Source: a virus. From it: a stretch of 44,718 nucleotides of DNA. Shown in pieces: positions 1 through 44,718 of the stretch. Position numbers and translations under genes: made by a program. Under the pieces are notes generated by a model. That model made no database searches. It saw nothing but the letters and a program-made list of their open reading frames with translations, and had not been told where the DNA came from. Numbering within the stretch: position 1 is the stretch's first letter; each line of letters begins with the position of its first letter. The stretch is from the IMG/VR virus record IMGVR_UViG_3300046665_000419, positions 1-44,718 of that record; one strand, given 5' to 3'.

Positions 1-166
1 GTCTGCGGCGAGGTCTGCGGCGTGGTCTGCGGCGGAGTCTGCGGCGAGGTCTGCGGCGAGGTCTGCGGCGTGGTCTGCGGCGGAGTCTGCGGCGGAGTCT
101 GCGGCGAGGTCTGCGGCGAGGTCTGCGGCGGAGTCTGCGGCGAGGTCTGCGGCGGAGTCTGCGGCG
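1..166 (+). repeat. 12-bp in-frame tandem repeat (right half of array)
   Basis: Back-to-back copies of TCTGCGGCG followed by AGG, TGG or GAG. The SAA codons are identical in every copy and only the fourth codon changes, so copies differ by one or two bases. The array continues from 44513, giving 31 units in all. Lack of silent differences points to recent expansion by slippage or unequal recombination. Confidence 0.95.
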
Positions 167-226
167 TTCCAAGAGATGAGAGACGCCATCCTCGATGCAA
201 TCACCAACAAGTCGGCAAATGCCTGA
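1..226 (+). CDS. xSAA-repeat protein, 3' part (continues from 44036..44718 across the join)
   Basis: This is the 3' end of the gene that starts at 44036; together they give 909 nt, 302 residues. The frame enters at base 2, completing a GAG codon whose first two bases are 44717-44718. This part encodes thirteen more four-residue units of the form Arg/Trp/Glu-Ser-Ala-Ala after the junction unit. It then leaves the repeat at base 167 with FQEMRDAILDAITNKSANA and stops with TGA at 224-226. The perfect frame and repeat phase across the contig ends are direct sequence evidence for circularity, although the number of repeats at an assembly end may be wrong. The function of the repeat domain is unknown. 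It should form a long alanine-rich helix with charged and Trp residues every fourth position. Confidence 0.85.
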   Translation, partial: SAARSAAWSAAESAARSAARSAAWSAAESAAESAARSAARSAAESAARSAAESAAFQEMRDAILDAITNKSANA

Positions 227-301
227 TCAGGTTCGGCATCCGCCCTTCACTGCGGCGGATTTCGAAAGTGATCAACGCGCTACGGCACAAGAGGAATGAC
301 G

Positions 302-547
302 ATGACAGACAAGCTTAAAGACGGCGGCCCGGCATTTCCGCGATCTGCCGCAGAACATTCGCATGGCGGCCATTACGAGCAAGACGGCATGAGCATTCGC
401 GACTGGTTCGCCGGTCACGCTCTATCCGGACAATTGGCCTTCTCGCCTCACGATTCCTTCGACAAGACCCATCAGCCCGAAGATGTGGCAGTGCTTTGCT
501 ATCGTTTCGCTGACGCCATGATCGCCGCCCGGAAAGGCGGTGCGTGA
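302..547 (+). CDS. Conserved phage hypothetical protein (GGPAFP/GMSIRDWFA family)
   Basis: Small soluble protein of about 81 residues with the GGPAFP start block and GMSIRDWFAGHAL motif often met in early operons of proteobacterial phages; the molecular role is not known. I chose ATG 302 rather than 296 because AAGAGGA lies at proper distance only from 302. It follows the repeat-protein gene by 75 nt and its stop overlaps the next start (TGATG), so it belongs to the rightward early operon. Confidence 0.75.
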   Translation: MTDKLKDGGPAFPRSAAEHSHGGHYEQDGMSIRDWFAGHALSGQLAFSPHDSFDKTHQPEDVAVLCYRFADAMIAARKGGA

Positions 548-855
548 TGGCTCCCCGGTATTCCGTCACCCGCAACAATCATATCGAATATGCCTTCTGG
601 CTCGTCTTCGGTGATGACGGAACCATGCGCTTTTCGAGGTCAGAACCGACGGTTAGCCGTGGTGAGCGCTCCATGAGCCTGACCGCAAAGCTGCCGCTCT
701 CACTTTTCCGCACGCCAGAGCTTCGCGCAGTTATCAAGGTCGACGGCACGACGCCGGCCTCTTTCAACATCGATGTCGGCGCCGCTGGTGAAGCTCTTCG
801 CCATGCACTTGGCGTTGACATCGACCTTCAGGTGAGGACGCCAGATGCAGAATAA
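547..855 (+). CDS. Hypothetical early protein
   Basis: About 102 residues, no domain recognised. The middle holds alternating hydrophobic strands (LTAKLPLSLFRTPELRAVIKVDG), suggesting a small beta-rich fold. The ATG overlaps the TGA of the preceding gene, and GGAAAGG upstream is a good ribosome site. It overlaps the next gene by 11 nt, typical of tightly coupled early phage genes. Confidence 0.65.
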   Translation: MAPRYSVTRNNHIEYAFWLVFGDDGTMRFSRSEPTVSRGERSMSLTAKLPLSLFRTPELRAVIKVDGTTPASFNIDVGAAGEALRHALGVDIDLQVRTPDAE

Positions 856-1075
856 TCTTTCAGCGATCCCGCTCGCAGCCCACCCAGGCGGCAAGGATGC
901 CGGCGCCCACGTTGTCCGCGAGTTCTGGATCGGCGGCAGTTGCGCGCTCGTCTTCAAGCTCACGAACGGTTTCGTTCCCGCGTATCGCGACATGGCGGCA
1001 GACGGCTACATGCCGGATGAGGCCACGGCTGTTGAGTGGGTTGAGGCCTTTGCAGCGGAGACCGTGGCACTATGA
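845..1075 (+). CDS. Hypothetical early protein
   Basis: 76 residues. The segment REFWIGGSCALVFKLTNGFVPAYRDMAADGYMPDEATAVEWV is compact and looks like a single small domain, but I do not recognise the family. The start lies inside the previous gene with GTGAGGAC upstream, and the stop overlaps the next start by 4 nt (ATGA). Confidence 0.65.
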   Translation: MQNNLSAIPLAAHPGGKDAGAHVVREFWIGGSCALVFKLTNGFVPAYRDMAADGYMPDEATAVEWVEAFAAETVAL

Positions 1076-1440
1076 GTCAGAGCAGTCACTACAAGGCCGA
1101 GGCGGCTGATAAACCCATACCGACCTGCCCGAGTTGCGGGAAGTCTGCACGCGAAACTAAAACTCGCTACGGACTGCGAAATTCCTGCTGTGATCTTTGG
1201 TCATGGGATCGGCACCCGCTGGTTTCCGCTGAGACACACGCCGCGCGCAACGAGGCGCACAAGGCTTTTGACCGGCTTTGGAAGGACAAAATCCTGCCGA
1301 GAGGCAATGCTTACAAGGCTCTCGCTGACGAACTAGGCATGTCCCGCGCCGACTGCCACATCAAATTGATGGATGCGCAGACGGCCAGCAAAGTACCGGC
1401 CGCAGCACTTCGAATTGCGGAGGGGGCACAAAATGCTTGA
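1072..1440 (+). CDS. Zinc-ribbon early protein (DUF3268-like)
   Basis: 122 residues. An N-terminal CPSCGKSA pair followed by NSCCDLWSWDRHPL fits a small zinc-finger domain of the kind annotated DUF3268 in phages and rhizobia. The second half, LADELGMSRADCHIKLM, looks like a helix-turn-helix-type segment. This suggests nucleic-acid contact, but no role is proven. It sits just before the RecE-like nuclease, and its stop lies inside that gene's start region. Confidence 0.7.
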   Translation: MSQSSHYKAEAADKPIPTCPSCGKSARETKTRYGLRNSCCDLWSWDRHPLVSAETHAARNEAHKAFDRLWKDKILPRGNAYKALADELGMSRADCHIKLMDAQTASKVPAAALRIAEGAQNA

Positions 1441-2455
1441 CCTCATCCACTCCGAAACCCCGACCGCGCCCGGCCTCTATCGTATGTCCGAGCAGGCTTA
1501 CCATGCAGACCCGTGTGTTGAGCCGAGCCTTAGCAGGTCGATCGGTCAAAAGCTCATCCTCGAATCCCCGCGTCATGCGTTTGTCGCCCACCCGCGGCTG
1601 ACGAAGCCAGAGGAAGACGAGGAAGAGGATAAGAACAGCCGCACCCGCGACATCGGGAGCGCTGCCCACGCGCTGTTGCTGCGCCAGCCCACGGAAATTG
1701 CCGTGCTCGATTATAAGACGTTCCAGAAGAAGGCAGCACAGGAAGAGCGTGCGGCGGCACAGGAGCGCGGCGCTATCCCGTTGCTGGTGAAGGATCACAA
1801 GACGGTGCAGGCGATGGTGGAGAAGGCGCGCAATGTGCTTTCCACCAGCTCGCATCTCGCCATTCGGGATATCGCCGATCCGGTCGTCAGCACCGTTTAC
1901 AATGAAGTCACGGCGATCTGGCGCGACCGGTGCGGCGATGCATGGGCGCGAGCTCGACTTGACCGCATCAGCATCGCCGGCAACCAGATCACCATCATCG
2001 ACTACAAGACGACGGAACTCAGCGTCGAGCCAAACGCCGTCGCGCGTGCGATCTACAACAACGAGTACCATTTCCAAGACGGCTTTTACCGGCGCGGCAT
2101 TCGTCATCTCTTCCCAGAGATTGACCGGCACGAAATGCGGCTGGATTTCCTGTTCATCACTCAGGAACAGAAGCCGCCGTTCGAAATCACCGTTGCTCGC
2201 GTCGATAACGCTGGCCGCCTGATCGGCGAGAAGATGGCGAGCGCCGCCTTCATGCTGTGGCGCAAGTGTCAGGCCGAGAACGATTGGCCCGGCTACCCCA
2301 GCGAGATCGTTGACGCCGAATGCCCCGCTTACGTCGATACCCGGTGGTCATCCCGCGAGATCGAGCACCCGTATCTGCAAGGACTCGGGCACGATCCGAT
2401 GCCCTTCTATGAAACCCAGCCTTATCGCGCACCGCAAATTATGGAGCCGAATTGA
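1433..2455 (+). CDS. RecE-like PD-(D/E)XK exonuclease
   Basis: 340 residues, resembling the C-terminal nuclease domain of exodeoxyribonuclease VIII/RecE. Features seen: an N-terminal 'GLYRMSEQAYHADP...LSRS' block as in phage RecE-like nucleases, RLDR (Asp about 177), and IIDYKTT (Asp190, Lys192), the D...DxK metal site of this fold. It should degrade double-stranded DNA ends to give 3' single strands for recombination. The Sak4-like ATPase two genes downstream is its likely partner. ATG 1433 is preferred because GCGGAGGGGG lies just upstream; an earlier in-frame start at 1373 would only add sequence read from the previous gene. An acidic insert (EEDEEEDK) lies near residue 60. Confidence 0.85.
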   Translation: MLDLIHSETPTAPGLYRMSEQAYHADPCVEPSLSRSIGQKLILESPRHAFVAHPRLTKPEEDEEEDKNSRTRDIGSAAHALLLRQPTEIAVLDYKTFQKKAAQEERAAAQERGAIPLLVKDHKTVQAMVEKARNVLSTSSHLAIRDIADPVVSTVYNEVTAIWRDRCGDAWARARLDRISIAGNQITIIDYKTTELSVEPNAVARAIYNNEYHFQDGFYRRGIRHLFPEIDRHEMRLDFLFITQEQKPPFEITVARVDNAGRLIGEKMASAAFMLWRKCQAENDWPGYPSEIVDAECPAYVDTRWSSREIEHPYLQGLGHDPMPFYETQPYRAPQIMEPN

Positions 2456-2655
2456 TGGCCGAACACATCGCCAAGTCCTACTCCTGCGACCGATGCAAGT
2501 CTGATCTTGGATCTGAGCGTCCGAACAGCAAGGCGGTGGTGACCGCATATTTCGAGGGGGAATGGGCTCACGAGTGCCGTGCCGAATGGAAAGACCTGTG
2601 CCCATCTTGCCGTTCCTCTGCTCTCAAATTCTTTCAAGGACTATCCAATGTCTGA
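2455..2655 (+). CDS. Small Cys4 zinc-finger protein
   Basis: 66 residues with two CxxC pairs (CDRCKSDLG near the N terminus, CPSCRSSAL near the C terminus), a likely single zinc site. Small phage proteins of this shape sit in recombination/early operons, but their role is unknown. ATG 2455 overlaps the TGA of the nuclease gene. The end overlaps the following HNH gene by 8 nt. Confidence 0.7.
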   Translation: MAEHIAKSYSCDRCKSDLGSERPNSKAVVTAYFEGEWAHECRAEWKDLCPSCRSSALKFFQGLSNV

Positions 2656-3208
2656 TTTCACCGACGCCGTACGCGACGACACCAGCCTTCAGGCGCTTCT
2701 CTTCCAGCTTTGCGACGTGGATACCAGCGCCGGCATCCTGATCTGGAAGCACCGCCCGATTGAGATGTTTCCAGACCAGCGGGCCTGCGATTCATGGAAT
2801 ACCCGGTTCGCTGGCAAGGAAGCAGGATCAACTAACAAGCGCGGCTATCGTGAGGTTCAGTTCAACGGCCGCCTGTATCTGCGCCACCGTCTGATCTGGC
2901 TCGCAGTCCAAGGCTATATGCCGGTAGAGCTTGATCACGAGCACGGAGTCGCGGCGGGCGACGGCATCGGCAATTTGCGCGAGGTTACGCAGGCCGAGAA
3001 CACCAAGAACCTTGCCATGCAGAAGCGCAACAAGACTGGCTGCACCGGAGTCGATCGCCTTCCGACAGGCAAATATCGGGCGACCATTCGCGCAAACCAC
3101 AAGGTCTACCGGCTAGGCCATTTCAGCACATTTGAGGAAGCCGTCGCAGCTCGCAAAGCCGCCGAGCGCGAGCACGGTTTCCATGAAAATCATGGGAGAG
3201 CAGCATGA
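2648..3208 (+). CDS. HNH endonuclease with AP2-type DNA-binding domain (homing-type)
   Basis: 186 residues. The central part (YLRHRLIWLAVQGYMP, then ELDHEHG and IGNLREV with an Asn) is a classical HNH domain. The C-terminal third (TGCTGVDRLPTGKYRATI ... RLGHFSTFEEAVAAR) is an AP2/ERF-like DNA-binding domain. This pairing is typical of free-standing homing endonucleases. The first residues, MSDFTDAVRDDTSL, are nearly the same as those of the next gene (MNTFTDGVRDDTSL), as if the nuclease had captured or duplicated its neighbour's start. Start ATG 2648; the stop overlaps the next ATG by 4 nt. Confidence 0.88.
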   Translation: MSDFTDAVRDDTSLQALLFQLCDVDTSAGILIWKHRPIEMFPDQRACDSWNTRFAGKEAGSTNKRGYREVQFNGRLYLRHRLIWLAVQGYMPVELDHEHGVAAGDGIGNLREVTQAENTKNLAMQKRNKTGCTGVDRLPTGKYRATIRANHKVYRLGHFSTFEEAVAARKAAEREHGFHENHGRAA

Positions 3209-4332
3209 ACACGTTCACAGATGGCGTGCGCGACGACACGTCCCTTATCATCGGCGTGGCCGGCGCTTCCGGATCTGGCAAGACCGTCACGGCGCTTTTG
3301 CTCGCCCAGGGTCTTGCCGGCGATGATGGCGATGTAGCCTTTATCGATACCGAAGGCGGCCGGGCACGGCACTATTTCCCAACGCCGAGCGATAAGCGGT
3401 CGAAAGAGGAGCTTCGCAAGGAGTTTCTGTTCCGCGTGAAGTACATGGATATGAAGCCGCCATTCACACCTCGGGCAATATGGGGCGCGATCGAGGAAGC
3501 CATCAAGATCGGCGCCAAGGTTGTCGTCGTCGACTCCACGTCGGATGAGTGGGAAGGCGTCGGCGGCCTGCACGACATGCACATCGCCGAGATGGCCCGG
3601 CTTGCCAAGAAGTCTTACGACAGCCTGCAGGATTGGGAGCTGCACAAGTACAATTTCCCCGCATGGGCAGTACCAAAATCCGAGCATAAGACGCACCTGA
3701 TGAAGAACCTGCGCCAGGTTCGCGCTCACGTCATCTTTTGCTTCCGCGCCCGCGAGGTGACGAAGCCGATCGAGGTTGAGGACAACAACGGCCGCAAGCG
3801 GATGACGGTCCAGAACGTCGGCTGGCAACCGATCTGCGAGCAGAACATGCTCTATGACATGACGATTTCGTTCATGGTCACGCCGGACGCCAAAGGCGTT
3901 CCGTTGATGCAGGGCGATGAGTTTTACGGAAAGCTGAACTCGCCATATTCGCAGTTCTTCCAGCCAGGCAAGCAGGTTTCCATGGAGACCGGCAAGCGAC
4001 TCCGCGCATGGGCACGCGGCGAATCCACGAACACTCAATCTCGACCAGCCGCCACCCCTCGGCAGGAAGAGCAGGGAGCCGGCAATACCTCCCAAGCGCC
4101 GGCTCCCTCACACGATACGGCACTGCTGATCGAATATGATCAGAAGCTCGCTGCGGCTGACACCAAAGAGAAGATGGCCGCCGATCACACCGGCTTCAAA
4201 TCCCGGTTCACCGACGAAGCCACAGCCGCCGTTGCGCAGAAGATTTTCTATGCACACCGCGACCGGCTGAACGATCTCGCTGACGCGGAGTCGACCGCAA
4301 CCTACGTTCTGGGGCTGATCGATGGCGACTGA
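3205..4332 (+). CDS. RecA/Sak4-like AAA ATPase (recombination)
   Basis: 375 residues. The Walker A motif GASGSGKT lies at residues 20-27 and Walker B KVVVVDST ends in Asp110; FIDTEGG follows the P-loop as in AAA_24/Sak4 proteins. Sak4-type proteins are RecA-fold ATPases that help single-strand annealing in phages. With the RecE-like nuclease upstream, this makes a plausible exonuclease-recombinase set. A low-complexity linker rich in Ala, Gln and Pro (residues about 275-305) separates the core from a C-terminal helical domain that may bind a partner such as a single-strand-binding protein. The stop overlaps the next small gene by 11 nt. Confidence 0.82.
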   Translation: MNTFTDGVRDDTSLIIGVAGASGSGKTVTALLLAQGLAGDDGDVAFIDTEGGRARHYFPTPSDKRSKEELRKEFLFRVKYMDMKPPFTPRAIWGAIEEAIKIGAKVVVVDSTSDEWEGVGGLHDMHIAEMARLAKKSYDSLQDWELHKYNFPAWAVPKSEHKTHLMKNLRQVRAHVIFCFRAREVTKPIEVEDNNGRKRMTVQNVGWQPICEQNMLYDMTISFMVTPDAKGVPLMQGDEFYGKLNSPYSQFFQPGKQVSMETGKRLRAWARGESTNTQSRPAATPRQEEQGAGNTSQAPAPSHDTALLIEYDQKLAAADTKEKMAADHTGFKSRFTDEATAAVAQKIFYAHRDRLNDLADAESTATYVLGLIDGD

Positions 4333-4441
4333 GGATTGGAACATCGTCATCATCGCGGCCTTCTCGTTCCTGGTGCTGATCATCTTCGTCGTGCTTATGC
4401 CCTCGGGAGTCAGCGCCATGCTGCGAAAGCTCCGCAGATGA
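4322..4441 (+). CDS. 39-residue single-pass membrane protein
   Basis: A very short frame: ATG 4322 inside the end of the ATPase gene, TGA 4439-4441. The product begins MATEDWN, has one clear membrane segment (VIIAAFSFLVLIIFVVLM) and ends with basic LRKLRR, so the C terminus should face the cytoplasm. It overlaps the following lipoprotein-like gene by 4 nt (ATGA). Function unknown; it is not next to the lysis genes. Confidence 0.6.
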   Translation: MATEDWNIVIIAAFSFLVLIIFVVLMPSGVSAMLRKLRR

Positions 4442-4572
4442 CCAGGTGCGCGCTCCTAGTCCTCATCACCATCGCCATCACGGCCTGCGCAGAGCAGCGG
4501 AAGCCGTGGACCGCCAAGAACCTTTATGAGGCCATCGAAAGCGCGAAGGCCGAGCAGGAGAGTTTCAGATGA
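4438..4572 (+). CDS. 44-residue lipoprotein-like protein
   Basis: Short product with a hydrophobic start (MTRCALLVLITIAITAC) whose ITAC resembles a lipobox, followed by a hydrophilic helix (WTAKNLYEAIESAKAEQE). If processed it would be a lipoprotein of about 28 residues. I chose ATG 4438, coupled to the stop of the membrane protein, over an upstream start at 4336 that reads antisense-like sequence. The pairing with the preceding membrane protein recalls small entry-exclusion or spanin pairs, but that is inference. Confidence 0.55.
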   Translation: MTRCALLVLITIAITACAEQRKPWTAKNLYEAIESAKAEQESFR

Positions 4573-4594
4573 CACAGACCCCCAAGGAACAACC

Positions 4595-5305
4595 ATGACC
4601 AAGATACCGAAGGAAGCCGTTGACAGAGCGCTTAATGAAGCTGGAAGCGCATGGGGAATGCACCTAACGGCAGAAAATAAGCTGAACCTCATGGAAGCCG
4701 CCATATCCGCTGCCCTCCCTCATCTCGCCAAGCCCGTAGATGGGGAACGGCATGAGATGGCGGTAGACGAATTCTATAAGGCTGTATCGCTTCATGTTGA
4801 GGGCTTGGAGCGCCTTCCGTCCCATGAAGAACGTGAAGCTCTCAAGTCTGGTTTCCATGCCTACCACGCCGCCCTTGGAGCCGAGACGGTGGCGCAAGGG
4901 CCGGTGCTGGATGATAAGCGATGGATGGATAGTGGGTTTGTGAGAGATATCCGCAATCACGCTCGTCGTCTTTGGAATGAAGATGAATTCTCTTGCTCTT
5001 GGAACGATGAAAACAAAGAGCACTATATCGTCCGCGCGGCCATGTTAGCAGCCGCCCCACCCGCACCCGCAGCGGTGCAAGAGCCGGTGCATCCAGACGA
5101 CGAAGCCGTTGACCGTTTTGCAATAGCGATGAAAGCCAAGCTCGCTGAGAAACGCGCTCAAGGGTACGGTGGCTGGGACCGACCCGAAGAATGCACGATT
5201 GGCCATTTATCGCAGCTTCTCCGCAAGCATATTGATAAGGGAGACGCTGTGGACGTCGGTAACTTCTCAATGATGATCCACCAGCGCGGGGGATCAATAA
5301 AATGA
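4595..5305 (+). CDS. Conserved phage hypothetical protein
   Basis: 236 residues, three parts: an N-terminal helix pair (IPKEAVDRALNEAG), a middle segment separated by Ala/Pro-rich stretches, and a C-terminal block (KLAEKRAQGYGGWDRPEEC, then a ligand-free helical region ending DVGNFSMMIHQRG). The C-terminal block recurs at the ends of many mosaic phage early proteins; its role is not established. ATG 4595 with AAGGAACAACC upstream is preferred to the frame's earlier non-ATG start. Confidence 0.65.
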   Translation: MTKIPKEAVDRALNEAGSAWGMHLTAENKLNLMEAAISAALPHLAKPVDGERHEMAVDEFYKAVSLHVEGLERLPSHEEREALKSGFHAYHAALGAETVAQGPVLDDKRWMDSGFVRDIRNHARRLWNEDEFSCSWNDENKEHYIVRAAMLAAAPPAPAAVQEPVHPDDEAVDRFAIAMKAKLAEKRAQGYGGWDRPEECTIGHLSQLLRKHIDKGDAVDVGNFSMMIHQRGGSIK

Positions 5306-5835
5306 GCCAACATTGCAGAGCAAACCCGTGCTGTGGCGACCTGCCCTGTAGCGGCATTCCGCTTCCGCAGGATGCCTCCGGCCTTCCGGCTCACAACAAA
5401 AGCACTTGGTGGCGCACGGATATCAATGGCGTTCCCGCGTATACGTCCAGATATTACAACAAGGAACGGTGGGAAGCTGAAGGGAAAACGGTGACGAAAG
5501 TCACGGACGAAGACCGCTCCGCTCTCTCCACCTCCCAAAGCGACCCCGCACCCGAGATATCGCAGCAAACCAATATGCCTCTCATTCAGGCGTTATCTAG
5601 GCTCGCCGGCAATCGCCAGTCGGATGGCACCTCGTCTCTGGTCAGCCGCGAGGATCGCGAAACGATCATTAATGGATGTCATGACCTATTGATCGCCTCT
5701 CGTCGAAATCCCGCACCCGAGATAGCCGCGCTTAGGGCTGAGAACGAGCGGTTGCAGCACATAGCGTCAGCAGCGAAAGCCTACGTTGACGCTGTCCGTG
5801 CCGCCGTCGCCCCTGAGCAAGGGGAGGCGAAGTGA
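5302..5835 (+). CDS. Hypothetical early protein with C-terminal coiled coil
   Basis: 177 residues. The Cys-rich start (CRANPCCGDLPC) is unusual. The end carries the AALRAENERLQHIASAAKAYVDAVRAAV pattern, a short coiled coil found in many phage early proteins of variable N-terminal part. The ATG overlaps the previous TGA. No function recognised. Confidence 0.6.
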   Translation: MSQHCRANPCCGDLPCSGIPLPQDASGLPAHNKSTWWRTDINGVPAYTSRYYNKERWEAEGKTVTKVTDEDRSALSTSQSDPAPEISQQTNMPLIQALSRLAGNRQSDGTSSLVSREDRETIINGCHDLLIASRRNPAPEIAALRAENERLQHIASAAKAYVDAVRAAVAPEQGEAK

Positions 5836-6062
5836 TGAAAACCACAGCGTGGGCCTGCATGTGCCTCCATGGCTATCCACATCCGTTCATTCACGACGCT
5901 TCCATCCGATCCGCCCGCGCAGAGGCACAATCCATCCTCGGAGAAGCATGGGCGCACGATGACGAGACTGCTCGCCAAGGATGGAAGCGCGCATATAAAG
6001 CCGGATGGCGTTGCATTCGCGTTGAAGTCTCCGCCCTCTCCAGCCAGGAGGGGAGCAAGTGA
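5835..6062 (+). CDS. Hypothetical early protein
   Basis: 75 residues (MKTTAWACMCLHGYPHPFIH...). ATG 5835 sits seven bases after GGGGAGG and overlaps the preceding stop; a GTG one codon earlier is less likely. The ARQGWKRAYKAGWRCIRVEV segment suggests a compact alpha/beta domain. No family recognised. Confidence 0.6.
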   Translation: MKTTAWACMCLHGYPHPFIHDASIRSARAEAQSILGEAWAHDDETARQGWKRAYKAGWRCIRVEVSALSSQEGSK

Positions 6063-6280
6063 GAAAGCCAAAGTTCGCATTCACAATCGGCGAAAAGGTC
6101 GAGAAGACCAGCGGCTATAAATGGCCGGGCATCGTCGTGGCTCAATTCAAAACGCTCGGCGGTGAAACGCGCTATGTCGTGGAATGCACCGTTCCGGAAG
6201 TCTACGGCGCGCTTCACATCTACAATGAAGGGCAGCTATCCCGCCGCGCCGCCTTGGCTGATGAGGGAGGGAAGCAGTGA
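6059..6280 (+). CDS. Conserved alphaproteobacterial phage hypothetical protein
   Basis: 73 residues with the pattern VEKTSGYKWPGIVVAQFKTLGGETRYVVECT, an SH3-like small beta barrel seen in many rhizobial prophages. A GTG start overlaps the previous stop, with AGGAGGGGAG upstream. Role unknown; it directly precedes the excisionase-like gene in the same operon. Confidence 0.65.
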   Translation: MRKPKFAFTIGEKVEKTSGYKWPGIVVAQFKTLGGETRYVVECTVPEVYGALHIYNEGQLSRRAALADEGGKQ

Positions 6281-6519
6281 CCCGAGCCAACGCCCTCTTT
6301 CTGACCGAGGCCCAGCTTGCCGAGCGCATTGGCCTCACCACCGAGGCGTTCAAGACCGCGCTGCCCGCCCTGATGAAGTCCGGCTTCCCGGCGCCGGACC
6401 CGCTTTTTGACAAGCGCCGCTACTGGCCTGCATGCGAAGCGTTCCTTGACCGCAGGTATGGACTCGCCGCAGCATCAGGGCAGGGCACTCCCGCCCTTGA
6501 TGGAGATGAAAAATGGTAA
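6277..6519 (+). CDS. Excisionase-like helix-turn-helix protein
   Basis: 80 residues. LTEAQLAERIGLTTEAFKTALPALMKSGFPAPDPLFDKRRYWPACEAFLD matches the winged-helix arrangement of Xis/AlpA-type small DNA-binding proteins. It lies immediately upstream of, and overlaps, the integrase gene, the usual place for a recombination directionality factor. A GTG start overlaps the TGA of the previous gene. Confidence 0.65.
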   Translation: MTRANALFLTEAQLAERIGLTTEAFKTALPALMKSGFPAPDPLFDKRRYWPACEAFLDRRYGLAAASGQGTPALDGDEKW

Positions 6520-7784
6520 GCGCACCCGGCCTCAAATCGAGGCAACGGGGAAATGGCAACACGGCTCACTATTGGGTCGCAACTGCGGTTTCCAGACATG
6601 CCGGGGAATATCCCCTTAAGACCGTGCGCGTGCACGGCACAGACGATGAGATCGCTGCACGTTGCCGTGTCCTCACTTCCGAGTTGAAAGAGTGGCTGTC
6701 GGGCCGAGGACAGGGCAGCAAGCCTCAGTTCGATGGTTCGTTGCGGTCGTTGATCAAGGTCTATCAGCAGACGCCGGAAAGCCCGTACCACGATGTGAAA
6801 AGCAATACGCGGGCGATGTATGATGAAAGCCTGTCGCTGCTTGAGAAGAAGGTGGGCGACCGTCGGCTAGAGAAATTGACCGGTCTCGATTTCAAGCGCT
6901 GGTATGCGAACTTTAAAGAGCCAGCCGAGGATACGCCGAAGCAGGCAGAGCGCCGCGCCGAGGCCGCCAAACAAGGCAACCAGTTGCCACCCAATCCGGA
7001 GCGGATTCGCCGCGCGTACAAGGCGATGCAGCTTCTACGCATCATCGTCGGATTCGGTGTCGTCTCGAATATCAAAGAGTGCTTCCGGCTCAAGATGGTC
7101 TTGGAAGAGATGGAGTTTCATTCGCCGCGCGGACGATCCGAAGCCATCACCTTCGAGCAGGCCAAGTCGATCTGCGATCTGGCGGTCAAGAAGGGTCTCT
7201 ATTCCATCGCGCTCGCCCAGGCGCTGCAGTTCGAATTGACGCTGCGGCAAATCGATGTGATCGGGCGTTGGGAGAGGACGGATAATCCGCTTGATGGTGG
7301 CATCGTCGATCGCGGCCAGCGCTGGCGTGATGGCCTGCTGTGGTCGCACCTCGATAGCTCTGGCGTCCTGCTGAAGGAAACCAGCAAGGTCGAAGGCGTC
7401 ACCGCCGAGCACGACACCATGCAGTATCCGTTCCTTCGCGAGATGATCGAACACATACCGATGGAGAAGCGGTTCGGGCCGATGATCAAATCCGAGGCGA
7501 CCGGCATGCCGTATCGCTACCGGTATTTCTCATCAGTGTGGCGCTCGATCGCAACGGAAGCTGGTGTGCCGGCCCATGTATGGAACCGCGATAGCCGAGC
7601 CGGCGGAGTGACGGAAGGCTCCGATGCTGGCGCCAATCTTGAGCATCTGCGCCATCACGCGAACCATAAAAACATCGCGACGACTGCGAAATATAATCGC
7701 ACGACGCGCGAGAAAACCACGACGGTGGCGAAGCTGAGAGTCGCGCATCGAGGCGACAAGAACGCGACAGGAACAGGCGAGTAG
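6513..7784 (+). CDS. int: Tyrosine integrase
   Basis: 423 residues. Catalytic residues seen: Arg245 (LTLRQIDVIG), Arg362 (RDSRAGG), His385 (HHANHKNIATT) and Tyr394 (TAKYNR), the R...R..H..Y order of phage tyrosine recombinases. An N-terminal arm-binding region of about 60 residues and a SAM-like core-binding domain (about 70-180) precede the catalytic part. It should join attP, found 76 nt downstream, to a host tRNA-Arg gene. The start ATG 6513 overlaps the excisionase-like gene by 7 nt. As last gene of the rightward early operon it is likely under repressor control. Confidence 0.93.
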   Translation: MVSAPGLKSRQRGNGNTAHYWVATAVSRHAGEYPLKTVRVHGTDDEIAARCRVLTSELKEWLSGRGQGSKPQFDGSLRSLIKVYQQTPESPYHDVKSNTRAMYDESLSLLEKKVGDRRLEKLTGLDFKRWYANFKEPAEDTPKQAERRAEAAKQGNQLPPNPERIRRAYKAMQLLRIIVGFGVVSNIKECFRLKMVLEEMEFHSPRGRSEAITFEQAKSICDLAVKKGLYSIALAQALQFELTLRQIDVIGRWERTDNPLDGGIVDRGQRWRDGLLWSHLDSSGVLLKETSKVEGVTAEHDTMQYPFLREMIEHIPMEKRFGPMIKSEATGMPYRYRYFSSVWRSIATEAGVPAHVWNRDSRAGGVTEGSDAGANLEHLRHHANHKNIATTAKYNRTTREKTTTVAKLRVAHRGDKNATGTGE

Positions 7785-7800
7785 GAACGCCGTCGGAACA

Positions 7801-7980
7801 TGTGGGAACAAGAATGCGGCAGGCCGATAGACTAACAGATTGTTTTTATTGGGGGATTAATGGTGATCTCGACGCGATTCGAACGCGTGACCCCCAGATT
7901 AGGAATCTCTGCCTAGTTATTGGAATTGTTTCCTAGCGTTACCAAGCAGCCGCGTTCCCGCAGATCTATGTGGGAACGCG
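7801..7980. promoter_or_regulatory. Candidate integrase arm sites and late-end inverted repeat
   Basis: TGTGGGAAC occurs on both sides of the attP core, at 7801-7809 and 7969-7977. A related inverted copy forms a 9-bp stem, CGCGTTCCC at 7951-7959 and GGGAACGCG at 7972-7980. These could be arm-type integrase sites. The stem could also end late transcription arriving from the right. No gene lies between 7785 and 7985. Confidence 0.45.
7861..7908 (-). other. attP core: 3' half of tRNA-Arg(CCU)
   Basis: Read on the minus strand this stretch gives anticodon-loop TTCCTAA, the 3' anticodon strand, a variable region, a perfect T arm (ACGCG-TTCGAAT-CGCGT), the 3' acceptor strand, discriminator A and CCA. 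The 5' half of a tRNA is absent, so it is not a working tRNA gene. It is the piece a phage carries to restore the host tRNA after integration. Its place just after the integrase fits attP. Confidence 0.85.
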
Positions 7981-7985
7981 GGACA

Positions 7986-8411
7986 TCACGGCAACTTAAG
8001 CCACTGGCGCACAATAGACGATGCTGTATCGCTCGCCCAGGTCACGATAGCGCCGACCGATATCCCGAGAAGCAAAAGGATGCCACCGAAGCCGGCACCG
8101 AGGATTTTAATCCTTCTCCACTCTGCAATGGACGGCACAACCTCTTCATGATTTTTCTCAACGGTGGCCTTGAGACTCCTGATCTCGTCACGCACCTGCG
8201 CTTCCACTTGGCCCCGGATCGCGATCGTCGTTTCCGTCTTGGAGATCTGTGTGGCCTGCTCATCTAGCCGCCGATGAATGACCGCCCGGCTTTCGTGGGC
8301 GCTTTCTTTCTCTTCCTGGAAATCGTCTCGAATGCGATCAAGACCGTTCTCGACACGCCCGAGCGTCCGCATGATCTCGTGCAACAGGTCGTTGCTTGTC
8401 GGCACTGGCAT
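7986..8411 (-). CDS. Coiled-coil membrane protein (DUF1515-like; lysis module)
   Basis: 141 residues. A long polar, coiled-coil-like N-terminal part (about residues 10-90) is followed by one strong membrane segment (ILGAGFGGILLLLGISVGAIV) near the C terminus. It resembles DUF1515 proteins of rhizobial phages. As last gene of the lysis module, after the spanins, it might be a holin or lysis regulator, but a single C-terminal segment is not diagnostic. ATG 8411 overlaps the stop of the spanin lipoprotein, with AGGAAG upstream. Confidence 0.65.
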   Translation of the reverse strand: MPVPTSNDLLHEIMRTLGRVENGLDRIRDDFQEEKESAHESRAVIHRRLDEQATQISKTETTIAIRGQVEAQVRDEIRSLKATVEKNHEEVVPSIAEWRRIKILGAGFGGILLLLGISVGAIVTWASDTASSIVRQWLKLP

Positions 8412-8623
8412 CACTTCCTGCACATCGGATCTTTGCCGCACTGGATATTGTGCGCGGCGACCTCATTCACAAACGGGCGATCATTGGCGAAGATGAACGA
8501 GCGGGTGGCGGCATTCGGGTGCAGAGCGGAATAGCCGGCGCCGTCACTGGCACCGGTCGTCACTCCACACCCCGCCAATAGCCCGACACAGCTCAGGGTC
8601 AGACATGCTCTGAACCTTTTCAT
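8411..8623 (-). CDS. Outer-membrane spanin lipoprotein (Rz1-like)
   Basis: 70 residues beginning MKRFRACLTLSCVGLLAGC, a lipoprotein signal peptide with lipobox LLAGC. Its start lies inside the gene encoding the inner-membrane partner (8544..8801), overlapping about 80 nt in another frame, the hallmark of overlapping spanin pairs. It should sit in the outer membrane and join the periplasmic partner for the last step of lysis. AAGGAATATC precedes the ATG. Confidence 0.78.
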   Translation of the reverse strand: MKRFRACLTLSCVGLLAGCGVTTGASDGAGYSALHPNAATRSFIFANDRPFVNEVAAHNIQCGKDPMCRK

Positions 8624-8801
8624 CGGTGATATTCCTTTCCTTGAGCTGGTTGATGATGGCTTTGGTCTGCGCCGCCGCGCCGGCCGCCGTGCCATCGGAA
8701 TGACCCTTGATGTAGACCACGCCGACAATGGCGAGGACAGCAGCGACAACCAGCAGCGATAGCCAATTGTTCTTGAGGAAGAGCCAGATGAGCGCCGTCA
8801 T
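8544..8801 (-). CDS. Inner-membrane spanin (Rz-like)
   Basis: 85 residues with one N-terminal membrane anchor (LSLLVVAAVLAIVGVVYI) then a periplasmic helical part (KGHSDGTAAGAAAQTKAIINQLKERN) and two cysteines near the end. Shorter than lambda Rz but typical of small i-spanins. It begins by overlapping the endolysin stop by 4 nt and contains the start of the lipoprotein gene. Confidence 0.75.
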   Translation of the reverse strand: MTALIWLFLKNNWLSLLVVAAVLAIVGVVYIKGHSDGTAAGAAAQTKAIINQLKERNITDEKVQSMSDPELCRAIGGVWSDDRCQ

Positions 8802-9679
8802 GCCGGCGTCACCTGTGCAGCCTGCGGGCCGGTCGGAAGATCGAGCACATCAGTCCGGTGTGCCTGGACACGCTTGGCATACCAGCGATAAGCAGCGCCA
8901 CCGCCGACGAGCACAATCGATGCTACCGTCATGTACATGATCGCATTGTCAATAAAGGTGCTTGAGCCGGAGAACTGCGAAAGCTGATCCTTGGCGCTGG
9001 CGATGTAGCCGGTGACGGCGCCGCCCGCGATACCAGAACCAGAAGTGCCGTCTGCTATCGCTAGAACCGGCATTGGCTTCGCATCAGAGACAAATGCTTT
9101 TGCCTCGCCGCCCGCGGCATAGGAGATTTCCGGCCCTACCGTGCCAGTTGCCCAAGCCTGCCCGACGGCCTTGACGGAAGAGACGCGGGCGGACCAACCC
9201 TTGCCGAAATACTTCCAAGTCTTTAGCGCCTTCAGGAATGCGAGCCGGCGCTCAAGGATGGCGGCAACCAGGCTGTCGTTATCATTGACGCCGCCGGCCG
9301 CGAGAATCGTTCCTTGACCGATAAGGCCATCAATGGCGCCTTGGTAAAGGCCCATGGCTTGAAGCGCGCGTTGCAGCCACTTGATGGATTGCGCTACGCC
9401 GGAATTCACATTGCCGTCAAAGACGACATAGGAAACACCGGGAGCAAGCTTGTCGAGCTTGGCAATATCCCAATAGCGCTTTTGGTAGATGTCCGCGACT
9501 TCGATATCGGTGATAAGCTGGACAGATTGCGTGGTGAGACCGCGCGAAATCCGGTCCTCATTATAGACCCGCTGCGTAACGCCCTTGTTCGTAGCGCCGC
9601 CGGGATCTTTCGGGTTGTTGGTATATCTGCCTTCGCTGATGAGGACCTTTGCGAGAGACCGCGCGAATTCGTTTGCCAT
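8798..9679 (-). CDS. Endolysin, GH108 N-acetylmuramidase with C-terminal membrane segment
   Basis: 293 residues. The N-terminal domain has EGRYTNNPKDPGGATNKGVT, the GH108 signature with the catalytic Glu, followed by a region like PG_binding_3 (FDGNVNSGVAQSIKWLQRAL, about residues 80-175). A Gly/Ala-rich linker leads to a membrane segment (YMTVASIVLVGGGAAYRWYA, about 255-275) and a basic tail. No signal peptide is visible, so the enzyme may be membrane-tethered or rely on a holin. ATG 9679 (MANEF) is chosen for its GGAG; the frame extends further up to 9742 without support. A late element lies 55 nt upstream. Confidence 0.88.
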   Translation of the reverse strand: MANEFARSLAKVLISEGRYTNNPKDPGGATNKGVTQRVYNEDRISRGLTTQSVQLITDIEVADIYQKRYWDIAKLDKLAPGVSYVVFDGNVNSGVAQSIKWLQRALQAMGLYQGAIDGLIGQGTILAAGGVNDNDSLVAAILERRLAFLKALKTWKYFGKGWSARVSSVKAVGQAWATGTVGPEISYAAGGEAKAFVSDAKPMPVLAIADGTSGSGIAGGAVTGYIASAKDQLSQFSGSSTFIDNAIMYMTVASIVLVGGGAAYRWYAKRVQAHRTDVLDLPTGPQAAQVTPA

Positions 9680-9731
9680 TGCCACCGCTCCGTAGGGAAG
9701 ATGGCGGGATAATCGATGGTGCATGGATAGG

Positions 9732-9755
9732 CCGCAAAGCACAGGCTACTTGCCG
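9732..9755 (-). promoter_or_regulatory. Late element copy A (CCTGTGCTTTGC) upstream of endolysin
   Basis: Minus-strand CCTGTGCTTTGC at 9734-9745, within 24 bases identical to copy B at 13394-13417. Its inner edge is 55 nt from the endolysin ATG. One of seven copies, all facing late genes. Likely a promoter or transcript-start/processing signal (inference). Confidence 0.7.
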
Positions 9756-9811
9756 ATAAACTCATACGTGTTAGAAATGAGCTATGTTCTAGTTTTAAGG
9801 GAGATCAATAA

Positions 9812-10789
9812 ATGAGTATTTTTATCGCCGCCGAAAAAGCCATGGAAAACTCAATAAACAACAAGTCCGCAAAATGGCCGAGCCGAGGCGATGAATCTCG
9901 CTTATCTCCTCTGTGCATTCCAGCAATTAAAAGCAGCTTCTCGCTAGAGCGAGGAGAACCGATTTTTACTATTGGATCATGCTTTGCCAGGAATATCGAA
10001 GTCTTCTTACGAAATAACGGCTATCGCGTGCCTGCCCTTGATTTTGATGCTCCCTTTGAAGAACTATGGAGCGGCACTAGAATGAAGTCCGGTTTATTGA
10101 ACAAATACACCCCGCATTCTATGCTTAACGAAGTATCCTTTGCATTTTCAGAGGAGGACGGAGAGGTTTTCCTTGTTGAGGAAAGCCCGGGCGAATTCAT
10201 CGACACACAATTGCACACGAACCGCCCGGTCAGCTTTGAGCGCGGCCTCTATCGGCGCCAGCAGGTAAGGGAATTATACAGAAACGCCATAAGGAATAGC
10301 CGCGTCATCGTTGTCACTTTGGGCCTTATCGAGTCCTGGCTCGACACTAAGACCGAAAAATATCTCAATGAAGCTCCCGTCGGAAAGATTTTGAAGAACA
10401 ACCCAAACCGGTTTTCATTCGGTGTTCTCTCTCCCGACGATGCCATTTTTTCCGTGCTGGAAACTCTGCGACTTATGAAAATAAACGGTCATCAGGATCA
10501 GCGTGTCTTGCTGACTGTATCGCCCGTCCCGCTTCAGCGGACCTTCACGGAACAGGATGTCTTGGTGGCGAATGAGTATTCCAAAGCCGTCTTGCGCGTA
10601 GCGGCGCAGCAGGCGGTGGAACTATGCGATTGGGTGGAATATTACCCTAGCTATGAAAGCGTCACCCTCTCAGACCCAGCCTTGTCTTGGGAGGATGATC
10701 TTATTCATGTCCGGAATCCAATGGTGTCAGCCAACGTGGAGCGGATGCTATCGGCCTATCAGCCGCAAGCACTAGAGCCGGTTCTTTGA
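9812..10789 (+). CDS. GSCFA-domain protein (moron)
   Basis: 325 residues. The eponymous GSCFA motif is in IFTIGSCFARNIEVFLRNNGY (about residues 52-72). Further family blocks are VTLGLIESWLD and LLTVSPVPLQRTF, then ANEYSKAVLRVAA. GSCFA proteins are related to SGNH-type hydrolases and are often encoded near surface-polysaccharide genes. The biochemical role is not firmly known. Here it runs against the late genes, between the fibre and endolysin genes, overlaps the fibre's end by 18 nt, and is visibly richer in A and T than its neighbours. These are all signs of a transferred moron. It has its own ribosome site (AAGGGAGATC). A lysogen-expressed surface modification or co-factor for the fibre is plausible but unproven. 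Confidence 0.85.
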   Translation: MSIFIAAEKAMENSINNKSAKWPSRGDESRLSPLCIPAIKSSFSLERGEPIFTIGSCFARNIEVFLRNNGYRVPALDFDAPFEELWSGTRMKSGLLNKYTPHSMLNEVSFAFSEEDGEVFLVEESPGEFIDTQLHTNRPVSFERGLYRRQQVRELYRNAIRNSRVIVVTLGLIESWLDTKTEKYLNEAPVGKILKNNPNRFSFGVLSPDDAIFSVLETLRLMKINGHQDQRVLLTVSPVPLQRTFTEQDVLVANEYSKAVLRVAAQQAVELCDWVEYYPSYESVTLSDPALSWEDDLIHVRNPMVSANVERMLSAYQPQALEPVL

Positions 10790-13363
10790 TTGTATTGTCA
10801 CGGTGATGGCGGCCCCGGTACGGTTCTCGAAATAGACCCCGGTCGTACCGGCTGAGATCGTGAAGTTTCCGTCCGTGCCTGTCGTGCCTGTCAATGTTCC
10901 CGTCGTCAGGATCACGTTCGCGCCGAACGTCGTCAGCGCCAAGCACTGAGGCGTAGCGGATACACGGACACTAAAGATGCCGTTCGGCAATGCCGCGCCA
11001 GACCCACTGGTACCGATGCTGATCTGCTGATGCGTGGCCTGAAGACCTGGCAGCAGATATACGCCGTCATCGGCAATGGTAACCCGCTCGAAATTCGGCG
11101 CGCCATCCCACTCATTGCCGTCGCCTAGCATCGAAATCGGTATTGGAAGAGCAGCGATGCTGTACGCGCCGCGCAGCTTATTGTTGGAGACACTGCCGGC
11201 GAGCGTGGTGGAGGAAATATAGATGCCACGCCCTTCGGTCCCGTTGACGGCGTCAACGATATTGTCCTCGATATAGGCGAACGATGCCGTGGTGGTAACG
11301 ACCTGAATGCCAGCCCGGGTAGTCGCCAGCCGACCCCAACCAAGCACCTTATTGCCGGCGACATTGAGACGGGAGACGCCGGTATCGTAGCTGACGCCAA
11401 GGCAGGAAATGCCGTGCAGGCCGGAGTTTTTCACGACATTGTCGAAGATGTAGAGGCCACGAACTGTGGAAGACACGGTGATGCCAGTGCCGTCACAATC
11501 CTCGACGCTATTGGCCCGGATGAGCAGGGAGCGAAGGGCCTGACCGACCGCCGAAATGCCATTCCCCGGCACGCCGACGACATCGTTGTTGATGATCCTC
11601 GTCGTTGGGGAGCGCGAATTGATGCCGCCCGCACCATTGGCCGCATTGCCGCCATAGACCTTGTTGCCGTCGAAGGTGATTTCATGGGTACCCTCATGGG
11701 TATCGAGCCCGGTGAAATCATTTTCGGCAACGATATTTCCAGTGACATAGATACGCGACGGGCCGCCGTCCAGCGATCCCATGGTAGTGAAGGCATGACG
11801 AGTTCGCGTGTAAAAACCGCCATAGATGCGACCAACGTCACAGGCACCCCACAGGGCAACGCCGTAGCCGGGGAAACCATTAGCCACATCATTGCGGCCG
11901 TCCGCGACGATGCCCGGATTATGCCCGATATTGCGACAGGTGCGGTAAAGGACGCCGGGGCCGGCAAACGTATCATAATTTGGTCCGATAACGCTTGCAC
12001 CGTCCACGTAGAACATTTCGACAAGGCTGATATTCTGCGTCTGGAAGCCGGTCAGCCTGCCTTCGCCGGTAACCCGAAAGTTTTTGACCGGTATGACTTT
12101 CTGGACATTGCCACCCCTGGCGACGGTGTAGGAAAAGTCGGATTGCCAGGACCCGAAGATCTTGCGGTCGAAATACAGCGTGTTGTCGGTGATGCTCTTG
12201 ATCACCAAGCTCTCACCGGACTTGTATCCAATGGCCGCACTATCGGTAGAATAGTCGGCGGTATCCTTCAGGATGACCCAATCGCCGGCCGCGAATCCCG
12301 AGGCGTCCGCCACCGGAACACTCACATCGAGCGCATTGACACTGGCGGTGATCGCAGATTGAAAGCCCTTCGAGCCCGTCGCCTTGATCATGGACGCGGT
12401 GGCAAGCGGGTTATGTTGGATCGTGGCGCCTTGTCCGACACACACCTCTATGTCGTCAGAGGTGCCTTCGATGCTCGTTAAAAGATACGTACCGGAGCGT
12501 TCGAATGTTAGCTTTCCGCCACCGCGCAGCGCTAAATAGGCAAGCGCGTCTTGTGCGGAAGATGAGCAGTCGGCCCCGCGAAAACCGCCAGCTTGTTCAA
12601 TACGAACAAGCGTGTCCGTCTTTTCCCAATATGCACCGTCTAGAGACTGCACCCATAGCGGATGCGCCGGTTCTGTTGCAGAATAGGTAAGCTCATCATC
12701 GCCACCGTCACCCGGATACGTGTGTCCACCTGTCCTAATTGTTTTGATCGTCGGCTTTATATTTGCCAAAGATACCGCGAGCGCAGTGTCATAAAATGGC
12801 ACCTCGATAGGACCGGCCTGGCCGATGAGGCTGGCGACCGCGAGATCGCCGGCAATACGGGCGGCCTGCTCAATTGTGTCGGCGCTGATCCGTGCTGCCA
12901 TTTCTGCGGCATCTGCAGCAATCCGCGCCGAAGTTTCGGCATCTAGATTTGCCTGGACCTGAGCTACGGAATTCCCTCGATCAATGATTTCCTGCGCAAT
13001 ATCCGCCGTATTCTGATCGATGTCGCGCCTGGCTTCCTGATTTTCGATCTCAAGGCGATTGAGCGCATAATTGAAATTCGAGATCGGCAGCGGGCCACCA
13101 TTGGCGAACTGGTCAGATCGAGCCGGTGCGCGCATGCCGTAGATCACGACATTCCCGATAACTCCGGAATTCATGATCACGGCGGCATTGGTCGAGATGC
13201 CATCCACATAGGTCGCGCTTACGGTGTAGTCAGTGCGCTGCGCATCGTTAACAACCACCAAAAGATCAGCGTTGTCGAACAGGGGAAAGTTGACCGCAAA
13301 TGTCGTCGTCGAGACGACGGGATCATAGGTCGTTTTGCGGAGCGAGGGCGTGATCGTAACCAT
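10772..13363 (-). CDS. Tail fibre/tailspike with T7-type N-terminus and beta-helix
   Basis: 863 residues. The first about 110 residues (TTTFAVNFPLFDNADLLVVV...FNYALNRLEIENQEARRD) are the phage T7-type tail-fibre attachment domain. Then comes a short coiled coil (about 115-185, repeats of ARIAADAAEMAARISAD). The centre (about 240-770) reads as a right-handed parallel beta-helix with runs such as NIVAENDFTGLDTHEGTHEI, IINNDVV, NVVKNSGLHGIS and NKVLGWG, as in pectate-lyase-like tailspikes. A final beta domain closes it. It should bind, and perhaps cleave, a surface polysaccharide. ATG 13363 is chosen because it starts the known fold; an upstream start at 13474 only reads through the late element. 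Confidence 0.88.
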   Translation of the reverse strand: MVTITPSLRKTTYDPVVSTTTFAVNFPLFDNADLLVVVNDAQRTDYTVSATYVDGISTNAAVIMNSGVIGNVVIYGMRAPARSDQFANGGPLPISNFNYALNRLEIENQEARRDIDQNTADIAQEIIDRGNSVAQVQANLDAETSARIAADAAEMAARISADTIEQAARIAGDLAVASLIGQAGPIEVPFYDTALAVSLANIKPTIKTIRTGGHTYPGDGGDDELTYSATEPAHPLWVQSLDGAYWEKTDTLVRIEQAGGFRGADCSSSAQDALAYLALRGGGKLTFERSGTYLLTSIEGTSDDIEVCVGQGATIQHNPLATASMIKATGSKGFQSAITASVNALDVSVPVADASGFAAGDWVILKDTADYSTDSAAIGYKSGESLVIKSITDNTLYFDRKIFGSWQSDFSYTVARGGNVQKVIPVKNFRVTGEGRLTGFQTQNISLVEMFYVDGASVIGPNYDTFAGPGVLYRTCRNIGHNPGIVADGRNDVANGFPGYGVALWGACDVGRIYGGFYTRTRHAFTTMGSLDGGPSRIYVTGNIVAENDFTGLDTHEGTHEITFDGNKVYGGNAANGAGGINSRSPTTRIINNDVVGVPGNGISAVGQALRSLLIRANSVEDCDGTGITVSSTVRGLYIFDNVVKNSGLHGISCLGVSYDTGVSRLNVAGNKVLGWGRLATTRAGIQVVTTTASFAYIEDNIVDAVNGTEGRGIYISSTTLAGSVSNNKLRGAYSIAALPIPISMLGDGNEWDGAPNFERVTIADDGVYLLPGLQATHQQISIGTSGSGAALPNGIFSVRVSATPQCLALTTFGANVILTTGTLTGTTGTDGNFTISAGTTGVYFENRTGAAITVTIQSKNRL

Positions 13364-13393
13364 GGCCGGGATAATCCCCGACCATGGAAGTGC

Positions 13394-13417
13394 CCGCAAA
13401 GCACAGGCTACTTGCCG
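13394..13417 (-). promoter_or_regulatory. Late element copy B upstream of tail fibre
   Basis: Minus-strand CCTGTGCTTTGC at 13396-13407, 33 nt from the fibre ATG. The stop codon of the preceding ejection protein (TAG, 13408-13410) abuts it. 24 bases are identical to copy A, and a further block (GGATAATC read on plus) recurs downstream of both. Confidence 0.7.
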
Positions 13418-15867
13418 CCGAGCGCAGCCCCAAGGTTCGGCGCCCGCTGCGGCGCGACATCGCCCGGTTGCCACCAGAACCTTTGACCATAGTCCTTTTC
13501 GATACGGTTCTTGTAGCGGCGGAAGGACTCGCGATAGTGCGGATCAACCATCGTCTGCATGAAATCGAAGACGAGGCGATCGGTGGCGATCTTCGTATAC
13601 CAGAGCGAGGAACCGGGCACCCATGCCTTGACATGCTGTGCCAGCATCTTGCCGGTCAGCGGCTTGTCGCCTGTGTAGACATCCTTGTTTGCCAGCGCCT
13701 GAGCGAGGTCACCAGCGGCCGAGAAGATCTCTCCTGGCACTGGACCTGCCGCATACTGCATGATGCCTTCTCCGCCACGCGTGGAGGCGGAATAGGCAAG
13801 ATCGCCAGCCATGCCGAGACCGCCGCCGCGCATCACCGCCTGAAGCCAGAAATGCGGGCTGTTCATGTCGAGCGGGTCTTGACCGGAGATCAGCGATTGC
13901 ATCTGAGCCGTTACCGCCCCGGCGATCGTCACCATCGTGAGCAGCTTTGCGCCGGCCGAGGCTTTCCCCCACGCACCATCCTGAATGGCGGCGCGCGTCA
14001 TGTGCGTCATCATGAACGTCATCGGGAACGACTTGAATTGTGTGGCCGAGCGAACCGCTTCACCAAGCAGCGTCCCGCGCTTCGTGCCCATCGTCATCGC
14101 GCCACGGATACGAGCATCCGGCTCGATGACGGCGAAGTGACGTTCGTCGATGATGGCCGACATCAACCTGTCCGCAAGCTTCTGATCCTCGACGGCGTTC
14201 ACATTGAAGAAGCGGGCGCCATCGGCTTCGAGCGGCGGGGTCGCTCTGAGCTTGTCCCAATCAGAGGCGCTGAAACCGTATCGATCCAGGAAGCCGCGAA
14301 AGGCAGGATCAAGCTTCTCGAATGCATCGCCAGCCGATCGGGCGACGAGACCATTGAATTCCATCGACCAGGCGCGCTTCAGCCCTTCCGTCCAGACATT
14401 GATGCCTGTGATCCGCATCGTCGTATCCGCGATGCGCGCAGTCAGACCGTCACCGACGACCTGATCGGCAAATCGCTTGGAGCCGAGGGCATGATCAATC
14501 ACCGAATGAGCGGTAAGGTTGATCTGCCGGGCCAGCTCTTCGGCGCCGTGGCGGTTCGTCGTCAGATCGCGGACGGTGCGCGCAAGCACGGCGGCGGCCG
14601 GGATGCCATTGTAGTTTGCGGCCAGCATCGCCGTCATGCTATCGCCGGGGAGCGCGGAGACAACGGCAGAGCCTAGGCTTGCCGCCGTCTTGATGTTGCG
14701 GAGACCGCCAGCCACACCAGCGATCAGTTCGCTTTGCGGAATGCCGAGCTTGCCGGTCACTGAGTCATAGGTGTTCTGCACCGCCGCCGGGCTGTTCATC
14801 GAGAGCGAGCGCTTGATCTTCTTGCCGACGCTGGCGTTTCGCAGCTTGTCATCCGCGACGGCGACATCGAGGAGGCTTTTGAAATTCGCCTCGTACTGCG
14901 GCCCTAGTAGCTCCACCAGCGAGATTTCGCGGCCCATGGCACCGAGATGGCCCATCATCGTATTGTAGAGGCCACCGCTGCCCATGCCGTATTTCTGCAT
15001 GAGCTTGATGTAGGAGTCCGGATTGTCGAAACGGAAGGTGCGGAGCTGGTTCGACATCGCGCCGCTGCCATTGCCGACGCCGCGAGCAAGCCGGATATCG
15101 TCATAGGCGTTCGCGATGATTCCAGGAACCGCCGCCTTTGGCGCTTCCCCGAAACCGGCCTTGTCCATGACACGCATGTTTCCGGCCTCAACTTCCGTCA
15201 TCAGGTCGTTGACGAACTCCTGTTGCGAGAATTTGCGGAGCCGGCCGGAATCCCAATATTGCGGAAGACGCCAGTCCTCAAGAACGGAGAGCCGCTTGCC
15301 GCTTTGCTTCACCCGGCCGACGGCGTAGTCCGTCGCGCGCTTCCAGCCGTTCGCCGCAGCCTTGGCGGCATCATCGCCGGTATCGGAGCCGAATAGTTCG
15401 CGAACCACGTTCCAGACGGACTCCGTGTCCTGTGACAGGCCGGCCAGCTTTGAGGCGTATGGCTCCATGGCTCCATTCATGAAGCCGAGGAGGCGCTTGG
15501 TGACAGCCTCGCTATGGGAGTCGACGTTGAGCGCGTTCCCGGTCTCCGCGCCGCCCTCGTAATTGTCTCGGACAAGGACGCTATGCAGGCCGACCGTCTT
15601 GCCGTCGGGGTGGAGCTCCATGCGGTTCAGCACTTCTTGATGCGTGATCGCCTGATGTGCGGCCATAAGCTGGCGTTCCCGCGCAGCCTGCGCCATCGCA
15701 CGAGCCGCCTCAAGCGCGCCGGCAGCATCGGCGGACGCTGGGGGCATTGCGGGGTAGAGACGGCCCTGCATGCCCTCGTGCAGCGCCAGCGCGTCATCAG
15801 CCTGCTTTTGCGTAATCCGCTTAGACTGGACGAGACGGCCAAGGCAATTCGAGATCAATGAGGCCAT
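13408..15867 (-). CDS. Large internal virion (DNA-ejection) protein
   Basis: 819 residues. The size, its place between the tail tubes/ejection genes and the fibre, and its helical, Ala/Met-rich composition match the last large ejection protein of T7- and BPP-1-like podoviruses (the position of T7 gp16). A hydrophobic stretch near residues 640-670 (AKLLTMVTIAGAVTAQ) could enter the membrane. No enzymatic domain recognised. The start ATG 15867 overlaps the preceding stop (TGATG). It ends in GGK followed by TAG inside late element B. Confidence 0.72.
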   Translation of the reverse strand: MASLISNCLGRLVQSKRITQKQADDALALHEGMQGRLYPAMPPASADAAGALEAARAMAQAARERQLMAAHQAITHQEVLNRMELHPDGKTVGLHSVLVRDNYEGGAETGNALNVDSHSEAVTKRLLGFMNGAMEPYASKLAGLSQDTESVWNVVRELFGSDTGDDAAKAAANGWKRATDYAVGRVKQSGKRLSVLEDWRLPQYWDSGRLRKFSQQEFVNDLMTEVEAGNMRVMDKAGFGEAPKAAVPGIIANAYDDIRLARGVGNGSGAMSNQLRTFRFDNPDSYIKLMQKYGMGSGGLYNTMMGHLGAMGREISLVELLGPQYEANFKSLLDVAVADDKLRNASVGKKIKRSLSMNSPAAVQNTYDSVTGKLGIPQSELIAGVAGGLRNIKTAASLGSAVVSALPGDSMTAMLAANYNGIPAAAVLARTVRDLTTNRHGAEELARQINLTAHSVIDHALGSKRFADQVVGDGLTARIADTTMRITGINVWTEGLKRAWSMEFNGLVARSAGDAFEKLDPAFRGFLDRYGFSASDWDKLRATPPLEADGARFFNVNAVEDQKLADRLMSAIIDERHFAVIEPDARIRGAMTMGTKRGTLLGEAVRSATQFKSFPMTFMMTHMTRAAIQDGAWGKASAGAKLLTMVTIAGAVTAQMQSLISGQDPLDMNSPHFWLQAVMRGGGLGMAGDLAYSASTRGGEGIMQYAAGPVPGEIFSAAGDLAQALANKDVYTGDKPLTGKMLAQHVKAWVPGSSLWYTKIATDRLVFDFMQTMVDPHYRESFRRYKNRIEKDYGQRFWWQPGDVAPQRAPNLGAALGGK

Positions 15868-18239
15868 CAGCCTTCTCCATTCGGTTGGCCGATAGTGCAG
15901 GACTCAATTTCCTTGGCCGCGGCAATTTCATCATCTGCCTCTTGCATGATCTCATCAAGCGAGCGCGAACCCCGGCCATCGCCGATGTCGATCATGATGG
16001 GCTCAGCCTCGCGCCCTGCCGGCGCCGATCCGATCGGGCCAAGCTGGCGCTCCTCATTGTCGGCGATCAGCTTGCGGGCATTCATGATCACGGCGTCTTC
16101 CGTCTCCGGAGAGGCTGCGATCTTCTCGATGGCTTCCGGCGTCAGACGTTCAGCGGCGACGGCTTCCAGATCATCACGGCCAGCCTTGGCAAGCGAGCCG
16201 CGCAGAACGTCGCCAGCTTCCAACGGTTCGCCGAAGAGGCGCGGCCCGGCATCGTTCTTCATGGCTTCCGTTGCGAAGTCATCGAGGAAGGCACCGAGGC
16301 GCTTACGGCTGATCGGACGGGATAGATTGGCATCGCCGAACATGGCGCGCGCAACGATCTTGGCCGTCTCGCTGGGGCCGCCGAACATCTCGGCTTGGTT
16401 CACAAGATCGCCGACCTTTTGCCCTTCATCGCGGGCGCGCATCACCGTGCGAACGGCGTCGAGCAGATCATCGGTGATGTCCATGCCTTTCGGGATCTGC
16501 CCGCGCGAGACGGCGTCCCTCATCTTCGCCCAGGCGGGAGCGCTGTCACCGAGCGCGCCGGAGATCGCCTTGATGTTGCTGTCGGCATCTTCGAGCGCGC
16601 GGCCGAGAAGATTGGAGTCGCCATAGGCGCGGCCCATGAGCGCAGCCATAACGCGGCGCTCGCCCTGTTGGGAAAGAACACCGTGGCGATCGACAAGCTC
16701 GCTCTGTTCGGCGCGCGGAAGCTTCTGCATGAAGCCACGCACGAAATCCCTGTTCGTGGTCGCATCGACATCGGCACCCTGCAATTTGTCGAGCAAGGCA
16801 TCATCGATCATGCGGCCATCGGACAGCGCCTGTTCAGCCGGCGCGAGCCGCATGGCCGTGGAGCGGTTCGCCGCCGTCACGAAGTTGAGCCTGTCTTCGT
16901 CGGTCAGATCGGTGATGCGCCGGGCGATCAGGACAGGCTTCGCCATGTCGCCGATCTCATAGCCCTGCGACTGAAGATAGTTACGATAGCTGTCTGCGCT
17001 GGGGCCGCCCATCTCATAGGCGCGTCGGATCGCCATCACACGGCCATTGCCGGACTCCACCAGATCGTCAGGGCCGATGATCGGTGCACCGTTCGCCGCA
17101 TCTGTGGAAGGCCCGAGCCGTTCCGGCTGCAAACTGCCGGCGATGTTCTGCACCTGATCCTGCGATATCGCGCGGGTCCGATCACGCGGCTGCAACTCCT
17201 GCGGAAAGGCCGGGTTCAATCCCATGTCATCATTATGCGACGTGGTCAGGCTGTCAGCATCGACGACCTCATAGTTCACGCCGACGGATCGGCCGTCCGC
17301 ATCATAGACCCGGCCCGGCCGCGCCTGTGCCTGAAGAAAGGCTTCGGGTGGCAACTCCACCGGGCGCCCGGCAAAGAGATCGTCGGACGCCTTGTCGACG
17401 GTGGCACGATAGATGGCCTTCCCCTGTGGCGTCACTTCTTGCCGATATGACGGTATAGACGCCTCACGCTGGACAACATTGGCGGCGTCGACGACGTGGC
17501 TGGGCCAATCGCCGGTTCTCAGCCGCTCCCATAGGCCGGCGAGTCCCTTCAGTCCGCCACCCAGCACAGCGCCGCCGACACCAGCGGCGGCAACCTCGTA
17601 TGCCGCCGTTTTCGCATTGAAGTTCGGATCGACCTGCTTTCGATAATCATAGGCAATCGCTGTTCCAACTGCCTGAGACCCAGCACCGAGCGCGCCCTCT
17701 GTTGCCGCTGTCCGGATAATGCCGGCGGCCGGCCCGGCGCCAAAGGCCATCGTCATGGCATTGAGGGGATCGCGCATCGCACCGACTGCGGTACCAGCGA
17801 AGCCGCCGAGCGAGGATGCCCAGGAGGTAGAGTTCTGCTGAAGTTGTTGCGATGCGCCGGATGTGCTCTGCGAACGCTTCAGCGCCTCGCTCGTGATGTA
17901 GCCATTCTCAGGAAAGAAAAGATCGCTGTCCGGATTGTTCTTTTTCCATGCATCAAACTGCCCGCGCGCCGCCGCCTCGCGATCTGCGATGGGATTGACG
18001 CCGGGACCGCCGAGCCAGTTGCGAACGCGGACGCCGCTTTCCTTGTAGAAACGATCGACGAATTCGCTCTGGATATTGGCGCGCTGCAACTCGCGAGAGT
18101 TGACGTTGTTCGCGTCGACCATGGCCGCTTGGTCAGCCTGGAAACGCGAGATGAAACCCGGATCTAGTCCTTGAACCGGGTTCTGATTGGCGAACTCTAG
18201 CGCGGCATTCCGCTGTGCATCATCGATGAGGAGAGCCAT
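15867..18239 (-). CDS. Internal virion protein with DdrB-like ParB domain
   Basis: 790 residues. The middle (about 330-480: DVVESGNGR-type block VESGNGRVMAIRRAYEM ... LIARRITDLTDEDRLNFVTAANRST) matches the DdrB-like ParB-superfamily domain found in large phage proteins delivered with DNA. N-terminal residues 130-240 are Ala/Gly-rich with possible membrane-active helices (GFAGTAVGAMRDPLNAMTM). I infer an ejected protein; a ParB-type fold suggests DNA or nucleotide contact in the new host. ATG 18239 overlaps the preceding TGA; GTG 18242 is an alternative. AGGGAAAAG is upstream. Confidence 0.75.
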   Translation of the reverse strand: MALLIDDAQRNAALEFANQNPVQGLDPGFISRFQADQAAMVDANNVNSRELQRANIQSEFVDRFYKESGVRVRNWLGGPGVNPIADREAAARGQFDAWKKNNPDSDLFFPENGYITSEALKRSQSTSGASQQLQQNSTSWASSLGGFAGTAVGAMRDPLNAMTMAFGAGPAAGIIRTAATEGALGAGSQAVGTAIAYDYRKQVDPNFNAKTAAYEVAAAGVGGAVLGGGLKGLAGLWERLRTGDWPSHVVDAANVVQREASIPSYRQEVTPQGKAIYRATVDKASDDLFAGRPVELPPEAFLQAQARPGRVYDADGRSVGVNYEVVDADSLTTSHNDDMGLNPAFPQELQPRDRTRAISQDQVQNIAGSLQPERLGPSTDAANGAPIIGPDDLVESGNGRVMAIRRAYEMGGPSADSYRNYLQSQGYEIGDMAKPVLIARRITDLTDEDRLNFVTAANRSTAMRLAPAEQALSDGRMIDDALLDKLQGADVDATTNRDFVRGFMQKLPRAEQSELVDRHGVLSQQGERRVMAALMGRAYGDSNLLGRALEDADSNIKAISGALGDSAPAWAKMRDAVSRGQIPKGMDITDDLLDAVRTVMRARDEGQKVGDLVNQAEMFGGPSETAKIVARAMFGDANLSRPISRKRLGAFLDDFATEAMKNDAGPRLFGEPLEAGDVLRGSLAKAGRDDLEAVAAERLTPEAIEKIAASPETEDAVIMNARKLIADNEERQLGPIGSAPAGREAEPIMIDIGDGRGSRSLDEIMQEADDEIAAAKEIESCTIGQPNGEG

Positions 18240-21200
18240 CACTTTTCCCTGAGATCGAGAATGAACGGTCCACCGGAGACACGGCTAAGACGGGAGTCGC
18301 CCTGCACCGGAGCAGTCTGCGCAAAGGCTGGCGTCGAGCCGGGCAAGCTGAAGTCGATCAGGTATTGCCCGTCACCGACCGCCTTGAGGCGCCCCTGCCG
18401 CCAGACGTCACGCGGTGAGATCTGCGTTCCGTCTGCCGTGATCGCCCCGGTGATCTGTTCAGGCTTGAGGCCCCTCATCAGCCCGTCGAACTGATCCTGT
18501 GTCATCCCGTAGCGCGGCGCGATGACGGTCTCGCCATTCATCGTGAGAGCGCCGCCGGTCACATCGTTGACGGCTTGCGTCATACGAGTGCTGTTGAGTT
18601 CTGCCGAGGTGTCTCCGGCCATGCTGGAGAGATCGGCATACCGGGCGGTGGCGGCTTCAAGGATCTGCTGGCGGGCACCTTCAAGCCCTGCACCGAATGC
18701 GGTTGGCGGCAGGATCTGGTCGACATCAGCGGTATTCGAATCCGACTTCTTCGGCGCAAAGTTTGGATTTGCCGTGAGCAATGTGCGGCCTCGGATGATG
18801 GACTGAGCGACTTCTGGGTTCTCGGCATAGATCGCCCCAGCCGTCGCCAGCGCGCGCGTATCTGGCTTCGATGCGAGATCGGCCATCGTTGATTTGAACG
18901 TCTCGGGGCTGAGTGAACTGGACATAGCGCCAAGCATCGCCGCTTGCGCCGCCGGAGTAGCCGTCTCAATGAAGCTGGACAGCGCGGTCTTGTCGACCGG
19001 CCGCAGCGCGGAGATGTTGCCGACTTCGCCGCGGGCGCGCAACAGGTTCACCGTGTTCTGTCGAGCGGCCAGCGCTGCGGATACCGCATCTGTCCCGGCG
19101 GCTACATCGATGGGAGGAACCGCTTTCGCGAACCCGCGTTGTGCCGCATACCCGATCGGATCATTCTTGATGGCTTCCGCGCTCTGCTGATCATAGCGCT
19201 GTGCTGCGCTGAGAATATCCTGCTGTGCCAAGGTGGAACCGTCGGCGGCGCTGGCCTGCAAACCGGATATCGCGGCGGCTCGCTGTTCCGGCGGCAATTG
19301 CGCGAGCGCCTGGCCGGCGGCCTCGCTATTCATGAAGCGGCCAACCTCGGACTTAAAATTCGGGTCATCGACAAGCGCGAGCTGGCGGGCGAAGAGTGAG
19401 AACTCATTCGCATCCGGCGCATAACCTTTCTTGATGCCGTCCTGAATATCGGACCAATAGGCTTTGGCGTCGGCGGTGACGCCTTCGCGATATGCCTTGA
19501 TCGCATCCGGAGGCACGCCAAGGCCATTGCTGGCAGGTGGCGCACTGCCGACCGCAGAACGGCCTTGGCGCGTGGAGGAATCCTCGATATGCCAGTTCTC
19601 ATTCGCGAGCGGGAACTTGAGGCCGAAAGTAGCAGCGTTCTGGTGAAGCCAGTTCACGACTTCAGGCGGCGCATCCTTCAAGCTCTTTCCATCGTACCCG
19701 AGATCGGCAGCATCACCCTTATTATGTTCTGAGTTTCCAGGCGGAGCGACCCATTTGCGGGCCTCTTCGGCTGAACCATATTTCTTGAGCGCTGCCTGCC
19801 AAAGCTCGTTCTGGTGATCCACGTCGCGATAAGCAGAATAAACTCCGAGCTTTTCACGGATACCGGGAGGCGCGGCCTGTAGGAGTGCAGCAACCTTGTT
19901 GCCGAAACCTTCCTGCAAACCATCAATGGCCGCCTCACCTTTGTCTGTCACGCTCAGAAGAAAAGCGCGAGCAGCGGATGGCCCAGCCTGTCCCATCGTG
20001 CGTCCCGTTGGCGCCCCGGCCTGACCAAGCACCTTCTTGTAATAGTCTGCGGTTTCCTTGGGAATGACGCTATCGTCACGGCCATTGGCAATCCATGCAT
20101 CCGCGCGGGCCGGCCCGCCGTTATAGGCGACGAGAGCGGCCTGCTGATCACCGCCATACCGTTGCAGCATCTGGTTATAGTAGGCCTCGCCATACCTCTC
20201 GCTGACATCATCCCTTTGCAGATAGGCCTTCTTCTCGACATCGGTGCCGTTGAACGGAAAGTTCTTGTCACCGAGGGACCGCGCGACTTCCTCGCCCGTT
20301 CCTGGCATAACCTGCATCGAGCCGAGCGCGCCAGCCCGCGATACCAGTGTTCCATCACCGCCGCTTTCAACATTGCGCATGGCGCTGAGAACGTTGCCGT
20401 TGGCCGCTGCGAATCCAGATGTCGCGATCTGGACCCGCTGGTCTGGGGTCGCTGTCTTGAAGTCGCGAATGATACGGGCAGTGTTGCGCGCCTGGCTGAG
20501 TTGAAGGGCGCCAGCCGGATCGCCGCCGCGTGCGAGATTGCCGATTAGATCGTCGATCGCCGGATTATCAATACCGACCTGCTGATCGAGCAGCTTTTGA
20601 ACCTGTGTGGACTGGTCCTGAAACGGCTTCACGGCAACCTTCTGCTGCGCGACGAAGCCGTTGATCGTCTCGTCCATGATCCCATTATATTGGCGGCGCT
20701 CAGCCGGCGAGAGGTTCAAGCTGGTATCGGTCAGGATGCCTTCGGCCTGCTTGCGAGCGGCGACAACGCCGCCTTCCTGCAAGGTCTTATTGACGGAACC
20801 CACCATGGCTTCCGCCATGTTCCGGGACTCCGTGTGCTTCAGGTCGATATCGGCCTGCTTCTGCGACATGGTGAAATCGGGGTTCGCCACCATGTTCTGA
20901 TATAGCGATGTCAATTGACCGCGCTTCGCCTGGTAGTCTGGCGTGTTCGTGCCGCCGCCTCGCGCAAGCGTAGCCATTTCGTCCATCAGGTTTTGCGCTT
21001 CGGACTTGGTGTCTGCTTCGAACACCGCGATATCGCGCTTGCGCTTCACCTCCGAAACACCAAGGCTGAATTGCGAGCCATATTGATCGAGCTGCGCCTG
21101 GATAGAACCCTTCAACTCTTCCGGCGCGTTCTTCAGGATTCCCTTTTGATAGGTGTTCCAGCCAGCATTGAAGACGGCAGGGTCGCCCTTTGCGGCATCC

Positions 21201-21520
21201 GCCTGCTGCTGCCCCTGTGTCCTGATATCTCCCTGCAAACGCGCCATCATCCCGAGCTCAGCCGCATGATTATAGGTGCGCGCGGTATCCGTGGTGTTGT
21301 CTTTGAGCGTGACCTGAAGATTTCCGTCAGCATCTCGATAGACGGCGTTCGATCCTTCCTTTTGGGCAGTGTCGAGTTCGCTGTTATGAATGCGCTGGCC
21401 CACGTCGCCGAGGGCGCTGGCGATCTGCATATACGGGTTTGCGGCGACATCCGCAGGAACGCCGCGCAAGTCAGCCTGAAGGATACCGCGATTGGGATTG
21501 ACGGTGGGAAGACGTGCCAT
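18239..21520 (-). CDS. Internal virion protein with lytic transglycosylase and M15 peptidase domains
   Basis: 1093 residues. An SLT-type transglycosylase occupies about 378-495: catalytic Glu385 (VESGGDG), GSMQVMP, and AYNGG around 465. An M15/VanY-like D-Ala-D-Ala peptidase follows at about 545-650: SEHNKGDAAD supplies His599 and Asp606, and ENWHIE supplies His644, the zinc triad. Long helical regions flank both. It should travel in the virion and open peptidoglycan for DNA entry, cutting both glycan strands and peptide stems. It lies between the gp14-like and DdrB-like genes in the ejection block. ATG 21520 follows the previous gene by 3 nt. Confidence 0.85.
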   Translation of the reverse strand: MARLPTVNPNRGILQADLRGVPADVAANPYMQIASALGDVGQRIHNSELDTAQKEGSNAVYRDADGNLQVTLKDNTTDTARTYNHAAELGMMARLQGDIRTQGQQQADAAKGDPAVFNAGWNTYQKGILKNAPEELKGSIQAQLDQYGSQFSLGVSEVKRKRDIAVFEADTKSEAQNLMDEMATLARGGGTNTPDYQAKRGQLTSLYQNMVANPDFTMSQKQADIDLKHTESRNMAEAMVGSVNKTLQEGGVVAARKQAEGILTDTSLNLSPAERRQYNGIMDETINGFVAQQKVAVKPFQDQSTQVQKLLDQQVGIDNPAIDDLIGNLARGGDPAGALQLSQARNTARIIRDFKTATPDQRVQIATSGFAAANGNVLSAMRNVESGGDGTLVSRAGALGSMQVMPGTGEEVARSLGDKNFPFNGTDVEKKAYLQRDDVSERYGEAYYNQMLQRYGGDQQAALVAYNGGPARADAWIANGRDDSVIPKETADYYKKVLGQAGAPTGRTMGQAGPSAARAFLLSVTDKGEAAIDGLQEGFGNKVAALLQAAPPGIREKLGVYSAYRDVDHQNELWQAALKKYGSAEEARKWVAPPGNSEHNKGDAADLGYDGKSLKDAPPEVVNWLHQNAATFGLKFPLANENWHIEDSSTRQGRSAVGSAPPASNGLGVPPDAIKAYREGVTADAKAYWSDIQDGIKKGYAPDANEFSLFARQLALVDDPNFKSEVGRFMNSEAAGQALAQLPPEQRAAAISGLQASAADGSTLAQQDILSAAQRYDQQSAEAIKNDPIGYAAQRGFAKAVPPIDVAAGTDAVSAALAARQNTVNLLRARGEVGNISALRPVDKTALSSFIETATPAAQAAMLGAMSSSLSPETFKSTMADLASKPDTRALATAGAIYAENPEVAQSIIRGRTLLTANPNFAPKKSDSNTADVDQILPPTAFGAGLEGARQQILEAATARYADLSSMAGDTSAELNSTRMTQAVNDVTGGALTMNGETVIAPRYGMTQDQFDGLMRGLKPEQITGAITADGTQISPRDVWRQGRLKAVGDGQYLIDFSLPGSTPAFAQTAPVQGDSRLSRVSGGPFILDLREK

Positions 21521-21523
21521 GTG

Positions 21524-21931
21524 TTACGACCACTTCAAGCTGCTGAGACCCTTGGCCGCGCCGCCGGCCAGTGAGAAAAGCCCGGCGGTCTGGTAAGCCC
21601 CAGCCGCCCGATCTTGTGACGAAGCCTCGAGCCTTTTGCCGGTAACCGCCGTGACACGGTTCCGATCGCTCAGATCCTCTTGCCGCTGCTCAAGCGCAAT
21701 CCCGGTAGGACTACCGGCGCCAACGCCGGATGATGCCCGGATCGCGCGGATGTTCGAGATCGTCGACATCAGATCCTCGCGATAGGCTGTGTCGGTCTCA
21801 TTGGCCTGTACGCGTGCAAGCCCTGCCTGATCCTTCGCGTTCTGCGCGGATTGATTGTTGCCGACGAGACCGCCGACTCCGGACAAAATGCCGGAACCTG
21901 CCATGAGTGCTGCGCTTGCTCCGCCGTCCAT
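21524..21931 (-). CDS. Small internal virion protein (T7 gp14-like position)
   Basis: 135 residues, Gly/Ala-rich ends (LMAGSGILSGVGGLVG and AGLFSLAGGAAKGLSS) around a polar helix (QSAQNAKDQAGLARVQANETDTAYREDL). This composition and the location right after tail tube B match gp14-type ejection proteins that form the outer-membrane pore. The start overlaps the tail-tube stop (TAATG). Confidence 0.68.
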   Translation of the reverse strand: MDGGASAALMAGSGILSGVGGLVGNNQSAQNAKDQAGLARVQANETDTAYREDLMSTISNIRAIRASSGVGAGSPTGIALEQRQEDLSDRNRVTAVTGKRLEASSQDRAAGAYQTAGLFSLAGGAAKGLSSLKWS

Positions 21932-24054
21932 TAGACCGTGATCTCCGTTGTCAGTTCGAGGAGCTTGAACTCCCCTGGAAACGTTTGTTCAAAGAGGAGT
22001 TGCGGATCGAAATCTCGGCCTAGGACGCGGATCGTGTATGTGTCGGATCGCAACGGCATTGGGGCCGCGAAGTCGTCTCCGCCGACGTAGCCGGCGAGGA
22101 GACGACTCCCCATCTGGAATTCCTGAGTATCCTCAACTCGCGCGCCCGCGCGCACGATCCGCCGGCGGCGCAGATTTTGTTTGTAGTCGCTACCGCCTTC
22201 CGTCTGCTGGAAGAGTGGTGATAACGTCCAGATGAAGAGATATCCGACGATCACATTCGTGAAGCCGCTTATACCCGGCACCGCGCCGCCGGCTCCGATG
22301 ACAGCATCGCCGAGATAGAAGCCATCAGCCCAAATCTGCATGGTAGCGCCAGCAAAGGCGGCCGGAATATTTCCACCGACCGCAGCAAGCGCGCAGTCCG
22401 GCTTCATCGCGGAATCGTTCTCCTCGACGACGGAAATGGAGCCGGCGCCGACGGGATAGATCGTCAGAAACTTCGCCTCGTCGAAACGGGTACAGACATC
22501 CTTCACGGCGCCCTGGCTGACATGCTTCAGCCATCCGACATATTGCCGGGCCACGTTGTACTGCCCGAGCACGACACTCCCATCGCCATTCACCACATAG
22601 ATCTGTCGGCTCGCATTTTGCGGCGTCCCAGCATTCGAGCCGATGGCGACGATGCTGTTGAAGAGATGACGATGGCCTTCCGTCAGTTCGGTGACCTGAT
22701 ACGGGCGGGCCTGTGCGCCGGTTGCGTTGATGGCATAGATGCCGGTGCCGCTCTCGTCGACGAACAGTGCGCCTTCGGTAACCTGCACCGGCTTCACTGC
22801 CGAGATCCGGCCGGAATAGAGAAGATTGAATTCGACAGAGCCAGGCTGCAGCGGAGTTGACCCGGAGACCGGGATGTAAAAGACGCCGCTGTCAGTGATC
22901 GCGAATTCATCATAGCCGCCGACTACATGGAGAACCCGGCAATCTGCCTGAAGATATTCGAAGATCGCGCTTTCCGCATCATCGGCATCGATGAGGTAAT
23001 TCAGGGGGTCATCGATCGCGGACCAAATGATCGCTGCCTTGAACTGCGGGAAGTCGCAGAAGATGATCCGGTTATCATCGACAGAGACGGACTGCGGCCA
23101 GCCACGATAGTCCGACATGAAAATCTCGGTCCATTGTGTCGTCGCTCCCGGCGAGACGATCGTCATAGACTCCGTATTCGCATCAGCGTTCGGCCCGACA
23201 AGACGGTCAGACGGGTCGCGCTGGCGGTACTGGTTGAGCACTACTCCGGTTATCGTGAGGGCGCCGATGTTGATCGCAATGATTTCGATACGAACTCCGG
23301 AAACGCTGGTTTGCGCTAGTTCACCTATGGTGAACTCCTCAAGCTCTGTGGCATCGGCAAAGGTGTACTGAATGGTTGGCGCCAGGCGCTCCAAGGCTGT
23401 CGCTGTTGCAGCAGTCGGTGATGTCACCGTATCGATCTGCAATTGCCGGCCAGCATATTCGAAGACGGTTCCGACATGGGCGGCATTGAGGACGGCGGCC
23501 GAGAACGTGACATTGATCCCGGAGCCGCTGGTGGCGCTCACCTGCATGGTCACGCCCTTGTTGCCGAACCGATAGAACGGGGCCTCATAGGTGCCAGAGA
23601 GTTTGCGATCGAATTGGAAATTGGAGATCGTCCAGACCCGCGTATTCTCGTTGACGGTGACGACCTGTGTCCGCATGCCAGGGCCACAAACGAAGATGAG
23701 GTTTTCGTAAAATCCCCAAACGAGCCGCGACAGAATTGCGGATGACCACGGCGCACCGAGAGTTGCGAGGGTCGCATGGCTCTCGTCACGCACGGTCAGA
23801 TAGCCGTTTCCGAAGCTCAAAAAATATCTGAGGCCATCATGGAACGGCTGGAATTCGTCGGTGCGGCCGGCCTCCGGGAACAGCATGCGCCGGCCGAAGC
23901 GCCGCTGAAGCGCGCCAGATGGAGTCGTTTGCAGGTTCCGAGCAAGCCGAACGCCGAATTTGAAGATGTCCAGATCGTCGCGACGAACGGAATCCGGATC
24001 AAGCTCACCAGCCGAGAAATCACGCTGGCGGATAACCATCGTGTTGAAACTCAT
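21931..24054 (-). CDS. Tail tubular protein B (nozzle, T7 gp12-like)
   Basis: 707 residues. The start MSFNTMVIRQRDFSAGELDPDSVRRDDLDIFKFGVRLARN is characteristic of phage nozzle proteins, with 'FSAGELDP' and 'NLQTTPSGALQRRFG' blocks. The remainder is beta-rich (propeller-like), as expected for the tail tip ring. ATG 24054 is preferred: GGCGAGG lies upstream and it overlaps the stop of tail tube A by 4 nt. The frame's earlier start at 24213 adds only overlapping sequence. Confidence 0.87.
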   Translation of the reverse strand: MSFNTMVIRQRDFSAGELDPDSVRRDDLDIFKFGVRLARNLQTTPSGALQRRFGRRMLFPEAGRTDEFQPFHDGLRYFLSFGNGYLTVRDESHATLATLGAPWSSAILSRLVWGFYENLIFVCGPGMRTQVVTVNENTRVWTISNFQFDRKLSGTYEAPFYRFGNKGVTMQVSATSGSGINVTFSAAVLNAAHVGTVFEYAGRQLQIDTVTSPTAATATALERLAPTIQYTFADATELEEFTIGELAQTSVSGVRIEIIAINIGALTITGVVLNQYRQRDPSDRLVGPNADANTESMTIVSPGATTQWTEIFMSDYRGWPQSVSVDDNRIIFCDFPQFKAAIIWSAIDDPLNYLIDADDAESAIFEYLQADCRVLHVVGGYDEFAITDSGVFYIPVSGSTPLQPGSVEFNLLYSGRISAVKPVQVTEGALFVDESGTGIYAINATGAQARPYQVTELTEGHRHLFNSIVAIGSNAGTPQNASRQIYVVNGDGSVVLGQYNVARQYVGWLKHVSQGAVKDVCTRFDEAKFLTIYPVGAGSISVVEENDSAMKPDCALAAVGGNIPAAFAGATMQIWADGFYLGDAVIGAGGAVPGISGFTNVIVGYLFIWTLSPLFQQTEGGSDYKQNLRRRRIVRAGARVEDTQEFQMGSRLLAGYVGGDDFAAPMPLRSDTYTIRVLGRDFDPQLLFEQTFPGEFKLLELTTEITV

Positions 24055-24641
24055 CCTCGCCTCGTGCGCCGCGCCATGGCGACCTTTGATTTGTAGGTGT
24101 TGCGGGCCGGGTTCTGCTGGTCGAGATGAGCGCGCGCCTCGATGATCAGATCCTTGGCGGACTGATCCCTGACGCGAGCTTCCGTCATGTCCTCGTTGAG
24201 ACCACGAAGGCATCCAGACTCCACCATCAGCGTGAGGATTTCCTCGGCCATGGGATGCCAGTTTGCCTGATCGAGTTCGCGAACAACCTTTGCGGAGATG
24301 CCATCCGAGTGCCTGGAACTCAGGATGAAGCCGATGATCTCGTATTCTGTGAGCGCGCAGTTGTTGTGATAGATTTCCTTGACGTGCAGCACTTGCGGCG
24401 GCGACGGAATGCGGAAACCGTTCTGAGGGAAGCGGCGGGAAAGGTTCTCCGCGTCCGGCACACGAACGAGGTTTTCAACCGTTACCGAGAACGGCCATGC
24501 ATGCATCGAGATCAGGAATTTGATCGCCCGGTCGAAGGCTGCATCCGCGACCTGATATTCTGCCGACGGATCATGCAGAATGTTCACGCGGGCATTGCCG
24601 GTGTTGATCAGCGCATTATTGATGACGGTCAGCTTATCCAT
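24051..24641 (-). CDS. Tail tubular protein A (adaptor, T7 gp11-like)
   Basis: 196 residues. MDKLTVINNALINTGNARV and FDRAIKFLISMHAWPFSV are typical of the helical adaptor that joins portal and nozzle in short-tailed phages. It begins 32 nt after late element C and directly follows a terminator, so it starts a separate late transcription unit covering the tail and ejection genes. Confidence 0.87.
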   Translation of the reverse strand: MDKLTVINNALINTGNARVNILHDPSAEYQVADAAFDRAIKFLISMHAWPFSVTVENLVRVPDAENLSRRFPQNGFRIPSPPQVLHVKEIYHNNCALTEYEIIGFILSSRHSDGISAKVVRELDQANWHPMAEEILTLMVESGCLRGLNEDMTEARVRDQSAKDLIIEARAHLDQQNPARNTYKSKVAMARRTRRG

Positions 24642-24672
24642 GCGCCGAATGTGTCGGAAGAGCCGAACCCCG

Positions 24673-24684
24673 GCAAAGCACAGG
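24673..24684 (-). promoter_or_regulatory. Late element copy C upstream of tail tube A
   Basis: CCTGTGCTTTGC on the minus strand, placed only a few bases after the T-run of the terminator at 24690-24720 and 32 nt before the tail-tube A ATG. Terminator-then-element order supports a start signal for a new transcript. Confidence 0.7.
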
Positions 24685-24689
24685 CAAAG

Positions 24690-24720
24690 AAAAACCCCGA
24701 GGCGTTGGGGTCCTCGGGGT
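24690..24720 (-). terminator. Rho-independent terminator after capsid cluster
   Basis: Minus strand: ACCCCGAGG, a 9-nt loop containing CCCCAACG, CCTCGGGGT, then TTTTT. Strong GC-rich stem plus T-run, ending the head-gene transcript. Confidence 0.88.
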
Positions 24721-24765
24721 TTCCGTCAGTAGCCTCGGCCGCGATGGTGAGGGGCTACGTCAGCT

Positions 24766-25002
24766 CTACGCCTTCGCGTCGGCGTCTGCCTTGGCCTTGG
24801 CAGCGGCAGCGTCCGCATCGGCCTTCGCCTTTGCATCCGCGTCAGCTTTCGCTTTGGCCGCAGTGTCGGCGTCTGCCTTGGCCCACGGCTTCGCTGCCCA
24901 TTCCTGCGAAATCGTCGGGTCCGCGAGATAGCGGGCGCCGTCGACGGCATCGACTTCGGCGCTCGAACCATCCTTGTTATAAATTTTCATCTTCTCGGGC
25001 AT
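24766..25002 (-). CDS. Small head-region protein with Ala/Lys/Asp-repeat tail
   Basis: 78 residues. The N-terminal half (MKIYNKDGSSAEVDAVDGARYLADPTISQEWAA) looks folded. The C-terminal half is a low-complexity run of Ala, Lys and Asp that should form a charged helix. Located between the cement-like protein and the terminator, so it is probably a minor head component. The repeat resembles slippage-prone coding sequence. Confidence 0.65.
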   Translation of the reverse strand: MPEKMKIYNKDGSSAEVDAVDGARYLADPTISQEWAAKPWAKADADTAAKAKADADAKAKADADAAAAKAKADADAKA

Positions 25003-25040
25003 TGGTCTGGTCTCCGATGGGAATGGCTACTGCCGAGCGC

Positions 25041-25472
25041 TTAGTAGCGCTCAGCGATGAAAGCCTTGAAGGTGATCGACGGCGACGTTCCGCCCACATC
25101 AGCGTAGAGCCGCACCCACTCATATGTGGTGTCGTGCTGTTCCGTGATGAACGGGATCTCGTAGCGACCGACGACGGACGTTACAGCGGCGCCGGGGCGA
25201 GCAGCGGTAGCCCCAAGCGACATCTGCGCCAGGATCTCATTCGTGGTGAATGCCGACGTAGCCGCCCCCTGAAGTACAAGGTTATAAACCTCGTCTGCGG
25301 ATGCGACATCGATGGCGGAAACGTCGATGATCAAAACACCTTCGAAGCGGCCGGGGCCGAGCTGAAGACTGACAGCGGCAGCAGCTACCTGCGAGACACC
25401 ATCGGCGGTGACGGCAGCGGCGCCATCGGCGAGCTGCATCTCAATATCGAGATTATAAACTCTCTGACCCAT
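25041..25472 (-). CDS. Capsid cement/decoration protein (Bbp16-like)
   Basis: 143 residues, beta-rich, starting GQRVYNLDIEMQLADGAAAVTADG and ending SPSITFKAFIAERY. Size, fold-like pattern and the place immediately after the major capsid gene match the Bbp16-type cement protein of phage BPP-1. AGAGGAG precedes ATG 25472. It is separated from the capsid gene by a weak hairpin. Confidence 0.68.
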   Translation of the reverse strand: MGQRVYNLDIEMQLADGAAAVTADGVSQVAAAAVSLQLGPGRFEGVLIIDVSAIDVASADEVYNLVLQGAATSAFTTNEILAQMSLGATAARPGAAVTSVVGRYEIPFITEQHDTTYEWVRLYADVGGTSPSITFKAFIAERY

Positions 25473-25501
25473 TGGTCATTCTCCTCTGTAGGAACGAAAT
25501 G

Positions 25502-25525
25502 GCGAAAGGCCCGCCGAAGCGGGCC
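25502..25525 (-). terminator. Hairpin after major capsid gene
   Basis: Minus strand GGCCCGC-TTCG-GCGGGCC followed by TTT CGC. A perfect 7-bp stem with a TTCG tetraloop but a short T-run; wait - it precedes the cement gene on the transcript, lying between capsid stop (25532) and cement start (25472), so it may act as a leaky terminator or as an mRNA stabiliser. Confidence 0.6.
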
Positions 25526-25531
25526 AACGCA

Positions 25532-26476
25532 TCAGATTAGGAACGCAGCGTCAGTGATGGAGTCGAGGCGGGTGATGCAGTAATCACCTTCGTCGACGAT
25601 ACCGACATCCCAGGAGACGTTCGTGTTGTAGAACACGCCGTCTTCCTTGGAGAGGCCCATATCGGTGACTTCGATGTTCTTGAGCTGGATACCGTGCAGG
25701 CCACCTTCGCCGAAGTGAGCGACGAAAATGGAGCTGGTCACCGCTGCACCGCCGCCGCTTGCGACTTCGGTAAACGGCAGGATGACGCCGTGGCGATCCT
25801 TCGGATAACCGAACAAGATCTGCTTGCCGGCATAGGTCATCTTCGGCGTGCCGACCTGATCCCAGGTCTGAATGACGAAACCGGAGATCGCCGTGTTGCG
25901 GGCGGCCTGGATGAAGCGTGGCAACATATCGAAACCGGCGATGATGTAGTTCGCGTTCGCCGTATTCTGGATGGCCTTGTCCAGATTGTAGAGCGACAGC
26001 GCAGCACCGCCGGAAGCAGTGGAATTGTGCAGAAGGCGACCGTTGGCGGTGGTGCAACGCTTCTTGATGCCGTTGAATTCCTTCGCATTCGAGGAATTGT
26101 CGCCGGCAATGAAGGTGTCGGTGAAGAGCGTGGCCTGACGCTTCATCTGCATGGATTCTTCCTTGCCACGGCGATCCATGCCGTGACGGGAGAGAATGGC
26201 CTTGTCGACCTTCAGATTGATGTCGATCGGAAAGCTGGTTTCCTGAAACGGCGCAATGCGGCCCTGAGACGAACCGGGGCCTTCATTGATGCCGCGGAAT
26301 GCCGCAGTGCCAATCGAGGTTTCGCGATATCCCTCGAAGGCCGCGCCCGAGAAGCCCTCGAACGGCAGCACCTGCAGAATGTCGGACTTCGCAGCAAAGG
26401 TTTCGATCAACGGGCGTTCGATGCTCGACTTTTCGAGACCCTTGGCGTATTCGGGGAGCGTAATCAATTCAGCCAT
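25532..26476 (-). CDS. Major capsid protein
   Basis: 314 residues, no signal or repeats, with a composition and order (ITLPEYAKGLEKSS...IETFAAKSDILQVLPF) like the HK97-fold major capsid proteins of BPP-1-like podoviruses (Bbp17 family). It has the strongest ribosome site in the late region (AAGGAGAAAC), as expected for the most abundant virion protein. Scaffold precedes it and the cement protein follows. Confidence 0.87.
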   Translation of the reverse strand: MAELITLPEYAKGLEKSSIERPLIETFAAKSDILQVLPFEGFSGAAFEGYRETSIGTAAFRGINEGPGSSQGRIAPFQETSFPIDINLKVDKAILSRHGMDRRGKEESMQMKRQATLFTDTFIAGDNSSNAKEFNGIKKRCTTANGRLLHNSTASGGAALSLYNLDKAIQNTANANYIIAGFDMLPRFIQAARNTAISGFVIQTWDQVGTPKMTYAGKQILFGYPKDRHGVILPFTEVASGGGAAVTSSIFVAHFGEGGLHGIQLKNIEVTDMGLSKEDGVFYNTNVSWDVGIVDEGDYCITRLDSITDAAFLI

Positions 26477-26497
26477 TTAAGTTTCTCCTTCAGGCCG

Positions 26498-27415
26498 TCA
26501 CTTCGCGGAAGCTTGGCGTGCGTAATTGATGCGCGCGGAGGGAGACATCTTGTCCCAATCCTCATCGCTGATTTCTCGTTTTCCGGTATCGCGACCAGCG
26601 CCGGGCGTGCCCGGAACATCACCCCTGTTGACCGACATCAGCTTTTCGAAAGCCTCGATATGCTTGGCGGTGAACAACATGCCCTTCAGGGCGTTGCCGA
26701 GTTCCGGGCCGACTTTCGCATCGACCCAGGACGTGACGGCCTCGATACGCTCCTTGGAGCGGCTTCCGAGCTTTGCGGCTTCTGCCTTCAGCGATTCGGC
26801 ACCACGATCAGCGGCGGCGATATCCATGTTGACGCCGAGGGCGAGCACATCCTGAAAATCCTGCTGCGACCAACCCTTTTCATGGGCGATCTTACGGAGT
26901 TCGGAGACGCGCGGATCATCGGCGTCAATGATCTGCTGACCTTCCTCAAGCTTGACATGTTCGGGAAGCTTGAAAGTTTCCGGGAGCTTCACCTCATAGG
27001 CATCGGCGGTTTCCGGCCGGGATGCTTCCGCTGAAACGCGTTCGGCTTTGAAGGCGACGAGATCGTCGAAATCCTGTTGCTTGAAACCCTTCTCACCGTC
27101 CCAAAGGGTTTCCGGCAACCATTCGGGGCGCTCCGCTTTTGCCGGCGGCGCATCGGGATTTGCTGGCGGCGGCGGGTTTCCGGCTGGATTGGCTGGCGGC
27201 GTATCAACAGGAGGCGCAGGAGCAGGGGCCGGAGTTGGCGCCGGTATGCCTGAAAGACCGGGCGCATCCGGCGGCGCAAACATGATGCGCGGGCCGCGAC
27301 CAGACGCGACCCAAGCCACGCTACCAGCCGGCCGGACCATGCCGGCGGCTTTTACGTGGTTTGGCGCTTGCTGGTCTGCCTGTACTTTTTCGTTCATCGG
27401 GTTTGTCGGATCCAT
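26498..27415 (-). CDS. Capsid scaffolding protein
   Basis: 305 residues, low complexity in the first third (PAPTPAPAPAPPVDTPPANP) then helical and acidic (FKLPEHVKLEEGQQIIDADD...KGWSQQDFQDVLALGV), ending in a basic short C terminus (ARINYARQASAK) that could contact the capsid. This composition and the place just before the major capsid gene fit a scaffold. ATG 27415 is used; ATG 27397 (MNEKVQ) is an alternative lacking a ribosome site. It overlaps the end of the Bbp19-like gene by 95 nt. Confidence 0.82.
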   Translation of the reverse strand: MDPTNPMNEKVQADQQAPNHVKAAGMVRPAGSVAWVASGRGPRIMFAPPDAPGLSGIPAPTPAPAPAPPVDTPPANPAGNPPPPANPDAPPAKAERPEWLPETLWDGEKGFKQQDFDDLVAFKAERVSAEASRPETADAYEVKLPETFKLPEHVKLEEGQQIIDADDPRVSELRKIAHEKGWSQQDFQDVLALGVNMDIAAADRGAESLKAEAAKLGSRSKERIEAVTSWVDAKVGPELGNALKGMLFTAKHIEAFEKLMSVNRGDVPGTPGAGRDTGKREISDEDWDKMSPSARINYARQASAK

Positions 27416-27626
27416 CGCTATCCGCTTCCTCTGCTCGCATCGAAATTAAATCTGATGCGAATTTGCGGCGCTCATTGTGAGCGTGCAAAGCACAGGTCTC
27501 CGAGGGACCGACCTCTTCAAGGATTCCTTGCAGTGCGGCGAGGAATGGAAGCGCTTCACGCTGGCGAAGAATCCAGCGGACGGAGAGCCTGACCTCTTCG
27601 TCATTGAGCCGTGGGTGTCTGCGCAT
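27321..27626 (-). CDS. Bbp19-like small head protein
   Basis: 101 residues. LPFLAALQGILEEVGPS...CALHAHNERRKFASDLISMRAE matches the pattern of Bbp19-family proteins, found between portal and scaffold in BPP-1-like phages. A near-perfect AGGAGG lies five bases before ATG 27626, strongly supporting this start over the longer frame. The first 26 nt overlap the portal gene and the last 95 nt overlap the scaffold gene in another frame, so the basic Ser/Lys/Arg-rich tail is read from shared DNA. Late element D lies inside it, reading Cys-Ala-Leu. Confidence 0.65.
   Translation of the reverse strand: MRRHPRLNDEEVRLSVRWILRQREALPFLAALQGILEEVGPSETCALHAHNERRKFASDLISMRAEEADSDGSDKPDERKSTGRPASAKPRKSRRHGPAGW
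27485..27496 (-). promoter_or_regulatory. Late element copy D upstream of scaffold (inside Bbp19-like gene)
   Basis: CCTGTGCTTTGC on the minus strand, 70 nt before the scaffold ATG. It falls in coding DNA and forces TGT and TTG codons. It would give extra transcription of scaffold and capsid. Confidence 0.65.
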
Positions 27627-29202
27627 CGCCGCCTCCTGATACCTGCTGGGCAGCGCCAAGAACCTGCTCGACAAGCTTCTGCGCATCCGCCTTCGAGCGC
27701 AGCTTGATCACCTCGTCCTTCACCAGCTTCTGCATCGCCTCAATCGTCGCCATCTCATCAATGGCGGCCTGCGATGTCTGCGGGAAGAAGTTCTTGACCA
27801 GGCCGAGGAGCTGAGTAGCGATCTGAAGTTTCTGGTTATCCTGCGCCTGTGTCGCCGGGTTGTTCGGCGTCAGAGTCAGGGGCTTGTTGTTGAATCTGAC
27901 CTCTTGGATCTTGCTATCTGCCTTCAGCAGATATTCGAAGCGGCGATAGATTTCGTATGGTCCCTCGCGCCAGAACTTGGCGCCGGGCGTGCCGATACGG
28001 CGCTGCGCCCGAACCATCTCATCGGTCCACTGTGTCGCGGTCGGCGGGGTGTCACCCTTCTGTTCTGGATAGTCGGCGAAGAACTTGCGCTTCACGCGGC
28101 GCTCAAGATCGGTCGCGGTATAGAATCCGATATCGGGACTGCCCATGAAGGCGAGCGAACCGAAGTCACCGGCATTGCCGCCCGGCCTTTTCGCATATGC
28201 CTTGCCCGGTTCGAGGCCGCTATCGAAATTGACGATGCCGTCGTCTGGGTACCAGATAGGTGGGTTCAAAGCGACTTCGCAGGCATCCTGTGTCGTGGCC
28301 GTGATCGTGTCGAGAACGCGCAGTTCCTGAAGCGACTTGATCGCTGGCCCATTTCCCCAGGCATGCAGCTTGTCAGGCGAGAACCGGAACACGACGAGGG
28401 GAAGACATCCTTCACCAACGAAATGATCGTAATGGACCTGCTTGTTGTCGACAAGAAGGACATGCACATACCGGTCGTCTTCCGGGAAATCCCAATCCCG
28501 CCAGAAGCACCAAACCACCTCAGCGCAGTCATTCGGTTGGCGCTTGATCTTGTTTTCGACCGTCTGCGGCAACTTGACATCTTTCCCAATGACAGACCGC
28601 AGCGAGCGATATTTCACATGCCGAACCCGGAAACGATCATCGATGCAGCCGTCGGGGCCGACATTGATTTCCAGCTCCTGGATGGGAACATGCTCGACCC
28701 TGTGGGGCCGGCCGGCGCCGGGATTTGTGATCCAGAGCGCCATTGTGCCGATCGAGGCATCAGGGTCCAAGGTTTCGGCGATCTCTGATCCGAAATTCGA
28801 ACCATTGATCGCGGCGAAGATGGTCAGGTCGTATTTTTTGATATCATCCTGAAGGTCGGCAATATCGTCATCGTCGGCGCCATCGACGCGTGCCGCTTCA
28901 CCAGAGGACGTGACCCAATGCTGACCGAGCGGGAAGAATGCGGCAATGACTTCCGTCGCGAAATCTTCGGAGACTTCGGCGCCGATGCCCGTTGCAAGCT
29001 CGTCGACATCGCGATCAAGTGTTGTCGACGGCTTACTCATCGACGAAACTTGGCGGGACAGCCGGGGACGCGTGAAGAAATAGGCTTCCCGCAGATCCTG
29101 CTCAACAACGGACTTCTGCGCCCTGGCATCGCCGAGACGCATGTAGGCATCCTGCGAATAGTCAGGTGCTTTTCCTTCCGGAGATTGCTTGAGAGATGCC
29201 AA
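27601..29202 (-). CDS. Portal (head-to-tail connector), T7/BPP-1 type
   Basis: 533 residues, the usual length of podovirus connectors. Recognisable blocks: EQDLREAYFFTRPR, SNFGSEIAETLDPDASIGTMALWI, DTITATTQDACEVALNPPIWY, and a helical C-terminal end (QKLVEQVLGAAQQVSGG). It should form the dodecameric ring through which DNA is packaged. No ATG fits: TTG 29202 has AAGGGG seven bases upstream and is the best start. It follows a 53-residue protein by 11 nt. Confidence 0.9.
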   Translation of the reverse strand: MASLKQSPEGKAPDYSQDAYMRLGDARAQKSVVEQDLREAYFFTRPRLSRQVSSMSKPSTTLDRDVDELATGIGAEVSEDFATEVIAAFFPLGQHWVTSSGEAARVDGADDDDIADLQDDIKKYDLTIFAAINGSNFGSEIAETLDPDASIGTMALWITNPGAGRPHRVEHVPIQELEINVGPDGCIDDRFRVRHVKYRSLRSVIGKDVKLPQTVENKIKRQPNDCAEVVWCFWRDWDFPEDDRYVHVLLVDNKQVHYDHFVGEGCLPLVVFRFSPDKLHAWGNGPAIKSLQELRVLDTITATTQDACEVALNPPIWYPDDGIVNFDSGLEPGKAYAKRPGGNAGDFGSLAFMGSPDIGFYTATDLERRVKRKFFADYPEQKGDTPPTATQWTDEMVRAQRRIGTPGAKFWREGPYEIYRRFEYLLKADSKIQEVRFNNKPLTLTPNNPATQAQDNQKLQIATQLLGLVKNFFPQTSQAAIDEMATIEAMQKLVKDEVIKLRSKADAQKLVEQVLGAAQQVSGGGDAQTPTAQ

Positions 29203-29213
29203 TGGCCGACCCC

Positions 29214-29375
29214 TTACGAGGTCGTTCCGGCGAGAGACTGCCGGGCGCCGAAGATTCGGACGGACTGGTTTGTCTTGTCGCCGATCTGATCGCGGATCGT
29301 GTCGATGTTCTCACGCTCCGATAGGCGCTCCTGGCGCTTCATATCTTCGCTCTCTTCCGCCTTCATGCTCGTCAT
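29214..29375 (-). CDS. 53-residue head-region protein
   Basis: Short frame MTSMKAEESEDMKRQERLSE... ending RQSLAGTTS. Highly charged and helical, with a predicted coiled-coil N-terminal half. It starts 55 nt after late element E and ends just before the portal gene, so it is in the right place for a translated late gene. The overlap with the 3' end of the 164-residue gene is 65 nt in another frame. No family recognised. Confidence 0.55.
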   Translation of the reverse strand: MTSMKAEESEDMKRQERLSERENIDTIRDQIGDKTNQSVRIFGARQSLAGTTS

Positions 29376-29805
29376 CCACCACGATTAAACCACCGTTGCG
29401 GAGACATTGGCGGAGAAGTGCATCGGGCCGCAAAGCACAGCCGCCCAGCCCGAGCAGATGAGCGACGGATTGAACGCATGTGAAAACTGGTTTCAGCCGC
29501 AATCTCTTGTCGTGCAGATCAGGCGCCGGCATCCTGACCACGCATCCCGAAGAGCTGTAGAACCCGATGAGGCGATCGGCCTGCTCATTGCTAACGGAGA
29601 GAATGCGGATACGGCCAGAGAGGAAGCTGAAGAAGATCCAGTTGTCCGTTGCCTCGACATAGCCGAAAGCAGACACATGCTTGTACCGGCCGAAACTCAG
29701 CCAGCGCGCCAACTTGATATCGCTGTCACGATGGAAGACGACAAACCACACCGACGGTTCGCAGCGCTCGATATCAAACCCATCATCCCGTTGACTAGAA
29801 TCCAC
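29311..29805 (-). CDS. Hypothetical late protein, possible Cys-hydrolase-like fold
   Basis: 164 residues, GTG start overlapping the large-terminase stop. SVWFVVFHRDSDIKLARWLSFGRYKHVSAFGYVEATDNWIFF contains a conserved-looking His, and FTCVQSVAHLLGLGGCALRPDALLRQCL begins a helix with Cys followed by a hydrophobic core. This His-then-Cys order recalls permuted papain-fold (NlpC-like) proteins, but it is only a resemblance. Conserved proteins of this size do occur between terminase and portal in rhizobial podoviruses. Alternative: a structural accessory protein. Confidence 0.6.
   Translation of the reverse strand: MDSSQRDDGFDIERCEPSVWFVVFHRDSDIKLARWLSFGRYKHVSAFGYVEATDNWIFFSFLSGRIRILSVSNEQADRLIGFYSSSGCVVRMPAPDLHDKRLRLKPVFTCVQSVAHLLGLGGCALRPDALLRQCLRNGGLIVVDDEHEGGRERRYEAPGAPIGA
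29430..29441 (-). promoter_or_regulatory. Late element copy E upstream of portal pair
   Basis: GCTGTGCTTTGC on the minus strand (first base differs from the other copies), 55 nt before the 53-residue gene. It lies in coding DNA of the upstream gene as Gly-Cys-Ala-Leu-Arg. Confidence 0.6.
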
Positions 29806-31405
29806 CGCGCCGCCTCGATTTCGGTCTGAAGTTTATGTTCACCGGCTCGCCATTCCCAGCGACTCCGCGATCCCTGCCGACCGCAGCTCGACCCTCGCCT
29901 GCGCCGAGCACCATGTATTGACAGGCGTCCGCAATGTCGGAATATCGATCTTTGAATGGCTTCTCGTCGTGCCTCGATGTGCCCTTGATGCGCTTGAAGT
30001 GATAGCCGCCCTCGCAGGCTACCTTCAGCGTCCGGCAATTGACGCCACAGACCAAGAAGCGCGGGCCGCCGTTGACCATCGTGATCATGGCATACTCGAC
30101 CGCCTCGATGCGGGTCTGAATGTGATTGTTCTTCACGGGCGCGGCGCGCACCGGCATGCCGAAGGATGCAAAAATATCATAGGCCGTGGTTTCGTCGGAC
30201 TGCGTTCCGTCATCACCCTTCGGATCGCCGAAGAACTCCACAGAATAGCCTTCGCGTCCTTCACGCCCGCGGGTGACATGCCATTCCCCAAGACGGCGAT
30301 CGAGGAGCTGCTTGACCAGCGGCGCGAAGATCGAGGCACCAACGCCGCGCCCGGCAATTTCCGCAAAGATCCGCCAGCGATTATTTACCAACTGCCCGAC
30401 GACACAGGCCGGGTTTCGTCCGAAGTCCAGCCCGACATAGACCGGCCAGCCAGGAATAGGCTCGAGCGCTGTTTTCGATACATGGCTGTCGGCGCTGAAC
30501 TGCCCCCACACCGGTTTACCGTCGACGAACACCGTGATCTTGTTCAAGACACGGCTGTCGATCCACTGCTTCGTCTTGCCTTTGATCTTTTCCGCGTAGT
30601 AGCCCGGCTTCAGCCACTTCGTATTCTCGGCCAGCGGGTTCATCCGGTAGCCGGTCAGCATCCCGGCGGCGTCCTTGATTTCCAACATCGCCGGCGGCTG
30701 CACATGATAAGCCCAGGTGTCCGGCCTCTGGAAAGACAGCCTTTCCTCTTCCGTCCAGTCTTCCGGCAAGGGGACCTCGCCCATCATCAGCGGAATGAAA
30801 TGATCCTCGCGCGGCGCGTTCATATCCGCCAGCACACCGTCCCACGTCGCCCCACCGTCCTTCACCGCCGGATAGCGGCCGGTTCGGCTTTCGGCTTCGT
30901 CCAAGATCGCCTTGTCGATGAATTCCAACTCGTTGAACCAGATCCCAGTGAACTCGAACGATCGCAGCTTTCGGATATCGTCCTCGCTATCGAGCGCCAG
31001 AAAGATGATTTCCATCTCGACATCGCCGATCCTGATCACATGCCGGAAAGGTCGATCCCAATAGAACCGGCCATAGGTATTCTCGGGAAACCAGTCGAGC
31101 CAGGACTTGACCGTCGTGTTCTTCAGGTCAGGGAAGGTGTTGCGAACCACCGCCCAGCGCGTCTTGCGGACCCCGTCACCGTTCGGTCGCTGCTCACACG
31201 AGATCGCCCACATCTTCATGATGCAGGCCGTCGACGTGCCCGACCCGATCGATCCGCGGATAATCGAAACGTGCTTCCGGCACTCAAGGAAATCCATCAG
31301 CACGGCGCCGTCAGGATCATAGATCTTGCGCCCGGACGGATCGAGTTCGATTGTGGGAAGGTCCAGAGGACGATCCGGCTCAATCACGTCAATCATCGGC
31401 ATCAT
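29795..31405 (-). CDS. terL: Terminase large subunit
   Basis: 536 residues. The ATPase has a Walker-A-like RGSIGSGTS at 50-58 and a Walker B/catalytic Glu in TGIWFNELEF (about 153-162). The nuclease has GLDFGR (Asp327), FFGDPKG (Asp394) and DRYSDIADACQY (Asp490/493), the RNase-H-fold metal ligands. It packages DNA into the procapsid and cuts it. It lies after the small terminase and two or three short genes, and before the portal. ATG 31405 is the first of several in-frame Met codons. Confidence 0.92.
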   Translation of the reverse strand: MMPMIDVIEPDRPLDLPTIELDPSGRKIYDPDGAVLMDFLECRKHVSIIRGSIGSGTSTACIMKMWAISCEQRPNGDGVRKTRWAVVRNTFPDLKNTTVKSWLDWFPENTYGRFYWDRPFRHVIRIGDVEMEIIFLALDSEDDIRKLRSFEFTGIWFNELEFIDKAILDEAESRTGRYPAVKDGGATWDGVLADMNAPREDHFIPLMMGEVPLPEDWTEEERLSFQRPDTWAYHVQPPAMLEIKDAAGMLTGYRMNPLAENTKWLKPGYYAEKIKGKTKQWIDSRVLNKITVFVDGKPVWGQFSADSHVSKTALEPIPGWPVYVGLDFGRNPACVVGQLVNNRWRIFAEIAGRGVGASIFAPLVKQLLDRRLGEWHVTRGREGREGYSVEFFGDPKGDDGTQSDETTAYDIFASFGMPVRAAPVKNNHIQTRIEAVEYAMITMVNGGPRFLVCGVNCRTLKVACEGGYHFKRIKGTSRHDEKPFKDRYSDIADACQYMVLGAGEGRAAVGRDRGVAGNGEPVNINFRPKSRRRGGF

Positions 31406-31616
31406 CCGCGATCTTCATGAGAAAGTACCGGGCGCGCTCCATGTCCCATAAGGCGCAACCGCCGTCAGGATCGGAAGCGGCAAAATATTCCTGACCGTCC
31501 TTCGTCAGGCCAATGATCATCACCCGCTCAAATTCGACTTCGACAGCAGCGCCTATGACGCGGGCCGGGTCTAGAGGCAGCCTTGTGATGCCACGGAAAT
31601 TGATGACGTTGCTCAT
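31389..31616 (-). CDS. Hypothetical late protein
   Basis: 75 residues: MSNVINFRGITRLPLDPARVIGAAVEVEFERVMIIGLTKDGQEYFAASDPDGG... then WDMERARYFLMKI. It reads as a small alpha/beta protein of a type common in rhizobial genomes: a short regulator or chaperone-like protein with an N-terminal VINFRGITRLP peptide. Its end overlaps the terminase start by 17 nt, in the late operon. Function unknown. Confidence 0.68.
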   Translation of the reverse strand: MSNVINFRGITRLPLDPARVIGAAVEVEFERVMIIGLTKDGQEYFAASDPDGGCALWDMERARYFLMKIADDADD

Positions 31617-31621
31617 TGGGC

Positions 31622-31792
31622 TTATGCCCCGGCGCACTCATCGACAAGGAACCAGTGATCAGAAATCCGAACGAGTCCACTGCCGGCCGGATCGACCGAA
31701 ACACCGTCAACCTTACCGCTGACGCCAGACTGCTTGTGAAGAAGGTTCATTCCGAGCATCGCACTCTCCATCGCTTGGGATGGGTGCATCAT
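31622..31792 (-). CDS. 56-residue late protein
   Basis: MMHPSQAMESAMLGMNLLHKQSGVSGKVDGVSVDPAGSGLVRISDHWFLVDECAGA: Met-rich helix then a short beta-like part. The best start is ATG 31792, only 20 bases after late element F, with a weak GAGACG site; ATG 31789 is adjacent. No family recognised. Confidence 0.55.
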   Translation of the reverse strand: MMHPSQAMESAMLGMNLLHKQSGVSGKVDGVSVDPAGSGLVRISDHWFLVDECAGA

Positions 31793-31812
31793 CGTCTCAG
31801 CCGGAAAACCCA

Positions 31813-31824
31813 GCAAAGCACAGG
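31813..31824 (-). promoter_or_regulatory. Late element copy F
   Basis: CCTGTGCTTTGC on the minus strand just 20 nt before ATG 31792. This short distance argues against its being only a -35 box for that gene. Confidence 0.65.
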
Positions 31825-31825
31825 A

Positions 31826-31930
31826 TCAATGGCCGAAGATCTCCGCGAACATCCAGCAGACGATCAACAACGCGATCAGCAAACCGAACCCATCGCCTTC
31901 CATTTCAAACTTGCCGAATTTGATCTTCAT
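31826..31930 (-). CDS. 34-residue membrane protein
   Basis: MKIKFGKFEMEGDGFGLLIALLIVCWMFAEIFGH: one membrane helix near the C terminus. AGGAGAAACG ahead of ATG 31930 is a strong ribosome site. Its TAA overlaps late element F's flank. A small holin-like or entry-related role is possible, but nothing proves it. Confidence 0.6.
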   Translation of the reverse strand: MKIKFGKFEMEGDGFGLLIALLIVCWMFAEIFGH

Positions 31931-32089
31931 GGCCGTTTCTCCTGGTTGGTAAAAAAATATTCCAATCTCGATCCTCAGATGAGGAAGTTCATTGGGTGAG
32001 GGTGGACGGGAAACTGAGCGGCCCAATTTTCCCCCACCCCCTCCTGTGGGCGTTTTCCCATGAACAAAGGGGGTACGGGGTGGCGTTCC

Positions 32090-32632
32090 TCATTCGTCAT
32101 CAGGAACGTCCTCTAATGCACTCAATGGGATAGCGTCATCAACGTCCAGATGCTCTATCTGCTGGCGTCGTTCGTCCTTGCTGCGATCAATGCGGATGAC
32201 ATAGCCAGGCGTTACGCTGAGCGTGTTGTTCACCTGCACATTGACCTGTGTTGCGCCGACCTGATGCGCTCCTCTGTCCATGCCGTCGATGTACTTGGCT
32301 GCATCGAGGCGGACACGGTCACTGTCGGCCTTATCGATCAGCGATCCTATGCGGAGGAGCGCCCGAGGCTGCAGGCTCGTTCGCAACATCTCCTTCTGCT
32401 GATTGAGATAAGCAAGGACTTGTGGCTTGAGGAGGGATGCTCTTGCGGTCTCGTCAGTAATTCCAACGGCTTTCGCTGCATCCTTGCGAGGCAGACCGTC
32501 ACCGACCATCGCATCAACGAGTGCTCGTTGCTTGGGGGTGATCTTGATCGCTTTTTTTTCTTTTCGGATCTGTGCCGCTGCTTTCTGAGCGGGGACGGCG
32601 TAATCGCTTGCCGTCTTGGCCGGGAACACCAT
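32090..32632 (-). CDS. terS: Terminase small subunit
   Basis: 180 residues. ITPKQRALVDAMVGDGLPRKDAAKAVGITDETARASLLKPQVLAYLNQ is the helix-turn-helix DNA-recognition segment of small terminases. A middle oligomerisation region (LRIGSLIDKADSDRVRLDAAKYIDGMD) and an acidic tail (DVDDAIPLSALEDVPDDE) follow. It is first in the late operon, 97 nt after late element G. The G/C-rich 32027-32089 stretch after its stop holds no gene. Confidence 0.85.
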   Translation of the reverse strand: MVFPAKTASDYAVPAQKAAAQIRKEKKAIKITPKQRALVDAMVGDGLPRKDAAKAVGITDETARASLLKPQVLAYLNQQKEMLRTSLQPRALLRIGSLIDKADSDRVRLDAAKYIDGMDRGAHQVGATQVNVQVNNTLSVTPGYVIRIDRSKDERRQQIEHLDVDDAIPLSALEDVPDDE

Positions 32633-32728
32633 CGCTTGTTCTGTGCCTCAATGCGGTGCTCTCGTCGTGTGGAGAGCTATGAAGGGAGGATGTGCGCGCG
32701 AAGCTGTAGCCGGTCGGGGGAATGGCTG

Positions 32729-32740
32729 TCAAAGCACAGG
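32729..32740 (-). promoter_or_regulatory. Late element copy G upstream of small terminase
   Basis: CCTGTGCTTTGA on the minus strand (last base differs), 97 nt before the terminase start and preceded on that strand by TTTTTA. A TTGCAA/CATATT pair further upstream (about 32766-32795) could be an ordinary host promoter for the same transcript. Confidence 0.65.
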
Positions 32741-32800
32741 TAAAAAGCTCAATGATTTCATAGCGAATATGAACAGACCAAAACCGGTTGCAAAGTAGGT

Positions 32801-32893
32801 GGGGTATTTAACACCCCTTGGCCCTGTTTTGCGAATCACTTTGTGGGGTGCTATTTACCCATTAATAGGCACTATATGGATATTTAACACCCC
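32801..32893. promoter_or_regulatory. Three operator-like repeats between divergent operons
   Basis: GGGGTATTTAACACCCC at 32801-32817, GGGGTGCTATTTACCC at 32845-32860 (inverted relative), and TGGATATTTAACACCCC at 32877-32893. They share the half-site AACACCCC/GGGGTG. The centres are spaced 43 and 33 bp apart, between the late leftward genes and the rightward accessory cluster, a natural place for a shared regulator. The regulator is not known. The rest of 32633-32982 has no gene. Confidence 0.65.
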
Positions 32894-32899
32894 ATTCTA

Positions 32900-32928
32900 T
32901 TGACTGATTTGGAGGCTTGTGCTTGTAT
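32900..32928 (+). promoter_or_regulatory. Candidate rightward promoter of accessory cluster
   Basis: TTGACT at 32900-32905, 17-nt spacer, TTGTAT at 32923-32928. It lies right after the third operator repeat, so binding there could block the polymerase. It should drive 32983 onward. Confidence 0.6.
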
Positions 32929-32982
32929 GTGGCTACCGGTTGCCAGCCGGTTCTATCCACTCACAGAAACAGGATGATCCTC

Positions 32983-33213
32983 ATGACCAAGATCGCAGCC
33001 ACAGCATCGTATCGTGACACCTATGCCGGCGTCGTCGGCGCACGACTGATCGCGTTCAAGACCAAGCGCCGGGGCGAGACTGTTACGCGCTTCCGTTGGG
33101 AGCAGGACAACGGCCAGGGCTGCGGCTATGTGGCCGGTGGGTTCGTCACGGTGGACGGCGCATGTGTCGCGGCACAGCGCAATCAGCTGTTCTCGAACGT
33201 CGCTGCAGCGTGA
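32983..33213 (+). CDS. Hypothetical accessory protein
   Basis: 76 residues (MTKIAATASYRDTYAGVVGARLIAF...). ATG 32983 has CAGGAT eight bases upstream; ATG 32974 is the alternative. Strand-rich, Gly-rich second half (GQGCGYVAGGFVTVDG). No family recognised. First gene of the rightward accessory cluster. Confidence 0.6.
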   Translation: MTKIAATASYRDTYAGVVGARLIAFKTKRRGETVTRFRWEQDNGQGCGYVAGGFVTVDGACVAAQRNQLFSNVAAA

Positions 33214-33224
33214 TGTAGGCGACA

Positions 33225-33470
33225 ATGACCAGTTCTCTCCACCAGCAAGCTCGGAAAAACAGGCGCTTCAGGCTCGAAGGATTTCTCACGGCAAGGGATG
33301 ATCAAGGCCACCTTGGCTTTACTCGCCTACACGAGAAGGGCCATGTCCATACGCGCGCTGCGATCGCAAACGTTCTTCGTCATGCAGCCGCCGCCCGGCA
33401 CATCCCATCAGATCATCGAATTTACCTTGATCGAGTGCGCCAGCTCCGGAAGCGCGGGACCTGGCTGTAA
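33225..33470 (+). CDS. Hypothetical basic protein (doubtful)
   Basis: 81 residues, rich in Arg and His (NRRFRLEGFLTARDDQGHLGFTRLHEKGHVHTRAAIANVLRHAAAARH). Weak ribosome site. Open frame and codon choice are acceptable, but a second overlapping frame also runs through, so it may not be translated. Confidence 0.4.
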   Translation: MTSSLHQQARKNRRFRLEGFLTARDDQGHLGFTRLHEKGHVHTRAAIANVLRHAAAARHIPSDHRIYLDRVRQLRKRGTWL

Positions 33471-33485
33471 GCCTGACATCAGCGC

Positions 33486-33505
33486 AACGGCCATCCGTGG
33501 CCGTT
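33486..33505 (+). promoter_or_regulatory. Perfect hairpin upstream of secreted protein gene
   Basis: AACGGCCA-TCCG-TGGCCGTT, an 8-bp stem without a T-run, 41 nt before ATG 33547. It may stabilise or process the mRNA. Confidence 0.5.
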
Positions 33506-33546
33506 ATGCGGGTGCCAGCCCGACAACCTCACAGAAGGATATGATC

Positions 33547-33771
33547 ATGAGAAAGATTGCTTTGATCGCCGCGACGGCCTTTGCCGCAGGCGTGACGGTT
33601 GCCGCGACCGTGATGGCGTGGCCGATGAGCCAGACGCGCTACGAGCTGCAGGTGACGGACTATGCGGGCAACCTGTACGTGGCCGGATCTGGCGACGATT
33701 GCGCCGTGGCCTTTGAGGGCGCGCAGTTCCCGGCAGACTGGCGCGAAATCAATTGTGTGAGGACGAAGTGA
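33547..33771 (+). CDS. Small exported protein
   Basis: 74 residues. MRKIALIAATAFAAGVTVAATVMAWPMSQ is a signal-peptide or anchor segment. The remainder (RYELQVTDYAGNLYVAGSGDDCAVAFEGAQFPADWREINCVRTK) has two Cys that could form a disulphide in the periplasm. AGAAGGAT lies at good distance. An exported product in a lysogen could change surface properties (inference). Confidence 0.65.
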   Translation: MRKIALIAATAFAAGVTVAATVMAWPMSQTRYELQVTDYAGNLYVAGSGDDCAVAFEGAQFPADWREINCVRTK

Positions 33772-34043
33772 TGACCGCGATGAAGCACACCAATAGCCCT
33801 TGGCAGTGGAACGAAGAGAACGAGTGGATCGAGAACGACAAGGGAGAGCCAATAGTCTACGGCGGCAGGAATGGGGATTTGGCTGTTTCGGAGGCTGACC
33901 GCAATCTGATCTTGGCTGCTCCTGATCTGTTGGCGTTTGTGCGCCAGCATTCCAAGCGGGACCCTGTTTTTGCAAAAGGCATGGATAAGCAGATCATCAC
34001 CGCAGCGCGCGCATTGGTCGACAAAGCCGAGGGCCGGCCATGA
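33771..34043 (+). CDS. Conserved phage hypothetical protein (APDLL family)
   Basis: 90 residues. TNSPWQWNEENEWIENDKGEPIVYG followed by SEADRNLILAAPDLLAFV is a widespread early-phage pattern with unknown role. ATG 33771 overlaps the preceding stop; a longer frame start at 33753 is less likely. Confidence 0.68.
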   Translation: MTAMKHTNSPWQWNEENEWIENDKGEPIVYGGRNGDLAVSEADRNLILAAPDLLAFVRQHSKRDPVFAKGMDKQIITAARALVDKAEGRP

Positions 34044-34222
34044 GCGAGATCGAACAGATCTTCAAGAACGCACTGCGCAAGAGCACAGCTATGCGGACAT
34101 CATCGGGCGGTGGCGAACAGCCTTCGCTCTCGATCTATTTCCATGATCTAGACAGCCTGAACTTGTTTCAGGACGCGGTGCGCAAGCTTTGCGACGAGAT
34201 CATCGCTGAGGGCCAGTCATGA
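34040..34222 (+). CDS. Hypothetical accessory protein
   Basis: 60 residues, N-terminal helix (EIEQIFKNALRKST) and C-terminal helix (LFQDAVRKLCDEIIAEG) around a short strand. Overlaps both neighbours by 4 nt, hence translationally coupled. No family recognised. Confidence 0.6.
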   Translation: MSEIEQIFKNALRKSTAMRTSSGGGEQPSLSIYFHDLDSLNLFQDAVRKLCDEIIAEGQS

Positions 34223-34425
34223 ACATCTACACCGCATTCTGCCTGCACACCGATGGACGCGGCACCACATGGATTTCCTGTGTCGAAGCGTCCAGCGTCG
34301 AGGAAGCGCAGGAGACGGCGAAAGCCGCATGTGCTGATGATTGGGGATGCGAGCGCGATGAAGTGCACGTTCTCGGCATCGCGCAGGGCGATATCAATAT
34401 CCTGCACTGGCAGGACTTCGGCTGA
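34219..34425 (+). CDS. Hypothetical accessory protein
   Basis: 68 residues: NIYTAFCLHTDGRGTTWISCVEASSVEEAQETAKAACADDWGC..., ending in VHVLGIAQGDINILHWQDF. An alternating strand-helix-strand pattern like small ferredoxin-fold proteins. Last gene before a terminator. Role unknown. Confidence 0.62.
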   Translation: MNIYTAFCLHTDGRGTTWISCVEASSVEEAQETAKAACADDWGCERDEVHVLGIAQGDINILHWQDFG

Positions 34426-34471
34426 AATAGAAAAGGCGCGGGAGTTTTGCCAGCACCCGCGCCGCACCCTT

Positions 34472-34505
34472 GCGGGCGATCCTCACAGAAAGGATGCCCG
34501 CTTTT
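34472..34505 (+). terminator. Rho-independent terminator in accessory cluster
   Basis: GCGGGCGATCCT, loop CACAGAA, AGGATGCCCGC, then TTTTA. A strong stem with one bulge. A second GC-rich stem (GGCGCGGG...CCCGCGCC) lies just before it, at about 34435-34463. Confidence 0.78.
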
Positions 34506-34529
34506 ACCACTGCACCGAGGGTTTGAGCA

Positions 34530-34922
34530 ATGGCGCGCGCATCAGCAGGACAGCTTTCATTCAGTTTTGACTCACCGCCACCCGCACCGATCGATAGCGA
34601 GCCGCAATGGTTCAAGATCGAACTGGACAAGAAGGGGTGGAGCTACGGGCATATCGGCGTAATGCGCAATGACGATGCCACATGGTCCTATGCGACCCGC
34701 GACCAATTCGGTGGGTATTGCGGCCACGGCGGCCCGTTCCATGGCGCATATGAGAGTTTCGACGAGGCGCTTGAGATTGCTATCTCGCGCCTATGGAAGA
34801 GCTGGCGCAGCATATCCGAGAGGATGAACGACAGCGTTTGCACCGAGAAGCACCGCGTCATGGCACGCAAGGGAATGGCATGGCTGGACGATCTGGCTGC
34901 CGAATATGGGGTTGCACACTGA
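34530..34922 (+). CDS. Conserved phage hypothetical protein
   Basis: 130 residues. WFKIELDKKGWSYGHIGVMRNDDATWSYATRDQFGGYCGHGGPF and YESFDEALEIAISRLWKSW suggest a mixed alpha/beta domain. Its ATG follows GAGGGTTTGAGC, after the terminator, so it may need its own promoter or read-through. Function unknown. Confidence 0.62.
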   Translation: MARASAGQLSFSFDSPPPAPIDSEPQWFKIELDKKGWSYGHIGVMRNDDATWSYATRDQFGGYCGHGGPFHGAYESFDEALEIAISRLWKSWRSISERMNDSVCTEKHRVMARKGMAWLDDLAAEYGVAH

Positions 34923-34924
34923 CG

Positions 34925-35272
34925 ATGGACAGCCAACCCGAAAATCTGCATGGTGCCGCGATTGCCAGCCCGCAGGAAACACTTATGGAACGACCAGACG
35001 ACGACGCCCCGGAGCACGAGAAATGCAAATGGTGGCGGACTGAGGTCGTATCGCTGTCCCGCGAGCAGTTGGCGCCCCTGATAGGCTTCAGCACGTCGGC
35101 AATCAAAGACTTCGAGCGCGCCAACAAGGATGTCGATCCCATGGCCCGGAAGCGCTACATGATGGCGTGCGCAGCGTTCTCGATCGGTGTGCAATTCAAC
35201 TGGTTCGAAACATCGTTGATGATCTCGCGCCCGGTAGAGATCACGATGAAGATGGAGGCGAAGCACAAATGA
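34925..35272 (+). CDS. XRE-like helix-turn-helix protein
   Basis: 115 residues. VVSLSREQLAPLIGFSTSAIKDFERANKDV is a helix-turn-helix of the Cro/CI type. The tail (RKRYMMACAAFSIGVQFNW) resembles the C terminus of plasmid/phage HTH proteins. ATG 34925 is coupled to the preceding stop; ATG 34985 has a better ribosome site (AGGAAACACTT) and gives 95 residues. A candidate regulator for the divergent operators nearby, by position only. Confidence 0.65.
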   Translation: MDSQPENLHGAAIASPQETLMERPDDDAPEHEKCKWWRTEVVSLSREQLAPLIGFSTSAIKDFERANKDVDPMARKRYMMACAAFSIGVQFNWFETSLMISRPVEITMKMEAKHK

Positions 35273-35460
35273 ACATCGACAAGGCATTGCTGATACTCGC
35301 TCAGGTGCATACTCGTGACGACAGGCTAGCCGGATTTGTGGTTGAAATGGGCGCCTCCCCATATGCTTCCGCGCCTTGGATTTCGCAGGCAGATTACATC
35401 GACGCGTGGAAGACGGTGCGCGAGCATCTTCACCTGCCAACGGAGCCTGAGAACGCATGA
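35269..35460 (+). CDS. Hypothetical accessory protein
   Basis: 63 residues, mostly helical (MNIDKALLILAQVHTRDDRLAGFVVEMG...WISQADYIDAWKTVREHLHLP). ATG 35269 overlaps the previous stop by 4 nt, with GGAGGCG upstream. No family recognised. Confidence 0.6.
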   Translation: MNIDKALLILAQVHTRDDRLAGFVVEMGASPYASAPWISQADYIDAWKTVREHLHLPTEPENA

Positions 35461-35651
35461 GCGACCGCATCTACGTAGGTGCCATCGTCCGAACCGTCGG
35501 CATCCGCTCGCCCTCGATGCTGGTCACAAAGCTGCACCTGCATAACGACGATCTCGAATTCGCGGAACTGCTATGGTTCGACGCGAACATGAACGCCCGG
35601 CAACTCACCCTGGACACGTCGCTGCTTGAGCATGTGCCGCTTGCCGACTGA
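35457..35651 (+). CDS. Hypothetical accessory protein (SH3-like)
   Basis: 64 residues: IYVGAIVRTVGIRSPSMLVTKLHLHNDDLEFAELLWFDANMNARQLTLDTSLLEHV, an all-strand pattern with ATG overlapping the previous stop. Small SH3-like proteins of this type are common in rhizobial phages. Role unknown. Confidence 0.62.
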   Translation: MSDRIYVGAIVRTVGIRSPSMLVTKLHLHNDDLEFAELLWFDANMNARQLTLDTSLLEHVPLAD

Positions 35652-35675
35652 TCGAGCCGCGCCCATATCTGCGGC

Positions 35676-35930
35676 ATGGCGAAGCGCGAATTCACATCAC
35701 CGTATCTATCGGATCATGCCGGCGGCAAGGTCGTCGTGACCTGTCCCAAATGCGGAATGAAGCGCCAGTATGATGTGAACGGGATGCTTGAGAGGATCGA
35801 GGATCAGCCTATGCCAAGCCTGCTTGCGGTCATCGCCCGCGCCGAGGGCTGCGAGAGGGTCGATAACCTCTATTCCGACCGCTGCAAACTGCACTACGAT
35901 CTTGAGGCTATGCGCCTGTCGAAGTCTTAG
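35676..35930 (+). CDS. Zinc-ribbon hypothetical protein
   Basis: 84 residues with CPKCGMKRQYDVNGM and a later Cys (CERVDN...SDRCKLHYDL), a probable zinc finger. Last gene of the rightward cluster; it converges on and overlaps the end of the AlpA-like gene by 23 nt. Confidence 0.62.
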   Translation: MAKREFTSPYLSDHAGGKVVVTCPKCGMKRQYDVNGMLERIEDQPMPSLLAVIARAEGCERVDNLYSDRCKLHYDLEAMRLSKS

Positions 35931-36414
35931 ACTTGCGCTGCTTGCGCGGCAGATCCACCAGCACGATTCCTACCTTGAGCGCACCGAGCCAGAGCGGGAA
36001 CACTTCCGGCCCCATGCCGCGACCGTAGGATTGCCGCCAGTTTTCGAGCTTGTTCGTGTAGCCCTCCTGCATGCCGGATCTGGCATCGAGCTCTATGCAG
36101 GACAGCTTGAGCGCATCGCGCCGGGCTATCAGCGCGTCGACGAGCTCGTCATAGTTCTGGATCACGCCTGACACGACATCGTAGCCCAGCGCCTTTTCGG
36201 TCCCGACCTCGACAGCATGGCCGCTTTGCTCGAAATCCCACTGATCGACCTCAGACAGCGCGAAATGACGCTTGCCGACGATGTGCCGAGGAGCGGGGAA
36301 TCCCCGGCCCTTGATCCAGCGATCCAGCGTGGCGCGGGATATGCCGTATCGAGCCAGCACCTCTTTGGCCGAGATGTAGATTTCAGCTTTCTTGAGGTTG
36401 ACTATGTGTCTCAT
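35908..36414 (-). CDS. AlpA-like helix-turn-helix protein
   Basis: 168 residues. ISAKEVLARYGISRATLDRWIKGRGFPAPRHIVGKRHFALSEVDQWD is an AlpA/MerR-type winged helix-turn-helix (residues about 14-60). A helical region ends with a second possible HTH (LSCIELDARSGMQEGYTNKLENWRQSYGRGMGP). Last gene of the leftward early operon; a late-stage transcription regulator is plausible because the late genes lie beyond it. Confidence 0.72.
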   Translation of the reverse strand: MRHIVNLKKAEIYISAKEVLARYGISRATLDRWIKGRGFPAPRHIVGKRHFALSEVDQWDFEQSGHAVEVGTEKALGYDVVSGVIQNYDELVDALIARRDALKLSCIELDARSGMQEGYTNKLENWRQSYGRGMGPEVFPLWLGALKVGIVLVDLPRKQRKSKTSTGA

Positions 36415-36441
36415 CGTGCATCATTCCCGCTTCATCGTGCT

Positions 36442-36672
36442 TCAAAATTCAACGTCGGCGTAGGCTTCAACAGGTGGCGAAGGCGGCATCGCTGGCACCT
36501 CGTCGACCGGTGTTTCGGGCTCAAACATGTCGGCTCTGAGCATTTCCTGCGTCACCGGCACCCGCAGAGATCCCGGCCGGGCCGTACCAGGCGCAGAGAA
36601 TGCCGCTGTAGACGCTGCCGACTGGCATCTTGCGGCTGTGAGCCTGGGAGGCCGAGTAGCTGTCGCACTCAA
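36442..36672 (-). CDS. Alternative-frame C-terminal segment (possible frameshift continuation)
   Basis: Only the last about 41 residues look protein-like (SLRVPVTQEMLRADMFEPETPVDEVPAMPPSPP...). The first part is a shadow of the overlapping gene at 36521..37069, and its start is a TTG without ribosome site. Most likely it continues the upstream frame after a shift near 36550-36600. Translation from ATG 36549 is also possible. Confidence 0.45.
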   Translation of the reverse strand: MSATATRPPRLTAARCQSAASTAAFSAPGTARPGSLRVPVTQEMLRADMFEPETPVDEVPAMPPSPPVEAYADVEF

Positions 36673-37069
36673 GCAAGAGCTTCCGCTCCTCGTCGGCCAT
36701 CTTCTGCTTTGCGATCTGGATACGCTCCTCGATCAGGACCGGCCGACGCGCTACGGGACGATTGTCGGCGATCTGCAGGCGATCTTCAGCCAATGCCACT
36801 TGCTTTTCCACAAACAGCATTTCCGAGCGAATGGCGGCGGAAAGATCGGCAGAACTTGGAGCGAAAACCCGAGACAGACCATCGATCTCGCCCCTGATCA
36901 GCTTCACCACGACGGTTTCGAGCGCATGCTTGGTGCATTTGTGGCAAGCGATCAAATAGCCTTCCGAAAGCTCCTCGACACTACCGTTTTTCGGCTTCAA
37001 GGCGCGGAACAGCTTGCCCAGGGCCGTCAAAATCTCCACGCTGGTAGCTTCCCTCAATCGTCCGTCCAT
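36521..37069 (-). CDS. Hypothetical replication-region protein, frame possibly shifted at 3' end
   Basis: 182 residues. The N-terminal 150 (helical: TALGKLFRALKPKNGSVEELSEGYLIACHKCTKHALETVVVKLIRGE..., later EERIQIAKQKMADEERKLLLEC) look well folded. The last about 25 (ISAGAGDAGNAQSRHV) do not, while the other frame here looks coding. It starts 89 nt inside the DUF1376 gene, with GGGATACGACG upstream. Probably involved with DNA replication by location only. Confidence 0.6.
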   Translation of the reverse strand: MDGRLREATSVEILTALGKLFRALKPKNGSVEELSEGYLIACHKCTKHALETVVVKLIRGEIDGLSRVFAPSSADLSAAIRSEMLFVEKQVALAEDRLQIADNRPVARRPVLIEERIQIAKQKMADEERKLLLECDSYSASQAHSRKMPVGSVYSGILCAWYGPAGISAGAGDAGNAQSRHV

Positions 37070-37826
37070 CGTCGTATCCCTGTTCGTTTCGTGCCCTGTT
37101 GTTGAAGAAATCCGCTAGGTCAGGCTCCCTGGGCGGCGGTTGACCCCGCGCCACTTGCGCCGGCTGATCGTTCCATCGGTCCTGATTGAGCCAGGTCGAG
37201 AGGTTGCACCAAGGCCGATCATCGGTTTTGCCGACATAGGCTCGCAGGCCGGGCAGAATGGTTTCGAGGCTGGCACGCTGGCGAGCCTTGACGAACGCCG
37301 AGAGCGCCACCGGCTTACCGACCTTGTGGGGATAGATCGGCCAGATCTCACGATCGAACTCGGCATGTAAATCGACCTGGGGAGCGCGCGCTTTTTCTTC
37401 TGAACGAAGTGAAGAAGATTCTTCTCTGGTTATGGTATCTGGAAGATGCTGTGGCCTAGGCATAGCATTTGCTACACGCGCCTCTTTATCTTTCAGTGCT
37501 TTAGCGTTGCCACCGGCAGCCCCTGCGGAAGCTCTCGAATGAGATTTACTCTCGCTTTTTTGAAGCTCTTTCGTCAGCCTATTGTGGGAAATATGGCCGG
37601 CATCGACGTCAAAAAACTGGATCAGATCATCGGCGATAGTCTTCCATTTCTTCACCGAGAGGCGCGCAACACGAGCAAGCTTAGCCTCGTCGGAAGGCAG
37701 CTTTCCACCGGCATTCCACATCGCCATCAGGAGCAGCATGTAAGCCCCGATCTGCTCAGTCGACAGGTGCAGAGTGTCGCCGATGAAGTCAGACACATAG
37801 AGCTGCATGAACGGGCGTTCGCTCAT
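36981..37826 (-). CDS. DUF1376 replication-type protein
   Basis: 281 residues. The N-terminal domain (PFMQLYVSDFIGDTLHLSTEQIGAYMLLLMAMWNAGGKLPSDE...) is DUF1376 (YdaU-like), found in phage replication modules. A charged linker rich in Ala, Lys and Ser (about 100-170) leads to a C-terminal part (FDREIWPIYPHKVGKPVALSAFVKARQR...NLSTWLNQDRW) like phage O-/helicase-loader-type proteins. It likely starts or loads the phage replisome. No origin repeats were recognised inside the gene. ATG 37826 has GAGGAG at proper distance. Confidence 0.78.
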   Translation of the reverse strand: MSERPFMQLYVSDFIGDTLHLSTEQIGAYMLLLMAMWNAGGKLPSDEAKLARVARLSVKKWKTIADDLIQFFDVDAGHISHNRLTKELQKSESKSHSRASAGAAGGNAKALKDKEARVANAMPRPQHLPDTITREESSSLRSEEKARAPQVDLHAEFDREIWPIYPHKVGKPVALSAFVKARQRASLETILPGLRAYVGKTDDRPWCNLSTWLNQDRWNDQPAQVARGQPPPREPDLADFFNNRARNEQGYDDGRTIEGSYQRGDFDGPGQAVPRLEAEKR

Positions 37827-38200
37827 CCGCGCCACTCCTCAACCGTCATCATCCCCTTGGCGACGTTGCAGGGTGCGCACGCCGGAACGAGATTAGAAAT
37901 TTCACTAGAGCCGCCGCGCGCGCGCGGTAACTGGTGATCAACATGTGAAGCGTCATCACCGCAATAGACGCATTGCGAACCCTTCAAAGCAAAGACCTTC
38001 GCCCTGGTCGCAGCCCAATCATCCGGCATCTTTTTGCCTTTACGAGGTTGCGGCTTTTCTCGTGCTACCTTCGCATGGCGCTCTGCATGAAACGATTTCC
38101 GTTCACGATCAGCCTTTCCAACGCATTTCCGCCATTCATAGGCCCCGCACTTTGGGCACGGGACGCGAAGCGCATCGAATTTCGTCTTGCTGGATGGCAT
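37823..38200 (-). CDS. HNH endonuclease
   Basis: 125 residues. The N-terminal CPKCGAYEWRKC is a zinc pair. The C-terminal CVYCGDDASHVDHQLPRARGG...NLVPACAPCNVAKG is a full HNH domain with its own Cys4 zinc. HNH proteins here may help packaging, replication or act as homing enzymes; the place before the DUF1376 gene and overlaps at both ends suggest a resident early gene. Confidence 0.83.
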   Translation of the reverse strand: MPSSKTKFDALRVPCPKCGAYEWRKCVGKADRERKSFHAERHAKVAREKPQPRKGKKMPDDWAATRAKVFALKGSQCVYCGDDASHVDHQLPRARGGSSEISNLVPACAPCNVAKGMMTVEEWRG

Positions 38201-38625
38201 CAATCCACCTCTTGCATCTGGCGCTGGATGCTCTTGCGCTTGCCGCGGAACCGACGGTTCGCCTTCTGGAAATCCTTCTTGAGCTGGCTGCGTGTTTGCT
38301 CTTTCATGCGCTCAAGCTGTCCGACCTGGCTGTCACGCATCCAGTTCGTCATCACCGTGGCAACGCGCCCGTTGCGGATCACGTAGGCAAAGCCATCGAA
38401 GCGCACGACACAATCCTTGAACCCGGCAGCAACGACAGCCAGAACAGGCCGGGAGAGGATCAGCTCACGAACGGCATCCACCGGCAGGCCCGCACACTCG
38501 CACGCAATGGCGACCCGCTCCCGGTCTGGCAGCAGATCAGTACCCACCAGCCATTCATCCACCGGCAGGCCAAGCACGCGTTCGAGATAGCGGAAGATTG
38601 CGTGATAGGTGACACGATCAAGCAT
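38200..38625 (-). CDS. Hypothetical early protein
   Basis: 141 residues. Helical N-terminal part (YHAIFRYLERVLGLPVDEWL), a middle domain (SRPVLAVVAAGFKDCVVRFDGFAYVIRNGRVATVMT) and a very basic C-terminal tail (MKEQTRSQLKKDFQKANRRFRGKRKSIQ) that could bind nucleic acid. Stop overlaps the HNH start (TGATG). No family recognised. Confidence 0.62.
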   Translation of the reverse strand: MLDRVTYHAIFRYLERVLGLPVDEWLVGTDLLPDRERVAIACECAGLPVDAVRELILSRPVLAVVAAGFKDCVVRFDGFAYVIRNGRVATVMTNWMRDSQVGQLERMKEQTRSQLKKDFQKANRRFRGKRKSIQRQMQEVD

Positions 38626-38950
38626 CGACGGGAATCCTCCCGGCCGGTGTCAGCATCGACGTGAAGCAGCTGATATCCGTCTTGCGCTTTTCGAGAGGGC
38701 GGAAACGATCAGGCGCGAAACCCTGCTCGACCACATCAAAAAGGCCGTCGACACAGTACGGCCGAACCGGATTGATGATCTCTTCCAGATAGACGCATAT
38801 ATTGCCAAGCGTCTCACAGACGGCGCGAACCGTGTAGATCTTACCCAACTCGGGCAGGGTGATGCCGAAATACTCGGCTTCCGAGCGAGTGAGATCGTCC
38901 CAGGCACGAACACAAACGACCTTTTGGCCGACGACGAAGTTGCACTTCAT
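38618..38950 (-). CDS. Conserved SH3-like early protein
   Basis: 110 residues from ATG 38950 (MKCNFVVGQKVVCVRAWDD...). FGITLPELGKIYTVRAVCETLGNICVYLEEIINPV and FAPDRFRPL are a pattern shared by many alphaproteobacterial phage proteins, probably an SH3-like barrel. GGGAGG lies upstream; the frame start at 39019 is not supported. Role unknown. Confidence 0.7.
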   Translation of the reverse strand: MKCNFVVGQKVVCVRAWDDLTRSEAEYFGITLPELGKIYTVRAVCETLGNICVYLEEIINPVRPYCVDGLFDVVEQGFAPDRFRPLEKRKTDISCFTSMLTPAGRIPVDA

Positions 38951-39495
38951 GCTGCCACCTCCCGGCCAACAAACCGAGGGCCGCCGACGTGCTGGACGTG
39001 GAAGCGGTACCAGGCGCAATCATCCTTGCCCTTGGTCTTTGTGCCCGGCTCCCAATTGAGCCGGCCGACAGAAACGATGTGAGAGCAGCGATCGAGGAGA
39101 AACGGCACCTTCGGCTGAACGTGGGCCAGCTTCTCTTGCGTGGTGTGAGCCCAATTCGCGTCCAGCAAGATCCACGTCGGCGCGATGCGCATGAAGCGAT
39201 CAATCATCGGGTGAAGGATATCCCGGCGCCAGGGTGGGTTCGTTATGATGGCGTCGAACACCGCCTCATCTTCGAAACGATAGCTCAAGGCATCGAGCCC
39301 ATTCTTTATGTCACCTTCATAGGTGCAGACGAGGCCAAGGGATTGAAGCTGCCCGACTAGGAAACCTTCACCCGCGCATGGTTCTGCAAACGTGGAAATT
39401 CCGCGCAGATGTGGAGCAAGAACTCTCGAGGCCGTCGGATCGATTGTCTGGTAAGCATCGCGTTCTTTGCGCTCGAAGGATGACCGTTTGCCCAT
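38947..39495 (-). CDS. DNA adenine-type methyltransferase (NPPW)
   Basis: 182 residues. FAEPCAGEGFLV (about 36-47) is the SAM-binding motif I and ITNPPWRRDIL (about 84-94) is the catalytic NPPW motif IV of N6-adenine or N4-cytosine DNA methyltransferases. It is short, lacks a visible separate recognition domain, and resembles phage methylases that protect DNA against host restriction. Target sequence cannot be read from this. It sits next to the GcrA gene, which in the host reads adenine-methylated promoters. Confidence 0.82.
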   Translation of the reverse strand: MGKRSSFERKERDAYQTIDPTASRVLAPHLRGISTFAEPCAGEGFLVGQLQSLGLVCTYEGDIKNGLDALSYRFEDEAVFDAIITNPPWRRDILHPMIDRFMRIAPTWILLDANWAHTTQEKLAHVQPKVPFLLDRCSHIVSVGRLNWEPGTKTKGKDDCAWYRFHVQHVGGPRFVGREVAA

Positions 39496-39992
39496 CAGGC
39501 CGCCCTCTCCAATGCGCTCGCAGCCTTACGCTCGCTCTCTGTGCCTCTGCCCATGGCGAGGCGAGCATGATACGGGCACCACGACTTGCCCTCGACGACA
39601 TCGTGACCGCAGAATGTGATGTCGGCCCGCTCACCTTCCGGCCAGCGGCATTCGCGCACGAAATCGGAAAGCTCCAAAAGCTTCAGACCGAGCGAGACAG
39701 GCTTGGGAATTGTCTCGACGACCGGCGGCGGTGCGCGGTCCATGAACTCTTGCAGTTCGGAGATCTTGACAGGATCAGGCTTTGCCTTGCTGCTGCGAGG
39801 CGCGCGCACGACCGGTTCAGCTTTCGGCACCAATTTTCCATGACCCAGCTTCAGGCCGAGGCGTGTGGCCTTGCCGATCACGGCGTTACGGCTGACACCG
39901 CCGAGTAGCGCCGCGATCTGCGAGGCGCTTTGATGTTCGGCCACCAGGCGCTTGAGCAACGATATGGATTCATCAGACCATGCGAAATTCAT
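39495..39992 (-). CDS. gcrA: GcrA-type cell-cycle regulator
   Basis: 165 residues. WSDESISLLKRLVAEHQSASQIAALLGGVSRNAVIGKATRLGL (about 4-47) is the GcrA N-terminal helix-turn-helix. CRWPEGE...FCGHDVVEGKSWCPYHARLA (about 125-155) is the conserved sigma70-contacting C-terminal part with Cys residues. In Caulobacter-type hosts GcrA joins sigma70 at promoters with methylated GANTC. A phage copy could retune host or phage promoters. ATG 39992 with GAGGG upstream is preferred over GTG 40004. It sits between RusA and the methyltransferase. Confidence 0.88.
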   Translation of the reverse strand: MNFAWSDESISLLKRLVAEHQSASQIAALLGGVSRNAVIGKATRLGLKLGHGKLVPKAEPVVRAPRSSKAKPDPVKISELQEFMDRAPPPVVETIPKPVSLGLKLLELSDFVRECRWPEGERADITFCGHDVVEGKSWCPYHARLAMGRGTESERKAASALERAA

Positions 39993-40000
39993 TTGAGCCC

Positions 40001-40444
40001 TCACAAAGCAATGACGGGCGCCGGCACGCCTTCGAGGCTGATTACCTCGACGACAAGCCCGGCTTTTGCCCCGAGAATTTTCCAGCAGGATGAGAACGAC
40101 ACCTGCGCATCATCGGCGTAGGCGATCTGGTTCAGTGCATCCTTGACGATCTTGGTGATGTTGTCGGCGTCTGGCTTGGTGATCTTCCACCCGCCATCGA
40201 TGGCGTTCAGACGCGCTTTCGTGGTCGACTTCGGCCAGAGATAGACGGCGGCTATCTTGAGCTGTAGCGGCCCGACCAGAGGGCCGGGGAACGCCGCCAT
40301 CTGCCGATGAGCTTCGGCGCGGATCATGCCCATGTAATCCCGCTGCCGCTTGGGCGTGAACTTGACGACGGTCTTGCCGCCGCCAGCACGAGCCCAGGGG
40401 ACGACATCGCCGGGAATGATGAACTTGATCCGCGCCGCCATCAT
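40001..40444 (-). CDS. rusA: RusA-family Holliday junction resolvase
   Basis: 147 residues. IPGDVVPWARAGGG at the start and KPDADNITKIVKDALNQIAYADDAQV near residues 95-120 carry the catalytic acidic residues (DxDN, later DD) of RusA nucleases. It should cut four-way junctions made during recombination or replication. Two ATGs (40444, 40441) are adjacent; the first overlaps the upstream stop. Confidence 0.9.
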   Translation of the reverse strand: MMAARIKFIIPGDVVPWARAGGGKTVVKFTPKRQRDYMGMIRAEAHRQMAAFPGPLVGPLQLKIAAVYLWPKSTTKARLNAIDGGWKITKPDADNITKIVKDALNQIAYADDAQVSFSSCWKILGAKAGLVVEVISLEGVPAPVIAL

Positions 40445-40974
40445 CAAGCCGCCTCTGGCGCGTCTGCCGGGTCCGCATCCGGCAAATCAGTTCCGGTATC
40501 GTCATCGTCGCCAGAATTATCGACTTGCTCGCCATCGGAATCGGCGTTTGCCTCATCTGTATCGTCGATCGGCAAATCCGGCTGATCCTTGTCGGGCTTG
40601 GCATCTGCCTTCTGACCGATGAAAGCATCAGGATTGGCGAAGATGATGATTGCCGGCTGTCCGATGTTCTCGGCGACCTTCTCGATATTGCCGACCGACG
40701 ATGCCGCAACCAACTCGGCCTTGATTTCATCCTTGACGGTGAATTTCGCGATGCGACCGAACACCGGCTCGCTGCCTTGTGCCGCAATGATCGCGACCGC
40801 CCGGCGAACAATGGTTTCCGTCGCATTCGTGATCGCATAGATCTTGTCTGCCTGCGCCTGCTCGCTCAGCTTCGACCAGGGAGTCTCCATGCTGCGAATG
40901 TGGGTCAGCATCACGTCGCGGAGATCGCCACTCAGGGTTTCGGCCGCCAAATCTTCGGTACTCTTGTCAGTCAT
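40444..40974 (-). CDS. Conserved early protein with acidic tail
   Basis: 176 residues (MTDKSTEDLAAETLSGDLRDVMLTHIRSMETPWSKLSEQAQ...). The first about 135 residues form a helical then beta domain. The last about 45 are strongly acidic (DDTDEANADSDGEQVDNSGDDDDTGTD), like DNA-mimic or single-strand-binding-protein tails. I do not recognise the family. ATG 40974 with GGAG upstream is preferred to 41088. Confidence 0.68.
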   Translation of the reverse strand: MTDKSTEDLAAETLSGDLRDVMLTHIRSMETPWSKLSEQAQADKIYAITNATETIVRRAVAIIAAQGSEPVFGRIAKFTVKDEIKAELVAASSVGNIEKVAENIGQPAIIIFANPDAFIGQKADAKPDKDQPDLPIDDTDEANADSDGEQVDNSGDDDDTGTDLPDADPADAPEAA

Positions 40975-41050
40975 TGTCCATCGCTCCAATGCTCTTCGAA
41001 GGGTGATGACCTGCAGACGCGAGAAGAGCGTCACAGCCGGCAGGAATTGA

Positions 41051-41158
41051 TTAGAAGATCCGGCGGCGCGGTCGCATCTCGCGCGCAACGCTAATGACGG
41101 ACAGCACCATGACGGCGGTCACGATCATGGCGGCGAGGATCGCAGAGACGATAACCAT
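41051..41158 (-). CDS. 35-residue membrane peptide
   Basis: MVIVSAILAAMIVTAVMVLSVISVAREMRPRRRIF: one membrane helix followed by a strongly basic end. Its ATG overlaps the previous stop (TGATG-type coupling), supporting translation. Function unknown. Confidence 0.58.
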   Translation of the reverse strand: MVIVSAILAAMIVTAVMVLSVISVAREMRPRRRIF

Positions 41159-41340
41159 CAGCGATCTCCCATGATGTCGGTATGGCGGTGGGTGATCGGT
41201 GCGCCATCATCGCCGCGCAGAGGGCCAGCCTTCTTGCGGCGGCGGATCAGCACACGGATACCGGCATCCTTGCAGACGACCGAGAGACGGTAGAACCAGC
41301 TCGACAACTGCAGCAGGCGGTCAGCAACGAAATCTCGCAT
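41158..41340 (-). CDS. 60-residue early protein
   Basis: MRDFVADRLLQLSSWFYRLSVVCKDAGIRVLIRRRKKAGPLRGDDGAPITHRHTDIMGDR: a helical start with a mixed hydrophobic face, then a basic loop. AGGGAGG is upstream of ATG 41340; the longer frame start at 41385 is not supported. No family recognised. Confidence 0.6.
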   Translation of the reverse strand: MRDFVADRLLQLSSWFYRLSVVCKDAGIRVLIRRRKKAGPLRGDDGAPITHRHTDIMGDR

Positions 41341-41714
41341 TACTTCATCCTCCCTTTGATCTTTTCGAGCTGGTCGCGATGCCAATCGAGCTTCGCTTCA
41401 AGCTCCGCGATCTGAACGCCGCGTTCGAATTCCTTCCACCAGCGCGTGCCAGAGCCTTCCATGATGGATTGCAGCAGCTCGAAGCCGGCGTCAGAGCGCA
41501 GCAGGTTCACGAGAGCGTCGGCGCCCGGTTCGGTCCGGCCCTCAAGCCACAGCTTCGCAGCGCGCTCCGAGATTTCGGCACGGCTGGCGAGATTGATGGC
41601 GGTCTTGGAAGGCCAGAGACGGCGCGCCATGGCACACACGGCTTCCACAGGGGGAATCCGCTTACCGTGCTTCGTGAATCCAGACGCGGCAAAGAAAGAC
41701 GATTGTGCCGACAT
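41340..41714 (-). CDS. Conserved early regulatory-type protein
   Basis: 124 residues. The middle (AVCAMARRLWPSKTAINLASRAEISERAAKLWLEGRTEPGADALVNLLRSDAGFELLQSIM) reads like a helix-turn-helix region, and the end (IAELEAKLDWHRDQLEKIKGRMK) is a coiled coil, so a DNA-binding dimer is possible. Second gene of the leftward early operon; the place suggests a CII/antitermination-type regulator, unproven. Stop overlaps the next ATG. Confidence 0.62.
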   Translation of the reverse strand: MSAQSSFFAASGFTKHGKRIPPVEAVCAMARRLWPSKTAINLASRAEISERAAKLWLEGRTEPGADALVNLLRSDAGFELLQSIMEGSGTRWWKEFERGVQIAELEAKLDWHRDQLEKIKGRMK

Positions 41715-41968
41715 CAAGCCACCTCGACGGAGGCAACCGCGTTAGCAGGAGCGTCGAAGAGGTCAGGCCGGATCACCCACTTCGGCACGACGCCGCCAGT
41801 GGAGTTGTGAATAGCCACGGCTAGTTCCGCAGCCGGTTCATTTTCGCGGTTTAGAGCTCTCGAAATCGTCTGCTGGGAAAAGCAGCCGATATTTTCAACA
41901 AGTTTAGCCTGCGAGCCAAAGAACTCGACGGCCAAAACCATTCCTGGGTGCTGTTCAGCGCTTTGCAT
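41714..41968 (-). CDS. Cro/YdaS-like repressor protein
   Basis: 84 residues. AVEFFGSQAKLVENIGCFSQQTISRALNRENEPAAELAVAIHNSTGGVVPKWVIRPDLF is the YdaS/Cro-type helix-turn-helix with the usual ST-G-GVV...RPDLF end. It is the first leftward gene, divergent from the S24 repressor, the classic Cro position. It likely competes with the repressor at the operators in 42006-42040. Confidence 0.82.
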   Translation of the reverse strand: MQSAEQHPGMVLAVEFFGSQAKLVENIGCFSQQTISRALNRENEPAAELAVAIHNSTGGVVPKWVIRPDLFDAPANAVASVEVA

Positions 41969-42005
41969 AAAAACTCGCTGCGATAGGGTTTAAGGGTTAA
42001 AACCC

Positions 42006-42040
42006 GTTCTAACTCAAAATCGAGTAACTTGCAATCGAGT
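42006..42040 (-). promoter_or_regulatory. Leftward early promoter with two operators (PL-like)
   Basis: Minus strand: -35 TTGCAA (42029-42034), 17-nt spacer, -10 TAGAAC (42006-42011). Operator ACTCGATTTTGAGT (42012-42025) fills the spacer. A second, ACTCGATTGCAAGT (42027-42040), covers the -35. A separate inverted repeat GGGTTAAAACCC lies at 41994-42005 and TACCCGCAATTGGGTA at 42050-42065. Repressor binding would shut this promoter. Confidence 0.78.
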
Positions 42041-42075
42041 TGGATGATGTACCCGCAATTGGGTAAAAACACTTT

Positions 42076-42699
42076 ATGGACAAGACATTTGGACAACAGG
42101 TGCGCGAAGAGCGCGAGCGGCGCGGCTGGAGTCAGCAGGCGCTTGCTGATGCTGCCAACACAACGCAGCAATCTATCGATCGCATCGAGAGGGATGCCGT
42201 TAGGCGGTCGCGGTCGCATATCGAGGTGGCATCAGTCCTCGACATCGCTCTGCCTGCGAAATTTGCAAACAACGCTGCGGTCTCAGGCCCTGCAAACCTC
42301 GATGCGAATTCCAAGCTTCCAGCCTACGGCCAGGCGATCGGCGGCGCATACGGCGAGTTCATGCTTAATGGAAACAAGATCGATGACATCTTAGCGCCGC
42401 CCGGATTGTTGGGCATACGAGACGCCTATGCCGTCTATGTCAGCGGCGAAAGCATGGAGCCGCGCTATTTCGCTGGCGAAGTCCTTTTCATCAATCCCCG
42501 TCTGCCAATCCGACGGGGCGATTTCGTTGTCGCGCAGATTGCCCAGGATGAGCATTCCGCGCCTCTCGCCTACGTGAAGCGATTTGTTTCAAAGCAAGGA
42601 ACACTCAGGCTCGAACAGTTCAACCCACCGGAAGTCCTTGAATTTGACAGTGCCGATGTTGTGTCGGTGCATAAGGTTGTGATGTCGGGTGAAGGCTAA
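42076..42699 (+). CDS. CI-like S24 phage repressor
   Basis: 207 residues. The N-terminal XRE helix-turn-helix (VREERERRGWSQQALADAANTTQQSIDRIER, about 9-40) is followed by a linker and a LexA/CI-type S24 domain with Ser126 (GESMEP) and Lys168 (YVKRF), the catalytic pair. The self-cleavage site is not obvious; Ala-Ile-Gly-Gly (87-90) is a weak candidate, so cleavage on DNA damage is likely but uncertain. No good ribosome site precedes ATG 42076, suggesting weak or leaderless translation. It should bind the ACTCGAT-type operators on both sides. Confidence 0.9.
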   Translation: MDKTFGQQVREERERRGWSQQALADAANTTQQSIDRIERDAVRRSRSHIEVASVLDIALPAKFANNAAVSGPANLDANSKLPAYGQAIGGAYGEFMLNGNKIDDILAPPGLLGIRDAYAVYVSGESMEPRYFAGEVLFINPRLPIRRGDFVVAQIAQDEHSAPLAYVKRFVSKQGTLRLEQFNPPEVLEFDSADVVSVHKVVMSGEG

Positions 42700-43019
42700 T
42701 GATGGGAGACCTTGGCGGCTTTCTCGGGCAGTTGAGTGGAAAGGCGTTCGATCCGCTGATCTGGCCGTTTGCCGTCGCCTTCCTTCTCCTCGGCTTCAAG
42801 AGAAAGATCCTGTTCGCTGTAATCCTCGGCGCGCTAGGCGCAGCGTTGAATGCTGCCTTGTCGTGGAGTTGGTGGGCGCAGATTTCCCCGGATGCGACAG
42901 GCTTCCATCGTATCGCATTTATCGTCACGCGAAGCTGGCTTGTGTGGTCGCTGATATTGTCGGGAATTGGTTTCTTGGTGGCCATCATAAGCAGCCGAGT
43001 AAGGCCGAAAATCAAATAA
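42699..43019 (+). CDS. Three-segment membrane protein in repressor operon
   Basis: 106 residues with membrane segments around IWPFAVAFLLLGF, ILFAVILGALGAALNAAL and LVWSLILSGIGFLVAIIS, and a basic end (SSRVRPKIK). It overlaps the repressor stop (TAATG), so it is made in lysogens. That place and topology fit a superinfection-exclusion or immunity membrane protein, without proof. Followed immediately by the rightward operators. Confidence 0.68.
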   Translation: MMGDLGGFLGQLSGKAFDPLIWPFAVAFLLLGFKRKILFAVILGALGAALNAALSWSWWAQISPDATGFHRIAFIVTRSWLVWSLILSGIGFLVAIISSRVRPKIK

Positions 43020-43061
43020 CTCGATAATGAGTTGACAGATACACTCGATTTCGAGTAACGT
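43019..43061 (+). promoter_or_regulatory. Rightward early promoter with two operators (PR-like)
   Basis: TTGACA at 43032-43037; about 17-18 nt on, a TAACGT-type -10 at 43056-43061. Operator ACTCGATAATGAGT (43019-43032) abuts the -35 and ACTCGATTTCGAGT (43043-43056) fills the spacer, the mirror of the leftward promoter. It should drive 43084 to 7784. Confidence 0.8.
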
Positions 43062-43083
43062 TCTCCCATCAAAGGAGAGCGCC

Positions 43084-43260
43084 ATGTCGCATTTCGCAGA
43101 TAGAAAGCCGGTCGATCGCAAGGTTCTCGTAGCCATCGCAGATCGCACCGCCCCCGTAATCCTCATCAGCAGCATCTTGCTCCTCGGTCTGATCGCCATG
43201 GCGGCCACCGTCGGCCTGCAGCGCGTCGAGCGTGCTGATCAGATCGAGCGGAGGGTCTGA
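43084..43260 (+). CDS. 58-residue membrane protein, first rightward early gene
   Basis: MSHFADRKPVDRKVLVAIADRTAPVILISSILLLGLIAMAATVGLQRVERADQIERRV: one strong membrane helix and a charged end. AAAGGAGAG is an excellent ribosome site. Its TGA is 3 nt before the next ATG. No family recognised; being first expressed after repressor release, an early host-takeover peptide is possible. Confidence 0.65.
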   Translation: MSHFADRKPVDRKVLVAIADRTAPVILISSILLLGLIAMAATVGLQRVERADQIERRV

Positions 43261-43263
43261 CCG

Positions 43264-43617
43264 ATGACCAAGTTCGTCGTCGATTATCCGTTTGATGAGC
43301 TGAAGATCATCATTGCCGGCGTCAAGACCGGCATGTTCTACGGCAACGCGCGCCTCGTCGAGGATAGCAATCCAGGCGAATTCTACGTCGAGCGCATCAA
43401 GTTCGACGATGGCGGAACCACTCTTTATCGCCGCAGCAGCAGCGCCTTTGCCGACGAATTCTCGAAAGAGCTGTTCACCCGCATCGCTCGCGTGATCGAA
43501 GAAGATGGGCACGCCGCTGACTTCTTCGCCGGTAAGCTTGAAGAATCCCAAGAGCCAGATCCCGACTACGAGCGCGACCGCCGCCGCGATGACGCGGCCT
43601 ATTTCGCGCACGCCTGA
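43264..43617 (+). CDS. Hypothetical early protein
   Basis: 117 residues. TKFVVDYPFDELKIIIAGVKTGMFYGNARLVED...FYVERIKFDDGGTTLYRRSSS is strand-rich, then a helix (FADEFSKELFTRIARVIEEDGHAADFFAGKLEESQE). The pattern resembles phage early proteins of rhizobia with no assigned role. ATG 43264 is 3 nt after the preceding stop. Confidence 0.65.
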   Translation: MTKFVVDYPFDELKIIIAGVKTGMFYGNARLVEDSNPGEFYVERIKFDDGGTTLYRRSSSAFADEFSKELFTRIARVIEEDGHAADFFAGKLEESQEPDPDYERDRRRDDAAYFAHA

Positions 43618-43671
43618 TCCTTTCCCCAATCAACACCAGAACGCCTTCACCGCAAGGCGAGGAGAACCCGC

Positions 43672-43995
43672 ATGAAAATGGCGAAATGCATCACTGATAT
43701 CGACGTGGAAATCGGCAAGCGGATTAGGTCGCTTCGCAAGGCGCGCGGACTTTCGCAATCGGACCTCGCCGCGCCGCTCGATATCACGTTTCAGCAGATC
43801 CAGAAGTACGAGAACGGCGCGAACCGTGTCTCGGCGTCGATGATGGTTGGCATCTGTAAGACCCTGAACGTCACGCCGATGGATTTCCTCGGCTCGTATT
43901 TCGGCGATGACGATGGCCCTGACACTTCGGCGCTCCTCGCCGAGGTGAAGACGCTCCGCGCGAAGCTCTCCGATATCCAGCAGATGTGCGCCTGA
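43672..43995 (+). CDS. XRE-family helix-turn-helix protein
   Basis: 107 residues. [61 protein letters not shown] is a full Cro/CI-type helix-turn-helix domain typical of rhizobial transcriptional regulators. A short C-terminal coiled coil ([17 protein letters not shown]) could dimerise it. GAGGAG precedes ATG 43672. A second regulator in the rightward early operon; its targets are unknown and the operators at 32801-32893 are one possibility. Confidence 0.8.
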
Positions 43996-44035
43996 CGCGG
44001 CCAGATCCCAACCTCTCACCACAAAGGACACGAAC

Positions 44036-44718
44036 ATGACCAATGCGAAACACGTTGAACTGCTTGAGCAGGCGAAGGACCATTTTGAAATGGATATGCT
44101 GCTGAAGGGCACATACGGCCGCACGAATGACGCTGGCGACTTTCGCGGCTGCTCAGTCGGTTGCCACCTGTCGCACATCAATCCCGGCATGAGCCCCGTC
44201 GATATCGACCATCTGATCGACAAGCATAAGCGTGTTGCGGATTACTACGAATATCCGGAATGGCTCGCCCTTCTACAGGACACCGTTTTTGAAGGCTTGC
44301 CAAACGGCGAAAGCGCCAAATGGCATGTCCAGCTTGCCGAGGCCATCGCTGCGCGCAACGGCGCCATTGACTGGCAAGAAACACTTCACCGCGTCCATCT
44401 CGGCATCCTGCGCATATCCTACAACACGGCCGGCACCGCCCAGGAGGTCGTGCAGCGCGTGATTGATCTTCATGAGCGCGCAGCTTCAGGCGAAGCGATT
44501 GGTGACGAGTTGTGGTCTGCGGCGAGGTCTGCGGCGAGGTCTGCGGCGTGGTCTGCGGCGGAGTCTGCGGCGAGGTCTGCGGCGGAGTCTGCGGCGTGGT
44601 CTGCGGCGGAGTCTGCGGCGAGGTCTGCGGCGAGGTCTGCGGCGTGGTCTGCGGCGGAGTCTGCGGCGAGGTCTGCGGCGAGGTCTGCGGCGTGGTCTGC
44701 GGCGGAGTCTGCGGCGGA
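44036..44718 (+). CDS. xSAA-repeat protein, 5' part (continues at 1..226)
   Basis: Starts MTNAKHVELLEQAKDHFEMDMLLKGTYGRTNDAG. Its N-terminal domain of about 159 residues has GCSVGCHLSHINPG (Cys-x-x-x-Cys), EYPEWLALLQDTVFEGL and helical repeats, a type found in phage proteins with variable repeat tails. From 44513 the frame enters 31 copies of Arg/Trp/Glu-Ser-Ala-Ala, and finishes after the join at base 226. AAAGGACACG precedes the ATG. The function is unknown. The repeat may be a spacer helix or interaction surface, and its length may differ between phage isolates. Confidence 0.82.
   Translation, partial: MTNAKHVELLEQAKDHFEMDMLLKGTYGRTNDAGDFRGCSVGCHLSHINPGMSPVDIDHLIDKHKRVADYYEYPEWLALLQDTVFEGLPNGESAKWHVQLAEAIAARNGAIDWQETLHRVHLGILRISYNTAGTAQEVVQRVIDLHERAASGEAIGDELWSAARSAARSAAWSAAESAARSAAESAAWSAAESAARSAARSAAWSAAESAARSAARSAAWSAAESAA
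44513..44718 (+). repeat. 12-bp in-frame tandem repeat (left half of array)
   Basis: Eighteen units of the 31-unit array up to the junction unit. The order of the variable codon from here is W R R W E R E W E R R W E R R W E E, then after the join R W E R R W E E R R E R E. Confidence 0.95.

Follow-up and report, generated by a model that had tools for sequence, protein, structure and literature searches.

Why phages carry cell-cycle regulators is the question raised by the stretch of DNA analyzed here (the window; 44,718 nt), an IMG/VR virus record in which a gene for a GcrA-like protein adjoins a gene for an adenine-type DNA methyltransferase. The genes of the window include those for an integrase, a terminase, a major head protein, and the tail, and prophages related to it occur in Rhizobium, Ferranicluibacter, Gellertiella, and other Rhizobiales. 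The best explanation of the locus takes as its premise that the window is a temperate phage of Rhizobiales-type hosts. At both contig ends (1-170 and 44510-44718), a 12-bp unit, GTCTGCGGCGRR, is repeated in tandem, several of the units containing GAGTC, and the contig break probably lies within one such GTCTGCGGCGRR array.

Organization of the locus and the GcrA-like protein

The two genes are part of an early operon (Table 1), which runs from a cro-like gene over orf41340, a gene of PHROG 6576, and a gene for a RusA-like resolvase to gcrA and the methyltransferase gene, followed by HNH and primosomal genes. A gene coding for a CI-like repressor is divergent from this operon and precedes the cro-like gene. 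The methyltransferase gene is located directly 3' of gcrA, the stop codon of the latter and the start codon of the former overlapping as TGATG (39497-39493). The end of the RusA gene is separated by 8 bp from the start of gcrA, for which an alternative GTG start is also open at 40004. The order of the genes for YdaS, orf41340, orf40444, RusA, GcrA, and the methyltransferase is conserved among many relatives, and the order RusA-GcrA-methyltransferase is constant in close relatives. The first-pass annotation had read the locus as a full GcrA beside an adenine-type methyltransferase in one operon, which was confirmed by the Pfam, PDB, and PHROG matches and by the TGATG overlap.

Table 1. Coordinates of the features of the window discussed in the text
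Feature	Coordinates	Strand	Basis or remark
Small ORF overlapping the integrase start, in an excisionase-like position; holds a GANTC	6277..6519	+	weak HTH_24
GANTC (GGACTC) within ORF 6277-6519, 52 bp before the start of the integrase	6461..6465	+	kept in 13/13 genomes
Tyrosine integrase, candidate target gene	6513..7784	+	PHROG 1 integrase, 1.2e-8
Small N6-adenine-type DNA methyltransferase, 182 aa, without separate target-recognition domain	38947..39495	-	PHROG 799, 2.4e-24
gcrA-like gene, predicted sigma70 cofactor, 165 aa from ATG	39495..39992	-	Pfam GcrA, Caulobacter GcrA structures
RusA-like Holliday junction resolvase, same operon, adjoining gcrA upstream	40001..40447	-	Pfam RusA, 2.6e-21
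orf40444, conserved phage protein, same operon	40444..41088	-	PHROG match (PHROG 6576)
orf41340, small protein of HTH type, following the cro-like gene where lambda has cII; 5' end holds the GATTC pair	41340..41714	-	weak HTH_3
GATTC pair, 22 bp apart, in the 5' coding end of orf41340	41654..41680	-	GAATC on + at 41654 and 41676
cro-like YdaS/HTH regulator, head of the early operon	41714..41968	-	PF15943, 4.8e-7 (just below cut-off); PHROG 35, 6.9e-11
CI-like repressor (HTH and S24 peptidase)	42076..42699	+	Pfam S24, 1.2e-11

The GcrA-like protein of the window matched PF07750 (E-value 5e-31; 108.6 bits, cut-off 26.9) over residues 4-155 of its 165 residues and over positions 2-153 of the 155 positions of the model. 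In addition, residues 4-157 aligned with the full-length GcrA of Caulobacter (7ye1), and residues 1-47 matched crystal structures of the DNA-binding domain (5yiu group; E-value 7.7e-11). As the PF07750, 7ye1, and 5yiu matches cover them, both the DNA-binding domain and the sigma-contact domain are present. In the sigma-contact domain, the C..C..C..H residues are invariant across 41 phage and 24 chromosomal GcrAs. In the DNA-binding domain, the recognition helix is altered, reading KATR in the window versus KVHR in chromosomal GcrAs; furthermore, the window protein has a valine where all chromosomal GcrAs keep a tryptophan. The mean identity among chromosomal GcrAs is 87% in the DNA-binding domain and 62% in the sigma-contact domain; phage GcrAs have diversified in both (41% and 36%, respectively). 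Homology suggests that the GcrA of the window contacts both sigma70-RNA polymerase and methylated GANTC.

A high-scoring chromosomal GcrA was retrieved from all 24 host genomes searched, together with a lower-scoring second copy in most of them. In the phylogenetic tree, the host GcrAs cluster with a few phage sequences (97/92). A recent capture of gcrA from a host is unsupported, as the GcrA of the window falls outside this cluster. Several variant forms of GcrA were found as well. Five records (L010, L024, L069, L089, and L090) combine a longer, altered N-terminal domain of the SRNAVIGYYARH type with a standard sigma-contact domain, and L007 (1831-2502) encodes a GcrA-like protein with two tandem matches to the DNA-binding domain before one sigma-contact domain. 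Two phage or prophage copies (G029 C1:15999-16490 and G038 C1:358782-359354) are GcrA frames, each interrupted by a single stop codon (TGA, TAG). The GcrA profile also exceeded its cut-off in a control genome, namely that of the archaeon Sulfolobus acidocaldarius.

The methyltransferase and its predicted target

The methyltransferase of the window contains FAEPCAGEG as motif I and NPPW as motif IV. Pfam yielded a sub-threshold Eco57I match alone (0.072). PHROG 799 ('DNA methyltransferase') is common to this protein and phiLM21_p027, for which the pairwise BLASTP match was weak (E-value 0.034) and the alignment of both families by hhalign reached 99% (E-value 5.9e-18). This supports a relationship of the methyltransferase family to GANTC-specific phage enzymes. 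An AF2 model of the protein (mean pLDDT 85) found its best PDB folds in the M subunit of a type I restriction enzyme and in rRNA adenine methyltransferases of the Dim1/KsgA type; the TM-scores were modest (around 0.5), and these matches fit with an adenine-N6 enzyme. The earlier designation as an NPPW methyltransferase holds for the window protein itself but not as an invariant of its close relatives, in which motif IV drifts to NTPW, NVPW, NIPW, and NFPW (L011, L013, L014, L022, L023, and L024), with its Asn and second Pro invariant among the methyltransferase relatives. The drifting motif resembles the N-x-P-aromatic motif of rRNA adenine dimethylases.

Concerning the target, phiLM21_p027 has been tested as GANTC-specific (PMC5537653), and three 179-aa methyltransferases of Paracoccus prophages have been shown to methylate GANTC (PMC3925955). 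An alignment of putative CcrM-like enzymes includes AMO44073 of phage DSS3P8 (PMC5537653); the latter protein was found to be a homologue of the window methyltransferase. NPP(Y/F/W) phage methyltransferases near replication modules have been proposed as CcrM mimics (PMC5537653), and the methyltransferase of the window adjoins the replication module, between RusA and the primosomal DUF1376 gene. Furthermore, of the Rhizobium phages RHph_I3_18 and RHph_Y25, one carries a methyltransferase of the window type and the other one of the phiLM21 type at the same position. These phages are 83% identical in RusA and 59% and 83% identical in the two genes after the methyltransferase, and their phiLM21-type methyltransferase is 87% identical to the tested enzyme. 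Such a replacement in place suggests that both types do the same job. Given this replacement and the kinship with GANTC-specific phage methyltransferases, methylation of GANTC is the likeliest activity predicted for the window enzyme.

The linkage of both genes turned out to be recurrent. Among 48 nonredundant loci of the methyltransferase family, GcrA was located within 300 bp in 20 loci, within 1.5 kb in 5 more, and further away in 7, and 16 loci were without it. In most linked loci, GcrA was upstream of the methyltransferase, and it was downstream in L028, L032, and L078; because both gene orders occur, the neighborhood is not only one inherited block. When viral records were retrieved with the GcrA or the methyltransferase protein, 27 of the 32 contained a GcrA above the Pfam cut-off. 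No methyltransferase of the A1 type was found near GcrA in L004 and L006-L009. The divergence of the window methyltransferase from the tested enzymes, the drift of its motif IV, and the 16 loci without GcrA would all suit an enzyme that shields phage DNA from host restriction at other or relaxed sites, GcrA redirecting sigma70 separately and the adjacency being an inherited early-operon module. Such a division of tasks is nevertheless very improbable, since the window-type enzyme shares its family with GANTC enzymes and is replaced in place by an enzyme nearly identical to a proven one, and GcrA is found downstream of the methyltransferase too.

GANTC sites near the integrase and in the early operon

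Comparison of the window with 12 relatives (13 genomes) pointed to a GANTC upstream of the integrase gene and a pair of GATTC sites in orf41340. The integrase-proximal GGACTC lies 52-58 bp from the integrase start across the 13 genomes and is accompanied by TTGA(C/T), the first base of which lies 15 nt before GANTC. About 60 bp upstream of this conserved GANTC, the pre-integrase ORF contains a terminator-like hairpin with a T tail (6378-6399). The GATTC pair was present in 13 of the 13 genomes and in each of the 19 distinct orf41340 sequences. Its flanks vary, with R, K, T, G, or W before Ile and R or P behind it, and GATTC stays; it is also retained where the encoded Gly-Phe of orf41340 has become Arg-Phe.

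As the integrase site and the GATTC pair both lie in coding sequence, conservation of the proteins must be excluded. A rare-codon test was performed on 2,315 codon columns whose encoded residue is invariant across the 13 related genomes, kinship being ignored. The codon GGA (9.5% of the Gly codons) was fixed in two of 295 Gly columns, which are those of the integrase site and of the first site of the pair. Similarly, ATT (15%) was fixed in one of 69 Ile columns, that of the second site of the pair, and CTT (15%) in one of 181 Leu columns, in which it gives rise to the TTGA(C/T) just before the integrase GANTC. This test alone separates the sites from ordinary coding conservation. It provides strong evidence, drawn from related genomes, pointing to a DNA-level function at the integrase site and the GATTC pair, in keeping with conservation, as DNA, of the GANTC sites in both places in phages with the gene pair. 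Fixed rare codons were also encountered elsewhere, as possible further DNA-level signals, namely a cluster of AAA, AGG, and GGT in the terminase alignment (29795-31396, minus strand), CAA and CGA in 21524-21904 (minus strand), and AAA, TTG, and GTT in a putative small terminase (32090-32629, minus strand).

Other types of evidence were set aside. A plain count of conserved GANTC sites was rejected, as conservation is at least as frequent for other palindromes. Of the NNxNN palindromes, GANTC shows the strongest depletion in the window and in each of the 12 relatives, with observed/expected ratios of 0.23-0.34; this depletion is uninformative about the gene pair, because it extends to host DNA (0.45) and to relatives devoid of the pair (0.29-0.30). 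A scan for consensus sigma70 promoters at the integrase site and the early-operon pair found none. Nor can the TTGA box serve as proof of a promoter, since phages without the gene pair likewise retain the Leu-Asp-Arg encoded there, although CTT is fixed.

As judged from these comparisons, the sites appear largely to follow the pair of GcrA and methyltransferase genes. Every fetched orf41340 homologue from records with both genes that cover the region had the GATTC pair. Two records contain neither gene: in L192, the same Gly-Phe is encoded by GGC TTC and the GATTC pair is absent, and L191 keeps one GATTC site. A fragment with GcrA and without such a methyltransferase (L193) has no GATTC site. 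The integrase GANTC occurred in 20 of 24 records with both genes, not all of which are independent, the four records without the site (L219-L222) being one clade; it was absent in the five nearest integrase homologues from records with neither gene (L226-228, L230, and L231). This co-occurrence of sites and gene pair is confounded by ancestry, because the control records without the pair are few and more distant.

The sites could also be operators of the HTH protein of orf41340, of Cro, or of CI, with a recognition sequence that merely contains GANTC and that methylation may modulate, GcrA and the methyltransferase being neighbors for other reasons. Indeed, the positions of the sites are those at which CII of lambda acts, a weak HTH match was obtained for orf41340, and the exact spacing of 22 bp within the pair corresponds to about two helical turns. 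This makes an improbable explanation, however, as the central base is T in the pair and C at the integrase, as GANTC predicts, the sites track GcrA and the methyltransferase, and the cro gene preceding the pair is not conserved.

In L010 and L024, the DNA-binding domain of GcrA is altered and the GANTC sites are kept. Because the sites persist despite such alteration of the phage protein, host GcrA or the orf41340 protein comes into consideration as a possible reader. The sites might thus be methylated by host CcrM and acted upon by a methylation-sensitive protein such as chromosomal GcrA, which would link the prophage to the cell cycle of the host; the GcrA and methyltransferase of the phage would then only boost or replace the host factors during infection. 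The chromosomal GcrA present in all 24 host genomes, with its well-conserved DNA-binding domain (87% mean identity), favors this possibility, as do the sites kept alongside a much altered phage domain. Reading by the host is still rather unlikely, given that the gene homologues in related phages without the pair, whatever the hosts of these may be, do not keep GANTC.

Apart from these sites, seven copies of CTGTGCTTTG, probably a late promoter element, occur on the minus strand before late genes of the window (9735, 13397, 24674, 27486, 29431, 31814, and 32730), and the 12 relatives contain one to seven copies each. One of the seven copies in the window and six of 65 over 13 genomes have a GANTC at a distance of up to 60 bp, which is no excess over the density of GANTC. 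The suggestion in the first-pass annotation that GcrA is a co-activator of this late element was therefore abandoned.

A possible phage-borne switch compared with known systems

The preferred reading, which stands about an even chance of being correct, is that the locus represents a phage-borne version of the epigenetic GcrA/CcrM switch of the host, with the methyltransferase as writer and GcrA as reader. As its family suggests, the methyltransferase would place m6A on GANTC of the phage DNA, as host CcrM does, and newly replicated phage DNA would thereby be methylated independently of the host cell cycle. By homology, the C-terminal domain of the phage GcrA would bind sigma70-RNA polymerase and its N-terminal domain methylated GANTC. 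The resulting complex may act at the site upstream of the integrase and at the GATTC pair heading the operon of gcrA and the methyltransferase gene, the sites themselves being conserved. Integration and expression of the early operon would then be tied to the methylation of the phage DNA, and hence to its state of replication. The GANTC sites may be shared with host GcrA.

A more specific form of this writer-reader switch is tentative, and somewhat more probably wrong than right. It would be a self-contained lysis-lysogeny switch, in which GANTC methylation licenses integrase transcription and early-operon feedback, so that the replication state of the phage DNA is read and GcrA plays the role of CII with m6A as the signal. 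The hosts of these phages generally carry CcrM as well. As the relevant hosts thus possess both CcrM and a chromosomal GcrA, it is possible but not required that the pair lets phage DNA use GcrA without host methylation, as had been proposed at first.

Phage GcrAs and GANTC-mimicking methyltransferases are each known already, having been reported apart with their roles guessed; the conserved pair, found here as a recurrent one, and its candidate target sites are new. As these sites seem to be kept by selection on synonymous positions, they indicate specific places where the pair could act, and the question why phages carry cell-cycle regulators narrows to two places, a single site near the integrase and a pair in the early operon. 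If the proposal is true, the phage possesses a control circuit whose transcription activator, encoded by the phage itself, reads DNA methylation.

The GcrA/CcrM system of Caulobacter and other Alphaproteobacteria resembles the phage pair in its two-domain GcrA, its adenine methyltransferase, GANTC as the likely mark, and, by homology, the sigma70 cofactor mechanism (PMC3667746, PMC7403470). In contrast with the host system, the phage genes are adjacent in one operon and the DNA-binding domain of the phage GcrA has diverged. The motif of CcrM is DPPY. Unlike CcrM, the phage methyltransferase comprises about 180 aa, is without the C-terminal domain, and contains NPPW.

GcrA family proteins encoded by phages include gp222 of phiCbK (PMC3556154) and that of brucellaphage Y17 (PMC11836647), and the parts of these accounts considered propose that they alter host transcription (PMC3556154, PMC11836647); in the same parts, neither a GcrA-methyltransferase pair nor conserved GANTC target sites are reported. 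The GANTC-specific methyltransferases of Paracoccus aminophilus prophages and phiLM21_p027, phi2LM21_p21, and phi3LM21_p21 are, as in the window, small NPPW/F/Y adenine methyltransferases near the replication module (PMC3925955, PMC5537653). The subfamily of the window differs in being divergent from phiLM21_p027, with a predicted GANTC specificity and a variable motif IV, and the report on the GANTC-specific phage enzymes does not mention GcrA (PMC5537653).

Finally, the candidate activator sites of the window, one integrase-proximal in an upstream gene and one just after cro, recall the CII protein of phage lambda, as a likeness in working only. Lambda CII acts at PI, the integrase promoter, which lies inside the preceding gene, and at PRE, just after cro. 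GcrA is without homology to CII, however, the phage promoters are putative, and the signal proposed for the window is DNA methylation.
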